59,460 nt of DNA from Acidobacteriota bacterium (lineage in GTDB: Bacteria > Acidobacteriota > Thermoanaerobaculia > Thermoanaerobaculales > Sulfomarinibacteraceae). Below the pieces are notes generated by a model, which did not search any database, was not told where the DNA came from, and was given only the letters and a program-made list of their open reading frames with translations. The stretch is taken from NCBI GenBank assembly GCA_024641545.1, contig JAHECW010000010.1:1-59460 (forward strand), given 5' to 3'. A program made the translations under genes and the position numbers. Positions 1 through 59,460 of this stretch are shown here, in pieces. Position 1 is the first letter of the stretch, and every line of letters begins with the position of its first letter.

Positions 1-285
1 GGCGAGGGCGCCGGCGCTACAACAGGCTGAGATCCATTGTGGGGCCGGCGCCCCCGCCGGCCGGAAGTCGATCCGGACACAACAATCCCGCAACGCCGAC
101 ATCGATTGTTGCAAGAGGCTCTCGTGAATCGTGCGCCGTGAGACGAAAGACGCCCGGGTCGTCCTGGATCCTCGCCTTCTCTCGTCTGACCTCCCCACTC
201 CCACCGTCGATCCGACTCGACTTCGCCCTCGAATTTCCCCACCCCCGTTCCGCGGAGCGCCCCTCCGTCCTGCTACCATTCGGTC
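1..285. other. Intergenic region upstream of the YhhN gene
   Basis: No convincing gene is seen here; the open frames crossing it are read-through of GC-rich antisense frames. A TACCAT hexamer about 10 bases before the GTG of the next gene resembles a -10 box, which would make that transcript nearly leaderless. The upstream gene lies outside the window. Confidence 0.4.
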
Positions 286-909
286 GTGGTCGAACCAATC
301 CTGATCTCGATGATCGTCGGCGCCGTGGCCGGGCTGCTCCGCGCCGCCCGGGTCGGCGACCACGAGGAGCAGGTGGTGTTCAAGACCGCGGCGTCGCTCT
401 TTTTCGTCATCCTCGGCGCCACCGTCTGGCGGGGCGAGAACCCTTTCGCAAGCTGGATTCTGGTTGGATTGGCGCTGTGCGCCGTCGGCGATGTCCTTTT
501 GATCTGGGAGCGGACGTTCGACATCGGTCTGGTCAGCTTCCTGCTCGGCCACGTCGCGTATGTCGCGGCATTGAACGCCGCCGAGCCGGCTGCGGAATGG
601 ACGCGCTGGATCTTGCTGCCAATGGCGGTGGTGAGCTCCGGAGCGCTCGTGTGGCTGTGGCCGCACCTGGGCCGGCGCCGGCTTTCGGTGAGTGCCTATG
701 TCGTGGTCATCACGATCATGGTCTGGGGTGCACTGGCGGTGACCACCGGGGGGTCCATGGGTTGGACCATCGCCGTCGGCGCCGTGCTCTTCTATCTCTC
801 CGATCTCACCGTGGCCCGCGACCGTTTTGTTCAATCCGAATTCCTCAACCGCGCCGTCGGCCTGCCGATGTACTACGCGGCCCAGATCCTGATCGCGCTT
901 TCAGTCTGA
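286..909 (+). CDS. YhhN/TMEM86-family integral membrane protein
   Basis: This is a 207-residue, very hydrophobic protein with about seven or eight predicted membrane segments along its whole length. It has the size and small-residue-rich helices of the YhhN family. Members include mammalian lysoplasmalogenases, which hydrolyse the vinyl-ether bond of lysoplasmalogens; bacterial members are mostly untested. The family call rests on overall pattern, including a GDVLLIW stretch near residue 65 and a FYLSDLTVARDRF stretch near residue 170. The start is GTG; no clear Shine-Dalgarno is visible. The TPR gene follows after 15 bases and is probably cotranscribed. Confidence 0.72.
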   Translation: MVEPILISMIVGAVAGLLRAARVGDHEEQVVFKTAASLFFVILGATVWRGENPFASWILVGLALCAVGDVLLIWERTFDIGLVSFLLGHVAYVAALNAAEPAAEWTRWILLPMAVVSSGALVWLWPHLGRRRLSVSAYVVVITIMVWGALAVTTGGSMGWTIAVGAVLFYLSDLTVARDRFVQSEFLNRAVGLPMYYAAQILIALSV

Positions 910-924
910 GCGGGAGCCAAGACC

Positions 925-2247
925 ATGCGAATCCTTCGACTGCTGATCCTCACCCTCATGCTCGCTTTTCCGGCCCTGGCCCAGCCCACCTGGGAGAGCC
1001 ACACCCGGACCGGAGAGTACGCCTTCGCCGTCGGCGACAGCAATCGGGCCGAGACCGAGTTCCGGGCCGCCCTGGCGATCGCACAGAAGCTGCCACCGCC
1101 GGATCAACGCCTCGAAACAAGCCTCGGCAATCTCGCGCGGCTCTACGAGCACGAAGCCCGGTTCTCCGAGGCGCTGCCCATGTACCAACTCCAGATCGCC
1201 GCCGCCGAGTACCGCCTCGGCGGAGACACGGCCGAGCTCCTGCAACCGCTGCTCGGTCTTTCGCGCGTGGCGATGCAATCAGGAGATGTCCCGGCCGCCG
1301 AGGACGCCCTCCGCCGGTATCGCGCAGTCGCCGACTCCACGGGCGCCGCCGATCCCGGTCAGCGCTGGGTCGCCCTCGCGATGCTGGCGCGGACCTGCAC
1401 CCTTCAGGAGCGCGACGGCGAGGCCCTCGAGATCCAGCGCGAGGCGATCGCGGTGCTGGACAAGGCTCACGGGCCCACCGAGGTCGAACGCGCCATCGCC
1501 CTCGAGTCGCTGGCCCAGATGGAACTCCTGCACGGGGACGCCGACGCGGCAGAGGTCCTGCTGGTCCGCGCTGCCGGGTTGCGGGGCGCCGACGAGGAGG
1601 GCGGCAGCATCGCCGCGATGCTCACCGCCGCCGCCGGCACCGCCCTCGGCGCCGGTGCGCTCGACGTGGCCCAGCGGCTGGGAGAAAAGGCCCTGGCGGC
1701 TGCAACCGACGAGGGCCTCGATCTTCTTCCCGTCAACACGATCCTGGCGGACATCGCGTGGATGCGGGTTCGCCGCGGCACGGACAACCTCGGCGATCTC
1801 TACCTCGGCGCCTCGCCCGGTCCCGAGCTCGACGCCGCATACGACCGGTTGATGAAGGTCCACGGCGCCGTCAACGCTCAGACCGATCCCACCGTCACCA
1901 GCGACAACCTGACCCGCCTAGCACAGGTCGCCGCCCTCCGGGGAGAGGTCGAGGACGCCTCCCACTGGCAACGGCTCTTCATCGACCTCGCGCGCGAACT
2001 CGCCGGAACCAGCTCCGCCGCGGTGATGGCCGCCGAGGAGAATCTCATCGGACTCTTCACCGCCGCGAACCGGCCCGACAGGGCCGTGACCGCCAACGCC
2101 TGGCTCATCGCCACCCAGGAGCAGGCGTGGGGCGAGTCGAGCTCACGGCTCCGGCCCGCCCTCGAGCGCCAGCTCGATCTTCTCACTCAAGCCGGGCTCA
2201 AGAAGGAGGCCAAGGCGGTGAAGAAGCGGCTCAAGCAGCTCGACTAG
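925..2247 (+). CDS. Secreted tetratricopeptide-repeat protein
   Basis: This 440-residue protein has a signal peptide (MRILRLLILTLMLAFPALA, cleavage near residue 19). The rest is almost wholly helical, with degenerate TPR units such as AETEFRAALAIAQKL and LGNLARLYEHEARFSEALPMYQ near residues 35-95. The sequence is Ala/Glu/Leu-rich to the lysine-rich C-terminus. TPR arrays are protein-binding scaffolds, and nothing here names a partner. It lies 15 bases after the YhhN gene, with GGGAG about 10 bases before the ATG, and ends at a hairpin shared with the convergent DUF3014 gene. Confidence 0.75.
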   Translation: MRILRLLILTLMLAFPALAQPTWESHTRTGEYAFAVGDSNRAETEFRAALAIAQKLPPPDQRLETSLGNLARLYEHEARFSEALPMYQLQIAAAEYRLGGDTAELLQPLLGLSRVAMQSGDVPAAEDALRRYRAVADSTGAADPGQRWVALAMLARTCTLQERDGEALEIQREAIAVLDKAHGPTEVERAIALESLAQMELLHGDADAAEVLLVRAAGLRGADEEGGSIAAMLTAAAGTALGAGALDVAQRLGEKALAAATDEGLDLLPVNTILADIAWMRVRRGTDNLGDLYLGASPGPELDAAYDRLMKVHGAVNAQTDPTVTSDNLTRLAQVAALRGEVEDASHWQRLFIDLARELAGTSSAAVMAAEENLIGLFTAANRPDRAVTANAWLIATQEQAWGESSSRLRPALERQLDLLTQAGLKKEAKAVKKRLKQLD

Positions 2248-2312
2248 TTCTCGATTTTGAATTGCATCGCACTGCCTCGAGAAACGGTCGCGATGTAATT
2301 GAGAATCAAGAA
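2248..2312. terminator. Bidirectional terminator-like inverted repeat between convergent genes
   Basis: The 23-base arms at 2248-2270 and 2290-2312 match at about 19 of 23 positions (left arm begins TTCTCGATTTTGAATTG). The right arm overlaps the last codons of the DUF3014 gene. The AT-rich arms begin directly after the TPR stop codon. This fits a shared terminator for two convergent genes, or a fold-back repeat. Confidence 0.55.
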
Positions 2313-3082
2313 TTATTCTGCAGTCCCGCCTGCAGATCCCTGAGTTTCGCCTTGATCAGAAGGACGTTGTCAGGGCCCATGCGAAGGAGCTGGCGCTGCG
2401 CGCCGCTGAGATTCTCAAGGGACTCATCGACATAGACGTAGGTCAGGACCTTGGGCTTGAGCTTCGGATCGCCGCTCGGAGGGGTGACCTCGAGGAGCTC
2501 TTCAGCGGCGGCGTCGAGTCGATCGGAAAACCGGCTCCCCGGAGGGGAAATCTCGGCGTACGCATCGTCGATCAGCGGCTCGAGCTCGCGGTACAACGCG
2601 ACGGATCCTTCGGTGTCGAGCGAGACGAAGACCTGGGTGACCAGGTCGTAGCGGGCGTACGACTTCGGATCGATGGTGATCTCGTCACCCTTCTTCGCCA
2701 CCTGGAATTTGTCCTTGGGCCGCATGAAATCGAGCTGGGTCGTCGGGCTGATGCCGTTGGCCACGTTGTCCACCGCGGCGACGAATCGTCGAACCAGGTC
2801 CTCGTTGGCGAGCCAAGCCGCGAGCTTCGGGTTGGCCGAGAGCTCGCTGACCAACTCACGGACGATCACATCGGAGGTCCGGAGCGTGGTTCCCGCCAGC
2901 CGCCCGGACAGCCGTTCGGCCAGGGTCGGAGTCGGACTCGGCTCGGGTACCGGGGTCGCCGCTTCGACGACCTCGACGGCGCTCTCCCGCATTCCCGGCC
3001 GGATCCAGAAGAAATAGACCGCGGCCACGACGATGACCAGAGCGGTGAAAACGGCGATGATGGTCTTGGTGCTCGAGTTCAT
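2306..3082 (-). CDS. DUF3014-family membrane-anchored protein
   Basis: This 258-residue protein has one N-terminal membrane anchor (residues 8-27) and a short Pro/Thr/Glu linker (PVPEPSPTPT). The globular part matches the DUF3014 pattern: a VRELVSELSANPKLAAWLA helix, RRFVAAVDNVANG, and a YARYDLVTQVFVSLD stretch near residues 142-156. The function of the family is unknown. The bulk should lie in the periplasm. The gene is convergent with the TPR gene and lies upstream of nothing on its own strand that looks coupled; a TATAGT box about 58 bases before the ATG is a possible -10. Confidence 0.75.
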   Translation of the reverse strand: MNSSTKTIIAVFTALVIVVAAVYFFWIRPGMRESAVEVVEAATPVPEPSPTPTLAERLSGRLAGTTLRTSDVIVRELVSELSANPKLAAWLANEDLVRRFVAAVDNVANGISPTTQLDFMRPKDKFQVAKKGDEITIDPKSYARYDLVTQVFVSLDTEGSVALYRELEPLIDDAYAEISPPGSRFSDRLDAAAEELLEVTPPSGDPKLKPKVLTYVYVDESLENLSGAQRQLLRMGPDNVLLIKAKLRDLQAGLQNNS

Positions 3083-3145
3083 GGGCCTCTCCCGTCAGCG
3101 TTCGTTTCAGTAGATCTCCTCTTCTGACTATACGCGGTCTCAGGG

Positions 3146-3181
3146 TTCCTGTGGTTCAACCTGCCCGGAATGCCACAGGAA
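3146..3181. repeat. Nine-base inverted repeat upstream of the DUF3014 gene
   Basis: TTCCTGTGG and CCACAGGAA are perfect inverted copies separated by 18 bases. They lie about 65 bases before the DUF3014 start and 80 bases after the stop of the upstream nuclease gene. It could be an operator for DUF3014 or a weak terminator; there is no T-tract. Confidence 0.35.
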
Positions 3182-3266
3182 TGCCTCCTCTTTGACGGGA
3201 TCCTCGTCGGGGTCGGAGAATCGTGTTCTTCGTGTTTCAAGCTCGGGGGTAAATGTCCCCACGATC

Positions 3267-5975
3267 CTAGTTCAGGCTGAACCTGGCGATGACCGGATCG
3301 TGGTCGGACGCTCGTTCGGACGCCGGCAAACCCGAGTTCACGTGGATGACCTCGATCTCGGCGCCGTCGGCGAGGGAGGGGCTGACGATGATGTGGTCGA
3401 GGATCTGCGAGTTGCCCTGAAAAACATAGGTCGATCGTTCGGGCTCGGGCAGGCTCCTCATGAGGTTGACCATGGGCTCCGCGGCGAGCACGCCGGCCGA
3501 CTCGGAGAACTCGAAGTCGTTGAGGTCGCCGAGGACGACGATCTTCTCGAAGGGATGGGCATCGAGACGGAGGTCGAGCGCCTGCCGGATCAGCTCGGCC
3601 TGCGCCACCCGCTGCCGCTCGGAGGACCGGACCGGCGGCTGCCGACGGCCGAAGAGCGGGTCGTCCCCGCCCTTGGAGCGCAGGTGGCACACGATCACGG
3701 TGACCCGATCGCCGTCGATCTCGAGCTCGACCGCCAGCGGCCTGCGGCTGTCCGCGAAGGCGGGGTCGGTTGCACCGAGCCGCGTCGGATTCGCGACGAG
3801 CCGCGAGTCCTGCGACGCCACGAGCCGCGCCCGTGCCGGGTCGAAAAGCAGCGCCACCCGGATGTTGCCGCCCGGCCGGCCTCCGTCGGCGTTGTTCTCG
3901 GGGTCGATCTGGGCCCACCGGTAGCGCGGTCCGCCGGCCGAAGCAACCGCATCCACCAGCCGCCCGAGCGTGCGCTCTGCGGTCACGGTACCGTCGTCGT
4001 CCGAACCGGTGTCGTCCTGGATCTCCTGCAGGGCGAGCACGGTGGGGGCGCGCATCCGGTGGACGATGATCTCGGCGAGGGACTCGAACCTGGTCTCATC
4101 CGACATCGCGGAGAGGTTCTCGACGTTGAAGGTCGCCACGGTGACGTGGTCCTCATCGGCGGCGAGGGTCGTCGAGGCCGGAACAACGGTTGCGCGGGGC
4201 TCGACCGAAAGCGGCTCGGTGTTGAGCAGCTTGAACGAACCGTAGGAATAGTGGAGCACGCCGTCGATCACGCCCGACAGACGGTCGCCCACCATCACCG
4301 CCGGGGGACGAGCGACCAACCCGTCTTCGATCATGATCCGCTCGGGGTGTGCGTTCTCGGGTTGAATGACAACCCCGCCGCTGGCGCTGCGCGGCGCGGA
4401 GTCGGCCCCCCGGTCGCCGAGGACGACGATTTCGCCGCGGCTCGAAGTCGGGCCGACGACCACGGCATCGTGGACCCGGACCCGCATGCCTTCGAGACTC
4501 TCGAAGAAGTCGATGGCGTCGGACTCCGGCTCGAAGAGCGTCAGCCCGTCGTCGTCGATGTTCGGGGTCGGGATCCTCCGGCCCCCGCGTCCCATGACCA
4601 CCGGCGGCGGCAGCTCTCGCTCGCGCGAGGTGATCTCGAGCCCATCGGCGACGAGCCGGGTGACCGGCAGCTCCATGCGCCACACGGGTTCCTCGACGCG
4701 GCCGGTCAGACGCAGGCCGTCACCCACGGCGACCTGAGCCAGACCGTCGAGGGCCGTCACGAACAGCCCATCCGATGTCGCCGGATCGCCATCCCCGGGT
4801 GTCTCCTGGACCCAGAATGCCTGTCCCTTCTTCTGTCCGAGGATCGCAGTCACCGTGCCTTCGACGCTGCGCACGCACCTGCCGACCAGCGGTGAGACAT
4901 GCGCCGCGGCCTGGATCTCGTTGATCGCTGCGGCCGGTCTCGTGGGCGACTTCGCATCGACCCCCGACACTGCCAGGACGAGCAGTTGATTGGCCTGCTC
5001 CTCGGGTTGGAAGTTGTTGTCGGCGACCATCACGAGGGTGGGACGGCCATCGGCCAGGACCGGCCCGAACGAGAGCCCCTCGAGGTTGTCGGGATCGATC
5101 CCGAGGTCGGCGAGATCCGCAATCAGGCGTTTGTGGACGGGTTTCACGTCGGCCGGCAGCGACGCGGCTCCGGTGACATCGTCGCCGGTCGCGAGATCGG
5201 CGAGGAAGAGCCGCACCGTGTTCCCGACACCGGCCGAGAACGACCGCTCGACCACCAGGACTCGGTCTCCGTCGAGGGCGAGGATCTCGGAGACTCCGAT
5301 CGAACGATAGCCGTCGGGTGGGACCGGTTCATCGGGCACGGGCTCGACCCGGTAGCCGCGTTCAGCAACGGCACGTCCGGTCTCGGGGTCGAAGATCACG
5401 AGCCGGACGACGGTCCCGTGCTCGAGATCGGCGTTACGGCCGTCCTGGACCAACGCGCTCTCCACCGCAGCGATGATTCGGGACCCGTCGCGGCTGACGC
5501 TCAGACCCTCGAAACCGTGGTTCGAGCGCACACCGCGACCCTCGCCGGGCAGATAGGCCCGGGGAACCTCGAGTTCGCTGATGAGGGCGCCATCGAGTCG
5601 AAAGCCGAGGACCCGCGGGGCCAATCCACGGTGGGCCTCACCTTCGGTACCCACCCAGAGGGTGCCGTCCGCGGCCAGCGCAACCGACTCGGGGTCGAGA
5701 ACCCCATCGCCGAAAGGCTCGCCCCGCTCATCGCGCAGGGTCATGACCTCGAGGGGGCGAACCGACGGCCCGTCGAGCTCGAGCTTGAGAATGTAGACCC
5801 TTGGTGGAGCGACATAGCCTCGATCATCGGTGAGCGCGTAGAAGAGATCGCACGCGGGGTCGTAGGTGAGACCCGAGAGACCGCCGAGCGGGATCCTGCC
5901 GTCGACCAGATCGACCGGCAGCTCGAGTTCGGCGATCACCGCAGTCACATCGACATCGACCCCGATTACGGGCAC
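3267..5975 (-). CDS. Phytase-like esterase domain fused to endonuclease/exonuclease/phosphatase domain
   Basis: This large protein of about 900 residues has two recognisable parts. Residues 20-310 resemble the esterase-like activity of phytase (PF13449) propeller family (GGLSGLTYDPACDLFYALTDDRG, DPESVALAADG, NHGFEGLSVSRDG). Residues 615-900 carry the EEP nuclease/phosphatase motifs in order: TFNVENL, LQEIQD, CHLRSKGGDD, GDLNDFEFSES and SDHDPVIARF. The middle is a beta-rich region typical of secreted EEP nucleases. The GTG at 5975 gives no signal peptide. In frame upstream lies a hydrophobic stretch (LIFARLVVLVVALIAAVPVIG) that looks like one, and the only plausible start there is CTG at 6023. 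That start would sit 14 bases after the stop of the TerB-like gene, so translational coupling is likely. The protein is probably exported and involved in extracellular phosphate or DNA scavenging. Confidence 0.8.
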   Translation of the reverse strand: MPVIGVDVDVTAVIAELELPVDLVDGRIPLGGLSGLTYDPACDLFYALTDDRGYVAPPRVYILKLELDGPSVRPLEVMTLRDERGEPFGDGVLDPESVALAADGTLWVGTEGEAHRGLAPRVLGFRLDGALISELEVPRAYLPGEGRGVRSNHGFEGLSVSRDGSRIIAAVESALVQDGRNADLEHGTVVRLVIFDPETGRAVAERGYRVEPVPDEPVPPDGYRSIGVSEILALDGDRVLVVERSFSAGVGNTVRLFLADLATGDDVTGAASLPADVKPVHKRLIADLADLGIDPDNLEGLSFGPVLADGRPTLVMVADNNFQPEEQANQLLVLAVSGVDAKSPTRPAAAINEIQAAAHVSPLVGRCVRSVEGTVTAILGQKKGQAFWVQETPGDGDPATSDGLFVTALDGLAQVAVGDGLRLTGRVEEPVWRMELPVTRLVADGLEITSRERELPPPVVMGRGGRRIPTPNIDDDGLTLFEPESDAIDFFESLEGMRVRVHDAVVVGPTSSRGEIVVLGDRGADSAPRSASGGVVIQPENAHPERIMIEDGLVARPPAVMVGDRLSGVIDGVLHYSYGSFKLLNTEPLSVEPRATVVPASTTLAADEDHVTVATFNVENLSAMSDETRFESLAEIIVHRMRAPTVLALQEIQDDTGSDDDGTVTAERTLGRLVDAVASAGGPRYRWAQIDPENNADGGRPGGNIRVALLFDPARARLVASQDSRLVANPTRLGATDPAFADSRRPLAVELEIDGDRVTVIVCHLRSKGGDDPLFGRRQPPVRSSERQRVAQAELIRQALDLRLDAHPFEKIVVLGDLNDFEFSESAGVLAAEPMVNLMRSLPEPERSTYVFQGNSQILDHIIVSPSLADGAEIEVIHVNSGLPASERASDHDPVIARFSLN

Positions 5976-6036
5976 CGCCGCGATCAGCGCGACGACAAGA
6001 ACGACCAGGCGGGCGAAGATCAGATCGATCTGTCCG

Positions 6037-6612
6037 CTATTCGAGAGCGTGCTCGAGTTCGTCGAGCACGGCCTGCTCGGCCTTGGAGATCGCCCCCAAC
6101 CCGAGGAACCCGCCCGCGGCCTTGGCGATGGCCGTGGTCCTGGTCATGAGCCGCACTTTGAGTTCGTCGCCGACCACGCCGTCGAGACGCTCCTCGACGG
6201 CGTGGGCGTATTCCTTCCAGGTCGACAGGAGCTCCTGACCCGGCTTCTTCTTGAGCCAGCTCTCGAGCAGCTCATGGTTGGCGGAGCCGGGCTTGATGCC
6301 GCCTTCCTCGGCCGCCTTGATGATGGCATCGCGTTCCTTTTTCTGGATCTCGCCATCGGCCCATGCGACGGCGACCAGAGGAACGATGCTGAGCGCGGCC
6401 ATCGCCGCAGGGTCGATCTCGAGAGCGATGAGCGCATCGATGAGGCGCTCGCTCGTGATGTTCGCATCTCTGAACGCCTGCCGCCTGACCTCCTCGGCCT
6501 CTTGTTTCTTCAGTTTCTCCAGAAGCCGGGCATTCTCCTTGGCGAAGAACGAGTCCTCGAGGGCCTTTCCCGATTGCCTCAGACCGGTCGCGTCCAGACG
6601 TTCCATGCTCAT
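6037..6612 (-). CDS. TerB-like helical protein
   Basis: This 191-residue soluble, mostly helical protein has a central segment (about residues 60-150) that resembles TerB/DjlA-type acidic helical modules: MAALSIVPLVAVAWADGEIQ followed by KKERDAIIKAAEEGG. The ATG at 6612 is chosen because GGAGGAG lies 8 bases upstream. A longer frame to 6879 would run through the leuS promoter and has biased composition. The C-terminus is hydrophobic (KAAGGFLGLGAISKAEQ). Function is unknown; TerB modules are linked to membrane stress and tellurite phenotypes. The nuclease fusion gene follows directly. Confidence 0.6.
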   Translation of the reverse strand: MSMERLDATGLRQSGKALEDSFFAKENARLLEKLKKQEAEEVRRQAFRDANITSERLIDALIALEIDPAAMAALSIVPLVAVAWADGEIQKKERDAIIKAAEEGGIKPGSANHELLESWLKKKPGQELLSTWKEYAHAVEERLDGVVGDELKVRLMTRTTAIAKAAGGFLGLGAISKAEQAVLDELEHALE

Positions 6613-6662
6613 GTGTGTATCTCCTCCCAAAAAAACCGAATCAACGTCGATCTCGCCGCCGT

Positions 6663-6678
6663 TGTGAATTATGCCACA
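6663..6678. promoter_or_regulatory. CRP/FNR-like palindrome
   Basis: TGTGA-N6-CCACA matches nine of the ten fixed positions of the classical CRP consensus (TGTGA-N6-TCACA). It lies 51 bases upstream of the TerB-like start and about 190 bases upstream of the leuS -10 box. Two similar sites precede the cytochrome genes. Confidence 0.35.
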
Positions 6679-6679
6679 A

Positions 6680-6728
6680 CCGATCTCACCCAACCGACGG
6701 AGACGCCGTCGGATTGGAGAAATCGGTG
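6680..6728. repeat. Stem-loop in the TerB-like/leuS divergent region
   Basis: The core is CCGACGG-AGACG-CCGTCGG (6694-6712). It is extended by partly paired flanks (CCAA/TTGG with a bulge, and outer ACCGAT/ATCGGT). On either strand it would form a long imperfect hairpin. No T-tract follows, so a leader structure or operator is more likely than a terminator. Confidence 0.4.
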
Positions 6729-6864
6729 ATGGCGGGAGATCGCCGCCGGCTGGACCCGGCACCCGGGCGGCTGACGCCGCCGCGACCGGCTCGGGGGGAG
6801 ACCGACATCCGGACGCCGCATCGGGCGCAGCACCGCTCGACTGGCACGGCGGGCGGCGGCCACG

Positions 6865-6870
6865 TATGAT
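6865..6870 (+). promoter_or_regulatory. Putative -10 element of leuS
   Basis: TATGAT lies 38 bases before the leuS ATG. The -35 position (TGGCAC at 17-base spacing) is poor. The element sits within the small palindrome CGTATGATACG. Confidence 0.4.
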
Positions 6871-6908
6871 ACGCCGCACTGCCGGCTGCTGCCGGCTCGG
6901 GAGTTCTG

Positions 6909-9482
6909 ATGCCTCACGACAGTTACGATCCGCACACCATCGAGCCTAAGTGGCAGGAGATCTGGGACAAACGCCAGGCGTTCAAGACGCCGTCGGACCC
7001 CGACGAGCTCGCCGGCAAGCCCAAGTTCTACGTCCTGGACATGTTCCCCTACCCCTCCGGCGCCGGGCTCCACGTCGGCCACCCCGAGGGCTACACCGCC
7101 ACCGATGTCATCGCCCGGATGAAGCGGATGCAGGGTTTCAACGTCCTCCACCCAATGGGTTGGGACGCCTTCGGACTGCCCGCCGAACGCGCCGCGGTCC
7201 GTGAGGGTCTCCACCCCGCCGACATCACCCGGCGCAACGTCGACACCTTCCGCCGCCAGATCAAACGGCTCGGCTTCAGCTATGACTGGGATCGCGAGAT
7301 CAGCACCGCGAGCGCCGACTACTACCGCTGGACCCAGTGGATCTTCCTCCAGCTCTACAACCGCGGTCTGGCCTACATGGCCGACGTCCCGGTCAACTGG
7401 TGTCCGGCGCTGGGCACCGTCCTCGCCAACGAAGAGGTCAAGGACGGCCGCTATGTCGAGACCGGCGATCCCGTCGAACGCCGACTCATGCGCCAGTGGA
7501 TGCTCAAGATCACGGTCTATGCCGAACGGCTTCTCGAAGACCTCGAAGGCCTCGACTGGCCCGAGTCGGTCAAGGAGATGCAGCGCAACTGGATCGGCAA
7601 GAGCCGCGGCGCCGACGTGGTGTTCAGGATCGCCGACAGCGACCGCGACTTCACCGTCTTCACGACCCGCCCCGACACCCTCTTCGGTGCGACCTACTGC
7701 GTCTTCTCTCCCGAGCACCCGTTGGTGGCCGCGATCACCACCGAAGAGCGGCGCGCTGCGGTGGAGGACTATGTCACCGCGGCCGCTCAGAAGTCCGATC
7801 TCGACCGCACCGATCTCGCGAAATCGAAGACCGGGGTCTTCACCGGCGCCTCCGCCGTCAACCCGGTCAACGGCGAGAGAATCCCGATCTGGGTCGCCGA
7901 CTACGTCCTCATGGGTTACGGCACCGGCGCCATCATGGCGGTCCCGGGTCACGACGAGCGCGACCACGAATTCGCCCGAGCGTTCGACCTGCCCATCATC
8001 GAGGTGGTCTCGGGCAGCGACAAGCCCATCGAGGAGGCCGCGTTCACCGACAACCAGGACGGGGTGATGGTCAACTCGACGGGCGCCGACGGCTTGAGCC
8101 TCGACGGGCTCAGGGTCCCGGACGCCATCGCCAGGATCACCGCCTGGTTGGAAGAACGCGGGCTCGGCACCGGCCGCATCCAGTACCGCCTCCGCGACTG
8201 GCTGTTCTCCCGCCAGCGCTACTGGGGCGAACCCTTCCCCATCGTCCACACCGACGACGGCGAAGTCGTGGCCCTCGACGAGAGTTGGCTCCCCGTCGGG
8301 CTGCCCGCCATCGACGAGTATCGCCCCACCGAGGACGGTCGACCGCCGCTCGCCCGCGCCGGCGATGACTGGCTCAAGGTCGCGCTCCCCGATGGGCGCA
8401 TCGCGAACCGCGAGACCAACACCATGCCCCAGTGGGCCGGTTCGTGCTGGTACTACCTGCGTTTCATCGATCCGCACAACGAGTCCGAGCCGTGGTCGAA
8501 ACAGCTCGAAAACTACTGGATGCCCATCGATCTCTACGTCGGCGGGGTCGAGCACGCGGTGCTGCACCTTCTCTACGCCCGTTTTTGGCACAAGGTGCTC
8601 TACGACTGCGGCTGGGTCTCGACCAAAGAGCCGTTTCAGAAGCTCTTCAACCAGGGGATGATCCTCGCCTACTCCTACCGCGACAGCAACGGCAAGTACT
8701 ACCTGCCCTCCGATGTCGAGGTCCGGGAGGACGGAACCGCCACCCTCCGCGCCACCGGCGAAGCTCTCGAGAGCCAGATCGAAAAGATGTCCAAGTCCAA
8801 GCTCAACGTCGTCAACCCCGATGACGTCATCGCCGAATACGGCGCCGACTCCATGCGGCTCTACGAACTCTTCATGGGGCCCCTCGAGGTCCAGAAGCCG
8901 TGGCAGATGAAGGGCGTCGAGGGGGTCTACCGCTTCCTCCAGCGAACCTGGCGGCTGGTGGTGGACGAGAAGGCCGGCGGGCTCAACCCACGCCTCACCG
9001 ATGCCCCTTCGAGCTCCGAACCCGAGCTCGAACGCACCCTCCACAAGACCATCAAGAAGGCCGCGAGCGACACCGAATCCCTGCAAATGAACACCGGGAT
9101 CGCGCAGATGATGATCTTTGTCAACGAGGCGACCACAGCCGAGACCCTGCCACGAGCAACGGTCACGACCTTTCTCCGACTGCTCTCACCCTATGCGCCC
9201 CACCTATCCGAGGAGCTCTGGCACCGTCTCGGCGAGCCCGATCTCATCGCCCACGCCGACTGGCCGCAGTACGACGAGACGCTCTGCATCGACGAAACCA
9301 TCACCGTCGTCGTCCAGATCAACGGCAAAAAGCGTGACGAGCTCCAGGTCGCCAAGGACACCGACCGCGGCGAAATCGAACGCCTCGCCCTCGCTTCGCC
9401 GAATGCGCTCAAACACATGGAGGGCAAAAAACCGAAGAAAGTCGTCGTGGTCCCGGGGAGACTGGTCAACATCGTCGTCTGA
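6909..9482 (+). CDS. leuS: Leucyl-tRNA synthetase
   Basis: This class I aminoacyl-tRNA synthetase charges tRNA-Leu with leucine in the cytoplasm. At 857 residues it has full bacterial LeuRS length. Visible signatures are the HIGH-type motif HVGH at residues 55-58 within [16 protein letters not shown], and KMSKS at 626-630 followed by KLNVVNPDD. The CP1 editing region contains [15 protein letters not shown] and a [15 protein letters not shown] motif typical of post-transfer editing. [13 protein letters not shown] and the C-terminal [13 protein letters not shown] segment are also typical. There is no sign of frameshift. The start ATG is supported by the family N-terminus ([11 protein letters not shown]). 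It is a stand-alone gene, divergent from the TerB-like gene. Confidence 0.98.
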
Positions 9483-9501
9483 CACCGAATCGAGTCTGTG
9501 G

Positions 9502-10968
9502 TCAGTGATCCGTTCCCCGGTGCCTCACCATGAGTCGGAGCACCGCCCAGACCGTCAATCCCACGACCGATACCAGAACCGAGACCTTGACACTGGCGAT
9601 ATAGAACTCATCACTCGGCATCGAAATCACGGCGACGTTCAAGGGCAGGATCGCCGGCAGCGTCGAATTGATGCTTTGAACATTCCAATATCGCATGTGG
9701 GTGACGAGCTCGAAATAGGTTTGAATCAATCCACATATCGCCAAGAAATGTAAAGCTCGAATACCAGGCCACTTCCGAAAAGTGCGATCCAACCGAACGC
9801 TGGAAAAAATCAAAAGAGCCACCATCGGGAAAATCAAAAACCTGGATGGTACTCTCTCAACACTCGCGAGCGGTAGCGGTAGATTTCCAATCCAAGAAAA
9901 AAAGTGACTTGTAGCGAAAAGCGCCATCGCGAAATTCGGTAAATCGAAATCGGCAAATCGTGGTCCTAAATTTTCAGCGGTAAACGCACGATATATTCCA
10001 AAATAGATGATAAACATCAATCCTATAACACCAACAAAAACATCGAGATCCCACCAGTAAAGTGCCCCGGTCAATCCGCCGATCATATCGATCGACGGAT
10101 ACTTGATCATGGTGAATGCATCGAACATGTCGCGAATCGTCGGATATCCGGATTGAAAATAGAGGTCGTGTTCACGAAAACTGATGACCGCCGGGAAGAG
10201 GCGATAGAAATTCAGAATTCCCGTAGCAATAAAAGCCGATGCAATCACCCTGAGGTGTCTCGGCCGAAAAACGGCAAAGAGCGCCAAGTACAGCAAACAC
10301 TGGACAAAGAGATGAAGCGAACCTTGCATCATGATCAAGAACAGCACGATCGCCAGATCCAACGCGCCGGCAGAAGTCGAGTTTTCTCGCTCTGACATCT
10401 TGATCAATATGAGGAAGAACCAGGGAAGAAAAAAATACCCTCCCCACATCACATGACCTACAGCGAGATGTGAAGTGATGTAGCCGTTGAGCGTAAACAA
10501 ACCTGTAAAAAGACAAAAGGTAAATGACGACAGAGAGAAGTGCCGTTGAATCGCGAGACATCCGAAGAAACCGACTGTAAAGAGTATCAATATGTGGCAG
10601 AGAAAGAATATACCGAGATTCTGAGTAAATGACAGAATCAGAATCTGCGGAGACAGAACTGTCTCAGGAATCGCCAAAAATCTGTTTGTTCCATGGAAAG
10701 AGAGACTGATGTGATAAGGAATCGTTCCATCGGCAAGTGACTGTTGGATGATCGTATAAAATGCACGCTCTTTATACCAATCTCCAGCATCGAATGTCAT
10801 CTTTCCGAAGTTGCAAAACCGCGCCCATCTCAACAAACCAAACAGATATAGAGCGACCGCAGTGCAAAAGAAAATCGCCTTTTGTAATCGACTGTTTCCG
10901 TGTTCTTCAAAGAGCGAGAGAGCGACGGCTACGAATGGGTTTCTTCTTTTTCTTGTCGATCGATTCAT
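9502..10968 (-). CDS. Polytopic membrane protein of unknown function, low-GC
   Basis: This protein of about 488 residues has roughly ten or more hydrophobic segments. It has a basic N-terminus (MNRSTRKRRNP) and many aromatic residues in the loops. The topology resembles large GT-C-type glycosyltransferase or YfhO-like membrane proteins, but I see no firm catalytic motif and leave it unnamed. The start at 10968 has an AGAGAG purine run 5-10 bases upstream. Base composition is clearly AT-richer than both neighbours, with A/T-ending codons and runs such as AAAAAATC. This suggests recent acquisition. It lies 250 bases downstream of the histidine kinase on the same strand and is unlikely to be functionally linked to it. 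Confidence 0.65.
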   Translation of the reverse strand: MNRSTRKRRNPFVAVALSLFEEHGNSRLQKAIFFCTAVALYLFGLLRWARFCNFGKMTFDAGDWYKERAFYTIIQQSLADGTIPYHISLSFHGTNRFLAIPETVLSPQILILSFTQNLGIFFLCHILILFTVGFFGCLAIQRHFSLSSFTFCLFTGLFTLNGYITSHLAVGHVMWGGYFFLPWFFLILIKMSERENSTSAGALDLAIVLFLIMMQGSLHLFVQCLLYLALFAVFRPRHLRVIASAFIATGILNFYRLFPAVISFREHDLYFQSGYPTIRDMFDAFTMIKYPSIDMIGGLTGALYWWDLDVFVGVIGLMFIIYFGIYRAFTAENLGPRFADFDLPNFAMALFATSHFFSWIGNLPLPLASVERVPSRFLIFPMVALLIFSSVRLDRTFRKWPGIRALHFLAICGLIQTYFELVTHMRYWNVQSINSTLPAILPLNVAVISMPSDEFYIASVKVSVLVSVVGLTVWAVLRLMVRHRGTDH

Positions 10969-11218
10969 CGCGCTCTCTCTTCGATCGTACGGACCCGGTG
11001 GAGACGGATCATCGGCGGTCTCTTCAGGTTCGGAAATCAACAGCTTTCTCGCTGCGCCGTGCCACGAGTGTAACAAACCGTCGGCGCCGCACCCGCCCCT
11101 GCCGGCTTCTCGGCGGTGATCCGCGCGGCTGCCGGGCGCGAGAGGCCCCGCCCGGCGGCATCTCGAATTCGGGCACAGCGCCGGGGTGCGGTCGTCTCGC
11201 AATCCCTCCTTTCCCGCG

Positions 11219-12604
11219 TCACTTCGGGGGCAGCTTAACCGTGACCACGAAACCACCCTCGGGGTGGTTTTCGGCGCTGATGGTCCCGCCGTGCGCGCGG
11301 ACCGCTCCGGTGGCGATGGCGAGCCCGAGGCCGACCCCTCCGGTGCTGCGCTCCCGTGCCTCCTCGACCCGGAAGAATGGCTCGAAGATCCGTTCGATCT
11401 CGTCGTCGGGAACCCCCGGTCCGTGATCGTGAACCGTGACCTCGATCCCGTCTTCCACGGCCCGGCAGCCGACCTCGACGGCGGTCCCCGCCGGGGTGTA
11501 ATGAACGGCGTTGCGCACGATGTTGTCGAACGCGCTCCACAGCAGCTCCGGGCGGCCGTAAACGATCCCGGCGCCGGCACCATCGAGGCGAACCTCACGA
11601 TTTCCGGCCGCGGCCTCGAACCGGGCGTCGGACACCACGCCCTCGAGCAGGGGCCCGATCTCGACGTCCACCGACTCGCGCCCGTCGGAGCCGAGCTCGA
11701 TCCGCTCGAGGAGCAGCAACCGGGCGATGAGTGCGTCGAGGCGCGCCGCCTCGAGCTCGATCCGATTCAGGGCTCCGGCCGCGGCGTCGCCGGCGCGGGA
11801 CCGCGCCAGCTCGAGGGCCACCGCGAGCCGCGCCAACGGTGACCGCAGCTCGTGCGAGACATCTCTCAGCAACCGGTGCTGGGAGCCGACGAGGCTCTCG
11901 ATGCGCTCCGCCATGGCATCGAAGTCCCGCGCCAGCTCGCCGATCTCGTCTCTTCGTCCGGTGACCCGGCCCTCGACTCTCGCGCTCAGATCGCCGCCGC
12001 TCAGACGTCGGGTTGCGCTGCGCAGTGGGGCCACCGGTGAGCTGAGATAGCGGGCGAGCCAGAAGCTCAGACCGCCGACCACCAGAAAGAGCACGCCCAG
12101 GCGCCAGGCCAGCGCTTTCGGGTCGAGGAGGTGGACCAGCCGAGGAGGGCTGTGGTGGGCCGCCACCACCGCCAGAGCGCGGCCGCCGGGGTCGACAACC
12201 GGCCGAGCCACGAGATAGAGCATCCCCGAACGTTCGGAGATCTCCTCGCCCTCCGACAGCGCCCGATCGGCGACGTCGAGGACCTCCTGCGGCGCCTCGG
12301 CCCCGCGGAGCTCCCGCCCCGTCTCGTCGACGACAAAGACCCTGGCGGGCATCGGCGGGCCGCCGCCGGGTCCGGCGCCCCGGCCGCGGCCTCGTCCGCG
12401 CGGCATGCCGTCAACTCCAACCTTCTCGATGTGGTCGGCGGCCCTGTCGACCGACGACCGGGCCCAGTTCTCCGCGTCACGGTGCCAGTCCTCGAGTCCG
12501 GGCCGGGACCGGGTGAAGAACGGTGAGGTGACGACCAGCACCCCGGCCATGACCGCCATGGCCAACCAGAACCAGAGGAAGATCCGGAGAAAGAGGCTCC
12601 GCAT
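11219..12604 (-). CDS. Sensor histidine kinase, CpxA/EnvZ type
   Basis: This 461-residue membrane kinase has TM1 at residues 1-25 and a periplasmic sensor of about 145 residues containing a Gly/Arg-rich patch (RGRGRGAGPGGG). TM2 is near 172-195. The HAMP linker contains SPVAPLRSATRRLSGGDLSARV. The HisKA box is LLRDVSHELRSPLARL, with the phosphorylated His near 252. The HATPase domain shows N box (NIVRNAVHYTP), G1 (DHGPGVP), F box (IFEPFFRVEE) and G2 (GVGLGLAIATG). The ATG overlaps the response regulator stop (TGATG), so the two are translationally coupled. The nearby Spy/CpxP-like gene suggests it senses envelope or metal stress. Confidence 0.92.
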   Translation of the reverse strand: MRSLFLRIFLWFWLAMAVMAGVLVVTSPFFTRSRPGLEDWHRDAENWARSSVDRAADHIEKVGVDGMPRGRGRGRGAGPGGGPPMPARVFVVDETGRELRGAEAPQEVLDVADRALSEGEEISERSGMLYLVARPVVDPGGRALAVVAAHHSPPRLVHLLDPKALAWRLGVLFLVVGGLSFWLARYLSSPVAPLRSATRRLSGGDLSARVEGRVTGRRDEIGELARDFDAMAERIESLVGSQHRLLRDVSHELRSPLARLAVALELARSRAGDAAAGALNRIELEAARLDALIARLLLLERIELGSDGRESVDVEIGPLLEGVVSDARFEAAAGNREVRLDGAGAGIVYGRPELLWSAFDNIVRNAVHYTPAGTAVEVGCRAVEDGIEVTVHDHGPGVPDDEIERIFEPFFRVEEARERSTGGVGLGLAIATGAVRAHGGTISAENHPEGGFVVTVKLPPK

Positions 12605-13296
12605 CAGCGCCCCCCCGCCCGGCGGACATACTGATAACCGAGGCCGCGGACGGTCTTGATCCGCTCGTTACCCGCTTCGCTGGGACCGAGCTTGCGCCGC
12701 AGATTCGAGATGTGGACATCAAGGGACCGGTCGAATGCGCTCGCCCGACGGAAAAGCGCCGCCCGCGAGAGATCGTCCCGGCTGACGACGCTGCCCGCAG
12801 AACGAATCAGGGTCTCGAGCAGCGAAAACTCGACCCCGGTCAGGCTGATCTCCCGATCCGCGACGCGCACCGACCGGTTCCCGAGGTCGACGACGACATC
12901 GTCGGCACCGACCCGGTCGCGGGTCTCCGGCCCGGATGACGCCCGCCGGAGCACCGCCCGCATCCGCGCCGCCAGCTCACGCGGGTTGAACGGTTTCGCC
13001 AGGTAGTCGTCGGCGCCCATTTCGAGGCCGACGATGCGATCGACATCCTCGCCCCGGGCCGTGAGCATCAGTACCGGCACCGACGAGACCTCCCGGAGTT
13101 TGCGCAGGACCTCGAAGCCGGAGAGCCCGGGCAACATGACATCGAGGATGACGAGATCACGGCGCCCCTCCTGCGCCCGGCTCAGCCCGTCGGCGCCGTT
13201 GTGCGCCACCTCGACGCTGAAGCCCTCGCCGCCGAGGTACTCCGACACCAGCTCGCAGAGTTCGACATCGTCATCGATCAGCAGGATCTCGCTCAT
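12604..13296 (-). CDS. OmpR/CpxR-family response regulator
   Basis: This 230-residue transcription factor has a receiver domain at residues 1-118, with acidic pair D8/D9, phospho-acceptor D52 (VILDVMLPG), T79 (MLTARG) and K101 (LAKPF). A winged-helix DNA-binding domain occupies about residues 130-228 (ETLIRSAGSVVSRDDLSRAA and a recognition helix near SLDVHISNLRRKLG). It is the first gene of the pair with the kinase and is divergent from the Spy-like gene at 13462. The shared promoter region contains GCTTTC and GCTTCC as direct repeats 11 bases apart, a spacing typical of OmpR-family sites. Autoregulation and control of the Spy-like gene are likely by analogy with CpxAR. Confidence 0.93.
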   Translation of the reverse strand: MSEILLIDDDVELCELVSEYLGGEGFSVEVAHNGADGLSRAQEGRRDLVILDVMLPGLSGFEVLRKLREVSSVPVLMLTARGEDVDRIVGLEMGADDYLAKPFNPRELAARMRAVLRRASSGPETRDRVGADDVVVDLGNRSVRVADREISLTGVEFSLLETLIRSAGSVVSRDDLSRAALFRRASAFDRSLDVHISNLRRKLGPSEAGNERIKTVRGLGYQYVRRAGGR

Positions 13297-13461
13297 GCAC
13301 CGATCCTAACCCACAACCACGGCGGCGGCCGAGGCGGTTGATGTTTCTTAAGCTTTCAGCACGCTTCCAAAGACAAACCCGGTCAACACTGAAGACGCCG
13401 ATGGCGTAGATTCCGCAACAGGAAAACGCCGCACCGGCGGCTCAACAAACGGAGGCAGCCC

Positions 13462-14031
13462 ATGAAAGCAAGAACCATCATCCTGACCATCGCAGCCGCG
13501 GCCCTGGTGTCCGCGCCTGCGGTTCTCTTCGCCCAACAGGGGCCCGGCGGACCCGGCGGCGGAACCTGTGACGGCACCGGACCTCACGGCCCCGGAATGC
13601 CCGGCGGTCCCGGTGGCGACGGAGTCTTCGGCGGCGCGGGCGGATTCGGCGGGCCCGGACTGCTCGGGATCCTCGACCGCCTCGCCGACAGGCTCGAGCT
13701 CACCGCGGAGCAGCGGCAGCAGATCGAAACCATCGTCGACGCCCACCGCAACGCGACCCAGTCGCTGCGGGAGCAGGCCGCCGACGCCCGTGCGAGCTTC
13801 CACGAAAACCACGGCCCCGGTGATTTCAACGAGGTCGAATACCGCACCTTCTTCGAGGCCCAGGCCCGGATCCACCTCGAGGTCCAGCTCGACGGCGCCG
13901 CCGCCATGTCCCAGGCGTGGAATGTCCTGACCGCCGACCAGCAGAACGAGCTCCTCGACCTCATCGAGCTTTTCCATGACGGCCGCGGCGGTCCGCGTCA
14001 TGGCGGCGGCAAGAGGGTCGGTTCTCGCTAG
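13462..14031 (+). CDS. Spy/CpxP-like periplasmic LTxxQ protein
   Basis: This 189-residue protein has a signal peptide (residues 1-24, ending LFAQQ), a Gly/Pro-rich linker at about 25-70, and a helical domain. That domain carries the two LTxxQ hallmarks: LTAEQRQQIETIV near residue 76 and LTADQQNELLDLI near residue 157. Spy and CpxP are periplasmic chaperones or stress sensors that restrain CpxA-type kinases; related proteins bind metals. A strong GGAGG lies 7 bases before the ATG. The divergent CpxA/R-like pair next door makes a feedback module plausible. The Gly-rich linker and His/Arg-rich tail (GPRHGGGKR) are unusual for Spy. Confidence 0.85.
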   Translation: MKARTIILTIAAAALVSAPAVLFAQQGPGGPGGGTCDGTGPHGPGMPGGPGGDGVFGGAGGFGGPGLLGILDRLADRLELTAEQRQQIETIVDAHRNATQSLREQAADARASFHENHGPGDFNEVEYRTFFEAQARIHLEVQLDGAAAMSQAWNVLTADQQNELLDLIELFHDGRGGPRHGGGKRVGSR

Positions 14032-14078
14032 CCTGCTCCCATCCAGAAATTCTGGTGGGGACGGCGTCGTTCCCGATG

Positions 14079-14201
14079 CAGAAACGAGGGGTTTTCGTGC
14101 AAGGTCAAGGAAGATGAGGATTTACGCGGAGGCGTACTCCTGTACGCCGCACAAGGAAATCCGAAATCTGACGCCGAGATTGCCGAAAAGCGCCGTTTCT
14201 G
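14079..14201. repeat. Imperfect 123-bp palindromic intergenic element
   Basis: The outer arms CAGAAACGAGGGGTTTTCG (14079-14097) and CGAAAAGCGCCGTTTCTG (14184-14201) are near-perfect inverted copies. The centre is a second palindrome, GGCGTAC-TCCT-GTACGCC (14131-14148). The parts between also show partial complementarity (GTCAAGGAAGATGAGGATT against a reversed GTCAGATTTCGGATTT). The whole should fold into one long hairpin as RNA or single-stranded DNA. The GCGGAGGCGTAC core resembles fold-back elements I associate with Geobacter-like genomes, from memory only. No other copy was found in this window. Confidence 0.6.
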
Positions 14202-14251
14202 GACGGGAACCAGCCTGCACTTCGCCGGCTCTCACCGCAAGCAAGGAAAAG

Positions 14252-14278
14252 GCGGCCCCGTCACGGGGCCGCTGTTTT
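14252..14278 (+). terminator. Rho-independent terminator downstream of the Spy-like gene
   Basis: Stem GCGGCCCCG (14252-14260), loop TCA and stem CGGGGCCGC (14264-14272) are perfect, followed by TGTTTTC. AAAA precedes the left arm, so it may work from both sides. It lies 220 bases after the Spy-like stop. Confidence 0.7.
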
Positions 14279-14508
14279 CGCTCGGACCGCTCTCCACTGC
14301 CGCCGGACCCGGTCACGACGCCGGGCCGGGAGCGCCACGGCCCCCGGCATCGACCGCCCGCCTCCCCGCGCCTCTGACCGCGAAAAATCGGCGGCGCCCG
14401 AATCCCTTGAGATGCCGGTCCATCAGAGGTGGCTTGAACACCTTACAAATCTCAGAATAGAGAAACACCTGCACCAATCTGACGTAGAACACCGCCAGGG
14501 AGGAGTCG
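14279..14508. other. Leader region of the DUF5916 gene
   Basis: No gene is seen. An AT-richer stretch at 14434-14465 contains TTGAAC and, at 17-base spacing, ATAGAG, a weak promoter candidate about 45 bases before the GTG start. Confidence 0.3.
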
Positions 14509-16746
14509 GTGAAAACCCACGGCAATCGGTACGGCAGGAAGCGGTCTCGGGCAGTCGTTGTCTCCGCCGCGTTGATCTCGGTCGGATCGGGTCTCGCCGC
14601 GGCCGAGCCGTCGGTCCACACGATCCCCCGGATCGACGAACGGATGACCGTCGACGGCGTCCTCGACGAGGCGGCGTGGGCCTCGGCGTGGTCCATGACC
14701 CTCGACTACGAGGTCGAACCGGGCGAAAACACCCCGGCCCTCGCCGAGACCGAGGTTTTCGTCTACCACGATCAATCACGGCTCTATGTCGGCTTCCGCG
14801 CCCAGGATCCGAATCCAACGGCCATTCGCGCCCATCTTTCGGACCGTGACAACTTCGGCCCCGACGACGCCGTCGGGATCGTCCTCGACACCTTCAACGA
14901 CGAGCGCCGAAACTACCTTTTCATGCTCAACCCCATGGGGGTGCAGTTCGACACCATCGAAACCATGGACGGTCATACGCCATGGGACGGCATCTGGACG
15001 TCGGGTGCGACGATCACGGAGTCGGGATGGTCGGCCGAGTTCGAGATCCCCTTTTCGACCCTGAGGTTTCAACGCAGCGAGGGACCGCAGGTCTGGGGAT
15101 TCGACGCCGTTCGCCTGTACCCGCGCAACCTGTCTCACCAGATGGGCTCCTTCGCCCGCGATCGCAGCGACAACTGCTACCTCTGCCAGGCGCACAAGAT
15201 CGAGGGCTTTGCCGGCGTCTCACCCGGCCGCAACCTGGAGGTCGTACCGACGCTGACCGCGTCCCGCACCGACACCCGCAACGAGCTCCCCGACGGGCCG
15301 ATGGAAGCCGGCGACTCCGAATTCGACCTGGGCGCAACCCTGCGTTGGGGCTTCACCCCGAACCTCACCCTGAGCGCCACCCTGAACCCCGACTTCTCGC
15401 AGGTCGAGGCCGACGCGCTCCAGCTCAGCGTCAACCGGCCGTTCGCCATCTTCTATCCCGAGCTCCGGCCCTTCTTCATGGAGGGCGCCGACTTCTTCGA
15501 CACGACGATGAATACGGTCTACACCCGGATGATGCGGAACCCCGCCTGGGGCCTCAAGCTCACCGGCAAGGAGGGCGCCCACACCGTCGGCGTCTACGTC
15601 GTCGAGGATGACGCGACCAACATCATCATCCCGGGAAGCGACAGCTCCGCCTACACCTCGCTCGAGCAGTCGAACCTGGCCACCGTGCTGCGCTACAAGG
15701 TCGATGCGGGCAGCCGTTTCACCCTGGGGGCGCTGGTGACCGACCGCAAGGGCGAGGACTACCTCAACCGTGTCGCCGGCATCGACGGTGATCTGAGAGT
15801 GTCGCCGCGCGATCGGATCGTCGCCCAGATCCTCACCTCGAGCACGCGCTACCCGCAGCAGGTGGTCGACGACTTCGATCAGCCGTCCGGCACCTTTGAC
15901 GACTGGGCCGCCGAGGCGGTCTATGTGCACGACACCCGGACCTGGGAGTGGTGGGCGGCCTACTCAGCCGCCGGAGCCGACTTCCGCGCCGATCTCGGTT
16001 TCATGCCCCAGGTCGACTACCGGTACGGCGAGATCGGCGGCGGTTACACCTGGAACGCCACCGAGACGAGCTGGTACTCGCGGATGCAGCTCTTGACCAA
16101 GGTCGCTCACACTGTCGATCAGAGCGGCTTCCTGCTCTTTCACGAGGACGTGGTCCAGCTCACCGTCGAGGGTCCGCTGCAATCGCACTCGGTGATCCGG
16201 CCGAGCCGGGTCCGCGAGGGCTACAACGGTCAGGAGTTCGACTTCAACCGGGTGCGTCTGCACGTCTGCGCCAAACCAAACGGCCACAGCCATCTGTGGA
16301 TCAATCTCGAAGGCGGCGGCAAGGTCGACTACGACAACACCCGGGCGGGAGATTTCTTCAATATCGACCTCGGTGGGTGGTACCGCGTCGGCCGCCATTT
16401 CTACATCGAACCCGGGTACACGAGGGAGCGAATGGAGGTCGCCGAGGGCTGGCTCTACACGACCGCCATCGGCCAGCTCGAGGCCTCGTGGCAGTTCAAC
16501 CCGAGATGCTTCATCCGGGCGATCCTCCAGTACGTCGACAACGAATTCAATCCCGACCTCTACAGCGATGGGCGGGGGCCCGAGGACAAGAACCTCTTCG
16601 CCCAGTTGCTGTTCTCCTACAAGCTCAACCCGCGCACCGTGCTCTTTGTCGGCTACTCCGACAACTCGGCGGCGACGCGGGACTACGGCTTCACCAAGAC
16701 CGACCGGACGATCTTCGCCAAGATCGGGTATGCGTGGGTGCTGTAG
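14509..16746 (+). CDS. DUF5916 outer-membrane protein with CBM9-like N-terminus
   Basis: This 745-residue exported protein has a basic signal region at residues 1-32. The N-terminal carbohydrate-binding family 9-like domain runs from about 40 to 230 (RMTVDGVLDEAAWASA, VFVYHDQSRLYVGF, WSAEFEIPFSTLRF). The DUF5916 beta-strand-rich part follows and is probably a barrel in the outer membrane (LTLSATLNPDFSQVEADALQ, FYPELRPFFMEGADFF). It ends on an aromatic strand (IFAKIGYAWVL). These proteins are common in Acidobacteriota and Bacteroidota; their function is unknown, possibly binding or passage of a glycan. The start is GTG with AGGGAGGAG 5 bases upstream. Two cysteines in DNCYLCQ near residue 222 could form a disulphide. 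It is a single-gene unit. Confidence 0.85.
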   Translation: MKTHGNRYGRKRSRAVVVSAALISVGSGLAAAEPSVHTIPRIDERMTVDGVLDEAAWASAWSMTLDYEVEPGENTPALAETEVFVYHDQSRLYVGFRAQDPNPTAIRAHLSDRDNFGPDDAVGIVLDTFNDERRNYLFMLNPMGVQFDTIETMDGHTPWDGIWTSGATITESGWSAEFEIPFSTLRFQRSEGPQVWGFDAVRLYPRNLSHQMGSFARDRSDNCYLCQAHKIEGFAGVSPGRNLEVVPTLTASRTDTRNELPDGPMEAGDSEFDLGATLRWGFTPNLTLSATLNPDFSQVEADALQLSVNRPFAIFYPELRPFFMEGADFFDTTMNTVYTRMMRNPAWGLKLTGKEGAHTVGVYVVEDDATNIIIPGSDSSAYTSLEQSNLATVLRYKVDAGSRFTLGALVTDRKGEDYLNRVAGIDGDLRVSPRDRIVAQILTSSTRYPQQVVDDFDQPSGTFDDWAAEAVYVHDTRTWEWWAAYSAAGADFRADLGFMPQVDYRYGEIGGGYTWNATETSWYSRMQLLTKVAHTVDQSGFLLFHEDVVQLTVEGPLQSHSVIRPSRVREGYNGQEFDFNRVRLHVCAKPNGHSHLWINLEGGGKVDYDNTRAGDFFNIDLGGWYRVGRHFYIEPGYTRERMEVAEGWLYTTAIGQLEASWQFNPRCFIRAILQYVDNEFNPDLYSDGRGPEDKNLFAQLLFSYKLNPRTVLFVGYSDNSAATRDYGFTKTDRTIFAKIGYAWVL

Positions 16747-16766
16747 CAATTCGTCGGACGAATTGC
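16746..16766 (+). terminator. Hairpin directly after the DUF5916 stop
   Basis: GCAATTCGT-CGG-ACGAATTGC is a perfect 9-bp stem with a 3-base loop that starts at the stop codon. No T-run follows; a second GC palindrome (GGCGC...GCGCC) comes right after. It is a probable terminator or 3' stabilising hairpin. Confidence 0.5.
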
Positions 16767-17055
16767 GGTGGCGCTTGCTTCGCTCGCGCCAGTGAGCCCA
16801 GGCGGCCCGATCCCGATCCCGATCCCGATGAGATGTTCAGACAAAAACTGCCGGCACCCTCCATCGGGGTCCCCGGCTGGCTGGCACGAGCACTCAATTC
16901 AACTTTTGTCTCAGGAATTCACGGGGAAGGAGCGGAGCGATCTTCCACGGGGATTCCTGAGAGCTCCCGGTTCGCCTTCCGGACATGGATGTCATCCCGG
17001 CCGGTTTGGTGATGCTGATAGGCTATGCCCCTCAATAATGATGAGGGAGCACCAG
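16767..17055. other. Repeat-rich intergenic region before the GST gene
   Basis: It contains a short tandem run of CGATCC-type hexamers at about 16809-16833. A distant inverted pair (CAGACAAAAACT near 16839 and AACTTTTGTCTCAG near 16900) and the hairpin at 16910-16961 follow. No gene is supported. Confidence 0.45.
16910..16961. repeat. Inverted repeat upstream of the GST gene
   Basis: The outer arms CTCAGGAAT and ATTCCTGAG are perfect inverted copies; an inner GGAAG/CTTCC pair adds to the stem. It lies about 95 bases upstream of the GST start and may be part of a leader or of a larger decayed repeat. Confidence 0.45.
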
Positions 17056-17670
17056 ATGAAGTACTACTACCACCCCGGATCGCCGAACTGCCGCAAGGTG
17101 AGCGCCGTCATCGAGATGCTCGGCGTGGATGCGAAATACGAGTTCGTCGACCTGCCCAAGGGCAAGCAGGCGCAACCCGAGTTCCTGGCCGTCAACCCGA
17201 CCGGGATGGTGCCGGTCCTGGTGGACGGGAAGACCACCGTTCTCGAGTCCAACTGCATCCTCATCTATCTCGCCGAGAAGACCGGCTCCGATCTCTGGCC
17301 GGCGGACAGCCATCTCGAGATCCTGCGCTGGATGTTCTGGGAGCAGTCGCACTTCATGTACGCCACCGGGATGGTGTTTTTCCAGAAGCTCCTCAAACCG
17401 CTGCTCGGCCAACAGCCCGACGAGATTCGGGTCGACGAGGCGGTTGCCAAGTTCCGCCGCCACGCCCGCGCCCTGAATGATCACCTCAAGGGCCGCGAGT
17501 GGCTGGTCGGCGACGCCATGACCCTCGCCGATCTCGCCGTCGCGGCACAGCTGACCTATGCCCAGGCCACCGACCTGCCTATGGACGAGTTCCCCGAGAT
17601 CCAACGCTGGTATGCCGCCATCGAGGCCATCCCGGAGTGGCAGGCCACCCGCCCGGCGTTGGCAGGCTGA
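17056..17670 (+). CDS. Glutathione S-transferase family protein
   Basis: This 204-residue cytosolic protein has the two-part GST fold. The thioredoxin-like N-domain covers residues 1-78 (KYYYHPGSPNCRKVSAVIEMLG, then NPTGMVPVLVDG with the cis-Pro that contacts glutathione, and LESNCILIYLAEK). The helical C-domain covers about 88-204 (WLVGDAMTLADLAVAAQ with the conserved Asp cap). GSTs conjugate glutathione or reduce disulphides; the substrate cannot be read from sequence. The ATG at 17056 is preceded by GAGGGAG at 6-8 bases. Glutathione use in this organism is not otherwise shown here. Confidence 0.88.
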   Translation: MKYYYHPGSPNCRKVSAVIEMLGVDAKYEFVDLPKGKQAQPEFLAVNPTGMVPVLVDGKTTVLESNCILIYLAEKTGSDLWPADSHLEILRWMFWEQSHFMYATGMVFFQKLLKPLLGQQPDEIRVDEAVAKFRRHARALNDHLKGREWLVGDAMTLADLAVAAQLTYAQATDLPMDEFPEIQRWYAAIEAIPEWQATRPALAG

Positions 17671-17695
17671 TCGTTCCCGAGCTTCCCCAAGGTCC

Positions 17696-17826
17696 GTCGC
17701 AGAAACCACCAAGGCGCAAAGACACAAAGATGAACACGAAACCCATGAAGCGGTGCGGCCAACGGCCGCACCGCTTCATGGGTCCATGGTGATTCCTCTG
17801 TGCCTTCGAGCCTCGGTGGTTGCGAC
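17696..17826. mobile_element. MITE-like element with nested perfect hairpin
   Basis: Terminal inverted repeats of about 35 bases flank this 131-bp element. The left end reads GTCGCAGAAACCACCAAGGC and continues GCAAAGACACAAAG. The right end, reversed, reads GTCGCAACCACCGAGGCTCG and continues AAGGCACAGAG. The AACCACCAAGGC...AAAGACACAAAG motif is a familiar non-autonomous repeat in many anaerobe genomes (from memory). Inside it lies a perfect 20-bp stem (17741-17760 and 17764-17783) with a 3-base loop. It sits between the convergent GST and hydroxyacyl-CoA dehydrogenase genes and probably also ends their transcripts. Confidence 0.65.
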
Positions 17827-17832
17827 GTCAGA

Positions 17833-18756
17833 TCAACCGATTCGATACCGGGCGATGTCGGGATTGATCCCCGACGCCTTGTACTGCTCCCAGGTGTAGA
17901 AGCCGCTGCCGGTCTTGGCGCCGAGCTGGCCCGACTCGACCAGGCGCTTGAGCAGGGGGCTCGGCTTGTAGAAGCTCCCGAGCTCCTCCTCGAGGACCTC
18001 GCAGATAAAGAGCATGGTGTCGAGGCCGACGTAATCGGCCGTCATCAACGGCCCCATCTTGTGGCCCAGGCAGTAGGTGCACTTATCGACATCATCGACC
18101 GACGCGATCCCCTCTTCGATGACCCGGATGGCCTCGTTGACGAAGGGCACGAACATGCGGTTGATGGCGAATCCGGCCTTGTCCTCGGCTGCGATCTCGA
18201 TCTTGCCGAGATCGTGGCAGAGCGCGACGACCGTCTCGTAGGTTTTTTCCGAGGTTGCGAGGCCGCGGATGATCTCGACTCCCTGTTGCATCGGCACCGG
18301 GTTCATGAAGTGCATGCCCATGAACTTCTCCGGCTTGCCGTAGGCGGCGCCGAGCCGGGTGATGGAGATTCCCGAGGTGTTGGAGACCAGGATCTTGTCA
18401 TAACCGAGCTCGGCCAGCCCGCGGTTGATCTTCTCCTTGAGCTCGGGTTTCTCCGGCACCGCCTCGATGATGAGGTCGCAGTCGAGAAGGTCCTCGGTCC
18501 GGGTGGTGGTGCTCAGACGCGCAAAGGCCTGATCCTTGGTGTCGGCATCGATCCCCTTCTCGCCGCCCGACTTCTCGAACGCCTTGACCAGCCGATCGAG
18601 ACTGCGGTTGATGGAGTCAAGACCCTTTGCCAGGAAGCTCGCGTCGACATCCATGACCACCGTCGAGAACCCGCTTTGCGCAGACACCTGGGCGATGCCG
18701 TTGCCCATGGTTCCGATACCGATCACACCGATCTTCTTCAGTCCGCTCTCACTCAT
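17833..18756 (-). CDS. 3-hydroxyacyl-CoA (3-hydroxybutyryl-CoA) dehydrogenase
   Basis: This 307-residue NAD-dependent dehydrogenase oxidises L-3-hydroxyacyl-CoA to the 3-keto form or runs in reverse. The Rossmann motif GVIGIGTMGNGIAQ is at residues 10-23. EAVPEKPELK near 100, NTSGISIT near 127 and the catalytic-His segment MGMHFMNPVPMQQGVEI near 150 are all present. The C-terminal dimerisation domain has GFAINRMFVPFVNEA and ends GAKTGSGFYTWEQ. The length is typical of PaaH/Hbd. The ATG at 18756 has GGGAGGCG upstream. It is a single gene, divergent from the Sua5 gene; its pathway (fatty acid or butyrate metabolism) is not set by its neighbours. Confidence 0.93.
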   Translation of the reverse strand: MSESGLKKIGVIGIGTMGNGIAQVSAQSGFSTVVMDVDASFLAKGLDSINRSLDRLVKAFEKSGGEKGIDADTKDQAFARLSTTTRTEDLLDCDLIIEAVPEKPELKEKINRGLAELGYDKILVSNTSGISITRLGAAYGKPEKFMGMHFMNPVPMQQGVEIIRGLATSEKTYETVVALCHDLGKIEIAAEDKAGFAINRMFVPFVNEAIRVIEEGIASVDDVDKCTYCLGHKMGPLMTADYVGLDTMLFICEVLEEELGSFYKPSPLLKRLVESGQLGAKTGSGFYTWEQYKASGINPDIARYRIG

Positions 18757-18903
18757 GCCGCGCCTCCCGTCTGGTTTCAGCTGACCTACTCGCCGCGATG
18801 CGGCAGTGGCGGTCATTGTAACGCGCCCCCGGAGGAGTTGCGCCGCGCCGCTCGCGGAGTTGACGGGACGACGATCCCGGGCTATACACGAGCTTCGAAG
18901 TCT

Positions 18904-19527
18904 ATGGTCATCGTCGAAATCGACCCCACCGACCCCGAGCCCTGGCTCGTTGCCCGCGCCGCCGAGGTGCTGCGTAAGGGCGGCGTCGCCATCATCCCCA
19001 CCGACACCGTGTATGGGCTCGCGTGCGGCATCAGCCACGCCAAGGCCATCAACCGGATCTACGCGCTCAAGGACATGGACCCGAAGAAACCGCTGGCCAT
19101 CCTGGTCGGCGACATGACCACCGTGGGGGTGTATGCGCGGGGCGTGACCACCCCGTACTTCCGGCTGTTGAAACGGGTCCTGCCCGGACCCTACACCTTC
19201 ATCTTCGAGGCAAGCTCCGAGGTGCCCAAGATCATGCTCCGAAAGCGCCGCACCATCGGGATTCGGATGCCGGATCACCCGATCACCCTGGCCCTCCTCG
19301 AAGTGCTCGCCGAACCGCTCCTGACGACCTCGGTGCGCACCCCCGACGACCAGTGGGTCATCGAACCGGTCGAGGTCGAGTCGACCCTCGACGATCGGGT
19401 CGATCTGGTTGTCGACGGCGGCCCGCTGGTGGCTCAGCCCTCCACCGTGGTCGATCTCTCGGGGAGCGCGCCCGTCCTCGTCCGCGAGGGCAAGGGCGAC
19501 GTCGAAGCGCTGGAGCTGTTCGGTTAG
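18904..19527 (+). CDS. Threonylcarbamoyl-AMP synthase, Sua5/YciO/YrdC family
   Basis: This 207-residue protein has the YrdC-like fold that binds ATP, threonine and bicarbonate in tRNA t6A synthesis. Visible motifs are GGVAIIPTDTVYGLACG near residues 26-41, the lysine-rich KDMDPKKPLAILV and LKRVLPGPYTFIF. The basic KRRTIGIRMPDHP segment follows near 117-130. The closing SxN segment reads SVRTPDD here, so it may be nearer YciO than TsaC/Sua5; the assignment to t6A synthesis is therefore less certain than the fold. The start is ATG at 18904; TATACA about 20 bases upstream could be a -10. Confidence 0.85.
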   Translation: MVIVEIDPTDPEPWLVARAAEVLRKGGVAIIPTDTVYGLACGISHAKAINRIYALKDMDPKKPLAILVGDMTTVGVYARGVTTPYFRLLKRVLPGPYTFIFEASSEVPKIMLRKRRTIGIRMPDHPITLALLEVLAEPLLTTSVRTPDDQWVIEPVEVESTLDDRVDLVVDGGPLVAQPSTVVDLSGSAPVLVREGKGDVEALELFG

Positions 19528-19529
19528 CG

Positions 19530-19664
19530 AGAAGTGAAGAAGTAGAGAAGCTAGAAAGTGAGAGAGAGGATGCCCTCACTCGTACCGCTCTTACTCCTGA
19601 CGCCTACCACCTTGACTTTCTCACTTCCTAACCTTCTAGATTTTTAACTTTCTCACAACCTCTC
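19530..19664. repeat. Purine/pyrimidine fold-back spacer between convergent genes
   Basis: An A/G-rich arm just after the Sua5 stop (AGAAGTGAAGAAGTAGAG, with AAGCTAGAAAGTGAG) is complementary to a C/T-rich arm near 19615-19655 (CTTTCTCACTTCCTAACC, TTCTAGATTTTTAAC). The pair runs up to the last codons of the convergent gene. It probably ends transcription from both sides. A related pyrimidine tract is found at 47160-47190. Confidence 0.5.
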
Positions 19665-20976
19665 ACTGAGCCAGGCTGATTCCCTCGGCCTTCGCCGACA
19701 ATTCGATGTCCTGCGGCAGGTGGCGGCCGTTGATCCAGACGATCCGTTGCACATCGAGCCGGGAGCGCACCCGGCGCGCCGCTCGCACCAGATCATCGAC
19801 GGTGTCGATCGACCGCGAATCGCCCCACCCGGCAGGCACTCCGGTCGCCGGCCCGGAGAGATCCCAGACAAAGAGCGGCACCCTGAGGGCGCCCAGGTAC
19901 CCTCGGGCCGCTTCGGCGGAGAATCGGCTCCCGTCCTCACGCTCCCCGCCGAGCAGGAGAATCACGGCGCGCCGGCCATTGCCTTCGGCGGCGCGAATGC
20001 CCGCCACGGCAACCGCATCCGACAGCATCAACGGACCCGCGAGGATCGACGCCGGTGAGGTTCCGATGGTGCCGGCCACAATTCCCTCCGGACCCGGGAT
20101 CGGTTTGGCCGACAGCGGGAAGAGCAGGGTGGAGGTCGGTTGATCGCCCGACACAACCGGTTCCGGCGACAGGGTCAGGAGAAACACATCATCGTCGAAG
20201 GCGTCGAGCGACGGGCTCTTCGATGGATCCCGACGCGACTTCCTGCGTCGTCGCTCGAGTTCCGGAGCCATGGCCGCCAACCGATGGACGGTGGTCGGGT
20301 CGCGCACCAGGACCACCCTCGCGTCGGGTCTCTCGACCGCCGCCACCCGAACTTCGCTTCCGGCCTTGACAAACCAACCGTCCATGGCGTCGATGGATGG
20401 CAGCTCGTCGAGATCGTCGAGGACCACGGCCACCGCGGTGAGGCCCGAATCGTAGCGACCCTCGAACTCGGGGCCGAAAACGAGTTCGCGTCGGATCACG
20501 ACAGCCGAGGAGAACTCGAACTCCGCCGTCAGAACATGGATCTTTTCGTCCGGGATACCGGTCAGCTCGATACGATACGGCGGCCGGGCTTTGAGCTCCC
20601 GACCATCGAGCTCGATGACGATCTTTTTCGGCGTGTTGAACTCGGGGCTTGTCCACGTCAGCCGGGCCGCGGTCACCCTCCCCCGCTGATCGCGAATGGC
20701 GACGATCTCCGCTTCCGCCGGCAGCCCCGGAAGATTGAGGAGCTGACGATCCCTGCCGACCTCGAGACCGCCGGCATCAAACGCCACCGCCTCGAACTCC
20801 ACCGGAGCGAGCCGGCGGCCGAAATCAACCTGCGTCACCCATGGTGGTTCGACGATCTCGGCCACGACCTCGCCGGCGATGCGGAACTCGACCCGGGCAA
20901 CCGGGGCGGACACCGCGACTTCGACCCTGTGAGAGCCGATGACGAGACCGACAAAGAGACTGAGAAACTCGATCAT
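19663..20976 (-). CDS. Exported hypothetical protein with weak VWFA-related character
   Basis: This 437-residue protein has a short hydrophobic N-terminus (MIEFLSLFVGLVIGS). Ig-like strand pairs follow over residues 17-170 (HRVEVAVSAPVARVEFRIAG, FEAVAFDAGG, LTWTSPEFNTPKKIVIELDG). A Rossmann-like alternation follows from about 180 (LTAVAVVLDDLDEL, RRAVILLLGGEREDGSRFS, VPLFVWDLSGP). That order resembles the VWFA-related proteins frequent in Acidobacteriota, but the DxSxS metal site is not visible (it reads VLDDLDEL). I therefore give no function. It is upstream of nothing on its strand and convergent with the Sua5 gene. Confidence 0.55.
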   Translation of the reverse strand: MIEFLSLFVGLVIGSHRVEVAVSAPVARVEFRIAGEVVAEIVEPPWVTQVDFGRRLAPVEFEAVAFDAGGLEVGRDRQLLNLPGLPAEAEIVAIRDQRGRVTAARLTWTSPEFNTPKKIVIELDGRELKARPPYRIELTGIPDEKIHVLTAEFEFSSAVVIRRELVFGPEFEGRYDSGLTAVAVVLDDLDELPSIDAMDGWFVKAGSEVRVAAVERPDARVVLVRDPTTVHRLAAMAPELERRRRKSRRDPSKSPSLDAFDDDVFLLTLSPEPVVSGDQPTSTLLFPLSAKPIPGPEGIVAGTIGTSPASILAGPLMLSDAVAVAGIRAAEGNGRRAVILLLGGEREDGSRFSAEAARGYLGALRVPLFVWDLSGPATGVPAGWGDSRSIDTVDDLVRAARRVRSRLDVQRIVWINGRHLPQDIELSAKAEGISLAQ

Positions 20977-21007
20977 CTCTGTTACTACGCGGGAGCCATT
21001 TCAGGGG

Positions 21008-22168
21008 TTACAGAGCTCGCGACACGGCGGCGGCGGTCGCCTCACGGATCCGGGACGCAACCCTGCCCGGCGCATAGTGCGCGCGCCAGACCTCGGTCCC
21101 CCTCGCGGCCTGACGGCGCGCCGCATCAGGATCATCGAGAAAACGGGCCAGGCTCTCCACCCACGCCGACTCTCCGTCGGCAACAACCACCGCCGACGGG
21201 TCTTCGAGGCCACCCGCCGACCACGGGTCCGCCACCACCGGCACACCCGCAGCCATGGCCTCGAGGATCTTGATGGGGACCCCCGAACCGGTGGCCATGG
21301 GAGCGATGGCAACTCTCGCTCGGCACAGATATGTCCCGAGGTCGTCGACATCGCCGGCAACCTCGATCCCCGGCGCCGACGCGAGCCGTCGGACCGCCGG
21401 TGCGGGCCGGGCCCCCGCGAGAATCAACCTCGCCGACGGCGCCCGGTCACGGAGCTTCGGCCAGATGCGGTCCGCAAACCACACCGCCGCGCGAACGGTC
21501 GGCCGATAACCGAGATTCCCGGACAGCAGGACCAGCGGTTGACCGGCGGGTGGATCGGCGGGCGTCACCTCCGCCCCTCCGGCGACCGCAACGACCATCC
21601 CCCGGGCGGCCGCCCCGAGAGCGTGGAGATCCCTTCCACTGACCGCCGTGGTGAGGGCGGCGCCGGCCACCAGCTCGGTTTCCCGCCGGCGGCAGCGCTC
21701 GGCTTCAAAGCGAACCACCGGCCGGATCAGCGGGCCAACCGACACCGCGGTTCGGCGATAGTGGAGGGCCATGCAGTCGATGGCGTCGAAGATCATCGGC
21801 AATCCGGGATCGGTCCGTCGGATCTCATCGGCGGCCCAGCCGCAGCGGACCATCTGGACCACCGCCACATCGGGCTGCCATTCACGCACGGCTTCGGCGA
21901 CCAGCGCTCTCCCGGCGGCCGAAGCGTAGAGACCCTCCTGGGCCGGCCGGCCGCGTAGGAGGGAGGCGCCGACGCCGATCGCGCTCCCGACCCCCGGGAG
22001 CAACCGGATTTCAAGATCCCGAGCACCCGCATCCGCGCCACCGGGGGCGGGCGGACTGATCAGGAGGCGTTCATGATCCGACAGGGCGTCGAGCCACTGA
22101 ACCGTCCGCAGTTGATTCCCCCGCCACGGCGGCCAGGGGAATCGACTCGAGACCAGCAGCAGCTTCAT
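21008..22168 (-). CDS. Glycosyltransferase family 4 protein
   Basis: This protein of about 386 residues has the GT-B fold. The N-domain shows SRFPWPPWRGNQLRT near residues 8-22, where the Gly-rich loop binds acceptor. The C-domain shows LLSGNLGYRPTV near 220 and the donor-sugar motif GSGVPIKILEAMAAGVPVVA near 305-325. These are typical of GT4 retaining transferases in exopolysaccharide and lipopolysaccharide pathways. The ATG at 22168 lies 7 bases after the stop of the DegT aminotransferase gene, so the two form an operon. The donor sugar cannot be read; the DegT neighbour suggests an amino or diamino sugar glycan. Confidence 0.88.
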   Translation of the reverse strand: MKLLLVSSRFPWPPWRGNQLRTVQWLDALSDHERLLISPPAPGGADAGARDLEIRLLPGVGSAIGVGASLLRGRPAQEGLYASAAGRALVAEAVREWQPDVAVVQMVRCGWAADEIRRTDPGLPMIFDAIDCMALHYRRTAVSVGPLIRPVVRFEAERCRRRETELVAGAALTTAVSGRDLHALGAAARGMVVAVAGGAEVTPADPPAGQPLVLLSGNLGYRPTVRAAVWFADRIWPKLRDRAPSARLILAGARPAPAVRRLASAPGIEVAGDVDDLGTYLCRARVAIAPMATGSGVPIKILEAMAAGVPVVADPWSAGGLEDPSAVVVADGESAWVESLARFLDDPDAARRQAARGTEVWRAHYAPGRVASRIREATAAAVSRAL

Positions 22169-22175
22169 GAACCGA

Positions 22176-23285
22176 TCAAGCTTCGTAGAACTCCGCGATC
22201 GCGCCCACGACCTCTTCGATCTCCGGCTCGGTGAGTTCGGGGAAGACCGGCAGGGCCAGGACCTCACGGCTCGCCTGCTCCGCCACCGGGCAGTCGCCTT
22301 CGCTGTAACCGAGGTCGCTGAAGCACGGCTGGAGATGGAGGGGCAGGGGGTAGTAAACGGCGCAACCGATCCCGCGATCGATGAGATGCTGGCGAAGCTC
22401 GTCACGCCTGGGCGCGCGAATGACAAACTGATTGAAGGTGTGACCGCGGCGCGAGAGGGCGAGAGGCACGCCCAGGACCGCTTCCAGCCCCTTTCGAGTG
22501 AAGTGATCGACGTACCGCATGGCGTTGGCCCGCCGGCCCTGGATCCAGCCCTGCACATGGGGCAGCTTGACGCGAAGCACAGCAGCCTGGATGGCATCCA
22601 GGCGGAAGTTGCCCCCCACCCTCGGGTGGAGGTAGGGCCCGGACTGGCCGTGGACCCTGAGTTCACGCAGCGCGGCCGCGATCTCGGCGTCGTTGGTGGT
22701 CACCAGACCGCCGTCGCCGAAGCCGCCGAGGTTCTTTGACGGGAAAAACGAGAACGCGCCCATGATCCCGTGCCCGCCGACATATTTGCCGTCGAAGTCG
22801 GCGCCCCAGGCCTGGGCGCAGTCCTCGAGGACCGGCACCTCGCCCGCAGCCTGGAAAACGGCGGCGAGATCGACCGACTGACCGAAGAGGTGGACCGGGA
22901 TGATCGCCCTGGTCTTTTCCGTCATTCGGGCCCGGACCGCCTCCGGATCGATGTTGAAATCGACCGGATCGATGTCGACAAAGACCGGTGTCGCGCCGAG
23001 CCGCGCCACCGTTCCGGCGGTGGCGAAGAAGGTGAAACTGGGCAGGATGACCTCGTCGCCGGGGCCGATGCCGAGGGCCATCAGCGCAACCAGGAGGGCG
23101 TCGGTCCCCGACGCCACCCCAACGGCGTGATCGACCTTGAGCCAGCCGGCCGCCTCCTTCTCGAACTGCTCGACCTGGGGCCCGAGAATGAAATACTGGC
23201 TCGCGGCAACCTCCCCGAGCGCCTTCTCCATGTCGTGCCGCAGGGGTTCGTACTGGCGTTTGAGATCGAGCAACGGGATGGGCAT
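22176..23285 (-). CDS. DegT/DnrJ/EryC1/StrS-family sugar aminotransferase
   Basis: This 369-residue PLP enzyme transfers an amino group to a nucleotide keto-sugar. Key features are GTDALLVALMALG (residues 60-72), the acid that pairs with the PLP ring at D155 (LEDCAQAWG), and the Schiff-base lysine K184 in FSFFPSKNLGGFGDGG. HTFNQFVIR and CAVYYPLPLHLQP lie near the C-terminus. The start at 23285 is chosen over one 15 codons upstream because AAGGAG lies 9-10 bases before it and the family begins MPIPLLDL. It forms an operon with the GT4 gene, and the UDP-glucose dehydrogenase gene is divergent from it. The context is cell-surface glycan synthesis. Confidence 0.93.
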   Translation of the reverse strand: MPIPLLDLKRQYEPLRHDMEKALGEVAASQYFILGPQVEQFEKEAAGWLKVDHAVGVASGTDALLVALMALGIGPGDEVILPSFTFFATAGTVARLGATPVFVDIDPVDFNIDPEAVRARMTEKTRAIIPVHLFGQSVDLAAVFQAAGEVPVLEDCAQAWGADFDGKYVGGHGIMGAFSFFPSKNLGGFGDGGLVTTNDAEIAAALRELRVHGQSGPYLHPRVGGNFRLDAIQAAVLRVKLPHVQGWIQGRRANAMRYVDHFTRKGLEAVLGVPLALSRRGHTFNQFVIRAPRRDELRQHLIDRGIGCAVYYPLPLHLQPCFSDLGYSEGDCPVAEQASREVLALPVFPELTEPEIEEVVGAIAEFYEA

Positions 23286-23528
23286 ATCAGGACTCCTTGA
23301 GCTGGGGTTCACGGTCATCGCGCCGATCACGGAGCGGCGCCGACAGGTTACACGAAGAGACCCGGTTCCGGAACGTAAGGAGGGGAGGCCGGGCAGCCAT
23401 CACTCGATCCCGATTCGTTCGGCCGACCGGAACCGCCGCCTCCGGCTGCCGACGGCCTCCCCGCCGCAGATCGCTGCCGCCGGCGATGCTCTGTTAAAAT
23501 CGCGGGCCAGCGACGCAGGAGGTCTCGG

Positions 23529-24854
23529 ATGCATATTTGTGTGGTGGGAACCGGTTACGTTGGTCTGGTCACCGGGGCATGCCTTGCCGACTTCGGCATC
23601 AACGTCACCTGCGTCGACAAGGACGAGCGGAAGATCGACATGCTCCTGCGCGGTGAAATGCCGATCTACGAGCCGGGCCTCGACTCCCTGGTCGAAAAAA
23701 ACGCCAAGGCGGGACGTCTGCACTTCACCACCGACCTCGACCCGGCCATCCGCAGGGCCCTGGCGGTTTTCATCGCGGTCGGCACCCCGCCCAAGGAAGA
23801 CGGTTCGGCCGACCTCTCCTATGTGATCCAGGTCGCCGAGTCCATCGCCGACAACCTCGACGGATACAAGGTCATCATCACCAAGTCCACCGTGCCCACC
23901 GGCACCGGCCAGCTCATCGAGAAGACGATTTCCGAGCGCACGACCAGCAAGCACCCGTTCTCGGTGGTTTCCAACCCCGAGTTCCTGCGCGAGGGATCGG
24001 CCATCGGCGACTTCATGCGCCCGGACCGCGTCGTCATCGGCGCCCGAGATCCGCAGGCCATCGCCATCATGAAGGACATCTACTCGCCGCTCTTTCTCCG
24101 CGAAACCCCATTCGTCATCACCAACGTCGAATCGTCCGAGCTCATCAAGTACGCATCCAACGCCTTTCTCGCGACCAAGATCACCTTCATCAACGAGGTT
24201 GCTGAGCTCTGCGAAATCATCGGCGCCGATATTCACCACGTGGCCAAGGGGATGGGTCTCGACAACCGAATCGGCCCGAAATTCCTCCACCCCGGCCCCG
24301 GCTACGGTGGTTCGTGCTTCCCCAAGGACACCCAGGCGCTGACCGAGATCGCCCGCAATGCCGGCAGACCGTTCGACATCGTCGAAACGGTGGTCGCGGT
24401 CAACCAGCGGATGAAGGTTCGCGCGGTGGACAAGGTCCGTGCCGCCCTCGGCGAATCCCTGGCTGGAAAGACCGTCGCCATGCTCGGCCTCTCCTTCAAA
24501 CCGGAGACCGACGACATGCGGGAGTCCGCCGCGATCCCGATCGCCGAGACGCTGGTCAGCGAGGGCGCCGGAGTCCGTGCCTTCGACCCCGTGGCGATGG
24601 ACAACGCCAGGGCCATCCTTCCGCCGGAGGTCGAGTACTGCATGGACTCCTACGACGCGGCCGCCGGCGCGGACGCCCTGGTCATCGTCACCGAGTGGAA
24701 CCAGTTCCGCTCCCTCGACATGGAACGGATCAAGTCGGCCCTCAAAGGCAAGGTCGTCGTCGATCTGCGCAACGTCTGCAGCCCCGAGCGCATGGCGGAG
24801 AACGGGTTTGAATACTACGGCGTCGGCCGTGCGAACGTGAAACTTCCGGAATAG
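23529..24854 (+). CDS. ugd: UDP-glucose 6-dehydrogenase
   Basis: This 441-residue cytosolic enzyme oxidises UDP-glucose twice, using NAD, to UDP-glucuronate. The N-terminal Rossmann motif is GTGYVGLVTGACLADFG (residues 7-23). The conserved ITKSTVPTGTG and NPEFLREGSAIGDF segments follow. The catalytic cysteine is C263 in GPGYGGSCFPKDTQAL. The C-terminal domain has GLSFKPETDDMRESAA near 320. GGAGG lies 7 bases before the ATG, and TTAAAAT about 30 bases upstream may be the -10. The UDP-glucuronate product feeds surface polysaccharide made by the divergent GT4/DegT operon. Confidence 0.96.
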   Translation: MHICVVGTGYVGLVTGACLADFGINVTCVDKDERKIDMLLRGEMPIYEPGLDSLVEKNAKAGRLHFTTDLDPAIRRALAVFIAVGTPPKEDGSADLSYVIQVAESIADNLDGYKVIITKSTVPTGTGQLIEKTISERTTSKHPFSVVSNPEFLREGSAIGDFMRPDRVVIGARDPQAIAIMKDIYSPLFLRETPFVITNVESSELIKYASNAFLATKITFINEVAELCEIIGADIHHVAKGMGLDNRIGPKFLHPGPGYGGSCFPKDTQALTEIARNAGRPFDIVETVVAVNQRMKVRAVDKVRAALGESLAGKTVAMLGLSFKPETDDMRESAAIPIAETLVSEGAGVRAFDPVAMDNARAILPPEVEYCMDSYDAAAGADALVIVTEWNQFRSLDMERIKSALKGKVVVDLRNVCSPERMAENGFEYYGVGRANVKLPE

Positions 24855-24963
24855 CCGGTCGCGGGGAGCCTCACCGGAGACTCATGACCCGCCCTCGTCG
24901 TCCCCTTGGAGCGATCACAGCCAACCGAGCGTCCCCGCGGACGCAGACACAGGAGAGAAAACC

Positions 24964-25734
24964 ATGACCCTTCGAATCACCATGTCCGTGTTCCTCGTCG
25001 CCTCGTTCGGCGTTACCGTCGCGTGCACTGCCGAGCATCAAGATGACCCGAACCCCCAGACCCAGACCCAACCGGCGGTCCAGAGTCAGGCCCCGACCGG
25101 CGCCACCGCAACCGGCACCGTCGTGGAGACCATGAACGCCGCAAACTACACCTATGTCCGCGTCGACACCGGCAGCGAAGAGATCTGGGCCGCGGCCACA
25201 CGATTCGACGTCGCGGTCGGCGACGTCGTGGTGGTTCCTCTGGAAATGCCGATGCAGGACTTCCACAGCGACTCGCTGGACCGGACCTTCGACGTGGTCT
25301 ACTTCACGTCGCAAATCCTGCGTGAAGGGGATGCGGTCTCGCCCGCCATGCCGCCCGGCCACCCCCCGGTCACGGGCGCGATGGCGTCATCCCCGGATTC
25401 AACCCTCCCGGCGGAGCCGGTCGAGCCCGCCGACGGCGGTGTGACGGTGGCCCGGGCCTGGACCGAGAGCGCCGACTTGAAGGGGTCGGAGATCACCGTT
25501 CGCGGACGCGTGGTCAAGTTCAACGGCGGCATCCTCGGCACCAACTGGATCCACCTGCAGGACGGTTCCGGTTCGGCCGCCGACGGCACCCACGATCTCA
25601 CGGTGACGACTCTCGGCACGGCATCGGTGGGTGACGTCGTAACCGCCACCGGCACCCTGGTCACCGACCAGGACTTCGGCGCCGGCTACACCTACCCCGT
25701 CTTGCTCAAGGACGCCGAACTGGTCGCCGACTGA
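24964..25734 (+). CDS. Lipoprotein with NrfJ-like segment and OB-fold domain
   Basis: This 256-residue protein has a lipoprotein signal (lipobox VTVAC, acylated C21). A Gln/Pro-rich linker is followed by a segment at about residues 45-105 (GTVVETMNAANYTYVRVDTG) that matches small periplasmic NrfJ-type proteins associated with cytochrome systems. A second OB-like strand set covers about 165-253 (ITVRGRVVKFNGGILGTNWIHLQDGSG and VGDVVTATGTL). It is likely tethered to the outer membrane facing the periplasm. GGAG lies 7-8 bases before the ATG. The ligand is unknown; proximity to redox genes downstream is suggestive only. Confidence 0.7.
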   Translation: MTLRITMSVFLVASFGVTVACTAEHQDDPNPQTQTQPAVQSQAPTGATATGTVVETMNAANYTYVRVDTGSEEIWAAATRFDVAVGDVVVVPLEMPMQDFHSDSLDRTFDVVYFTSQILREGDAVSPAMPPGHPPVTGAMASSPDSTLPAEPVEPADGGVTVARAWTESADLKGSEITVRGRVVKFNGGILGTNWIHLQDGSGSAADGTHDLTVTTLGTASVGDVVTATGTLVTDQDFGAGYTYPVLLKDAELVAD

Positions 25735-25743
25735 CCCGAAGCC

Positions 25744-25783
25744 GTCGATCTCTTCCCGACCGGGAGAGGGAGAGACCCTCGAC
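25744..25783 (+). terminator. Terminator-like hairpin after the OB-fold lipoprotein gene
   Basis: CTCTTCCCG-AC-CGGGAGAGG forms the core stem, flanked by GTCGA and TCGAC ends (25744 and 25783). It starts 10 bases after the stop codon. There is no strong T-run. Confidence 0.45.
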
Positions 25784-25847
25784 CGGTGGGGAGGGCGCGC
25801 GTCCGGGAATCGGGTGGGCCGGGATGCCGAAGGCCGGTAGATTTCGT

Positions 25848-25876
25848 TTGCGATTCTGCCGACAAGGTGCTAATAA
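25848..25876 (+). promoter_or_regulatory. Putative promoter of the Cys-rich/TonB operon
   Basis: TTGCGA, 17 bases, then TAATAA preceded by TGC (extended -10 form). The ATG of the Cys-rich gene lies only 17 bases past the -10, so the leader would be about 10 bases, without a visible Shine-Dalgarno. Confidence 0.45.
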
Positions 25877-25892
25877 ATGACGTGTTCTCAAA

Positions 25893-26300
25893 ATGAATAT
25901 CGCCGATTCTCGGGTCCTGCCGGTCGCGCTCGCGCTGATCTTGATCGTCAGCGTTCATGGCGCTGAGCTCGCGACGGCATCCCGGCAGCATCCCGATTCA
26001 GGCTGCCACGACTGTCAGTGCACAAAAGAGTGCGGGTGCCGCGGCCCCGTCAAGAGCTGCGGTTGCGGCGCCAATGGCCTCTCGCTCAAAGCACGCTGCG
26101 GATGCGGGTGCGCCGACTCCACACACATGACGGCTGCGTCGTCATGGGAGAGCGTGCTTACCCAATCCTGTGCCATGGGCACAGCCCTGGCGGCGTGGCC
26201 TTCCAGCACCGGGTCAGGCGACCCTCAAACCTGGCAACTGACCTCCGAACTCGATCACCCGCCGAGATCCCTCTCCGGGCAAGTCTCCCCGACCGTCTGA
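25893..26300 (+). CDS. Cysteine-rich exported peptide
   Basis: This 135-residue protein has an N-terminal hydrophobic signal (residues 9-30). Residues 37-78 hold ten cysteines in CxC and CxxC pairs (CHDCQC, CGC, CGC, CGCGC), a metallothionein-like density, with two histidines. The rest is low in regular structure and carries one more Cys near 113. No family is recognised. It heads the plus-strand run containing the TonB receptor and the polyferredoxin, which suggests metal capture or a redox partner in the periplasm. The reading frame is supported by the signal peptide and placement; homology is unknown to me. Confidence 0.55.
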   Translation: MNIADSRVLPVALALILIVSVHGAELATASRQHPDSGCHDCQCTKECGCRGPVKSCGCGANGLSLKARCGCGCADSTHMTAASSWESVLTQSCAMGTALAAWPSSTGSGDPQTWQLTSELDHPPRSLSGQVSPTV

Positions 26301-26532
26301 AACAGGACACCGCCAACCGTCGGCATCTGCGGTTTTCGTGGTGGGGCGGAGTCGTGGGCGGGTCTGAAGATCGCCGCGGGCTCTGAAGAAGCTCGGATCG
26401 CATCGTCACACCGGTGCGCTCTGCGCCTCGACCCCGCTTCGAACTCCAGCAAGGCCCTTCGTTCACCGATCGAAGTACGAGGGGCCGCGCCGAGTCGCGG
26501 CACCGGCCACGTCCGATTCGGGAGGAGTTCAA

Positions 26533-28926
26533 ATGAAGCCAAGACACAAGGTCGTCGGAGCCTGCATCAGGCTTGCGACCCTCAGTTTGTTCGCGATGAT
26601 CTTCGTGATTTCGCCGACCACCGGCGGCGCCTCCGGTTCATCAGGTTCAGGATCCATCAGCGGTCGAGTGCTCGGCGCCGATCGCGAGACCGCCGACGGC
26701 ATGCCCGGAATCGCTCTCAGCCTGACCGGCGCCGACCTCCAAGCTCCGAAACGGACCGTCAGCGGGGGCGGCGGACGGTACCGGTTCACCGGCCTCGCCC
26801 CGGGCTCGTACGTCCTGTCGGTCGAGAGTTCCGGTTTGGCTGCCGACCCGGTGACGATCGATCTTCCCGAGGATGCGGAGCTCGCCTGCGACATCACTCT
26901 CTCCGGTCAATTCAGGGAGTCGATCACCGTCACCGCGACCCGGACCGCTCGGGCCGTCGAACTGGCTCCGGCGGCGGTTTCGGTGATCGGGCGGGAGGTC
27001 ATCGAAATGACACCCATGACCAATATCAAGGAAGCCATCGTCGGCACCCCGGGCACCCTCATCGAGTCCAAGAGCCAGGGCTACGACGCCCGCCTCATCA
27101 TCCGCGGCGCCGGTCTCAAAGCCCGCTACGCCATCCGCGAGGTGATGGTCCTCCTCAACGGAATTCCCATCACCGACCCCGACAGCCTCACTCGGCTCGA
27201 TTTTGTCGACACCCATCTCGTGGACCGAATCGAGGTGGTCCGGGGCCCCAATTCCACCCTGTGGGGCATCAACTCCACGGGAGGGGCCATCAACGTCGTC
27301 ACCCGCAGCCCGTTCGACGGCGAGGGCGGCAGCGCCCGGACGGATCTGGGAAATTACGGCGCCCTCAACGTTCAGGCGGGCTACACCGGCGACATCGCCG
27401 ATACGACCTATTTCAACGTCAACATCAGCCGGCGCCAGGCGTCCAACGACTGGCGCGAGTGGAACGAGTTCGACACCACCCAGTTCACCCTCCAGCCGTC
27501 GTGGATTCTCGGCAACGGCTGGGTGTGGGAGAACTTCATCAGCTACACCGACGCCGATCTTCAACTTCCGGGCAGTCTGGTCGTCACCGGGCACAACGGC
27601 ATCGACCAGTGGACCCCGTACCTCGAGACGGGGGTGGTGGAACGCACCGCCGAACCGTGGAAACACAACTCGAGAAACTCGGAGATCCTCTTCTTCGGCT
27701 CGAAGCTGGTCAGACGATTCGGCAAGGTCCAGTTCATGCCGGTGCTCTACCTCAACAAATGGAGCCATTTCCACCCGGTGACGGCGCGGATCAACGAGGC
27801 CGAGACGCTGGTCGGCGGCATCGACCTCCAGGCCGACTACGACCACGGCCTCGGGGTGCTCACCGGGGGCGTCACCGTTCGCCTCGACAACCAGGACTCC
27901 GACGCCTTCACCTACGCCGACGTCCTGACCACGCCGAGCGGCCGAATTCTCTCGACCCTGTCGGACGAACCCGGCGATCTCATGCGCTCGCTGAAGCGGG
28001 AAACCACCCTCTACGGCATCTACGCCCAGGAGTCGATCCACCTCGGTTCGCGGTGGCTCGTGGATCTCGGCGCCCGCGTCGACCGGATCACCTTTAACCT
28101 CAACGGCACAGAGTGGATCGATTACGATTGGAGCAGCGGCAGCTATGTCGACGGCGAAGGGCCCATCGACACCGTCGAGACCTACACCGCGTTCAGCCCG
28201 CGGATCGGAGTCGTCTTCACCGCCGGCGAAGCGATTCACCTCTACGGCAACATCTCCGGCGGATCCCAGACACCGACCTCCGACGAGCTCTCCATCAACC
28301 CCGATCTCGAGCTCACGAAGGTGCAGAACTACGAGGTCGGGATCAAGGCGAGCTGGGAAAACCTGGCGTTCGAGACCTCGATCTACTACAGCCCGGTCTT
28401 CGACGAGGTCGTCCAGGTGATCCAGCCCTTCGGCGAGACCGAGTACTTCAACGCCGGCGAGACCGAGAAGAAAGGGGTCGAGGCGGCGCTGACGTGGATG
28501 CCCGTGGCCGGTCTTTCCCTCGGCGGCAGCTACACCTTCTCCGACTACACCTACAAGGAGTTCTCCGAACCGGCCTTCGGCCGCAACATCGACCGCAGCG
28601 GCAACTCCCTGCCCTACATCCCGAGGAACTACTACTCGCTCTTCGCGGCCTACATCCACCGTTCGGGGGTGTATTTCCGGGCCGCGGCCAACAGCTGGGG
28701 CGAGTACTGGATGGACAACGCCAACAGCGAGAAGTACCAGGGATACGACCTCGTCACCGATCTCACCCTGGGTTGGGAGAACCGCCGCTTCGAAATCGCC
28801 CTCATCGTCCAGAACCTCTTCGACCAGCGCTACGCCGTCGAGGCGCAGAAGGACCTCTACGGCGGCCTTCGCTACTCACCGGCGGCCCCGAGATCCATCC
28901 TTGCCCGCTTCGCCGTCAGCTTCTGA
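26533..28926 (+). CDS. TonB-dependent outer-membrane receptor with carboxypeptidase-regulatory domain
   Basis: This 797-residue protein has an N-terminal signal (residues 12-32). An Ig-like carboxypeptidase-regulatory domain covers about 38-125 (GSISGRVLGADRETADG, GRYRFTGLAPGSYVLSVE). The TonB plug covers about 130-255 (ITVTATRTARAVE, RIEVVRGPNSTLWGINSTGGAINVVTR). A 22-strand-type barrel ends in the aromatic FAVSF at the C-terminus. It imports a ligand across the outer membrane using TonB/ExbBD energy. The substrate is unknown; the Cys-rich peptide before it and the polyferredoxin behind it argue for a metal or metal complex. GGGAGGAG precedes the ATG. Confidence 0.9.
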   Translation: MKPRHKVVGACIRLATLSLFAMIFVISPTTGGASGSSGSGSISGRVLGADRETADGMPGIALSLTGADLQAPKRTVSGGGGRYRFTGLAPGSYVLSVESSGLAADPVTIDLPEDAELACDITLSGQFRESITVTATRTARAVELAPAAVSVIGREVIEMTPMTNIKEAIVGTPGTLIESKSQGYDARLIIRGAGLKARYAIREVMVLLNGIPITDPDSLTRLDFVDTHLVDRIEVVRGPNSTLWGINSTGGAINVVTRSPFDGEGGSARTDLGNYGALNVQAGYTGDIADTTYFNVNISRRQASNDWREWNEFDTTQFTLQPSWILGNGWVWENFISYTDADLQLPGSLVVTGHNGIDQWTPYLETGVVERTAEPWKHNSRNSEILFFGSKLVRRFGKVQFMPVLYLNKWSHFHPVTARINEAETLVGGIDLQADYDHGLGVLTGGVTVRLDNQDSDAFTYADVLTTPSGRILSTLSDEPGDLMRSLKRETTLYGIYAQESIHLGSRWLVDLGARVDRITFNLNGTEWIDYDWSSGSYVDGEGPIDTVETYTAFSPRIGVVFTAGEAIHLYGNISGGSQTPTSDELSINPDLELTKVQNYEVGIKASWENLAFETSIYYSPVFDEVVQVIQPFGETEYFNAGETEKKGVEAALTWMPVAGLSLGGSYTFSDYTYKEFSEPAFGRNIDRSGNSLPYIPRNYYSLFAAYIHRSGVYFRAAANSWGEYWMDNANSEKYQGYDLVTDLTLGWENRRFEIALIVQNLFDQRYAVEAQKDLYGGLRYSPAAPRSILARFAVSF

Positions 28927-28947
28927 CCGTCGCCACGGAGGCCTCAG

Positions 28948-29430
28948 ATGAAAAAACTCCTTGTCTTCATCCTCGCGGCAACCCTCTCGGTCGCCGCCGC
29001 GTGGTACCGCCACGGCGATTCCGCCCACGCCATGGGCATGATCTCCGTCAAGGGCGGACGCGCCCTCCACCCCGTCCTCCTGCCGAGCGGCAGGGAGCGC
29101 TACACGCTGGTGGTCACCGGCACGATCCTGCCCCCCTACCGGGGCGATGCCCGCATCACGGTGGACGGCGGCCCGCCGATTCCGGTCATCGTGCGCGGTT
29201 CGGATCCGATCATCGATCTCGGTCTGCGCCGGCGGCCCCATTTCAAGGACCGGACCCTCACCGGTCTGAAACCGAACGACCGCTTCACCGTGTGGGTGGT
29301 GATGCAGCCAACCGAGCCCATGCCCGCCGGCAAACGCGACATCACCTTCGTCGACACGGCCACCGGCAGCCCGGTCTTGACGATCCCGGTTCTCTTCGGC
29401 GGCGGGGAAGGAGGCCACCATGTGCACTGA
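28948..29430 (+). CDS. Small exported beta-rich protein of the TonB/polyferredoxin operon
   Basis: This 160-residue protein has a signal peptide (residues 1-27, ending SAHAMG). Beta-strand alternation with a short Ig-like look follows (YTLVVTGTILPPYRGDARITVDG, FTVWVVMQPTEPMPAGKRDITFVD). The C-terminus GGHHVH contains three histidines that could bind metal. No family is recognised. It starts 21 bases after the TonB receptor stop, and its end overlaps the polyferredoxin start by 11 bases, so these genes are translated together. Confidence 0.65.
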   Translation: MKKLLVFILAATLSVAAAWYRHGDSAHAMGMISVKGGRALHPVLLPSGRERYTLVVTGTILPPYRGDARITVDGGPPIPVIVRGSDPIIDLGLRRRPHFKDRTLTGLKPNDRFTVWVVMQPTEPMPAGKRDITFVDTATGSPVLTIPVLFGGGEGGHHVH

Positions 29431-30262
29431 GGCCGACGGCTCTGCGACCGTCTCCTTCTGGTCCCGCCAACGAGCGCCGATGTTGATCGTCAGCGCCATC
29501 CTCTTCCTGCCGCCGCTCGCCGCCATCGTCCAACTCACGGGGGACACCAACTTCTGCGGCCGCTGGTGCCCGCGGATGTTCTTCGCCTGGCGTGAAGGCA
29601 CGACCATGGCGGCCTTTCTCATGGGCTTTGTCCGCGCCTACATGGGGGTCGCCCTGGTGGCCGCGATTCTCGTCACCACCTTCGCCTTCGGGCGCCACTG
29701 GTGCAGCCACCTGTGCCCGGTGGCAAGCCCCCTCGAACTCGGCAGCCGGTTGATCCCCAGGGGCCTCAAGCTCGATTTTTCGAGCACCCCGGCGCCGTCG
29801 TTCCGTTACGCCTACCTGGCGGTCTACTTGATTGCCCCGGCCATCGGGCTCGGCAGCCTGTGCTGCAACTACTGCAATTTCGCCGCCGTCCCGAGGCTGT
29901 TCGCGGCGCCGTTCTCCGAGGGCGACCTGATCTACTTCCTCAGATTCCAGGGGGTGATCAACCTCGGGCTGCTGCTTTTCCTCGGGATCTTCGCCAAGGG
30001 CGGTCGGGCCTACTGCAACCTACTGTGTCCCGTCGGCGCCCTCGACGCAATTGCCAATCGCCTCGGGGCGTCCTTCGGACGCAGGATCCGCATCGACCAC
30101 GACGCCTGCACCAATTGCGGCGACTGCGCCAAGGTCTGCCCGACCTGGGCCATCGACACGACCGACCGAACCACCATCGACCAGTTGTCCTGCATGCCGT
30201 GCCGGCAGTGCCAGGATGTCTGCCAGCACAAAGCGATCAGCTATGGCAAACCGGCGGCTTAG
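29420..30262 (+). CDS. NosR/NapH-like membrane polyferredoxin
   Basis: This 280-residue inner-membrane iron-sulphur protein has about four or five membrane helices. CxxxCP motifs of the NosR/NapH/RdxA class occur: C46/C50 (FCGRWCP), C95/C99 (WCSHLCP) and YCNLLCP near 196. A further CCNYCN lies near 150. The C-terminal soluble part has a CTNCGDCAKVCP 4Fe-4S motif and a second, altered cluster (CMPCRQCQDVC, ending without Pro). It should carry electrons between quinone or cytosol and periplasmic partners. In this operon it may reduce a metal brought in through the TonB receptor or mature a metalloprotein. It overlaps both neighbours. Confidence 0.88.
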   Translation: MCTEADGSATVSFWSRQRAPMLIVSAILFLPPLAAIVQLTGDTNFCGRWCPRMFFAWREGTTMAAFLMGFVRAYMGVALVAAILVTTFAFGRHWCSHLCPVASPLELGSRLIPRGLKLDFSSTPAPSFRYAYLAVYLIAPAIGLGSLCCNYCNFAAVPRLFAAPFSEGDLIYFLRFQGVINLGLLLFLGIFAKGGRAYCNLLCPVGALDAIANRLGASFGRRIRIDHDACTNCGDCAKVCPTWAIDTTDRTTIDQLSCMPCRQCQDVCQHKAISYGKPAA

Positions 30263-30482
30263 CATCGTGGCGGGCGTCGCGGGCATCTCAGCCGGGCTCG
30301 TGCCCTATCTGCCGACCGTCGTCTGTCCGGGAGTCGGCTGCACCTCGTGCTTCGCCTGTTTCGGCGCCGGCGGCGCCGCGGCGTCGGCGCTGGTCATGGG
30401 ATTGGTCGCCCGTAGATACGGCAGCCGGGGAGACCGCCGGAACGACCGAAACGAATCGGCGCAGAGAGGAGACGCCCCCTGA
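30243..30482 (+). CDS. Mini membrane protein with a Cys cluster
   Basis: This 79-residue protein has one or two hydrophobic segments (residues 6-24 and about 42-58). Between them lies VCPGVGCTSCFACFG, with four cysteines. The C-terminus is charged (RRYGSRGDRRNDRN). The ATG lies inside the last codons of the polyferredoxin gene (20-base overlap), a coupling that supports it being real. No family is recognised; a small metal carrier or a redox subunit for the polyferredoxin is possible. Confidence 0.55.
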   Translation: MANRRLSIVAGVAGISAGLVPYLPTVVCPGVGCTSCFACFGAGGAAASALVMGLVARRYGSRGDRRNDRNESAQRGDAP

Positions 30483-30545
30483 GAGTGAAACCGGTGGCCG
30501 CGTTCCCTCGCTCGGAGCCGCGCGAATCGGGAACAGCCCGGCGCA

Positions 30546-32705
30546 TCAATAGGTGTACCCGTCGTGCTCCTTCCCGTGGCACGTCAGGGTGCAGGTTCCG
30601 TTGTGCGTCCCCGTCGACACATACTCGAGAGTTCCGTTGAACGGAGTGACGACCGAGGTGTCGAAGTTGATGAGCTTGACGTTCGCCGAAGCGTGCGGAT
30701 CGTGGCAGACGTTGCACGGGGTTCTCTCGCCGGAAACGTGCTTCGAGTGGTCGTCGAAACTGGCGCCGCTGGAGAGGCTCGACCACGAGTGGCACTTGAA
30801 GCACATGGCGTACTTGGCCTGATTGAATTGCGAGTTGTTGTCGGCGGTGTCATGGCGTCGCTCGAGGAGGTACGGCCAGTCCGAGCCGTGCGGCCCGTTG
30901 TCGCCCGCGCCGCCGGCCGCCGGGCCGTCGTCGTTGTTGTGGCAGGTGGTGCAGCTCATGAGGCTGGTCTCGTCCCAGCCGTTGGTGGTGATGAGCGACG
31001 GAACGGAGGCGTTCGTGCCCTGCACCGAAACCGGGTGGTAAGACGCCATGGAACCGTCGAACTCCACCCGGAGATTGGACTCCGGGAACTGTCTCTGAGT
31101 CGGCGCCGCGGGCAGATTGGGACTGTCGGCGTGACAGCGGAAGCAGAGCTCGTACTCGTACGATGCCGGGTTGACCTCGTTCCCGGCGAGGTTGACGCCG
31201 CGAACACCCTCGAGCGGCCCCGACGCCGGTCTCGGCACGGTCGATGGGCCGGGAAGATTGACGCGGGCGACGGCGTCGTGCGGACCATGGCAGTCTTCGC
31301 ATTCGACGTGGCGCACGGTCACAGTGGCGGGCTCGTCCGACTGGTGGACCTCCGAGGCCAGCGCGACCGGGTGGACCGACGACTTTTGAAAATCGGTCCG
31401 CACATCGGCCGACGCCGGATTGCCGTCGTGGCAGGTGAAACAGAGTTTCTCCTCGAGGTCGACCTGAAGCCTGGGGTAGTCCCGGTTGACATCGTTGGTG
31501 TCTGGCCAGCCGTGCGCCTGGTGACAGTTGGCGCAGGTCGCCGTCTGCGACGAATCCGTGATGGCCGGAAACGTCGAACCGTACTGCCCCCCGGGCCACA
31601 GCGCGCCCGACGATCCCGGGTCGAGATGGGCCGCGGGGGTCGCGGTGTCGGCCAGGGTGTGGCACTCGATGCACAACGCGGTCCGGTTTGCACTCCGAAG
31701 CAGCGACCCGTCCGTGGTCGCCGAATCATGGATTTCGTGGCAGGTCAGGCACGCCACCCGGCTCGACGGATCGAGCGGCAGGGTGGCCGGTGGCTGGTAG
31801 GCCCCCGACCCGGGAACACCGGTCCCCACCGGATGGGATCCGTCACCGGTGCTGAGGACGTTCCTCGCATCGTGGCAATCGACGCACATCTCGCCGTTGG
31901 CGTTGTCCACGCGCATGAAGTGGCGCCCCTCACCGGTCCCGGCGCCACCGTAGGCGGGCGCGGCCGAATCGAAAGGCACCCTGGATTGGTTGTGTTGGTT
32001 GTGGCAGGTCGAGCACATGGCCCGGCCGTCTTCAAGGCGGCTCGACATCGCCGTCGCGGTCGGTCTTCTGAGATCGGTCCTGACGAAAATCCGCCAGACG
32101 TCACCCGAGACGAAGGACGGCGGGGTATCACCGTCGACGAAACTCGCGGTCACGCCTTCGTTGAGGGGGACATCGGCGCCGGTGGTCAGACCGGTTCCGC
32201 CGCCGCCCAGGGTGTCGTTCCAGGAAAAGACGGCGACACCGGCCACCCCGGAAGCGGTGATGGTCAGGGTGTAGGTCTTGGGGAACCGGCCGGCGAACAC
32301 ACCGCCGGGCACGACGTCACCACGCGAGGTGTTGCCGGCGTTCGGTTTGACGTGACCGGCGGCGCCCGAGTCCCAGCGGTGAGAGGTGCCGGAGGCCGGC
32401 GTCCCCGGGGGCAGCCCCGGCGACGGCGCAGCCTGGTCGGCGGCGACAAACGGGAACGCCGCGGCGAGCCCCCCGGTGACGTGGCAACTCATGCACAAGT
32501 TGCCGTTGCCCGAAACCGTCGTCAAACCGCCTCCCGCCGAGCTGTGCGTCGTGTGGCAGCTCGAGCAGTCGATGGCCCACGAGGAATCGTGCGGTGGATC
32601 CAACGCCTCGGCGGCGGGCACGATCAGCAGCAGGACCACCGCCGGCAGGAGCCGCCGCGCGAGGATTCCCACCGATGAACTACGGGGCTGCATCAGACCA
32701 GGCAT
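30546..32705 (-). CDS. Multihaem c-type cytochrome, 13 CxxCH plus one CxxxCH
   Basis: This 719-residue exported protein has a signal near residues 15-35. Thirteen CxxCH haem sites (first CSSCH, last CNVCH) and a final CxxxCH (CTLTCH) near the C-terminus are visible. Many sites have a following xxH (CHTTH, CHNQH, CHEIH, CHQAH, CHGPH, CHDPH), the doubled-CxxCH pattern that supplies the second axial ligand. Residues 100-200 form a haem-free beta-rich insert (KTYTLTITASGVAGVAVFSW). It probably works outside or at the outer membrane. The ATG at 32705 overlaps the NHL gene by 26 bases with GGAG 6-7 bases upstream. It is the last gene of the cytochrome locus. Confidence 0.93.
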   Translation of the reverse strand: MPGLMQPRSSSVGILARRLLPAVVLLLIVPAAEALDPPHDSSWAIDCSSCHTTHSSAGGGLTTVSGNGNLCMSCHVTGGLAAAFPFVAADQAAPSPGLPPGTPASGTSHRWDSGAAGHVKPNAGNTSRGDVVPGGVFAGRFPKTYTLTITASGVAGVAVFSWNDTLGGGGTGLTTGADVPLNEGVTASFVDGDTPPSFVSGDVWRIFVRTDLRRPTATAMSSRLEDGRAMCSTCHNQHNQSRVPFDSAAPAYGGAGTGEGRHFMRVDNANGEMCVDCHDARNVLSTGDGSHPVGTGVPGSGAYQPPATLPLDPSSRVACLTCHEIHDSATTDGSLLRSANRTALCIECHTLADTATPAAHLDPGSSGALWPGGQYGSTFPAITDSSQTATCANCHQAHGWPDTNDVNRDYPRLQVDLEEKLCFTCHDGNPASADVRTDFQKSSVHPVALASEVHQSDEPATVTVRHVECEDCHGPHDAVARVNLPGPSTVPRPASGPLEGVRGVNLAGNEVNPASYEYELCFRCHADSPNLPAAPTQRQFPESNLRVEFDGSMASYHPVSVQGTNASVPSLITTNGWDETSLMSCTTCHNNDDGPAAGGAGDNGPHGSDWPYLLERRHDTADNNSQFNQAKYAMCFKCHSWSSLSSGASFDDHSKHVSGERTPCNVCHDPHASANVKLINFDTSVVTPFNGTLEYVSTGTHNGTCTLTCHGKEHDGYTY

Positions 32706-33771
32706 TCACATCTCCAGTTTCGAAACCATCGCTGAAGATCACACCGTTCGGGGGCGGGGTCAGAAAGTCGTCCAGACCGAAGACCTCCACCCGGCCGCTG
32801 TTCACCGAAGACACGAAGAGCCGGTTCAAGCCGTCGATGGCCATCCCGAACGGCGTCCGGAACTGGCCGGGTCGATCTCCCAGGCTGCCGATGACGGCGA
32901 GTTCCGCTCCGTCGCCGTCAAAGACCTTGACATGGCCCTGGAAAGCGTCGGCGACATACACTCTGCCATCGAGGTCCCCGACGACGCCCTGGATTCGGCC
33001 GAAGTTCCGATTTCCCCCGCCCTGAGCTCCGAAACACCTGAGGAACGAGCCATCCCGGTCAAAGACCTGAACCCGATCGTTGTTCTGATCGCCGACGAAG
33101 ACCTCGCCGCCGGGACTCACCCAGAGCGCCGACGGGAAATCGAACTGTCCGGGCCCGGTCCCCGGCCCGCCGAAGGAACGCACCAGTTGGCCGCCGGGTC
33201 CGTAGACTTTGATCAGATCCGCCCCACCATCGGCGACAAAGATCAGGCCGAGACCGAGGTCCGGGTCGACGGCGATGTCGGTGACGGAGAGAAACTCGCC
33301 CGCGCCCGAGCCGAGGACCCCGGCGTGCTGCCACGACGAATCGAAGATGTCCACCCGGCCCATCGACTGGTCGCCGACGTAGATGGTGTCGAAGGCATCC
33401 ACCGCGATGGCGAGTGGGACGCCCATGCCGCCGCGGACCGCAACGACGACGCCGTAAACATCCTTCACCACCACCGCGCCCCGGGTCGGGTCGGTGAGGT
33501 AGATCCTGTCCTGGGAGTCGGTCGTCAGCCGCGCCGGGGCCCGCAGGCCCTCGGGTTGCGAGTCCAGGAACTCGACATCAGGAGGGGGCAGGACGGGCGT
33601 GCCGCCCCAGCTGCAGAGCTGAGCCGAAACGACCGACGAACCACCCAGAAGGACGACGACGAACGCGCCGATCAACGCCAGGACCGCCCGATTCCCGGGT
33701 CGCGTGGCGCGGCCCGAGCACTGCCGTGCGAAGCGCATTCCGGTCACCATCTCTGTTGCGTTCATGACCAC
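32680..33771 (-). CDS. Secreted NHL-repeat beta-propeller with DGFETGD tail
   Basis: This 363-residue protein has a signal or anchor at about residues 28-50 and then six-bladed NHL repeats. Examples are LTTDSQDRIYLTDPTRGAVVV, LWVSPGGEVFVGDQNNDRVQVFD and FGMAIDGLNRLFVSSVNSGRVEVF. The C-terminus reads IFSDGFETGDVNAWS, a short tail also found on the unrelated protein at 58049. NHL propellers bind proteins or other large ligands; in cytochrome-nanowire gene clusters such propellers are recurrent companions. The GTG at 33771 has GGAG 8 bases upstream. It overlaps the 14-haem cytochrome gene downstream and lies 153 bases below the 8-haem gene. Confidence 0.88.
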   Translation of the reverse strand: MVMNATEMVTGMRFARQCSGRATRPGNRAVLALIGAFVVVLLGGSSVVSAQLCSWGGTPVLPPPDVEFLDSQPEGLRAPARLTTDSQDRIYLTDPTRGAVVVKDVYGVVVAVRGGMGVPLAIAVDAFDTIYVGDQSMGRVDIFDSSWQHAGVLGSGAGEFLSVTDIAVDPDLGLGLIFVADGGADLIKVYGPGGQLVRSFGGPGTGPGQFDFPSALWVSPGGEVFVGDQNNDRVQVFDRDGSFLRCFGAQGGGNRNFGRIQGVVGDLDGRVYVADAFQGHVKVFDGDGAELAVIGSLGDRPGQFRTPFGMAIDGLNRLFVSSVNSGRVEVFGLDDFLTPPPNGVIFSDGFETGDVNAWSDAAP

Positions 33772-33924
33772 CGTCCGCTCTCCTGCAATTGCGGCGTCTC
33801 CCGTTTGGTACCAGTTCTCGTTATCATCTACTATTGCTCAATCCTGCAACCGGGTTCAGTGGCCCACGTCACGGCTTTCCTCGTCGCCACCGGGAACCCT
33901 TCAGCACCAATGAACGTTGAACGA

Positions 33925-35055
33925 TCAGTCCTTTCTGTCGTCGGGTCTGGTTCCCGGCCGCGGCGGCGCCTGAACCCCGGCCGGATACCGACCGAGGTTC
34001 CGGTCGTGGCCGGGGTCGGCAAACCTCGGTCGACCTTCGGCGGTGAACATCGGCCCGTAACCGAGGGGGTTGTGATCGACGCCGTGACAGGTCAGATAGC
34101 AGCCCCCCATTCCCGCCGCTTCCGAGCTGTACTCGAGCCGCCCCGAACTCGAGGCCAGGACGCCGGTGATCGCCGTGGGTTCGTTGAAGCGGATGAGGGC
34201 CCGCCCAGCGGTCGCGCCGTGGGCATCGTGGCACAGGACGCATGCGGTTCGTTGGTCCGCGACGTGCATTCGGTGGTAGGGAAAGGGATCGGAATCGAGT
34301 ACGACGGTTCGATCGTGGCATTGATAGCACAGGGCGTAACTGCTCTCCGACTCCGGCTGTCCGTCCTGAATCGAGTAATCTGCGCCGAGCAATCCGGGCA
34401 CCCGGCTCCCGTGCGGCCCGCGCGCGCCTCGGGCATCATCGTTGGTGTGGCAATCAGAACAGTTGATCAGCGAATCCGATGTCAGCGGCGGCAGGAGGCT
34501 CGGAACCTCGCCGACACCGATGGCGAGGACCGGGTGGAACGAGGGATTCCTCGAGTCGAAGAGCAGCCCGATGTCATGGGGATCCGAGACCATGGCTGAT
34601 CGGGTTCCATGACACGACAGGCAGAGGCTCGCTTCGGTGGGGAAACCCCGCTTCGGCGAAGGCTTCTGCCGTCCGAGGTCGAGGCCGGTCCCGGTCAGGC
34701 CCTGCAGCCGGCCGATGCCGTGAACACTGTGGCAGTCAACACACCGCGCCCCACGGTGGATCACCGGTTTGACCATTTCCCCGCGGATGTCCGCCGGGTC
34801 GGCGCCGGAGTCCATTCCGAGGGCTTCGCGCCGGCCGGGCTCGGCGGCGCCCGCCTGATGGCACGCAATGCACATCACGTCGCTCTCGCTCTTCAACATG
34901 GGTGTGCGGGCGGCCCCGTGACCCTCGTGACACGGGGTGCAGGCTTCGGCGAGCTTGCCCGGCTCGAAGTGCTTGCCGAGATCAACCGCCGAAACCGCCG
35001 GCGCGACCAGGAAAACCGCCGCTGCGGCCGTTCTCAGGAATGACAGGCGATACAT
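33925..35055 (-). CDS. Octahaem c-type cytochrome, 7 CxxCH plus one CxxxCH
   Basis: This 376-residue exported protein has a signal at residues 1-23. Seven CxxCH sites are seen (CTPCH, CIACH, CVDCH, CLSCH, CSDCH, CYQCH, CVLCH) and one CxxxCH (CYLTCH) near residue 329. The region around the last two sites is plainly homologous to the C-terminus of the 14-haem protein (DAHG, GRLEY, CxLTCHGxxH), so they are paralogues. The C-terminal tail after the last haem is Arg/Pro-rich. The ATG at 35055 lies within the tetrahaem gene (22-base overlap) with GGGAGAG just before it. It is a probable periplasmic or surface electron carrier. Confidence 0.93.
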   Translation of the reverse strand: MYRLSFLRTAAAAVFLVAPAVSAVDLGKHFEPGKLAEACTPCHEGHGAARTPMLKSESDVMCIACHQAGAAEPGRREALGMDSGADPADIRGEMVKPVIHRGARCVDCHSVHGIGRLQGLTGTGLDLGRQKPSPKRGFPTEASLCLSCHGTRSAMVSDPHDIGLLFDSRNPSFHPVLAIGVGEVPSLLPPLTSDSLINCSDCHTNDDARGARGPHGSRVPGLLGADYSIQDGQPESESSYALCYQCHDRTVVLDSDPFPYHRMHVADQRTACVLCHDAHGATAGRALIRFNEPTAITGVLASSSGRLEYSSEAAGMGGCYLTCHGVDHNPLGYGPMFTAEGRPRFADPGHDRNLGRYPAGVQAPPRPGTRPDDRKD

Positions 35056-35687
35056 AACTCTCCCGGTTTCGCGGTGAGAAGAAAATTGCCGTAGGGATCG
35101 CGATGGGGATCATGGCAGGTCGTGCACTGGATCCGATTCTCCTCGTCGAGTTTCGCGAGGGGGTGGTTCCGCATCTCCGACACCGATCGCAGAGGCACAT
35201 CACCCTTGGAGTTGTTGGTCGTGACGAGGTGATCGGTCACCGTGAAGGAGACCGGATGATCGCCGCTGAGATCACGACCGAGATTCGATTCCGAGGTCGA
35301 CGGCATGGTGGTGATGCCGCCACGCATTTCGATGCGGCCCGACGACACCGTCGACCCGAGAGCGATGGTCCCGTCGTGGCAGGACAGACAGAGCTTCGAG
35401 GAACCATTGGGCTGCGGCGCCTCACCCGAGGAACCGTAGGCGTCCATGGTTTCGCTCCAGTACATCTGGTAGCTGCCTCCGGGACTCTCCCGATTCCACA
35501 ACGGCGCCTGAAAAACCGCGTTGTGGGTCGTGTGACAGAAGATGCACACCCTGGTCTCCGACACCGCCCGGACGGCACCCGGACCGGTCACCGACAGATT
35601 GTGGGCCGTGTCGCGGACGCTCTCCTGCGACCACGCCAGCACCGCCAGGCCGAAAACCAACGTCAAGGTCACCATTGCGCGTCTCAT
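35034..35687 (-). CDS. OmcE-like tetrahaem c-type cytochrome, second copy
   Basis: This 217-residue protein has a signal at residues 1-20 and four CxxCH sites: C48-H52, C100-H104, C188-H192 and C212-H216. The order AHN(L)S, CHTTH, APLWN, CLSCHDGTIAL, SGDHPVSF, CTTCHDPH and LCIACH at the very end is the layout of OmcE-type nanowire subunits. It is shared point by point with the protein at 39526. One difference stands out: the PLWNH histidine is Arg66 here (PLWNR). Other free histidines are H29, H55, H144, H153, H175 and H195. It starts at an ATGA overlap with the upstream NHL gene and overlaps the octahaem gene. Confidence 0.85.
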   Translation of the reverse strand: MRRAMVTLTLVFGLAVLAWSQESVRDTAHNLSVTGPGAVRAVSETRVCIFCHTTHNAVFQAPLWNRESPGGSYQMYWSETMDAYGSSGEAPQPNGSSKLCLSCHDGTIALGSTVSSGRIEMRGGITTMPSTSESNLGRDLSGDHPVSFTVTDHLVTTNNSKGDVPLRSVSEMRNHPLAKLDEENRIQCTTCHDPHRDPYGNFLLTAKPGELCIACHS

Positions 35688-36691
35688 TTCCGGTTGTCCC
35701 TCCGTTGGTAGCGCATGAGCTGGATCCGTCGATTCCCGGTGTCCGCTACGACCATCTGCCCGCGCCCATCGATGGCGAGGCCTCCCGGCGTCCAGAACTC
35801 ACCCGCATTGAAACCGCGGCCGCCGATGATGAGCAGTAGCCGGCCGTCCTGGTCGAAGACCTGCACCGCGTCGAAGCGCGCATCGGACACATAGAGGTGG
35901 CCGTCGGGGTCGATCGCCAGTCCCTTGGCCAGGGCGAAATGGCCGGATCCGTCCCCGTGCTGGCCGAACTGAGACAGGTATCGAAGATCCGCGTCGAACT
36001 GTTGGACGCGGAAATTGAAGGGATCGAGGACCCAGATCGTGCCGTCCGGCGCCTCGACGATGGCGGTGGGGGTGTTGAACTCGCCGTCGCCGGTGCCGCG
36101 CCTGCCGGTCCTGGCCACCTCGAGTCCGTCGGAGCGGACCCGCACGACCTGACCGGCCTCGGCATCGGTGATCACGACGTCGGAATTCGCACACACGGCG
36201 ATCCCGCCACAACGCTGCACGACGTCTCGGCCCACCACCTCGCCAAGCAGCGAGCCCTTGGGCTCGAACGCGAAGACCACCCCGCTGTCACGATCCGCGA
36301 CCAGAATCCGGTCCCCGTCCCGGTTTGACGCGATGGCGACCGGTGCCACTCCGTCAGGCAACTTCAACCTGGTTGCTGCGCTTCCGTCGGTCCTGCCGCC
36401 GATCACCCAACCCACCGCCGTGTCGACGACGAAGACCCGGTCTTTGGCGAGGGCGACGGCAACCGGCCGCGGCAGCTGCCACGACTGTTGATGCCGCTCC
36501 GCACCCGCCACCGCGCGGAAGACCCGACCCAGGCCCTTGGGACGGAACTCGTCGACGATGCCCTGCCAGACAACCTCCGCCGGAGCAACCGCGGTCGCGG
36601 GCGGCCAGACCGGACCGTCGGCGCCCACCGCCGGCAACGGCAGGCAAGCCGCCCCGAACACGACCATGAGCATGACGCGGTGCATTCTCAC
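35684..36691 (-). CDS. NHL-repeat beta-propeller of the cytochrome locus
   Basis: This 335-residue exported protein has a signal at residues 1-23. A VWPPATAVAPAEVVWQG segment follows, which parallels ILYPAAPAQAVVEWVG in the propeller at 40484. NHL blades follow (VAVALAKDRVFVVDTAVGWV, IVEAPDGTIWVLDPFNFRVQQFD, LAIDPDGHLYVSDARFDAVQVFD, LAIDGRGQMVVADTGNRRIQLM). It is translationally coupled on both sides: GTG overlapping the barrel stop and ATGA into the tetrahaem gene. A role in docking or assembly of the surface cytochromes is inferred from the conserved pairing of such propellers with OmcE-like genes. Confidence 0.9.
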   Translation of the reverse strand: MRMHRVMLMVVFGAACLPLPAVGADGPVWPPATAVAPAEVVWQGIVDEFRPKGLGRVFRAVAGAERHQQSWQLPRPVAVALAKDRVFVVDTAVGWVIGGRTDGSAATRLKLPDGVAPVAIASNRDGDRILVADRDSGVVFAFEPKGSLLGEVVGRDVVQRCGGIAVCANSDVVITDAEAGQVVRVRSDGLEVARTGRRGTGDGEFNTPTAIVEAPDGTIWVLDPFNFRVQQFDADLRYLSQFGQHGDGSGHFALAKGLAIDPDGHLYVSDARFDAVQVFDQDGRLLLIIGGRGFNAGEFWTPGGLAIDGRGQMVVADTGNRRIQLMRYQRRDNRK

Positions 36692-38448
36692 CGTCGCTGG
36701 TCTCCGGCTCTGAAGGTGAAGACCCGCCTCACCCCGACCCAGATTCTCCGGAACCGGCGCTGTTCGAGCCCCGCCTCCTCGGTCCGCTGCTCGCGGACCC
36801 GTGCGTAGAACGAGAGTTTGGCGTAGTTGAACCGCATTCCAAGCTCCGCGAATTCATAGGTCCCGAAAAATTCGAAGACCTTGCGTTCCTCGGAACGCAC
36901 ATACGCGTCGAACATCAACCAGTACGTCGGTGCCCAGCTGATGTTCGCCTGCCAGACATCGGTCAGGGTCGGAACCTCGCCCCCGACCAGCTCGAATCGG
37001 TCCCCGGAGGCGCCGATGGTCACCGGCCCGAGCGCGATGTTGAGCTGGGCTCGCACAACATTCTCCTCGATCTCGGCCCCACGATCCAACCGCACCCTGT
37101 TTCGGTAGTCGCCCTCCAGGGAAATCGCGCTTCGGCGGCTGGGTCGGACCTCAAAGATCAACCGACCCCGGTAGCGTCGTCGATCGAGTCCGGTGAGGAA
37201 CGCGCTTTCGATCGGGGGGCCACCGATGTCGTAGTCCGGGATGGAGAGTTGGTTGTCGAAATACTCGGCCTCGAAGGTCACGCTGGAACGGTCCATCTGG
37301 TAGCGGACCGAACCGAAGAACAGCGACCCCAGAGCGGACTCCGTCTCGAGGCTCTCGGGATCGGCCCGGAGGTAGGTCACCCGCGGGTACAGCGCCAGCC
37401 ACCAGCGGCCGAACTGTTTGCCCCATCTCAGCCCGAGGCCGGCGCGAGGTTGGCCGAGCCGCAGGCCATCGCCGAACTCATTGCTCAGATAGCCGAGCTC
37501 GCCTTCGAGAAAGGTCGACGGGCTCAACGGGGCCACCACGCTGGCCGAGACATTCCCGGTGATGACCTCCTCGACCGGATCGGTCTCGACCCTGACAACC
37601 CTGAGATCCGCCCTCAGATCCCAGAAGCCGAGCTGACTGTAACGGTGACGCAACTGGTTTCTGAACAGGTAGTTCGTTGTCCATGGCGAGAACTCGCCGT
37701 GATCTTGAGCCGAACGGTAGAGGTTTCCGATGAGGTCGGTGTGCCAGTAGACCCGGCCGGTCCGGTTGACATCGACATCCAGCCGGCCGGTCCCGATCTC
37801 CTGCTGCAGGCCGCCTCCGAAGAGGTCGTTCGTCTTCCACAGAAGCTGCAGCACGGCGTCGACCTTGCCGACGGCCGCCTGGGTCGAGAGCTCGCTCCAG
37901 GCGGTGTCCTCGTCGCGAAGCGTCTCCGGCTGATCGGCCGTGAAGCTCTGGTTCCAGTGCCGGAGATTGAGGCGGAACCAGTCACCCCCGAGGGCGCGAA
38001 GACCGAAACGCTGGTAGTCGCGCACGCCGTCGACAATCGCACCCTGCATCAGACCCGTCACATCGGTGCCCTGGCGCCCCGCGCCGAGCTCGAACGAGAC
38101 CGCGCGGTTGTTGAAAAACCGCAGCGACCCGTCGTAGTAGGTGTCATCCACCTTGTTGCCCTGTTGGCCCGAGATGGTCTGATTCGACAGTGTCTTCGCG
38201 ATACTGGCGTCATAGGTCATGAATCTCGGGTCGACGAAGTGGCCGGAAACGGCCGCCCAGAGGACGGATTGGAGATTCGACCTCGTGGCTGAACTGCTCC
38301 GGTACTCCTGCGAATCGCTGAGGTATTCCGCCGACAGGCCAAGGGTGAAGGTCGCACCGCTCGAGGCCCAGACCGAGCCGGCGGCGCCCCACAGACAGAT
38401 CGCGGCACCGAACAGGCGAGCGGCGGGGTTCAGAAGCTGTCGATGCAC
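36688..38448 (-). CDS. Outer-membrane beta-barrel of the cytochrome locus
   Basis: This 586-residue protein has a signal at residues 8-29 and then alternating amphipathic strands throughout (ATFTLGLSAEYLSDSQEY, VSFELGAGRQG, LGLRWGKQFGRWWLALYPRVTYL, KLSFYARVREQR). There is no plug or TonB box. It is consistent with a 20-plus-stranded porin-like barrel, such as the outer-membrane part of a porin-cytochrome conduit or a filament secretion channel. It starts at GTG 38448 within the foldase gene (19-base overlap) and ends overlapping the NHL gene. The position between foldase, propeller and tetrahaem genes supports an electron-transfer or export role. The last residues are not the usual terminal Phe. 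Confidence 0.85.
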   Translation of the reverse strand: MHRQLLNPAARLFGAAICLWGAAGSVWASSGATFTLGLSAEYLSDSQEYRSSSATRSNLQSVLWAAVSGHFVDPRFMTYDASIAKTLSNQTISGQQGNKVDDTYYDGSLRFFNNRAVSFELGAGRQGTDVTGLMQGAIVDGVRDYQRFGLRALGGDWFRLNLRHWNQSFTADQPETLRDEDTAWSELSTQAAVGKVDAVLQLLWKTNDLFGGGLQQEIGTGRLDVDVNRTGRVYWHTDLIGNLYRSAQDHGEFSPWTTNYLFRNQLRHRYSQLGFWDLRADLRVVRVETDPVEEVITGNVSASVVAPLSPSTFLEGELGYLSNEFGDGLRLGQPRAGLGLRWGKQFGRWWLALYPRVTYLRADPESLETESALGSLFFGSVRYQMDRSSVTFEAEYFDNQLSIPDYDIGGPPIESAFLTGLDRRRYRGRLIFEVRPSRRSAISLEGDYRNRVRLDRGAEIEENVVRAQLNIALGPVTIGASGDRFELVGGEVPTLTDVWQANISWAPTYWLMFDAYVRSEERKVFEFFGTYEFAELGMRFNYAKLSFYARVREQRTEEAGLEQRRFRRIWVGVRRVFTFRAGDQRR

Positions 38449-39401
38449 CCTCGGACCTCGATCGTCGCTCGGTCGGACAACTCACGATCGAACTCCTCGA
38501 GCCGGCGCTGTCTCTTCTCCCGTATGATCCTTTCCTCCACCGCATCCCACACGACGGCGAGCTCGACCGGTTGTGATGGACGCGTGCTGATCACTTGCAG
38601 GACGTGGTAGCCGAATATCGACGACACCGGGTCGGTCACCTCTCCAACCTGTGCCGAGAAGACCGCCGCATCGACGGCGGGCTGCAGCGATCCGCGGTGG
38701 ACAAAACCGATGTCGCCCACCTGATCACGGAACCGAGGCGGCAGCGCCTCGAGCACGGTCTTCCCGATGACGAGAAGCGACGCCTTACTGCTGCGGGCTG
38801 CGCTGACGAGTTCGCGGGCGCGCTGCTCGGCCTCCTGCCACTCCTCCCGAGTCGCGGACGGCGGGACGTAGAACAGGATATCGGCAACATGACGTGCTTC
38901 CGGGGTCATATAGTCGTCGCCGTGAAGGATGAAGAAGACCTCGACCTCGGTCGCGGTCGCAGGCTCCACGCCGGCGACCACCGCGCGGTCGACCGCTTCG
39001 GCCACGGCGTCCCGTGCGAGGGCCGACCGGAAGGCGTCCTCCGCGATTCCCTTGGTCGCGAGCGCGGCGCGGTACTGCTCATCGCTCTTGAAGCGTTGTC
39101 GCACCTCCCGCCACGCCGCCTCGGCCGCCGACGGATCGACCTCGACCGGGTTGGCCGGCGCCCACTGCCGCTTGAGCTCTTTGAGAACCAGAATGTCGAG
39201 GGCTTCACACCTGAGTTCGGCCCTGCGTTCGGCGGAGACCTCCCGGTGATAACTCCCGACCGAGATCCGCACCGCGAGCTCACGATCGAGTTCCCACGAC
39301 TCGAGCCGAGCGCCGTTGACCACGGCGACCGGATCGGACGCGTCCGCCCGCGCCGCGCCCGCCGCAGCGCACACGAACCATGCGATGAGGATGACCTTCA
39401 C
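38430..39401 (-). CDS. PpiC/SurA-type peptidyl-prolyl isomerase
   Basis: This protein of about 323 residues has a signal (VKVILIAWFVCAAAGAARA), a SurA-like N-terminal helical chaperone region (PVAVVNGARLESWELDRELA, then a long helical stretch), and a parvulin rotamase domain at about residues 175-290 (ARHVADILFYVP, FRDQVGDIGFVHRG, SIFGYHVLQVI). It should help fold exported proteins, here most likely the barrel and cytochromes encoded beside it. The GTG at 39401 is chosen because it gives a compact signal peptide; the longer frame upstream runs through the terminator of the tetrahaem gene. It overlaps the barrel gene by 19 bases. Foldases of this type recur in nanowire cytochrome clusters. Confidence 0.85.
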   Translation of the reverse strand: MKVILIAWFVCAAAGAARADASDPVAVVNGARLESWELDRELAVRISVGSYHREVSAERRAELRCEALDILVLKELKRQWAPANPVEVDPSAAEAAWREVRQRFKSDEQYRAALATKGIAEDAFRSALARDAVAEAVDRAVVAGVEPATATEVEVFFILHGDDYMTPEARHVADILFYVPPSATREEWQEAEQRARELVSAARSSKASLLVIGKTVLEALPPRFRDQVGDIGFVHRGSLQPAVDAAVFSAQVGEVTDPVSSIFGYHVLQVISTRPSQPVELAVVWDAVEERIIREKRQRRLEEFDRELSDRATIEVRGCIDSF

Positions 39402-39456
39402 CGACAGCCGTGTTCCCGCCGACCCGGCGGTCGGGACGTGTTTTCGGGCCTTCAGC

Positions 39457-39497
39457 CAACAAAAGACACGGGAGACGAGGTCGTCGCCTCCCGTGTC
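39457..39497 (-). terminator. Rho-independent terminator after the OmcE-like gene
   Basis: The perfect 10-bp stem GACACGGGAG/CTCCCGTGTC (39465-39474 and 39488-39497) has a 13-base loop and is followed on the minus strand by TTTTGTTGG. It lies 29 bases after the OmcE-like stop and upstream of the foldase start. It would make the tetrahaem mRNA mostly separate and abundant, with some read-through into the foldase-barrel operon. Confidence 0.8.
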
Positions 39498-39525
39498 ACG
39501 AGTTCGCGTTCGCAACGGAATCGGT

Positions 39526-40137
39526 CTACTTCGCGTGACAACGGAGGCAGATGGTGCTCCCTGCGGGATCTTCCACCAGAAGCGACGGGTTACCGCCGAC
39601 GGCGCCTCCGTTGTGGACATCGTGGCAGGTCGCGCACTCCACCTTGTTGGCAAAGAGATAGTCTGCAATGGTCCCGTCGGCGTAGGTCGCCGAGGTCGGA
39701 TTGAGCTCGGGATCCTGTCCCGTGCCGGTTCCGGCGCTGTAGGTCACGCTGATCGGGTGATCGTTCGATAGATCTGTTCCAACCAGGGCGCCGCCTCCGA
39801 TGTACGTCGTTCCGGTGGTGTTGCCGCCGAAGTTCTCCAGCGCAACGGTGCCGTCGTGACAGGAAAGACACGCCTTGGAGACATCGGCCGGCTGCGCATC
39901 GACCTCCCCATCGAGGGTGTCGCTGGTGTACATGGTGAAGTTCGACGTCGTCACCTCGTGGTTCCACAACGGAGCAACAAAGGCGGTTTCGCCATCGTGG
40001 GTCGTGTGGCACGGCAGGCAGATGGTGCCGTTCGACCAGGTCTCGTTGCTGAAATCATGTGCGCTGTTGGTGATCTGGGCGCTGGCCACCCCGGCTCCCA
40101 GAATCAAACACATGCTCGTCACAATCGCTTTCTTCAT
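39526..40137 (-). CDS. OmcE-like tetrahaem cytochrome, candidate nanowire subunit
   Basis: This 203-residue exported protein has a signal (residues 1-20, ending VASAQ) and four CxxCH haem sites: C40-H44, C90-H94, C168-H172 and C197-H201. There are five further histidines for axial ligation: H27 (SAHDFS), H47 (CHTTH), H60 (PLWNH), H127 (SNDHPIS) and H175 (CHDVH). The SAHDFS, CLPCHTTH, APLWNH, CLSCHDGT, DLSNDHPIS, KVECATCHDVHN and terminal CLRCHAK series is the layout I associate with OmcE, which polymerises into a micrometre-long haem wire in Geobacter. It has its own promoter, a strong Shine-Dalgarno (GGAGGG, 8 bases) and a strong terminator, as expected for a highly expressed filament subunit. 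Filament formation is inference. Confidence 0.88.
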   Translation of the reverse strand: MKKAIVTSMCLILGAGVASAQITNSAHDFSNETWSNGTICLPCHTTHDGETAFVAPLWNHEVTTSNFTMYTSDTLDGEVDAQPADVSKACLSCHDGTVALENFGGNTTGTTYIGGGALVGTDLSNDHPISVTYSAGTGTGQDPELNPTSATYADGTIADYLFANKVECATCHDVHNGGAVGGNPSLLVEDPAGSTICLRCHAK

Positions 40138-40257
40138 GATCCATGCCCTCCGATTTCAATTCACCAGAGACCCGAATCGAACCCGGCTGCCGGCGTGAGC
40201 CGCCCACGCGTGACTGCGAACGACCCGCAGGTTCGGACGAGCCTCATCAACGGCCGA

Positions 40258-40286
40258 AGCATACGATGCGATTATTCCCGTTTCAA
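40258..40286 (-). promoter_or_regulatory. Sigma-70-type promoter of the OmcE-like gene
   Basis: On the minus strand TTGAAA (-35, 40286-40281), a 17-base spacer and TATGCT (-10, 40263-40258). The predicted start of transcription is about 40251, giving a leader of about 113 bases. Confidence 0.65.
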
Positions 40287-40304
40287 TACTTGCACCAATG
40301 AACA

Positions 40305-40320
40305 TGTGACTAAGGGCACA
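40305..40320. promoter_or_regulatory. CRP/FNR-like site at about -61.5 of the OmcE-like promoter
   Basis: TGTGA-CTAAGG-GCACA matches nine of ten CRP consensus positions. Its centre (40312.5) is 61.5 bases upstream of the predicted transcription start, the classical class I activator position. Which CRP/FNR-family protein would bind is unknown. Confidence 0.5.
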
Positions 40321-40483
40321 TAATTAACCGGGTTTCTGTCATGAGAGGGTAACCGAACCATCGAATCAGGACACTGTCTCAAAAATTCAACCCCCCTTTC
40401 TGCAGGAAATGACCCCGCCGGGGCCGTCGCTGAACGCTCGATCGGTCGGGTTTCCGACCTCACGGTCAGTACCGGTTGGCCGA
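40321..40483. other. Intergenic region between the NHL lipoprotein and OmcE-like genes
   Basis: Two short minus-strand hairpins follow the NHL stop: GGTCGG-AAAC-CCGACC (40444-40459) and GGCCCC-GGC-GGGGTC (40411-40425). They probably end or slow the upstream transcript. The rest is AT-richer promoter-distal DNA with no gene. Confidence 0.4.
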
Positions 40484-41533
40484 TCACTGCGGTGCACCGA
40501 GGAACCGAAACAGCTGAAGCCGGTGGTTGAGGGTGTCGGCGACGACCAGCAGCTCATCACGCTTCGCGATTCCTGACGGCAAGGAGAATTGCCCCGGCCC
40601 CTGGCCCGGTTCTCCGAACCACATCAGAAGCTCGCCGTCGAGGTTGAACATCTGGACCAGTTGGAACGCGCCGTCCACCTCGTACAACACACCGTTGTCC
40701 GAGTCGGCGACCAGGCCTCGGGGCCGATTCAGGTTCCCCGGGCTGTCGCCGGCACTCCCGAAGATCAGATCGAGATCGCCGGCCGGATCAAAGACCTGAA
40801 TCCGGAAGTTCAAGTAGTCCGAGACATAGAGGTAACCCTCACCGTCAAAGGCCGCCGCCACCGGAAAGTTGAACTCACCGTCGCGGGCGCTGCCGACGTG
40901 GCCTCCCAAGGTCATCACCGCCAAACCCGTCGCGGTTTCGATCACATCGACCGCGTGACGTCCGGTGTCGCAGACCGCGATCCGATCGCCGCCGGGCGTC
41001 AACGCGATGGACGTCGGTCGATCGAAGATCCCGGCGCCACCGTAGGCCCTCACGAACCGGAGATCGCGATCGTAAGAGTAGACGGCCTGCGAACTCGCAT
41101 CACTGACGTACAGGGTTCCGTCCTCGGCTACCGCCACTCCGACGGGCTGGAAGAGCGATCCCGGAGAGGCGCCGCGGAAGAGCTCGAACCGCCGTTGGTC
41201 CTGATTGATGACCACGACCCCCCGGAGGTGCTGGTCAACTACGAAGATGGTTCGATCCGGCCCGATCGCCACCGCCGTCGGCGCCATGAGCGAGGCTTCC
41301 TGTTCCTCTTCGCCCACCAGAACCTTCCTCCAGGTGCGGCTGCGGGTGTCGACATCTGCGTGCGTGCCGATGGCTCCTACCCACTCCACAACCGCCTGGG
41401 CCGGGGCCGCAGGATAGAGAATTCTGGTCGACCCGGATGCCGTCCTCCGATCGGCGGGCGCGCCGCCCGAGCTGCATGAGGCAACGAACACTGCCACAAC
41501 CAATAGAAGTACGAAGTGCGATCGATGATCCAT
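40484..41533 (-). CDS. NHL-repeat propeller lipoprotein
   Basis: This protein of about 349 residues has a lipoprotein signal with lipobox VASC (C20 if started at the ATG at 41533). It is a six-bladed NHL propeller (VAIGPDRTIFVVDQHLRGVVVI, VAVAEDGTLYVSDASSQAVYSYD, AAFDGEGYLYVSDYLNFRIQVFD, LLVVADTLNHRLQLFRF). The ILYPAAPAQAVVEWVG segment after the signal parallels the propeller at 35684. An alternative ATG at 41557 overlaps the stop of the 21-haem gene (ATGA), but gives a worse signal peptide and no Shine-Dalgarno; GAGAGCGGGG precedes the chosen start. It is likely anchored in the outer membrane and coupled to the 21-haem cytochrome. Confidence 0.88.
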   Translation of the reverse strand: MDHRSHFVLLLVVAVFVASCSSGGAPADRRTASGSTRILYPAAPAQAVVEWVGAIGTHADVDTRSRTWRKVLVGEEEQEASLMAPTAVAIGPDRTIFVVDQHLRGVVVINQDQRRFELFRGASPGSLFQPVGVAVAEDGTLYVSDASSQAVYSYDRDLRFVRAYGGAGIFDRPTSIALTPGGDRIAVCDTGRHAVDVIETATGLAVMTLGGHVGSARDGEFNFPVAAAFDGEGYLYVSDYLNFRIQVFDPAGDLDLIFGSAGDSPGNLNRPRGLVADSDNGVLYEVDGAFQLVQMFNLDGELLMWFGEPGQGPGQFSLPSGIAKRDELLVVADTLNHRLQLFRFLGAPQ

Positions 41534-41553
41534 GAGTAACGCCCCGCTCTCGT

Positions 41554-43305
41554 TCATTTGGGGTGGCACGCAATGCACAGCTCGGCCTGGTTGGTCGCCT
41601 TCCAGGTGAAGAGTTTCGAGCTCGGCGCGGCGTGGGGCTCGTGGCACTGCCGGCAACTCATCTCTTGGCCCACAAGAGACTTCGCCACCTGCGTCCGGCC
41701 CTTGGCTTCGATGACTCCGGTCACGGGGTGCTCGGGAATCGGGTGGTTCTTGCGAAGACCGGGGTCGAGGTCGATCACTTTGAGATCCTTCGCCCGTTCG
41801 CCCCGGAGCACATACCCTCCTTCGAGTCTGATGCTCTCATCTCGCCCCGCCTTCACCCGGCTCTGGAGGTGACACCCGTTGCAGAGGTCGTTGCCGGAAG
41901 CCTTGAGGAGGTGCTCCTCCGCGCCGCCGTGCGGCAGGTGACAGCTGTGACAGCCGATCCACGAGATCGCCCGGTGGACGGCGTCGCCCTCTCCGCCGGC
42001 CTGGTCCTCATGGCAGTCAAGGCACAGCCCGCCTCCCGCGGCGCGCAGGAGCTTCGGCTGCCGTGATGCGTGGGGAGAGTGACAGTCCACGCACTCCAGG
42101 GCTGCCATGGCAGGGTGGGGAACGGCGGCGGTCGCGATGGTTTCGGAGACCTCTTCGTGGCAGTTCTCGCACAGGGCGTTGCCGCCTCCGTCCACCAGGT
42201 TCGGCGCCGAGCCTTCGTGACAGTTGCTGCAGCCCTCGCGGAACGGCGGATGAATCGATCCGTTGGCGATCAGCGGCAGGCTCGACGACCCGTGCGGGTC
42301 GTGGCAGCTGCCGCAGCGAGCGGTCGCCATCTCCGCCCCGAAGTGCAACCTCCGAAGCTCGGGGTCGGAAGCGTCGTGGCAGGCGCGACAGAGTTCGTCC
42401 TCGTCGTCCAGAAGCATTGCCGGCCGATCGCTGGAATGCGCATCGTGACAGCCGTCGCAGCCATCCTCCAGGGCCGCGTGACCACCGGGCCCTTTCGCCC
42501 GTTCGGCAATCTCCGGGTGGCAGGAGAAACACAGGTCTCCGCCACCCGCCTTGAGCAGGAAGGGCTGTTCTGCGAGGTGGGGATCGTGGCACCCGACGCA
42601 GCGGCCCTGCTTGACCGCAGTGTGCACCACAGCGCCGTTCTTCGTCGCCACCCCTCCATGGCACGCCTCACACAGCGAACCCCCTTCATGAAGCAACCGA
42701 ACCCGGGTCCCTCTCGGCTTTCGGTGGCACGCTTCGCACGAACCCTCCGCGAAGGGCAGATGCCGCGAAACGCCCCGTAACATGTGTTCGTTCTCCGAAC
42801 CGTGCGTGTCGTGGCACGAACGACAATCGGCGCGGCGCACCGGGATGGGGTGCAGCGCGTCGGTCGCGTCCGCGTCGTGGCACTGCCCGCAGACCTGCCC
42901 GGGGTCCACCACCAGCAACGCATCGAAGTCGGTGCCGTGCGGATCGTGGCAGGTCCCGCAGTCGTCGATCACCGGCGCATGGGGGACCGCGACCTTGCCC
43001 TCCGCGGCCTTGACCATACCGTCGTGACACGCCAGGCAGAGCGCCGAACCGGTGTCCACCAGCCCGACGGTCGTCGTTTCCTCACCCTGATCGAACGCGT
43101 GGCACGTCAAACAGTCGTCGACGGCCGGAGGGTGGGGAATTCGAACCGCGAGAATCTCGTCGTGACAGGTCTCGCAGGTGGTCTTTTCCGGGTCCACGAG
43201 CGTCGGGTGATCCGCCGCCGATGCGATTTCCACGGCGGCGCCGGCGACCACCAGGATCGCCACGCAAAGACCGCGACCGAAGACGGATCGGTGTTGTATC
43301 TGCAT
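41554..43305 (-). CDS. 21-haem c-type cytochrome (doubled CxxCH type)
   Basis: This 583-residue exported protein has a signal near residues 8-31. I count 21 CxxCH sites, from CETCH near residue 44 to CIACH at the last residues, about one haem per 28 residues. The sites come in pairs of the doubled-CxxCH type, with CHDPH, CHDTH, CHDAH, CHSPH, CHLPH and CHEPH providing second-ligand histidines. Pairs are separated by LLxxxGGxLCxxCH repeats, suggesting growth by tandem duplication. One haem-poor basic segment (about residues 480-545) precedes the last pair. The ATG at 43305 has GGAG upstream. It heads the locus and could be a periplasm-spanning or surface wire. Confidence 0.94.
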   Translation of the reverse strand: MQIQHRSVFGRGLCVAILVVAGAAVEIASAADHPTLVDPEKTTCETCHDEILAVRIPHPPAVDDCLTCHAFDQGEETTTVGLVDTGSALCLACHDGMVKAAEGKVAVPHAPVIDDCGTCHDPHGTDFDALLVVDPGQVCGQCHDADATDALHPIPVRRADCRSCHDTHGSENEHMLRGVSRHLPFAEGSCEACHRKPRGTRVRLLHEGGSLCEACHGGVATKNGAVVHTAVKQGRCVGCHDPHLAEQPFLLKAGGGDLCFSCHPEIAERAKGPGGHAALEDGCDGCHDAHSSDRPAMLLDDEDELCRACHDASDPELRRLHFGAEMATARCGSCHDPHGSSSLPLIANGSIHPPFREGCSNCHEGSAPNLVDGGGNALCENCHEEVSETIATAAVPHPAMAALECVDCHSPHASRQPKLLRAAGGGLCLDCHEDQAGGEGDAVHRAISWIGCHSCHLPHGGAEEHLLKASGNDLCNGCHLQSRVKAGRDESIRLEGGYVLRGERAKDLKVIDLDPGLRKNHPIPEHPVTGVIEAKGRTQVAKSLVGQEMSCRQCHEPHAAPSSKLFTWKATNQAELCIACHPK

Positions 43306-43483
43306 CAGTTCTCCATCATTCGCGGAGCGTCCGAGAGCCGCCCGTGACCCCACCCCGCCGGAAAGCCGACCCGGCGGGTGTCGACGCCGGTTGTACGTCC
43401 ATCTCAAGATTCACGCTCCAGAATCGTGCCCTCGTGTCTTCGATCGCCGTTTTGCGTCTCATGTTGCCCGAGGTCGACAAATC

Positions 43484-43512
43484 ATCATCGAAGTGTCGGA
43501 CCAGATGCTCAA
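43484..43512 (-). promoter_or_regulatory. Weak candidate promoter of the 21-haem gene
   Basis: TTGAGC (43512-43507), a 17-base spacer and GATGAT (43489-43484) on the minus strand. Each hexamer matches consensus at four of six bases. The leader would be about 170 bases. Confidence 0.3.
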
Positions 43513-43549
43513 CTCTGCAAAGACTCCCACATCCGATCGTTGATTCCAG

Positions 43550-43565
43550 TGTGACGCTGATCACT
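43550..43565. promoter_or_regulatory. CRP/FNR-like palindrome upstream of the 21-haem gene
   Basis: TGTGA-CGCTGA-TCACT matches nine of ten CRP consensus positions. It lies about 80 bases above the weak candidate transcription start of the 21-haem gene and about 190 bases from the divergent S4 gene. Confidence 0.42.
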
Positions 43566-43749
43566 CAATTGTTAGAGTGCGCAACTGTACATGATCCAAG
43601 GCGCCCCGCCAACCGGGTGCGCCCGCCACGCGCCGAGTCCGCACACGGCGGTGCGGGAGATTCCGCGAGGTGCGCGATTCAAATTTTTCATGGGGTCTTG
43701 TCGGGATGGCGGCGAAACCTCATGAACAATCCGGGCTAAACTGCCGTCG

Positions 43750-44154
43750 ATGACCGACTCGCCCTCCGTCCGCCTGGACATCTGGCTCGATGTGGCCTGC
43801 ATCTACAAGACCAGATCGCAGGCCCAGGCAGCCTGCAAGAACGGCCGGGTGGAGGTCAACGGAGACCGCGGCAAGGCCCACCGTGCGGTCCGTCCGGGGG
43901 ACGAGATCTTGATCTCCCTTCCCGGTGGCCGCAAGCGAACCATCGAGGTCGTGGAACTCGAATCCACCAACGTCTCCAAAGCTCGGGCGCGCGAGCTTTA
44001 CATCGACCACACTCCACCACCGACTCCGGAGGAGGCCGAACTGAGAAAGATGCAGCGGCTCTCCATGCCGCCGCGCCGCGAGCGCGGTATGGGAGCGCCA
44101 AAGAAGCAGGAGCGCCGCAAGCTGCGCCGGCTCAAAGAGGGCGAAGAGCTGTGA
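43750..44154 (+). CDS. S4-domain RNA-binding protein, Hsp15-like
   Basis: This 134-residue basic cytosolic protein has an S4 RNA-binding domain at about residues 8-68: RLDIWLDVACIYKTRSQAQAACKNGRVEVNG, then a VRPGDEILISLPG strand. The tail is highly basic and helical (KKQERRKLRRLKEGEEL). The closest well-known relative is Hsp15 (HslR), which binds stalled 50S subunits carrying peptidyl-tRNA; RqcH-pathway S4 proteins are similar. The ATG lies about 13 bases after a TAAACT box. The deaminase gene follows after 74 bases. Confidence 0.85.
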   Translation: MTDSPSVRLDIWLDVACIYKTRSQAQAACKNGRVEVNGDRGKAHRAVRPGDEILISLPGGRKRTIEVVELESTNVSKARARELYIDHTPPPTPEEAELRKMQRLSMPPRRERGMGAPKKQERRKLRRLKEGEEL

Positions 44155-44181
44155 AGGGACGCTCGGGACGAGCAGATTAGC

Positions 44182-44229
44182 TACAATCCTCCAGACCCGC
44201 GCCCCGGGGTGCGGGTCTGGAGGATTGTA
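44182..44229. promoter_or_regulatory. Perfect hairpin enclosing the ribosome site of the deaminase gene
   Basis: Perfect 19-base arms lie at 44182-44200 and 44211-44229. The inner bases GCCCCGGGGT extend the stem with a G-U pair and two C-G pairs. The right arm contains the Shine-Dalgarno GGAGG (44219-44223), and its last base is the A of the ATG. The left arm begins TACAAT, itself a good -10 box. A transcript entering from upstream would hide the ribosome site; one started from TACAAT (about 44194) would lack the pairing bases. Confidence 0.65.
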
Positions 44230-45548
44230 TGGATACATCGAACTGGGACTCCCTCGTTGTCGGCGGCACCATCCTGACGATGGAGCCCGGGAGCGAACCC
44301 ATCCCCGACGGCGCCATCGCGATCGCCGACGGCCGGATTGCCGCCGTCGGTCTGGCCGAGGACCTGCTGGAGCACGCACCGACAGGCCAGGTGGTCACCG
44401 CCGGCGGCTGCCTGATCCTGCCCGGTCTGGTCAACACCCACTCCCACCTGGCCATGACCCTGCTCCGCGGCCTGGCCGATGATCTGCCGTTGATGGAGTG
44501 GTTGGAGAACCACATCTGGCCGGCGGAAAAGACCCACATGAACCGCGAGGCGGTTCGCCTCGGCACCGAGCTCGCAGTCGCAGAGCAACTCCTCGCCGGG
44601 ATCACGACCACCACCGATATGTACTTTTTCGCCGACGAGGTCGCCTCGGTGCTCGCCGAGGCCGGGATGCGCGGAGTGATTGCCGAATCGCTCATCGATT
44701 TCGCGACGCCACGATGCAAGACCCCCGAAGAGATGATGGAAAAGCAGCGGGAGCTCGCCCAGCATTACCGCAAGCACCCGCTGATCACCCCGTCCATCGC
44801 CGCCCACGCGCCCTACACGGTGAGTGCGAACAATCTGGTCAAGGAGGCCGAGCTGGCCGAGGAGCTCGGAGTGACTCTTCAGATTCACCTCTCCGAAACG
44901 CGGTGGGAGGTCGCGAAGCTCATGGAGGAGAAGGGGCGGTCTCCGGTCGCCTACCTCGCCGATCTCGGGGTGCTCTCCGAGCGCACCGTCGCCGCCCACT
45001 GCGTCCACGTCTCACCCGAAGACATCGAGATCCTCGTCGACTTCGAGGTCGGTGTCGCCCACAATCCCGTCTCCAACCTCAAGCTCGCCTCGGGCGTGGC
45101 CCCGATTCCGACCATGGTCGAAGCCGGGGTCAAGCTCGGCCTCGGCACCGACGGTGCGGCGTCCAACAACACCCTGGACCTCCTGCGCGACATGCAGCTG
45201 ACCTCTCTGCTCCACAAGGGAGTTCTTGGAGATCCGACGGTCCTTCCCGCCCGCACCATGATCGAGATGGCGACCATCGGCGGCGCCCGAGTCCTCGGAC
45301 TCGACGCCGAGATCGGCACCCTGACCGAGGGTAAGCAGGCCGACATGGTCTGCCTGTCGGTCGACGGTCCCCATGCCACCCCGGTCTTCGATCCCTGGTC
45401 CCACCTGGTCTACGCCGCCCGATCCTCCGATGTCCGGCACGTGCTCGTCCGCGGCAAGCTCGTGGTCGGCAACCGAACGCTCAACACGCTGGATCAGGAA
45501 CGCATCGAGTCGCAGGCGTGGGATTTCGCGCGGCGGTTGAAGAGGTGA
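44229..45548 (+). CDS. mtaD: 5-methylthioadenosine/S-adenosylhomocysteine deaminase-type amidohydrolase
   Basis: This 439-residue metal-dependent amidohydrolase has the HxH metal motif at NTHSHLAMTLLRG (about residues 68-80). A third metal His lies in IHLSETRWEV, a fourth in AAHCVHVSPEDIE, and the catalytic Asp in LGTDGAASNNTLDL near 305. This order and the SNNTLDL segment fit the MTA/SAH deaminase (MtaD) group, which converts these nucleosides to inosine forms in methionine salvage. A related guanine or chlorohydrolase-type activity cannot be excluded. Translation starts at the ATG at the end of a perfect hairpin. Confidence 0.85.
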   Translation: MDTSNWDSLVVGGTILTMEPGSEPIPDGAIAIADGRIAAVGLAEDLLEHAPTGQVVTAGGCLILPGLVNTHSHLAMTLLRGLADDLPLMEWLENHIWPAEKTHMNREAVRLGTELAVAEQLLAGITTTTDMYFFADEVASVLAEAGMRGVIAESLIDFATPRCKTPEEMMEKQRELAQHYRKHPLITPSIAAHAPYTVSANNLVKEAELAEELGVTLQIHLSETRWEVAKLMEEKGRSPVAYLADLGVLSERTVAAHCVHVSPEDIEILVDFEVGVAHNPVSNLKLASGVAPIPTMVEAGVKLGLGTDGAASNNTLDLLRDMQLTSLLHKGVLGDPTVLPARTMIEMATIGGARVLGLDAEIGTLTEGKQADMVCLSVDGPHATPVFDPWSHLVYAARSSDVRHVLVRGKLVVGNRTLNTLDQERIESQAWDFARRLKR

Positions 45549-45579
45549 GCGGTCGGTACGGACCCGTGATCGGTGATCC

Positions 45580-46005
45580 CTAGTTCGCGCCGTGCTTCCC
45601 CAGTTCGTCGCCATTCCCGAGGGCGTCGACGTTCACCTTGATCTTGATGGGTCCGCTATGGGCGGCTTCGGTCTTCTCCGTCGGATAGGCGAGACGGATC
45701 ATCCGTGCCAGCTTGGGATCCACGTCAAGAAACTGAATCCCGGCGCGGTAGACCAGTTGACCACCCGGTTCAGCCGTCGCAAACCCGGTGAGTTTACAGT
45801 GGACGACCCTCGCCTTGATCCGCAGGAGTCCATTGGGAAGCGGCAGCGAAATCCTGCACTCACCCCTCGGATTGAGGGCCGAAGCCAGGACCACGTGCGC
45901 TCCTTCGGGAGAGACATCGACCACCCGGGCCGGTCGGTTTCCCCCAACCGTGATATCAACGTCATGCGCCGGAATGACGCGACGAGAGCGACGGCGTTCT
46001 TCCAT
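45580..46005 (-). CDS. PilZ-domain protein
   Basis: This 141-residue protein is essentially a single PilZ domain. It has the RxxxR-type cyclic-di-GMP motif at the N-terminus (EERRRSRRVIP) and the DxSxxG-type motif VVDVSPEGAHV near residue 30. The barrel strands follow (GECRISLPLPNG, LRIKARVVHCK, YRAGIQFLDVDP). It probably binds c-di-GMP and controls surface or motility behaviour. The start at 46005 has GGGGGAG 4 bases upstream; an upstream start at 46044 would add 13 unsupported residues. It is convergent with the deaminase gene. Confidence 0.85.
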   Translation of the reverse strand: MEERRRSRRVIPAHDVDITVGGNRPARVVDVSPEGAHVVLASALNPRGECRISLPLPNGLLRIKARVVHCKLTGFATAEPGGQLVYRAGIQFLDVDPKLARMIRLAYPTEKTEAAHSGPIKIKVNVDALGNGDELGKHGAN

Positions 46006-46172
46006 CTGACTCCCCCTGCTACCGGTTCCGGCCGGACGCCCCATTCAACCCAACTTCAGATCGCGACGTCCGGTCAGTTGTATTCGGTGCGTGAAGATAG
46101 TATCCGATCCCGACACCGTGGTCCAGACACCGGGAACGAGTAAGATCGACTTCGAGCTCTCAGGAGGACACG

Positions 46173-47075
46173 ATGAATTCCACCCCGAAGAGGATCCTCG
46201 TCGCGACCGACTTTTCGACCACGGCCGATCGAGCGGAAAAGCTCGCCTTTCAGCTCGCGTCGCTGCTGAAGGCCGACCTCCACCTGGTTCACGTCAGGGT
46301 GATTCTGGAGGATCCCCTGATGGCGGAAGAGCACCAGATGGAGATCGAACGTCTGCTGGCGGCGGCGGACGAAACAACACGACACGCCTTCGCCAAGGAC
46401 CGGGTCGACCAACCCGGCATCACCGTCAAGACGCACCTGATCCGCAGTGTTTCGGCGGCCGAGGCGATCGCCGAAACCGCACTGGAGCTCGACTGCGATC
46501 TGGTCGTCATGGGCACCCATGGGCGTCGCGGCATCAAACACATGCTCCTCGGCTCCGTCGCCGAGAATGTGGTTCGGAGCGTCCATCGTCCGGTTCTCAC
46601 CGTCCGCCCGGAAACCGATTTTCCTGCTCAGGGGCCCGGGAGAATCCTGGTCGCTCATGACTTCTCCGATCGTTCGGCGAGCGCCGTGCGGATTGCCGGC
46701 GACTGGGCCCGGGCGTTCAACGCGGAACTCACCCTGCTCCACGTGGTTGAACCGGTTGTCTATCCCGAGTTCTATGCCATCAACGCGCTCCCGGACAACA
46801 TCACGACACGGCTTCAGGATCGCGCCGCCGAAGCCCTGGACGACGCGGCAACCGAGATCCTCGGGAGCCGGTTATTCGCCACCCGGGTGGTCATCGGCCG
46901 CGCGATCGACACGATCATCGCCGAGGCGCAGCCCGAGAACTACGATCTCCTGGTCATGGGGACACGGGGCCTGACCGGGCTCGAGCAACTCATGCTCGGC
47001 TCGGTCGCCGAGGGGGTCCTGCGGCGGTGCCCGGTGCCGTTGCTCACGGTCAGCGGCGAGCAGGTGAAGAGGTGA
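46173..47075 (+). CDS. Tandem universal stress protein
   Basis: This 300-residue cytosolic protein has two UspA domains (residues 1-148 and 155-300). Both carry the ATP-binding GxxG-x(9)-GS pattern: MGTHGRRGIKHMLLGSVAENVV and MGTRGLTGLEQLMLGSVAEGVL. The N-terminal strand RILVATDFS occurs in the first half and ILVAHDFSD in the second. Such proteins are induced by starvation, anoxia or redox stress. AGGAGG lies 5-6 bases before the ATG. Confidence 0.92.
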   Translation: MNSTPKRILVATDFSTTADRAEKLAFQLASLLKADLHLVHVRVILEDPLMAEEHQMEIERLLAAADETTRHAFAKDRVDQPGITVKTHLIRSVSAAEAIAETALELDCDLVVMGTHGRRGIKHMLLGSVAENVVRSVHRPVLTVRPETDFPAQGPGRILVAHDFSDRSASAVRIAGDWARAFNAELTLLHVVEPVVYPEFYAINALPDNITTRLQDRAAEALDDAATEILGSRLFATRVVIGRAIDTIIAEAQPENYDLLVMGTRGLTGLEQLMLGSVAEGVLRRCPVPLLTVSGEQVKR

Positions 47076-47179
47076 GCGCTCCCTCCGGTCGCTGTCAGCG
47101 CTCGCTGTGAGGAGTGAGCGCTCACTTCGCTCGCTGTGAGAGGCAAGATCCTCGTCCCGCCTTCTCACCTTCTAACCCT
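47076..47179. repeat. Tandem-repeat and pyrimidine-tract spacer
   Basis: Two units of the form GTGAGCGCT-...-CGCTCGCTGT (starting about 47072 and 47116) lie just after the universal stress gene. A C/T-rich run follows (CTTCTCACCTTCTAACCC, then TCTAACCTCCCAC). The run is similar (about 17 of 20 bases in its best part) to the tract at 19615-19640, which also separates convergent genes. Confidence 0.45.
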
Positions 47180-47764
47180 CTAACCTCCCACTTCCTCAAC
47201 CTCAACTCGATTGAACCGATTCATCGCCGCGTCGAGGCCGTCGGCCAGCACGGCCTCGACGGCATCCGCGGCTCGGGTGACGGCTGCCGCGACCGGCTCG
47301 AGCTCATCGTCTTCAAACGGCTCGGTGACATATGCCGCAAGGTCGTCCCAGACCGGCTCGCCGCGGACCCCGACCCTGAGCCGGGGGAAACCACTCCCGA
47401 CCGCTTCGCAGAGGTCCCGCAGGCCGTTGTGCGTCCCCGGCCCGCCGTGTTTTCGTAACCGCAGCCGACCGATGGGCAGGTCGATGTCATCGACGACCAC
47501 CAGAATCCTCTCGGGTTCGAGATCGAATCTGTCCATCAGCCACGCGAACGCGGCGCCCGACCGGTTCATATAGGTCATGGGTTTGCCGGCGATCACCCCG
47601 CCGCCGATGGCGAGGGGTGTCAGATCACACAGCGGGTGCCGGTCCCAGACGCCGAAACCGCGCCGTCGAGCGAGTTCGTCCACGACCCGAAACCCGACGT
47701 TGTGTCGGGTTTCGGCGTAACGCGATCCCGGATTTCCGAGACCGAGCACGATTTCGATGGCCAC
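47180..47764 (-). CDS. pth: Peptidyl-tRNA hydrolase
   Basis: This 194-residue enzyme releases peptides from prematurely dropped peptidyl-tRNA. Hallmarks are GLGNPGSRYAETRHNVGF (residues 8-25, with the catalytic His), KPMTYMNRSG near 60, VVVDDIDLPIGRLRLRKHGGPGTHNGLRD near 90-118 and FPRLRVGVRG. The usual GGHNGL reads GTHNGL. It lies 9 bases after rplY in the conserved prs-rplY-pth order. The family's C-terminal lid is short. Confidence 0.95.
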   Translation of the reverse strand: MAIEIVLGLGNPGSRYAETRHNVGFRVVDELARRRGFGVWDRHPLCDLTPLAIGGGVIAGKPMTYMNRSGAAFAWLMDRFDLEPERILVVVDDIDLPIGRLRLRKHGGPGTHNGLRDLCEAVGSGFPRLRVGVRGEPVWDDLAAYVTEPFEDDELEPVAAAVTRAADAVEAVLADGLDAAMNRFNRVEVEEVGG

Positions 47765-47773
47765 GGACGGCGG

Positions 47774-48463
47774 TTAGTCCGTCGCGTCTTCGTCCTTGCC
47801 CTTGCCGATGAGCTCGGGCTCGGCGGTGTCTTCGATGACCAGATCCGCGCCGAGTTCGTCCTCTTCCTCGGCTTCGGCGAGTCGAGGCTGCTCAACGAGC
47901 ACGACGACCCGGTTCGGGTCCTCGAGGAACTTGCCGCTCTCGGGGAGCTTGTCTTCGAGATCGGCCACGGTGACGACATCTCCGATCGCCATGTGCGTCA
48001 TGTCGATGTCGATGTGGTCGAACATGTCGCGCGGCAGCACCTCGACCGCGAGCTCGCGCGACACGAAGTCGACGCGTCCGCCCTGACGCACACCCACGCT
48101 GTCGCCGACGAGGTCGATGTGGATGGTCACGTTGAGCTTGTGGCCGGCGGTGACGCGGATGAAGTCGATGTGGACGAACTTGCCCGAGATCGGATCGACC
48201 TGGAGCTCCTTGATCATCGCCTGCCGCTCCTCCGTCGAGTCTTTGAGCTTGAGGAGGAAGATGGTGTTCTCGCCGGCTTCCTGCTTGAGGATTTCCCTGA
48301 CGGCGAGATCATCGACGGAAATCGGCACCGGCGGCAGGTCGCCGCCGTAAAGCACGGCCGGGACCCGTCCCACGGCGCGCAGCCGACCCGAGGGGCTGGT
48401 CCCCTTGTCCTCGCGCTTTTCGACGATAAGAGTGATTTCAGCGGTTTGAATCTTCGTTGCCAT
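47774..48463 (-). CDS. rplY: 50S ribosomal protein L25, CTC family
   Basis: This 229-residue long-form L25 (CTC/TL5 type) binds 5S rRNA. The N-terminal L25 domain covers about residues 1-95 (REDKGTSPSGRLRAVGRVPAVLYGG, ELQVDPISGKFVHIDF). The beta-barrel TL5 C-domain covers about 100-190. An acidic tail (EEEDELGADLVIED) follows. The ATG at 48463 is used because AAGGAG lies 9 bases upstream; the frame is open seven codons further but has no ribosome site. Confidence 0.95.
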   Translation of the reverse strand: MATKIQTAEITLIVEKREDKGTSPSGRLRAVGRVPAVLYGGDLPPVPISVDDLAVREILKQEAGENTIFLLKLKDSTEERQAMIKELQVDPISGKFVHIDFIRVTAGHKLNVTIHIDLVGDSVGVRQGGRVDFVSRELAVEVLPRDMFDHIDIDMTHMAIGDVVTVADLEDKLPESGKFLEDPNRVVVLVEQPRLAEAEEEDELGADLVIEDTAEPELIGKGKDEDATD

Positions 48464-48519
48464 TCTCGATGTCTCCTTACACACAGCCCCATCCCTGACG
48501 ATGGGTCAACGGAATAGGG

Positions 48520-49467
48520 TTATACAAACAGGCTTGAAACGGACGCTCCCTCGTGGATCCGGCGGATTGCCTCGCCGAGCAACACGGCCAACGAAAGCTG
48601 CTCGATCTTCGGGCTCCTGGCCGCCTCCTCACTCAGGCTCAAGGTATCGGTCACCAGGACCTTCTCGATGGTACTGGAGTTGATGCGTTCAACTGCCGGC
48701 CCGGACAAAACGGGGTGGACCCCGGCCGCGTAGACCGAGCGCGCACCGCGCTCGGTCAGTGCCTTGGCCGAGCCCACCAGCGTACCGGCGGTGTCGATGA
48801 TGTCGTCGATGATGACGCAGTCGCGACCTTCCACATCGCCGATGACATTCATGATTTCGGCCTTGTTGGCCTCCGGACGGCGTTTGTCCATGATCGCCAG
48901 GTCACTCTTCAGCCGCTTGGCGAAAGCCCGGGCACGCTCGACGCCGCCGGCGTCGGGTGACACCAGCACCAAACGCTCGAGGTTCTTCCGGCGGATGGCT
49001 TCGATGAGAATCGGCGCCGCATAGAGGTGATCGACGGGGATGTCGAAGAAACCCTGGATCTGCGCGGCGTGGAGATCGATGGTCAGCATCCGACCGGCGC
49101 CGGCCGAGGTGATCAGATTGGCCACCAGCTTTGCGGTGATGGGAACACGCGGGGCGTCTTTCCGGTCTTGGCGCGCATAGCCCATGTAGGGCATCACGAC
49201 GCAAACCCGCGACGGCGACGCCCTGCGGAAGGCATCGAGGATGATCAGCAGCTCCATCAGGGACTCGTTCGCCGGTCGCCCGGTCGGCTGAACGATAAAG
49301 ACATCGGCGCCCCGCACGTTGTCCTGAATCTGACAGAAGATCTCTCCATCGGAGAAACTCCCGAGACGCAGGTGTCCCATCTCGATCTGCAGATAGCCGC
49401 AGATCGCCTCCGACAGCGCCGGGTTCGCGCGACCGGAAAAGACCTGTAAGGGATGTTCTTTGAGCAT
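48520..49467 (-). CDS. prs: Ribose-phosphate pyrophosphokinase
   Basis: This 315-residue enzyme makes PRPP from ribose-5-phosphate and ATP for nucleotide, His and Trp synthesis. Motifs in order are VFSGRANPALSEAICGYL near residue 9, ARQDRKDAPRVPI near 97, and the metal and ribose site TIDLHAAQIQGFFDIPVDHLYA near 127-148. The PRPP loop is VIIDDIIDTAGTLVGSA near 216-232. It is full length. The tRNA-Gln gene lies just upstream on the same strand. Confidence 0.97.
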   Translation of the reverse strand: MLKEHPLQVFSGRANPALSEAICGYLQIEMGHLRLGSFSDGEIFCQIQDNVRGADVFIVQPTGRPANESLMELLIILDAFRRASPSRVCVVMPYMGYARQDRKDAPRVPITAKLVANLITSAGAGRMLTIDLHAAQIQGFFDIPVDHLYAAPILIEAIRRKNLERLVLVSPDAGGVERARAFAKRLKSDLAIMDKRRPEANKAEIMNVIGDVEGRDCVIIDDIIDTAGTLVGSAKALTERGARSVYAAGVHPVLSGPAVERINSSTIEKVLVTDTLSLSEEAARSPKIEQLSLAVLLGEAIRRIHEGASVSSLFV

Positions 49468-49483
49468 CTTCGTGCCTGCCTCT

Positions 49484-49558
49484 TGGCTGGGGCGGCAGGA
49501 TTCGAACCTGCGAATGCCGGATCCAAAGACCGGTGGCTTACCGCTTGCCGACGCCCCA
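49484..49558 (-). tRNA. tRNA-Gln (anticodon TTG)
   Basis: Read on the minus strand, the acceptor TGGGGCG pairs with CGCCCCA. The anticodon loop CTTTGGA gives anticodon TTG, and the T-arm is GCAGG-TTCGAAT-CCTGC. The discriminator is G, and CCA is encoded (49486-49484). It sits between spoVG and prs, as tRNA-Gln does between ispE and prs in many proteobacteria. Confidence 0.95.
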
Positions 49559-49634
49559 AGCGTCGCGAATTATAGCCGAGCGCATCTTCACCGGGGGGAA
49601 CCGGGCACAACGCCCGGCGCCGCGACCGGATCAA

Positions 49635-50039
49635 TCACTCGGCGTCGAGATTCCTCCTGTTGACGTCCGAGGTCCAGTAGTCCTCGCTGAAGAGCTTCGC
49701 CGTCAGCCGATCCATGAGGCTCGGGCCACTGGAACCACGTTCCTTGTTCTGTTCTTCGGGGTTCGGCACCGCGAGATTTCGAACCGCGTTCAGGTACTCC
49801 TCGATCACCCTCTCCTCGATGGCCTCTCGGGTTTCCCGATTGAGGGGATGGGCGATATCACGCATCTGTCCGTTGCGAGCCTTTCGGGCCGGCATGGTCA
49901 CGAAGTACTGATCTTCGCGCCCTTCCACCACCCGCAGATCGTTGATGATGAAGCAGTCATCAACAACGATGCTCGCGAACGCTCGGATCTTGCCGCCCTT
50001 GGCCGGGCTGATGCGCACCTCGGTCACTTCCATCGCCAA
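49635..50039 (-). CDS. spoVG: SpoVG-family RNA/DNA-binding regulator
   Basis: This 134-residue protein has an N-terminal SpoVG domain (VTEVRISPAKGGKIRAFASIVVDDCFII, RVVEGREDQYFVTMPARKARNGQMRDIAHPLN). In Gram-positives it affects septation and sporulation and binds nucleic acid; in Gram-negatives its role is unclear. The C-terminus (about 85-134) is longer than in Bacillus, charged and Asp/Glu-ended. GGAGG lies 5-6 bases before the start. It is 6 bases downstream of ispE, so it is part of that operon. Confidence 0.93.
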   Translation of the reverse strand: MAMEVTEVRISPAKGGKIRAFASIVVDDCFIINDLRVVEGREDQYFVTMPARKARNGQMRDIAHPLNRETREAIEERVIEEYLNAVRNLAVPNPEEQNKERGSSGPSLMDRLTAKLFSEDYWTSDVNRRNLDAE

Positions 50040-50045
50040 CCTCCA

Positions 50046-50945
50046 TCACCTCGCCGCTTCAACGACAAGCCTCGCCGACGATCGCGGCAAGGTTGAACCC
50101 ACATGTACGAACCAGTCCGCAGGCAGCATTTCGGCTGCCCGCCGCGCGGCCGCCGGATCGCCGAAGACCGCAAAACCCGCCGCACCGGATCCCGACAGAG
50201 ACGCATGCAACGGACTGCCCGAACGCAGTATCCGCAACCCCTCGCCGACCTCCGGCCAAGACTTGACCACGACCTCTTCGAGCTCGTTGGTCATGGCCCG
50301 CCAATCCAGTTTTCCCCGCAGGCCAGCCGCGAAGGCGTACAAGTTACCTTTCTGCGGGTTCGAGGTCAACTCTGCGTCAAAGGAACGATAGGCATCTGCC
50401 GTCGACACACGCATCTTTGGGACCGCCACAACCGCGGCCAGGACCGCCTGATCGGGCAGCGGAAAAACCTCGTCTCCACGACCGATGCCGAGGGCCGTGC
50501 CGCCGTAGAGGAAGAACGGGACATCGCTTCCGAGCATCGCGGCAAGACGATGAAGCCCCTCCCCATCGAGGTTGCAACCCCACAGCCGATCGAGAAGCAC
50601 GAGCGCGGCCGCCGCATCCGCTGACCCGCCGCCAAGCCCGCCGCCCACCGGAATGTGCTTGTTCAGCATCAACCTGGCGCCGGCCGAGACGCCCGCTTCG
50701 TCGGCAAGCAGCCGCGCCGCGCGGAGCACCAGGTTGCCTTCGTCGGATGCAACCGCGCCCTCCGGCACCACCTCGAGGGTCGTCTCGCCCGGCGGAGCCT
50801 GGGTCGCCGCGAGGCGGTCAAAAAGGTCGACACTCTGAAAGAGCGTGCGGAGTTCGTGAAAACCGTCCCGCCGGCGTCCCAGGATCTGAAGATGGAGATT
50901 GATCTTTGCCGGGACCGTGACCGAAAGCCGGTCGACCGCCATCAT
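50046..50945 (-). CDS. ispE: 4-diphosphocytidyl-2-C-methyl-D-erythritol kinase
   Basis: This 299-residue GHMP kinase of the MEP isoprenoid pathway phosphorylates CDP-ME using ATP. The N-terminal AKINLHLQILGRRRDGFHEL segment contains the catalytic Lys and substrate residues (about 13-32). The ATP loop is PVGGGLGGGSADAAAAL near 95-110. SLSGSGAAGFAVF is near 253-265. The start overlaps the LolB-like gene by a few bases, and the spoVG gene follows 6 bases after the stop. Confidence 0.95.
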   Translation of the reverse strand: MMAVDRLSVTVPAKINLHLQILGRRRDGFHELRTLFQSVDLFDRLAATQAPPGETTLEVVPEGAVASDEGNLVLRAARLLADEAGVSAGARLMLNKHIPVGGGLGGGSADAAAALVLLDRLWGCNLDGEGLHRLAAMLGSDVPFFLYGGTALGIGRGDEVFPLPDQAVLAAVVAVPKMRVSTADAYRSFDAELTSNPQKGNLYAFAAGLRGKLDWRAMTNELEEVVVKSWPEVGEGLRILRSGSPLHASLSGSGAAGFAVFGDPAAARRAAEMLPADWFVHVGSTLPRSSARLVVEAAR

Positions 50946-51670
50946 CCACCACAGGGCGGGAAGTCGGGAAGATCAGGCAGCGACGCGCCGCTGGGCCACT
51001 CCAACCGCTTGAGCTCGAGTTCGGCCCAGCGCCCATCCGGGCCTTCGATTCTGATCGTTCCGGGGACCGAGCTGGCGTGGGAACCGAGCTCGAGAAGCCA
51101 GCCATCCCCGTGCTCATCCCGGTGCACCCGAACCTCCACGACCCGCCATGGATTCGCCGCCAAGCGGACCGTCGCCACGAACCGATCCTCGGTCACCTCG
51201 ACCGCACCCTTCCCGTCGGGCCGCACCTCGCCGCGGCCCGTTGTCGGGAGCCGGCCCCCGAGGAGCCGCGCCGCCGGTTCCAACGGCAACGCCCCGACGC
51301 CGAGGATGTCCTCGAGATCTTCGATCTCACGTCGACAGCCGTTTTCCATGTCAAAGAAAAGCGTCGGAGCATCCGCCTCCCAGGCGGTCAAGGAGACCGC
51401 TGACCCGAAGGGCTCGGAAATGGTGAGGCGGCCGGCGCGCCCGGCGGTGATCACGGACAAACGAAGCCCGCCCGATCTTGCGACTCTGAGGTCGTAGAGC
51501 GCCGCCATGTCGCCCGTCGTGGGACGATTGAGACGCCCGATCGCCTCGATCAACTGCCCGGTATCGGGGCCCGGGCCGGTCGCACTCGCACACCCGAGGA
51601 CGCCGTGAACCGCTGCCAGAAGTGCGAGCACCCCGAGCACACGGTCTCGCTGGCTACGGCTGTGGCGCAT
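50942..51670 (-). CDS. lolB: LolB-like outer-membrane lipoprotein
   Basis: This protein of about 242 residues has a lipoprotein signal (lipobox VLGC, acylated Cys near residue 27). Its beta-rich body resembles LolB/LolA folds: YDLRVARSGGLRLSVITAGRAGRLTISEPFG, where an aromatic or hydrophobic cavity would hold lipid. Sequence similarity alone is weak. The name rests mainly on the conserved order TPR-lolB-ispE-tRNA-prs-rplY-pth. LolB receives lipoproteins from LolA and inserts them in the outer membrane. The start at 51670 is uncertain; 51682 is an alternative in frame. The gene overlaps both neighbours. Confidence 0.65.
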   Translation of the reverse strand: MRHSRSQRDRVLGVLALLAAVHGVLGCASATGPGPDTGQLIEAIGRLNRPTTGDMAALYDLRVARSGGLRLSVITAGRAGRLTISEPFGSAVSLTAWEADAPTLFFDMENGCRREIEDLEDILGVGALPLEPAARLLGGRLPTTGRGEVRPDGKGAVEVTEDRFVATVRLAANPWRVVEVRVHRDEHGDGWLLELGSHASSVPGTIRIEGPDGRWAELELKRLEWPSGASLPDLPDFPPCGG

Positions 51671-53576
51671 CTTCCTGACCATCGAGCAACGACCGCACGT
51701 GATCGGGGCTCTCGCAGCCCAGATCCAGCGCAAGGCGGAGATACCGGACGCCCTCCGCGACTTCACCGTTCGCCAACAGCACTTCACCCAGGTGGGCGAG
51801 CAAGGTCCCGTCACCGTCGTTCAACTCGATGGCTCGACGAAGCCAGAACTTCGCCTCGCCCAGGGCGCCGAGCCGGTAGTGGACCCAGCCGAGGGAGTCG
51901 AGGTAGGCCGGATTCTCGGGCTCGATCTCGACGGCGAGGTTGATCAGGTCGAGCGCTTCTTCGAGCCTGACTTTTCGATCCGCCCAGAGGTACCCGAGGT
52001 AATTGGCGGCGTTGGCGTCACCGGGATCTGACTCGAGGATCTCGAGGAAGACCCCCTCCGCGTCGTCGAATCGCTGAAGACGCTCGAGCGAGGCCGCCTG
52101 AACAAAGAGAATGTCGCGGTTGTCGGGGAATCTGCCGCGCGCTGCGCGAGCTTCGCGTTCGGCGTCCGCCCACCTCTCCGCCGACTGGAGCACCTGCAAC
52201 CCCATCAGGACCGACGTCGGGTCGGCGCTGTCGAGGAGCGGACGCAGCTGCTGCCAGGCGCGCGGATCGGAAGACCGGATTCTGAATTCCGCTTCGATCG
52301 CCTGCGCCGCCAACCGGGCGGTGCCCTCGAGCCGCGGCTGAAGACGCATCAACGCACCGATTCCGTTGCTCCAATCCTCCTCCTGACGGTAGGATTCGCC
52401 GAACAACCGGACGTACTCCTCACCGGCTTCCTTGGGGTCGGCGATGCGCGCCAACCACTCCCGGGCGACGAGGGGATTTCCCGCCACGAGTTCGATTCTC
52501 GCGCCGGTGACGGCGCACCGGACCGCGTCGGGTGAAGCGGCGACAGCCGCGACCGGTTCCCAGGCCCGGTCGAGCCATCGCCGGGCTTCTTCAAGATCGT
52601 CCATCCTCGACAGGGCCCACGCCAGAGACAACTTGAGATCGATCTCGGTCGGGTTCTTCTTGAGCAACGACCGGAATTCGCCGGCCGCCTCCCGGTACTG
52701 CCCGAGCGCCGAAAGAAGATGGGCCTTGAGGGTGCGACCACGTTCGGAGTCGGGCACCTGTCGCAGGACCCGATTGACCACCTGGAGCGCCTGCGAGGGC
52801 CGGTTGGCATCCCACAGGAGATACGCGGTCCGCATGAGCTGATCGAGGTCGTCATCGGCGAGCGACGCCAACATGAGGTCGGCGGCATCGCCCGGCCGGC
52901 CGAGCTCGATCAGGAGATCAACCGCGGTGTCCCGACAGGGATCCCGGGTCATCGAGCTCGCGGCGCACAGGGCGAAAAGCTCGGCAGCTTCCTCCCGGCG
53001 GCCGAGATCGAGCAACAATTTCGCGTGGTACGAAACCAGCTGCGGCGATCCGGGGCGATTCTGTCTCAGTTCGGCGATGACCGCCTCCGCCTCGGCGGTG
53101 AGCTTCATCCGATCCAGCAGCTGACCGAGGGCCAAGAGCAGGTTCGGGTCGTCGTCGCGTTCGCCGAGCACGTCCTTCAGTGCCGCCCGCGCCTCTTCCA
53201 TCCGATCCGGGTTCTGAACCGAGAATTGGGCCAGGGCGAGAGCGTAGACTCTGCGGCCGTGCCAGTCGAGATCTTCGATTCCTTCGAGAAGGGCCACCGA
53301 ACGATCCACCATCCCGAGCCGGAAGAGCAGGTTGGCGAACCCGATCCGCACTTCCGTCACCGAGGGGTCGTCGCCAAGGGCGCGCTCATAGGCCGCGAGC
53401 GCCTCTCGATATCGTTCTTCGCTCTCCAGGAGCCGGGCGTCGAGGAATGCCCGCAACCCGGCGGGGAGTCCATCGTCCGCGGGATCGTCCGCCGGTTGCT
53501 GGGCGCACAGCGGGCCCGCCAGGACCGCCAGGACCGTGAACGCGAGTGCCGTGATCGCTGCCAAACGTCGAGTCAT
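51654..53576 (-). CDS. Exported TPR protein upstream of lolB-ispE
   Basis: This 640-residue protein has a signal (residues 1-26, ending LCAQQ) and about fifteen TPR-like helical pairs along the whole chain. Examples are YREALAAYERALGDDPSVTE near residues 58-76, FDDAEGVFLEILESDPGDANAANYLGYLWAD near 515-545 and LINLAVEIEPENPAYLDSLGWVHYRLG near 555-580. This arrangement (long TPR lipoprotein-like gene before lolB) is common and may aid outer-membrane assembly. The ATG at 53576 is used because it begins the signal peptide; the ribosome site is weak. It ends within the LolB-like gene. Confidence 0.88.
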   Translation of the reverse strand: MTRRLAAITALAFTVLAVLAGPLCAQQPADDPADDGLPAGLRAFLDARLLESEERYREALAAYERALGDDPSVTEVRIGFANLLFRLGMVDRSVALLEGIEDLDWHGRRVYALALAQFSVQNPDRMEEARAALKDVLGERDDDPNLLLALGQLLDRMKLTAEAEAVIAELRQNRPGSPQLVSYHAKLLLDLGRREEAAELFALCAASSMTRDPCRDTAVDLLIELGRPGDAADLMLASLADDDLDQLMRTAYLLWDANRPSQALQVVNRVLRQVPDSERGRTLKAHLLSALGQYREAAGEFRSLLKKNPTEIDLKLSLAWALSRMDDLEEARRWLDRAWEPVAAVAASPDAVRCAVTGARIELVAGNPLVAREWLARIADPKEAGEEYVRLFGESYRQEEDWSNGIGALMRLQPRLEGTARLAAQAIEAEFRIRSSDPRAWQQLRPLLDSADPTSVLMGLQVLQSAERWADAEREARAARGRFPDNRDILFVQAASLERLQRFDDAEGVFLEILESDPGDANAANYLGYLWADRKVRLEEALDLINLAVEIEPENPAYLDSLGWVHYRLGALGEAKFWLRRAIELNDGDGTLLAHLGEVLLANGEVAEGVRYLRLALDLGCESPDHVRSLLDGQEDAPQP

Positions 53577-53747
53577 ACGAGGTTCATTTCTTCCATACGC
53601 TCTATTCAAGCGTTCTTTTCCGCCGGTTCTTCCCGCAATCGCTGACGAGTTTACCTGGGATGGGCGACCGAACAAGCCTCAAATTCCGTCCAATCGGAAC
53701 CATCGAGGTTCAGACCGACCGGAATTTGGGTGCTACACTTGCGCGCC

Positions 53748-55139
53748 ATGACTGACGCCACGGCTTCCGACTCGCTTTTTTCCGATCTGACTTTTTCCGA
53801 CGTCGACCTCCCCGAGGAGCTCCTCGCGGCCGTCACCGACCTCGGCTTCGAGCGCCTCACCCGAGTTCAGGCCGAGGTGCTCCCACTCTCCCTCGAGGGG
53901 CGGGACATCGTCGCCCAGGCACAGACCGGATCGGGCAAGACCGCAGCCTATCTTCTCACCCTGTTGACCAGGATGATGCGGCGGGAGCGGCAATCGGAAA
54001 TTCAGAATCCCCGTGGATTGATCATCGCTCCGACCCGCGAACTCGCCGTCCAGATCGCCTCGGACGCCGAGAAACTCTCGGTCCACACACCTTTCAGGGT
54101 CCACGTGGTCTTCGGGGGCATCGACTACCGGAAACAGCAGAACCGGTTCGCCGACGGGGTCGATCTCCTCATCGGCACGCCCGGGCGCCTCATCGACTAC
54201 CACCGCAAGGGCGCCTACTCGCTGCACGATACCGAGATGGTCGTCGTCGACGAGTGTGACCGGCTCTTCGACATGGGTTTCGCCGAAGACCTCCGGTGGC
54301 TGCTTCACCGTCTTCCCTATACCGACAAGCGCCAGTCGCTGATGTTCACCGCCACGCTTTCGCGGCGGGTCATGCAGCTCGGGTGGCGGGAGATGTCGAA
54401 CCCCGCCGAGATCGTCATCAACCGCGAGCAGCTCACCCCCGACACGGTTCACCAGGAGCTCTACCACGTCGCGTCCCACGAGAAACTGTCGCTCCTGCTC
54501 GGCCTGCTCAAGCGCGAGGGCGGCGAACGGATCATGATCTTTCTCAACACCAAGCACGCCGCCCGCCGTCTCGTCGAAGACCTGCGCCGGCACGGCTACA
54601 CCGCCCGCGGTCTCACCGGAGACGTCATGCAGACCAAGCGGCTGAAGGTGCTTGACGACTTCCGCGACGGCAATCTTCCGATCCTCGTCGCGACCGATGT
54701 CGCGAGCCGCGGTCTGCACATCGACGGGGTCACCCACGTCATCAACTTCGACCTGCCGCAGGATGCCGAAGACTATGTCCACCGCATCGGCCGAACCGCG
54801 CGGGTCGGCGCCGAGGGCAAGGCCTTCACCCTCGCCTGCGACGATTATGTCTACTCCCTCGATGCGGTCCACAAGTTCGTCGGTTACGAGATCCCCGTCT
54901 GCTTCGCACCCGAGGAGCTTTTCGCCGAGGTCATCCCGTATCGGCACAAGCCGAGACCGAAACCTCGACAGGACGACCGGCGACCGCCGCCGAGGCGACC
55001 CGCCGATCGGCGACCGACGCCCGCCGGCCCACCCCCCGAGCGACCCGTCGAGGCGGCTGCCGACGGCGAACAACCGAAGAAGAAACGACGCCGGCGCCGG
55101 CGTCGGCCGGTGAAACCGCCGACAAACGCCGAGGGATAG
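53748..55139 (+). CDS. DEAD-box RNA helicase, RhlB/RhlE-like
   Basis: This 463-residue ATP-dependent RNA helicase has a Q motif with RLTRVQAEVLP near residue 41. Walker A is AQTGSGKT near 64, and motif Ia is PTRELAVQ. Motif II is VDECD, a variant of DEAD that keeps the catalytic DE. Motif III is FTATL, with FLNTKHAA, VATDVASRGLHIDGV and HRIGRTAR for motifs IV-VI. The C-terminal tail (about 405-463) is Pro/Arg-rich and ends with a run of Arg and Lys (KKKRRRRRRRP), likely RNA binding. It is probably part of RNA decay or cold response. Confidence 0.95.
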   Translation: MTDATASDSLFSDLTFSDVDLPEELLAAVTDLGFERLTRVQAEVLPLSLEGRDIVAQAQTGSGKTAAYLLTLLTRMMRRERQSEIQNPRGLIIAPTRELAVQIASDAEKLSVHTPFRVHVVFGGIDYRKQQNRFADGVDLLIGTPGRLIDYHRKGAYSLHDTEMVVVDECDRLFDMGFAEDLRWLLHRLPYTDKRQSLMFTATLSRRVMQLGWREMSNPAEIVINREQLTPDTVHQELYHVASHEKLSLLLGLLKREGGERIMIFLNTKHAARRLVEDLRRHGYTARGLTGDVMQTKRLKVLDDFRDGNLPILVATDVASRGLHIDGVTHVINFDLPQDAEDYVHRIGRTARVGAEGKAFTLACDDYVYSLDAVHKFVGYEIPVCFAPEELFAEVIPYRHKPRPKPRQDDRRPPPRRPADRRPTPAGPPPERPVEAAADGEQPKKKRRRRRRRPVKPPTNAEG

Positions 55140-55224
55140 GACGCGCTCGAGGTTCCCGTCGCTGTCCCTGTCCCGGCCGCTGCCCCGGTCGCTGACCCCG
55201 ACGAACTCGGCTAAAGTTGTGGTG

Positions 55225-56334
55225 ATGAAAATCCGAGCCATCCTCCTCGTCGTCGCTTTCGCCATTCTCACCGCCAGCACCGGCCCGGCCAAGACGCGCC
55301 CCCCGGACGGCATCCTCGCGGCGTCGGTAGGTGACACCGTCGTGCTGGTCGAACCCTTCAGCAGCCGAACGATCACCTTCGAGACCGGCCCCGTCGGCTG
55401 GCTCTTCCCGGCTCCCGGGGGGATTCTCTTCGCCCCGGATGTCATCCACGCTCGGACCACGGTCATCAATCTGCTCGCGCTCGCGGTCGTCGACCGCCTC
55501 GACGGCCTCACCATGCCGCACTTCAGCGCCAACCCCGACCGCTACACCGCCATCACCGACGAGATCGTCATCCTGAGCTACCCCGACCGCGCGGTCATCA
55601 AGACGATCGGGGCGAAAATCGCCCATCCGTGGCAGGTCATCATGGCCCCGGACGGAGCTGCCATGATGATCCTCGAGCGACTGCCGGACGGGAGCGCCGG
55701 TGTGCACATGACCACGGTGAACCTCATCACGGGCCAGGTGGTCTACCGCCGGCCCCTGATCGGCGACATCCGCCACTTCGCGTTGTCGCCCCAGCTCGGC
55801 ATCCTCGCTCTGGCCGACGCCGAGAGCAACCGGGTTCACCTCGTCGAGCCCGCGACCCTGACGCCCATTGCCGAGCGTGCCGCCGCCGGCCGGCCCGTCG
55901 ACGTCACCTTCGCTCACGAGGGAAAGACCATGGCCACCGCAATCGCCACCGGCGACGGCGCCGGCATCCTCGATCTCGCGATCTTCAAGACCGGCAAGAA
56001 GGGTATGAGTATCGGCAAGGAGTACTCGATCCCCCTCGGCGCGAGCCCGGTCCGGATCGCCGCCTCGCCCGGAGGCAACTATGTCGCCGTCGCCTTCGAG
56101 GGCGGTTCGGTCACCATCGTCGATGTCGGTGAACGGAAAGCCATCGCCACCGGAACGCTCCCCGGTACGCCGCGCGATCTCCGCTGGTGCGATCCCTTGA
56201 GCGAAGGGCCCATGATCGCCGACTGGTCCGACGGCGAGACCCGACCGGAATTCGGGACCTTTGTCCCCAAGGTCAGGGACGAAGGGGAACTGAGCGGCCT
56301 CGAGGAGCCGGTGTGGAAAAAGCCGCCGAACTGA
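55225..56334 (+). CDS. Exported beta-propeller-like protein of unknown function
   Basis: This protein of about 369 residues has a signal (residues 1-22). Repeated four-strand units suggest a propeller (ILAASVGDTVVLVEPFS, FALSPQLGILALADAESNRVHLVEP, IAASPGGNYVAVAFEGGSVTIVDVGERK). There are no catalytic residues I recognise. Two GTG codons directly precede the ATG and could also start it. Its 3' end overlaps the queG start by 22 bases, so the genes are coupled, though no functional link is evident. Confidence 0.65.
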   Translation: MKIRAILLVVAFAILTASTGPAKTRPPDGILAASVGDTVVLVEPFSSRTITFETGPVGWLFPAPGGILFAPDVIHARTTVINLLALAVVDRLDGLTMPHFSANPDRYTAITDEIVILSYPDRAVIKTIGAKIAHPWQVIMAPDGAAMMILERLPDGSAGVHMTTVNLITGQVVYRRPLIGDIRHFALSPQLGILALADAESNRVHLVEPATLTPIAERAAAGRPVDVTFAHEGKTMATAIATGDGAGILDLAIFKTGKKGMSIGKEYSIPLGASPVRIAASPGGNYVAVAFEGGSVTIVDVGERKAIATGTLPGTPRDLRWCDPLSEGPMIADWSDGETRPEFGTFVPKVRDEGELSGLEEPVWKKPPN

Positions 56335-57260
56335 GGACCTGGGCCCTCGACGAGGGATTCGACCTCGTCGGCATCGCCGCCGCCGGGCCCGCCGAGACCA
56401 CGCCGCACCTCCGAGATTGGCTTGCCGCCGGGATGCACGGTCGGATGGGCTACATGGCGGAGACCGTAGCCCAGCGTGCGCATCCCGAACACCTCCTCGC
56501 GGGTTGCCGATCGGTCGTGATGGTGGCCTCGAGCTACCGCGGCTCGCAGCCGGACTCCGACGCGCTCCCGGCCGACGATCGAGTGTGGATCTCGCGCTAC
56601 GCCTGGGGCCGCGACTATCATCGTCTCCTCAAGAAGAGCCTGGTACGGCTGGGTCGTCGTCTGGAAGAACATCAACCCGGCTGTACCTGGCGCGCGGTGG
56701 TCGACACCGCGCCGCTGCTCGAACGCGAGTGGGCCGCCCGCGCCGGACTCGGCTGGATCGGCAAGAACACCATGCTGCTCAACCGCCGCCTCGGTTCCGA
56801 GCTCTTCCTCGGCGCCCTGCTCACCGATCAGGCGATCGAACCCGATGAACCCGTCACCGATCACTGCGGCCGGTGCACGGCCTGCCTCGACGCCTGCCCC
56901 ACCGGCGCCTTCCCGAGATCCTACGTCCTCGACGCCCGGCGCTGCATCGGGTACCTCACCGTGGAGCACCGCGGCGAAATCGACCCCGCCCTCGCCCCCG
57001 CGATGGGTGACATGGTGGCCGGTTGCGATCGCTGCAACGAGGTCTGTCCGTGGACCAGGAAGGCGCCCGTCGATCTCCACCCCGAGTTTTCCCCGGCGCC
57101 GCACCGCTTCCGCCCCCTCCTCGCCGACCTCGAAGGGCTCGACGAGAACGAATGGAAGCGCTGGCGGCAGGGGAGCGCTCTCGGGAGAATCCCCTTCACG
57201 CAGCTCCGGCGAAGCCTCGCCGTGGTCGGGGCCAACCTGGACCGGCGGGACGGCGACTGA
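56313..57260 (+). CDS. queG: Epoxyqueuosine reductase
   Basis: This 315-residue cobalamin and iron-sulphur enzyme makes queuosine from epoxyqueuosine in tRNA. The N-terminal domain (RTWALDEGFDLVGIA, WLAAGMHGRMGYM) is typical. LLEREWAARAGLGWIGKNTMLLN is the strongest family signature (about residues 133-155). Two 4Fe-4S motifs follow: CGRCTACLDACPTGA near 187-201 and GCDRCNEVCPWTRKA near 236-250. The GTG at 56313 has GAGGAG 5 bases upstream and gives normal family length; the frame upstream lies over the preceding gene. Confidence 0.95.
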   Translation: MEKAAELRTWALDEGFDLVGIAAAGPAETTPHLRDWLAAGMHGRMGYMAETVAQRAHPEHLLAGCRSVVMVASSYRGSQPDSDALPADDRVWISRYAWGRDYHRLLKKSLVRLGRRLEEHQPGCTWRAVVDTAPLLEREWAARAGLGWIGKNTMLLNRRLGSELFLGALLTDQAIEPDEPVTDHCGRCTACLDACPTGAFPRSYVLDARRCIGYLTVEHRGEIDPALAPAMGDMVAGCDRCNEVCPWTRKAPVDLHPEFSPAPHRFRPLLADLEGLDENEWKRWRQGSALGRIPFTQLRRSLAVVGANLDRRDGD

Positions 57261-57274
57261 AAAAGTCCGTCAAA

Positions 57275-57319
57275 TTCAATTCTGCGGCCCCGGAAGAAGG
57301 CCCGGGCCGCAGAATTGAA
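57275..57319. terminator. Bidirectional terminator between queG and infC
   Basis: The perfect 16-bp stem TTCAATTCTGCGGCCC/GGGCCGCAGAATTGAA (57275-57290 and 57304-57319) has a 13-base loop. It is followed by AAAA on the plus strand (and TTTGACGG on the other side). A second GC hairpin (CCGCCC...GGGCGG, 57322-57340) follows. It serves two convergent genes. Confidence 0.7.
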
Positions 57320-57365
57320 AACCGCCCGCGGGGCGGGCGGAGTCGGCGTTGAATCGAACTCGGTC

Positions 57366-57911
57366 CTACTTCTTGAGCGGCCTCATCACCATCGTTAGAT
57401 CGCGACCCTCGAGGCGATCGGGCATCTTCTCGAGCTTGGCAACATCCTGGAGCTCCTCGGCGACTCTGCGGAGCAGGTCGAAACCGTTCTCGGGACGACG
57501 CATCTCGCGCATGCGAAACATGATGGTCACCTTGACGTGCTTGCCCTCGTCGAGGAACTTGCGGGCCCGTCGGGTCTTGGTTTCGAAATCGTGGATGTTG
57601 ATGTTGGGGCGGTACTTGACCTCTTTGATGTCGACCTGGTGCTGCTGCTTCTTGGCCTCACGCGCCTTTTTTTCCTGCTCGAAGCGGAAACGCCCGTAAT
57701 CCATGATCTTGCAGACGATGGGGCGGGTGGTGGCGGCGACCTCGACGAGATCCAGCCCGGCATCGCGGGCCATTCTCAGGGCCTCATCGACCGGGACAAC
57801 ACCAACCTGTTCTCCATCGGCGCCGATAAGGCGTACCGGCGTCAGCCGGATTCGTTCATTGATTCGCACCTGGGGTGCTTCAGGGTCGTCTCGAAACGCG
57901 AACTTGCGGAT
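57366..57911 (-). CDS. infC: Translation initiation factor IF-3, non-AUG start
   Basis: This 181-residue factor binds the 30S subunit and checks the start codon. The N-domain contains VRLIGADGEQVGVVPVDEALRMA near residues 27-46; the linker has PIVCKIMDYGRFRFEQEKK. The C-domain shows EVKYRPNINIHDFETKTRRARKFLDEGKHVKVTIMFR. The start is taken as ATC at 57911: AAAGGAGG (57925-57918) sits 6 bases upstream (3 from a second ATC at 57914), and this gives normal IF-3 length. A GTG at 57869 has no ribosome site and would cut the N-terminus. ATT, ATC or ATA starts are known for infC and allow IF-3 to limit its own synthesis. Confidence 0.93.
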   Translation of the reverse strand: MRKFAFRDDPEAPQVRINERIRLTPVRLIGADGEQVGVVPVDEALRMARDAGLDLVEVAATTRPIVCKIMDYGRFRFEQEKKAREAKKQQHQVDIKEVKYRPNINIHDFETKTRRARKFLDEGKHVKVTIMFRMREMRRPENGFDLLRRVAEELQDVAKLEKMPDRLEGRDLTMVMRPLKK

Positions 57912-57977
57912 GATTTGCCTCCTTTTTCTCTCGGTTGTCTTCGCAGCCGACCGAACCTTCGGCCAGGCTGAAATCGC

Positions 57978-57983
57978 AGTATA
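57978..57983 (-). promoter_or_regulatory. Putative extended -10 of infC
   Basis: On the minus strand TGATATACT contains TATACT preceded by a TG motif. The -35 region is weak. The leader would be about 60 bases. Confidence 0.4.
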
Positions 57984-58006
57984 TCAAAATGCCGTCAATC
58001 AGCACC

Positions 58007-58037
58007 GCCGCCGGGACGGTTTCCCGTCCCGGCGACC
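58007..58037 (-). terminator. GC hairpin after the partial secreted-protein gene
   Basis: CCGGGACGG and CCGTCCCGG arms with a short loop lie about 12 bases after the stop of the gene at 58049. No T-run follows. Confidence 0.45.
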
Positions 58038-58048
58038 GAATCACGCCT

Positions 58049-59460
58049 CTACTGTTCGCCGACGGCCAACGACCAATTGCCGCAGTCGCCGGTTTCGAAA
58101 CCGTCCTCAAACAGCGCGTTCAGGCCATCGCAGGGCATGGCGCCTTCGATGACGACATCATCGATGTTCCAGCCGCAGTAGTTCCAGCTGCTGTCGGTAG
58201 CCCCGTAGGTCCAGCTGATCTGCACCTGGCTTTGGCCGACAGCCTGCGGCAGCGCGACCACCTGTTCGATCCACGCCTGGTCGTCGATGGTCGTGCCGTC
58301 GTTCTCCCACACCGTCTGCCAGCTCGCCCCACCATCCGTTGACAGCCGGATCCTGGCGTTGTCATAGGTATCCTGTTCGACGCCGAGCCAGCGACGGAAC
58401 CGAAGCTGAACCGAAGTCGCCGTCGAAAGATCGATCACCGGCGTGGTGAGCTTCAGCTCGTTGTCGCCGAGGCTCGCCGGTATGTCGCCCTGGAGGTTGA
58501 CGCCATAGACGTTCGGCCCGGTGAAACCGGCCGTCGGGTCCGGTCCGCCGTAGCCGTCCTGACCCTGTCCCGTCGGCTGGCCGAACGCCCACCCGGTTGC
58601 CGGGAAGCCGCCGTTGTCGATGGCCCACCCCGGGTCGGAGTCGAAGCTCTCGCTGAGGAAGACGCCCCATCCTGCCGTCTCCACTTGGAAGTAGGCCCCG
58701 CCGTTGGTGTCGGAGCCCAGGTTGCCGAGCGCATCCACGCTTCGGACCTCGAAGAAGAAGGTCGTGCACGGCGGCACGCCTTCGGCGGTGATCACGTGAT
58801 CGATGGCCGGGATCCCGTTGCTCAGAATCGTCGACGGGGGTGTGGTCTGGCCGTACGCCACCACCGTTGTTCCCGGCTCATCGGTGGTGAAGCTGAAGGT
58901 CACCGACGACTCCGTGGCCACTGCCTGGACGTTGCTGATCGCCGGCCCGGCGCAGTCGAGCGTCGCGGTGTCGATCTTGGCGGCCGGTGAACCCGAACCG
59001 GTGTCGGCGTCGTTGTACGTCACCGTCAGCACCTCGCCGTGGGAAACCGTGAGATCGCTGCCCAGAACTGCGGTTCCATGGAACTGGACAACGCCGACGC
59101 CGACGCTCGACACCTCGACCGGGACCGATCCGCCGGAGGGCGACGACAGGAAAACGTCGAACGGCGGATCGCCGTCGAGATCCTCGTCAAAGACATCGAT
59201 CGCGACCGATGAATCGCAGCGATAGACGGTTCGGTCGAAGACCACCACCCCATCGGAACCCGCCGCCACCATGGTCGTGGCGTCGGTGGGCAGGTGGTTG
59301 TGCGCGGTGACCCGAACCAGCAGGTTCGAGCCCGGCGATGGTGCATCGATGGGAAACGCCGCCGTACCGGTGGCGTCGGTCAGGCCGGCGCCGAGGAGCG
59401 TCCCGTTCTGAGTGACGCCGACCATGGCCAGGGCAACCGGTCCGATCGCACCGTCGCTCA
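58049..59460 (-). CDS. C-terminal part of a large secreted multidomain protein (partial)
   Basis: The frame stays open to the window edge, so the N-terminus is missing; at least 470 residues are seen. Visible parts are an Ig-like segment (residues before about 150), a fibronectin-like or protease C-terminal-like segment (ISNVQAVATESSVTFSFTTDEPGTTVVAYG), and a jelly-roll type domain (ESFDSDPGWAIDNGG, VQLRFRRWLGVEQD, IRLSTDGGASWQTVW, NYCGWNIDDVVIEG). It ends LFEDGFETGDCGNWS followed by seven residues, the same tail as the NHL protein at 32680. It resembles the C-terminal parts of secreted peptidases (gingipain/C25 style), but the catalytic domain is outside the window. Confidence 0.75.
   Translation of the reverse strand, partial: SDGAIGPVALAMVGVTQNGTLLGAGLTDATGTAAFPIDAPSPGSNLLVRVTAHNHLPTDATTMVAAGSDGVVVFDRTVYRCDSSVAIDVFDEDLDGDPPFDVFLSSPSGGSVPVEVSSVGVGVVQFHGTAVLGSDLTVSHGEVLTVTYNDADTGSGSPAAKIDTATLDCAGPAISNVQAVATESSVTFSFTTDEPGTTVVAYGQTTPPSTILSNGIPAIDHVITAEGVPPCTTFFFEVRSVDALGNLGSDTNGGAYFQVETAGWGVFLSESFDSDPGWAIDNGGFPATGWAFGQPTGQGQDGYGGPDPTAGFTGPNVYGVNLQGDIPASLGDNELKLTTPVIDLSTATSVQLRFRRWLGVEQDTYDNARIRLSTDGGASWQTVWENDGTTIDDQAWIEQVVALPQAVGQSQVQISWTYGATDSSWNYCGWNIDDVVIEGAMPCDGLNALFEDGFETGDCGNWSLAVGEQ

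Follow-up and report, generated by a model that had tools for sequence, protein, structure and literature searches.

The window analysed here, a stretch of 59,460 nucleotides from an Acidobacteriota bacterium (GCA_024641545.1, JAHECW010000010.1:1-59460), carries at positions 30546-43305 a locus of ten genes, all on the minus strand, that form one operon with 51 haem sites in total. Its features, with coordinates counted from the first letter of the window, are the following:

41554-43305, minus: J, 21-haem cytochrome with MtrA/DmsE-like repeats (ATG start at 43305; alternative TTG start at 43407)
40484-41557, minus: I, NHL propeller with a lipoprotein-like signal, VASC (Pfam NHL 3.1e-19; start at about 41557)
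40138-40483, minus: gap of 346 bp upstream of H, with a sigma-70-like promoter match
39526-40137, minus: H, OmcE-type tetrahaem cytochrome, probable nanowire subunit (7TFS 1.5e-16; 9yuq 4.2e-20)
39465-39497, minus: terminator-like hairpin in the H-G interval (14-bp stem, then TTTTGTT)
38430-39401, minus: G, SurA/PrsA-like parvulin peptidyl-prolyl isomerase (Pfam Rotamase 4.5e-13)
36688-38448, minus: F, probable outer-membrane beta-barrel of 586 aa (predicted from position, a low-confidence model and a profile link)
35684-36691, minus: E, NHL propeller (Pfam NHL 4.9e-18)
35034-35687, minus: D, OmcE-fold tetrahaem protein, probable docking unit (7TFS 3.4e-29; placed by the tree among fused OmcE domains)
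33925-35055, minus: C, 8-haem cytochrome with its own signal peptide (by alignment, orthologue of the C-terminal part of the fusion described below)
32680-33771, minus: B, NHL propeller that pairs with A (Pfam NHL 5.1e-9)
30546-32705, minus: A, 14-haem cytochrome (C-terminal part homologous to C; without OmcE domain)

The motif count agrees with the five multihaem cytochromes on one strand (21, 4, 4, 8 and 14 haems, 51 in total) that a first-pass annotation of this DNA had reported: J has 21 CXXCH motifs, H and D have four each, C has seven CXXCH and one CX3CH, and A has 13 CXXCH and one CX3CH. The CX3CH site is real, its residues C, L, C and H in "CxLxCH" being invariant across 13/13 aligned homologues. 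The three propellers and the parvulin foldase of that annotation are likewise borne out by NHL repeats in B, E and I and a Rotamase (parvulin) domain in G, all above the Pfam cut-offs, and its gene overlaps of 4-26 bases by the six measured here (4 bases for J/I, F/E and E/D, 19 for G/F, 22 for D/C and 26 for B/A). It is the ATG of I that overlaps the stop of J by 4 bp. H and G are separated by 124 bp with no overlap, G starting at about GTG 39401.

The two small tetrahaem proteins align at full length with OmcE, the filament cytochrome of Geobacter sulfurreducens (7TFS), H with an E-value of 1.5e-16 and D with a stronger 3.4e-29, in agreement with their earlier description as OmcE-type. The putative multihaem cytochrome c 9yuq (16 PDB chains) is also matched at full length by H (4.2e-20), by D and by the fused proteins described below, a likeness of sequence alone. 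Over their length H and D found only 7TFS and 9yuq in the PDB, the sole other hit being a weak C-terminal match of D; the first-pass annotation had also proposed OmcS and OmcZ for comparison, and neither H nor D retrieved an entry for these from the PDB at E-values of up to 1. The four CXXCH motifs and the four distal histidines of OmcE are invariant in H, D and their relatives in a 20-sequence alignment that includes OmcE, all invariant in 56 fused OmcE domains and nearly invariant in 135 standalone ones. H and D are the only two full OmcE-type domains in the 5.38-Mb genome, and both lie at the locus.

Their ancestries differ. A tree of 136 OmcE domains separates 89 standalone sequences, the window's H and Geobacter-type OmcE included, from 40 fused and 7 split domains, the branch that parts the standalone sequences having a support of 99 in this 136-row tree. 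A bootstrapped tree of 62 sequences puts D among the fused domains (98/98), though the standalone domains are split off together by a single branch in only 41% of its replicates. D and the fusions carry the signatures HNLS and CTxCHDPH, and the standalone OmcE proteins HDFS, CSxCHDVH and a terminal CHxK. A clade joining H (of the window and of locus L159) with D is rejected by the AU test (p = 0.0012), which together with the tree rules out a local duplication of the tetrahaem gene. The first-pass annotation had spoken of such a duplication, and this does not stand: as judged from these sequence comparisons, D is an orthologue of the fusion's N-terminal domain, an ancient paralogue of OmcE, and, grouping with the fused domains, is an OmcE-domain paralogue rather than OmcE proper, set apart from H by a supported branch. 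H files with the standalone OmcE proteins and is an OmcE-type cytochrome, probably a nanowire subunit; its polymerisation is predicted.

The nature of the fusion became apparent from more than 100 loci gathered by searching 297 genomes of the same phylum and scanning named genomes. Most of these have, where the window has D and C, one 11-haem protein composed of an OmcE domain (about residues 1-210, of which 10-210 match residues 9-232 of the 7TFS chain) and a seven-haem domain homologous to C. Separate D and C genes are found in the window, in the family members L035, L159, L160, L161 and L162, and in L048 of another family, and they overlap by about 20 bp in most split loci. The 11-haem fusion is present in at least 11 named phyla, among them Pseudomonadota, Bacteroidota, Thermodesulfobacteriota, Calditrichota, Ignavibacteriota, Chlorobiota, Verrucomicrobiota, Kiritimatiellota, Nitrospirota and Planctomycetota, the labels coming mostly from metagenome bins so that individual ones may be wrong. 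Carriers in culture include Carboxylicivirga marina (L096) and Aestuariivivens marinum (L134). Taken together, this suggests that D and C correspond to the two parts of a putative surface cytochrome which most relatives make as a single 11-haem protein.

The first-pass annotation did not recognise the arrangement of the window. It is a recurrent one: the order J-I-H-G-F-E-D-C is conserved in relatives of the window's family and partly in genome G263 of another family, and the block around the fusion spans the phyla named above, where its common order is OmcE, NHL, 5-haem cytochrome, a barrel of about 655 aa, NHL and 11-haem fusion. Relative to this block, the window lineage has the 21-haem MtrA-like J before I, no 5-haem gene, and the parvulin after H. 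A small OmcE-type or tetrahaem gene lies within 11 kb of all 47 of the 47 fused genes with 7 kb of upstream sequence, and an NHL gene stands immediately upstream of the fused D-C homologue in 45/47; such counts are raised by the fact that most loci were collected through OmcE matches. The distances of the two OmcE domains correlate with each other over 65 loci (Mantel r 0.45, 0/2000 permutations). The linkage of propeller, candidate-barrel and foldase genes to OmcE-type genes is conserved in relatives, contrary to the refuting case that the first-pass annotation had set out, namely tetrahaem proteins like soluble carriers with no conserved linkage to barrel and propeller genes.

Against the PDB, the C-domain matches 6qvm (4.5e-13) and 6i5b (7e-5), both of which we take to be surface multihaem cytochromes. 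The histidine preceding its first haem is conserved. We do not claim, however, that the beginning of C imitates the N-terminus of a following OmcE subunit, since an N-terminal OmcE profile gave this site a median score hardly above that of other haem sites (9.1 vs 6.9 bits) and so lent the idea no support.

With regard to expression, terminator-like hairpins follow 31/125 H-type genes vs 9/505 other genes over all loci, and 27/95 vs 11/236 when intergenic gaps are matched (p = 9e-9). Among the loci compared, such a hairpin was found after none of the seven D genes (0/7) and after no fused gene. A hairpin after H and none after D or the fusion is what would be expected if filament subunits outnumber fixed parts. 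Upstream of H, the sigma-70-like match TTGAAA-17-TATGCT (40286-40258) is the only one in the region and, with about 1.2 expected by chance, is weak.

J scores 186 bits against TIGR03508, below the cut-off of 192.2, matches PDB 6r2q chain A with an E-value of 1.5e-14 and has orthologues in the corresponding position of L035, L037, L048, L159 and L160; it is probably a periplasmic electron feeder, as predicted from these likenesses. The outer-membrane barrel of the first-pass annotation survives as a candidate: F occupies the barrel position, and its structure model has a signal helix and about 26 strands at low confidence (AlphaFold pLDDT 42 for the model of C and 37 for that of F, both too low for structural interpretation), but F has no Pfam or PDB match. 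Orthologues of F occur in L035 and L048, and a profile of the proteins of about 655 aa at the barrel position of other loci reaches the L048 orthologue (E 2.9e-9); direct profile-profile comparison of the window-type with the other barrels gives a weak match (probability 19%). F is therefore best described as a probable, candidate outer-membrane barrel. As in MtrCAB/Pcc systems, a predicted surface cytochrome and barrel are encoded together, and J has MtrA/DmsE-like repeats that score below the family cut-off. However, J carries roughly double the haem number of MtrA, C does not resemble MtrC in its domains, and the porin-cytochrome comparison proposed earlier found no match of F to MtrB_PioB in Pfam. 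Finally, the C-domain profile scores 152 bits on residues 434-719 of A, and B-like/A-like pairs are found in L047, L049, L050 and L095.

The reading that we favour, and consider somewhat probable, is that the locus specifies both a nanowire of OmcE type and a conduit across the outer membrane, with D-C docking the wire on the barrel; docking, polymerisation, the function of the barrel and the direction of electrons are all parts that we infer. In this proposal J, with its 21 haems, would carry periplasmic electrons to barrel F, and D-C would sit on the outer face of F, outside the cell. H would be secreted and then polymerise into the wire. The OmcE-fold domain of D would take the place of one wire subunit on which H stacks, and its haem chain would continue into C. 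In OmcE filaments one haem per subunit is completed by a histidine of the neighbour (PMC9473688), and because subunits complete each other's haem ligation in this way, an OmcE-fold domain with the full ligand set would be a natural first subunit. G and the NHL propellers may aid folding or export, with one propeller per secreted cytochrome (I with H, E with D-C, B with A), and A may be an alternative surface cytochrome that has the C-terminal part of C and no OmcE domain. The proposal makes no claim about the polarity of the wire.

It is possible, but rather unlikely, that D-C and the fusion are a free-standing surface reductase or contact cytochrome in which the OmcE fold is an inherited module that never touches a wire. 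The resemblance of the C-domain to 6qvm and 6i5b, presumably surface proteins, would fit this, as would the C-like domain that A carries without an OmcE domain and the C-domain-like matches without an OmcE part in genomes that gave no H match (G010, G042, G100 and G101). However, the H-type gene is a constant companion of the fusion, and the ligand set is invariant, including the ligand that needs a neighbour.

That D is instead a second filament subunit, alone or mixed with H, is implied by the first-pass annotation; D does retain the full OmcE ligand set and matches 7TFS better than H does, and some relatives have several standalone OmcE genes. We nevertheless regard two wires or a mixed wire as unlikely. 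In most genomes the orthologue of D forms one polypeptide with a seven-haem domain, and D itself belongs to that paralogue group; it bears the fused-type HNLS and CTxCHDPH rather than the filament-type signatures, no terminator follows it or its split counterparts, and the next gene overlaps it.

The docking proposal can be set beside known systems. At Geobacter-type omcE loci an NHL gene adjoins omcE, as one adjoins H, and H groups with the OmcE proteins of these loci; their order, though, is 10-haem cytochrome, 8-haem cytochrome, NHL and omcE, without an OmcE-domain fusion, and D falls outside the standalone group to which G. sulfurreducens OmcE belongs. A foldase was not found there with a narrow profile. 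Of the companions that the first-pass annotation named for OmcE-type genes in Geobacter and relatives, the maps made here show only the NHL neighbour at these loci. As Geobacter-type loci are without the fusion, it is dispensable for an OmcE wire, at least in loci of that type. The OetABI cassette of syntrophic sulfate reducers likewise combines periplasmic and extracellular cytochromes, a barrel and putative filament cytochromes, but, in the part of that account consulted, the filament protein is OmcS/OmcX-like rather than OmcE-like and no OmcE-domain fusion is mentioned (PMC10553843). An operon of SEEP-SRB1 encodes a six-bladed propeller, 16- and 26-haem cytochromes and a peptidyl-prolyl isomerase (PMC5539420). 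Compared by gene content as described, it shares with the locus the propellers, the parvulin and the pairing of large multihaem with small cytochromes; the locus differs in its haem numbers (21 and 14), its barrel candidate and its two OmcE-type proteins.

Elsewhere in the host genome an MtrC-like and MtrA-like pair lies on contig C42, an MtrA-like protein adjoins an MtrB/PioB-like frame, the only PF11854 match of the genome, on contig C11, and contig C22 encodes a protein that has 23 haems and a cytochrome b561 domain. Extracellular electron transfer by the host is plausible because these MtrC/MtrA-like, MtrA/barrel and b561-fused 23-haem genes are also in its genome. Gene content does not fix the direction of electrons, and an OetABI cassette with OmcX/OmcS-like cytochromes has been proposed as an electron acceptor in syntrophic sulfate reducers (PMC10553843). 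Inward flow, with uptake from minerals or partner cells, nevertheless seems improbable, as the 23-haem b561 protein and the MtrCAB-type genes also belong to the customary equipment for mineral respiration. It is very improbable that H and D serve as common soluble carriers of the periplasm and form no filament: the filament reading rests on sequence, yet at full length the two proteins match OmcE and none of the soluble tetrahaem carriers of the PDB, and the operon with the barrel candidate and surface cytochromes is conserved.

More tentatively, we suggest that in many bacteria OmcE wires may be built on a socket made for the purpose. This would be an ancient paralogue of OmcE in fusion with the conduit's surface cytochrome (or, as here, split from it and translationally coupled), and it would seed the wire, fix its polarity and provide an unbroken haem path between periplasm and filament. 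Our literature search, whose scope did not extend to a 2023 Cell paper on cytochrome nanowires, found no description of an OmcE-domain fusion, so its novelty is provisional. A 2025 review (PMC12307469) counts the anchoring of nanowires to the cell, and their coupling to the conduit, among the unsolved questions. An OmcE fold fused to a predicted surface cytochrome, which in many phyla is encoded beside a probable wire subunit and a candidate barrel, would be a concrete candidate for the joint between wire and cell, and the fusion may serve as a sequence marker for nanowire-plus-conduit operons of uncultured bacteria.

The window's NHL propeller and 14-haem cytochrome genes (30546-33771) have a counterpart in a Gammaproteobacteria bin (L095), and the DNA match between the window and that locus, 64% over 1164 bp, hints that this two-gene module has moved by lateral transfer.

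OmcE genes adjoin cytochromes resembling the window's 21-haem MtrA/DmsE-like protein, with 42-43 CXXCH motifs within about 1030-1070 aa, in one family (f33) belonging to the same phylum as the window:

L049:12094-15189, J-like multi-CXXCH cytochrome
L050:6874-9954, J-like multi-CXXCH cytochrome
L155, 1068 aa, J-like multi-CXXCH cytochrome

Elsewhere in the window's own genome, contig C22:32366-35530 (equivalent to L165:4366-7530) encodes a 23-haem cytochrome whose C-terminal domain resembles cytochrome b561; this protein recalls the CbcL-type quinone oxidoreductases. An unusual OmcE-like expansion is seen in the 6.4-Mb genome G005, with 18 separate matches spread over L054 and other contigs. 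In L139-L142, L144, L146, L147, and L158, Geobacter-type omcE is followed, at a distance of a few hundred bases to 2 kb, by a gene for a protein of 748-807 aa, and the two examples scanned had no Pfam match.

In a Bacteroidota locus (L059:6901-9803), a histidine kinase gene and one for a sigma-54 response regulator stand between omcE and the gene for the 11-haem fusion of an OmcE domain with a seven-haem domain. Gene pairs likened to these by size only occur in L057, L061, L062, L079, L097, L108, L115, L124, and L131. The L059 kinase and response regulator probably regulate the nanowire operon.

Follow-up and report, generated by a model that had tools for sequence, protein, structure and literature searches.

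The OmcE1 gene and its cluster

The window analysed here, a stretch of 59,460 nucleotides from a contig of an Acidobacteriota bacterium, carries a series of genes on one strand encoding, in order of transcription, a 21-haem cytochrome, an NHL-repeat lipoprotein, the tetrahaem cytochrome OmcE1, a PpiC/SurA-type foldase, a putative outer-membrane beta-barrel, an NHL-repeat protein, a second OmcE-like cytochrome (OmcE2), a 7-haem cytochrome, another NHL-repeat protein and a 13-haem cytochrome (Table 1). No family match was found for the putative barrel. Eight relatives, ranging from members of the same genus to members of the same class, show this gene order with some variation, and most of them have two OmcE-like genes; a recognisable foldase is missing from the clusters of some class members. 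OmcE1 had been described as a stand-alone gene for one abundant filament subunit; "stand-alone" is too strong because the gene lies in a conserved same-strand cluster holding a second OmcE-like copy, and the word "one" disregards that copy. OmcE2 is 37% identical to OmcE1 and is kept in the relatives, where a minor, cap or base subunit has been raised as a possible role for it; it lacks a T-run hairpin and dedicated control signals.

Table 1. Genes and predicted control elements of the OmcE1 cluster (positions in the window).
Feature	Position	Strand	Basis or remark
21-haem cytochrome opening the cluster	41554..43305	-	ATG start inferred
NHL-repeat lipoprotein upstream of OmcE1	40484..41557	-	ATG start inferred
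CRP-like palindrome, TGTGCCCTTAGTCACA on the - strand	40305..40320	.	
Predicted -35 element, TTGAAA	40281..40286	-	
Predicted -10 element, TATGCT	40258..40263	-	start predicted at 40251 (G); aligns with TATAGT in L042
Ribosome-binding site, GGAGGG	40146..40151	-	
OmcE1, tetrahaem OmcE-like cytochrome, 203 aa	39526..40137	-	ORF list, CxxCH motifs, similarity
Hairpin, intrinsic-terminator-like site	39465..39497	-	
PpiC/SurA-type foldase	38430..39401	-	GTG start at 39401 inferred
Putative outer-membrane beta-barrel	36688..38448	-	barrel by inference only
NHL-repeat protein	35684..36691	-	
OmcE2, second OmcE-like tetrahaem cytochrome	35034..35687	-	
7-haem cytochrome	33925..35055	-	
NHL-repeat protein	32680..33771	-	
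13-haem cytochrome	30546..32705	-	

OmcE1 as a candidate filament subunit

The identification of OmcE1 as an OmcE-like tetrahaem cytochrome is borne out by its four CxxCH motifs and by similarity over essentially its full length to its only two solved relatives, the Geobacter sulfurreducens OmcE filament subunit (7TFS; E 1.5e-16, residues 10-203) and, as best solved match, the putative multiheme cytochrome c 9YUQ (16 chains; 4e-20). Bacteria stack cytochromes of this kind into filaments that conduct electricity. A signal peptide was recognised by eye. All four CxxCH motifs, and with them the additional histidines H27, H47, H127 and H175, are invariant among 37 homologues, giving eight histidines in all, the number that four bis-His haems require. 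The hallmark of OmcE filaments is that one haem is ligated by a histidine from the neighbouring subunit (PMC9473688). An AlphaFold2 model of OmcE1, computed with the 37 homologues and no haems, was poor (pLDDT 54.7). OmcE1 shares with G. sulfurreducens OmcE the full-length similarity, the four CxxCH motifs, the conserved extra histidines and the signal peptide; it differs in its low identity and shorter loops and in its setting, an Acidobacteriota-type MAG where it belongs to a 21-haem/NHL/foldase/barrel cluster with a second OmcE-like gene. In the reading preferred below, OmcE1 would be a filament-forming subunit.

Alternatively, OmcE1 could be a monomeric or cell-surface electron carrier, with a filament, if any, formed by OmcE2 or another cytochrome. 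OmcE2 is indeed the closer of the two to OmcE 7TFS (3.4e-29), but OmcE1 matches 9YUQ at least as closely (4e-20, vs 2e-18 for OmcE2), keeps every haem ligand, and is the one of the pair that carries the hairpin and dedicated control described below, which makes a carrier role unlikely.

The hairpin downstream of OmcE1-type genes

Between OmcE1 and the foldase gene lies a hairpin of 14 pairs with a loop of 5 and the tail TTTTGTTG (-25.7 kcal/mol), so that both elements of an intrinsic terminator, a GC-rich hairpin and a U-run, are found here, the U-run being imperfect. A perfect terminator had been claimed at this place: the stem is perfect, whereas the U-tract is not, and the site falls just outside the interval 39526-40320 first singled out.

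The 97 OmcE1-type genes compared for a downstream hairpin came from relatives in the same class and from named contigs belonging to many phyla. A perfect stem was scored if it lay no more than 90 nt past the stop codon and had a stability of -10 kcal/mol or better, a cut-off set by us; a cut-off of -14 gave the same picture. A hairpin was present in 75% of the OmcE1-type genes (median -17.5), compared with 12% for the other multihaem genes and 16% for the NHL genes at the same loci. When the comparison was limited to genes whose next gene lies on the same strand 40-400 nt away, the counts were 53/65 vs 6/66 (p 4e-18), although such p-values are optimistic because homologues share ancestry; at the level of clusters of OmcE1-type genes formed at 60% identity, 14 of 17 showed the hairpin. 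Among 14 OmcE2 genes, 21% had a hairpin and none a hairpin with a T-run. The hairpin sequences vary among relatives, indicating that it is the structure that is kept, and the downstream neighbour in most other phyla is an NHL lipoprotein rather than a foldase, so that the hairpin goes with the tetrahaem gene and not with a particular neighbour.

A hairpin with 4 or more T among the 8 bases that follow was found in 43% of the 97 genes. Since a clear T-run is absent in more than half of the homologues, termination is not certain and stabilisation is a live alternative, in which the hairpin would mainly protect the 3' end of the mRNA or block its processing, OmcE1 and its helpers being co-transcribed and the OmcE1 part living longer. 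Very stable hairpins lacking a good U-run, as in L047, L048 and L049, agree with such a role; a T-run directly after the hairpin in the window and in the relatives G018, G003 and G001, together with the near absence of T-run hairpins behind other cluster genes, argues against it, and we consider it improbable as the main function.

Predicted promoter, palindrome and ribosome site

All the control elements listed for OmcE1 in the original prediction were located in the sequence, and the observation as a whole is real. The ribosome site is GGAGGG, and a GGAGG precedes the tetrahaem gene in 9/9 genomes compared. As to the gene's own sigma-70 promoter, TTGAAA-17-TATGCT is present and is the sole sigma-70-like match in the 3.5 kb scanned; the hexamers are nevertheless weak evidence on their own, because 0.4 matches are expected by chance over that length. 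The stretch from the upstream NHL gene to OmcE1 yielded no terminator, and read-through into OmcE1 is therefore possible. An Rfam scan of the window region returned nothing credible (tpke11, at E 0.22, fell well short of its cut-off).

The palindrome reads on the + strand as TGTGA-N6-GCACA, one mismatch from the CRP consensus TGTGA-N6-TCACA, and also as TGT-N10-ACA. Its centre, 40312.5, lies exactly at -61.5, as had been proposed, if transcription begins 7 nt after the -10 element, at the G which we take as the predicted start. Allowing at most one mismatch, the whole window contains 3 CRP-like sites vs 0.93 expected, and the chance expectation for the 346-nt gap upstream of OmcE1 is about 0.005. 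Pattern searches of the whole genome located TGTGAN6KCACA at 11 places, vs 1 for a reversed control. Another CRP-like palindrome, TGTGACGCTGATCACT, occurs at 43550-43565, about 245 nt before the inferred start of the 21-haem cytochrome.

In the nearest orthologous locus, L042, which belongs to another genus and encodes an OmcE1 orthologue with 80% protein identity, a perfect CRP box (TGTGAGTTGGATCACA) is centred 181 nt before the ATG, vs about 175 in the window; the upstream DNA is otherwise hardly alignable, yet the box is kept, and it is the only perfect TGTGAN6TCACA in this partial 1.9-Mb genome. The same sigma-70 scan gave no match in L042, where some 95 bp separate the box from the aligned -10-like element, vs 52 in the window. 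The -61.5 spacing and the sigma-70 promoter are thus not shown to be conserved features.

The genome encodes one CRP-type protein with an SRETV recognition helix (PF00027 and PF13545) and a complete-looking cyclic-nucleotide signature (pocket GEMALL..PRSAS), which comes closest, of the solved bacterial regulators, to a CRP/FNR-family member taken by us to be mycobacterial CRP and whose solved relatives include E. coli CRP. A class III cyclase is also encoded, cAMP synthesis and binding being putative. Some of the genome's CRP-like palindromes adjoin energy-metabolism genes: sites at L032, L036 and L037 lie close to genes that were identified by eye as AprA-like, as a proton-pumping pyrophosphatase and as an isocitrate dehydrogenase; the L036 site sequence is also present in the same-genus genome G001. 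FNR was rejected as the regulator, the second CRP/FNR protein of the genome having a GPEVLSR-type helix that, by eye, is unsuited to TGTGA. Of the global redox or carbon control originally envisaged, the carbon or energy part fits: the SRETV CRP, the cyclase and the sites near energy-metabolism genes favour such control by CRP over FNR. The CRP-type protein is the candidate for binding the OmcE1 palindrome.

Upstream control among homologues

Upstream regions of 102 homologues were compared with shuffled sequences. CRP boxes with at most one mismatch were present in 10 of them vs 0.8 in shuffles (maximum 4), FNR boxes in 14 vs 2.3 (maximum 6), and perfect FNR boxes numbered 6 vs 0.08. Newly sampled gammaproteobacterial genes had an FNR box in 4/5 cases, one of which seemingly repeats L098 of the first set. 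With the sigma-54 consensus as given in PMC2725144, promoters scoring 10-12 of 12 were found in 7/8 class relatives (G001, G003, G005, G014, G018, G019 and G021), a count that is no independent test because the idea came from viewing these relatives. Among the class relatives, strong sigma-54 promoters, for example TGGCACGGAGGTTGCA, stand 69-85 nt upstream of the tetrahaem start codon at L044, L047, L048, L049 and L051. Over all loci, sigma-54 elements at -130..-35 occur in 20/102 homologues vs 8/356 other genes; the distant loci come closer to an independent test. In a Desulfobacteraceae MAG, a c-di-GMP-I riboswitch identified with Rfam (L056:5737-5829) lies directly ahead of the OmcE-type gene; Rfam runs on other OmcE1-type regions gave no further riboswitch.

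Given these high-scoring elements in the relatives, an RpoN gene in the genome, and an L042 palindrome that would stand about 99 bp before the sigma-54 start, a sigma-54-type promoter at OmcE1, with the palindrome as an enhancer-binding-protein site and not a CRP site, was considered and rejected as very improbable, as the best match (TGGTGCAAGTATTGAA, 40297-40282) scores 8 of 12 and has no -12 C, and the palindrome would then sit some 15 bp from the -24 element, a distance too short for an enhancer.

As CRP/FNR sites, sigma-54 promoters or, once, a riboswitch occur upstream in different lineages, it is a dedicated regulated start that recurs while the regulator changes, and independent control of the tetrahaem gene looks conserved across this exchange. 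The separate control of the subunit gene that had been predicted is hence strongly supported by comparison, through the conserved 3' hairpin and the recurrent dedicated control upstream, whereas the class I spacing is not kept in L042.

Proposed mechanism

The reading we prefer, with a probability of about 0.6, is that OmcE1 serves as the principal building block of an OmcE-type cytochrome filament, expressed from its own CRP-activated promoter, with a hairpin that raises the level of subunit mRNA. OmcE1 would be transcribed mainly from this adjacent promoter, with a CRP-family protein, probably a CRP of the cyclic-nucleotide type, acting as activator from the palindrome; the hairpin past the stop codon would then end most transcripts or shield the short OmcE1 message. 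OmcE1 mRNA would in this way be more abundant than the mRNA for the foldase, the barrel and the propeller proteins encoded downstream, helpers whose genes would be reached via read-through or from other promoters. Such an architecture can reasonably be taken to mean that more subunit than helper protein would be produced.

Relation to known systems and significance

Separate promoters for cytochrome genes have a precedent in Shewanella oneidensis, in which omcA and mtrC have separate CRP-activated promoters, as established by reporters and gel shift (PMC4417206). These genes encode cytochromes of extracellular electron transfer with separate promoters under CRP, as is predicted for OmcE1; they differ in encoding other cytochromes in another phylum, and the accessible part of PMC4417206 describes no conserved hairpin of this kind. 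The Oet-type clusters of syntrophic sulfate reducers (PMC10553843) similarly combine a putative filament cytochrome with a neighbouring beta-barrel and with large multihaem cytochromes, and in SEEP-SRB a PPIase and a beta-propeller protein are encoded in a related operon (PMC12246660); unlike here, the filament candidates of the Oet-type clusters are OmcX, OmcS and Apc2a and not OmcE-type (PMC10553843). Neither a terminator nor CRP control was found described for genes of the omcE type in the literature searched, a partial coverage that does not establish absence.

When cells build cytochrome filaments, and which of their many cytochromes is the filament brick, are unsettled questions. The recurrence of the hairpin and of some dedicated switch in many unrelated bacteria suggests that the brick is made separately from its helper proteins. 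Whether a general rule holds across phyla, by which OmcE-type subunit genes would carry a private module inside shared assembly clusters, with a regulated promoter in front (CRP/FNR, sigma-54 or c-di-GMP riboswitch, depending on the lineage) and a hairpin behind, so that subunit-specific expression would set the number or length of the wires, is in our estimate evenly balanced. The hairpin and the dedicated control offer a testable sequence mark of the subunit among clustered cytochromes in many phyla, and this mark points to the signals used, namely a cyclic nucleotide, oxygen or redox state, sigma-54 activators and c-di-GMP. If the rule is true, the module would allow the genes of filament subunits, and the signals that control them, to be predicted in uncultured phyla with nothing but their DNA.
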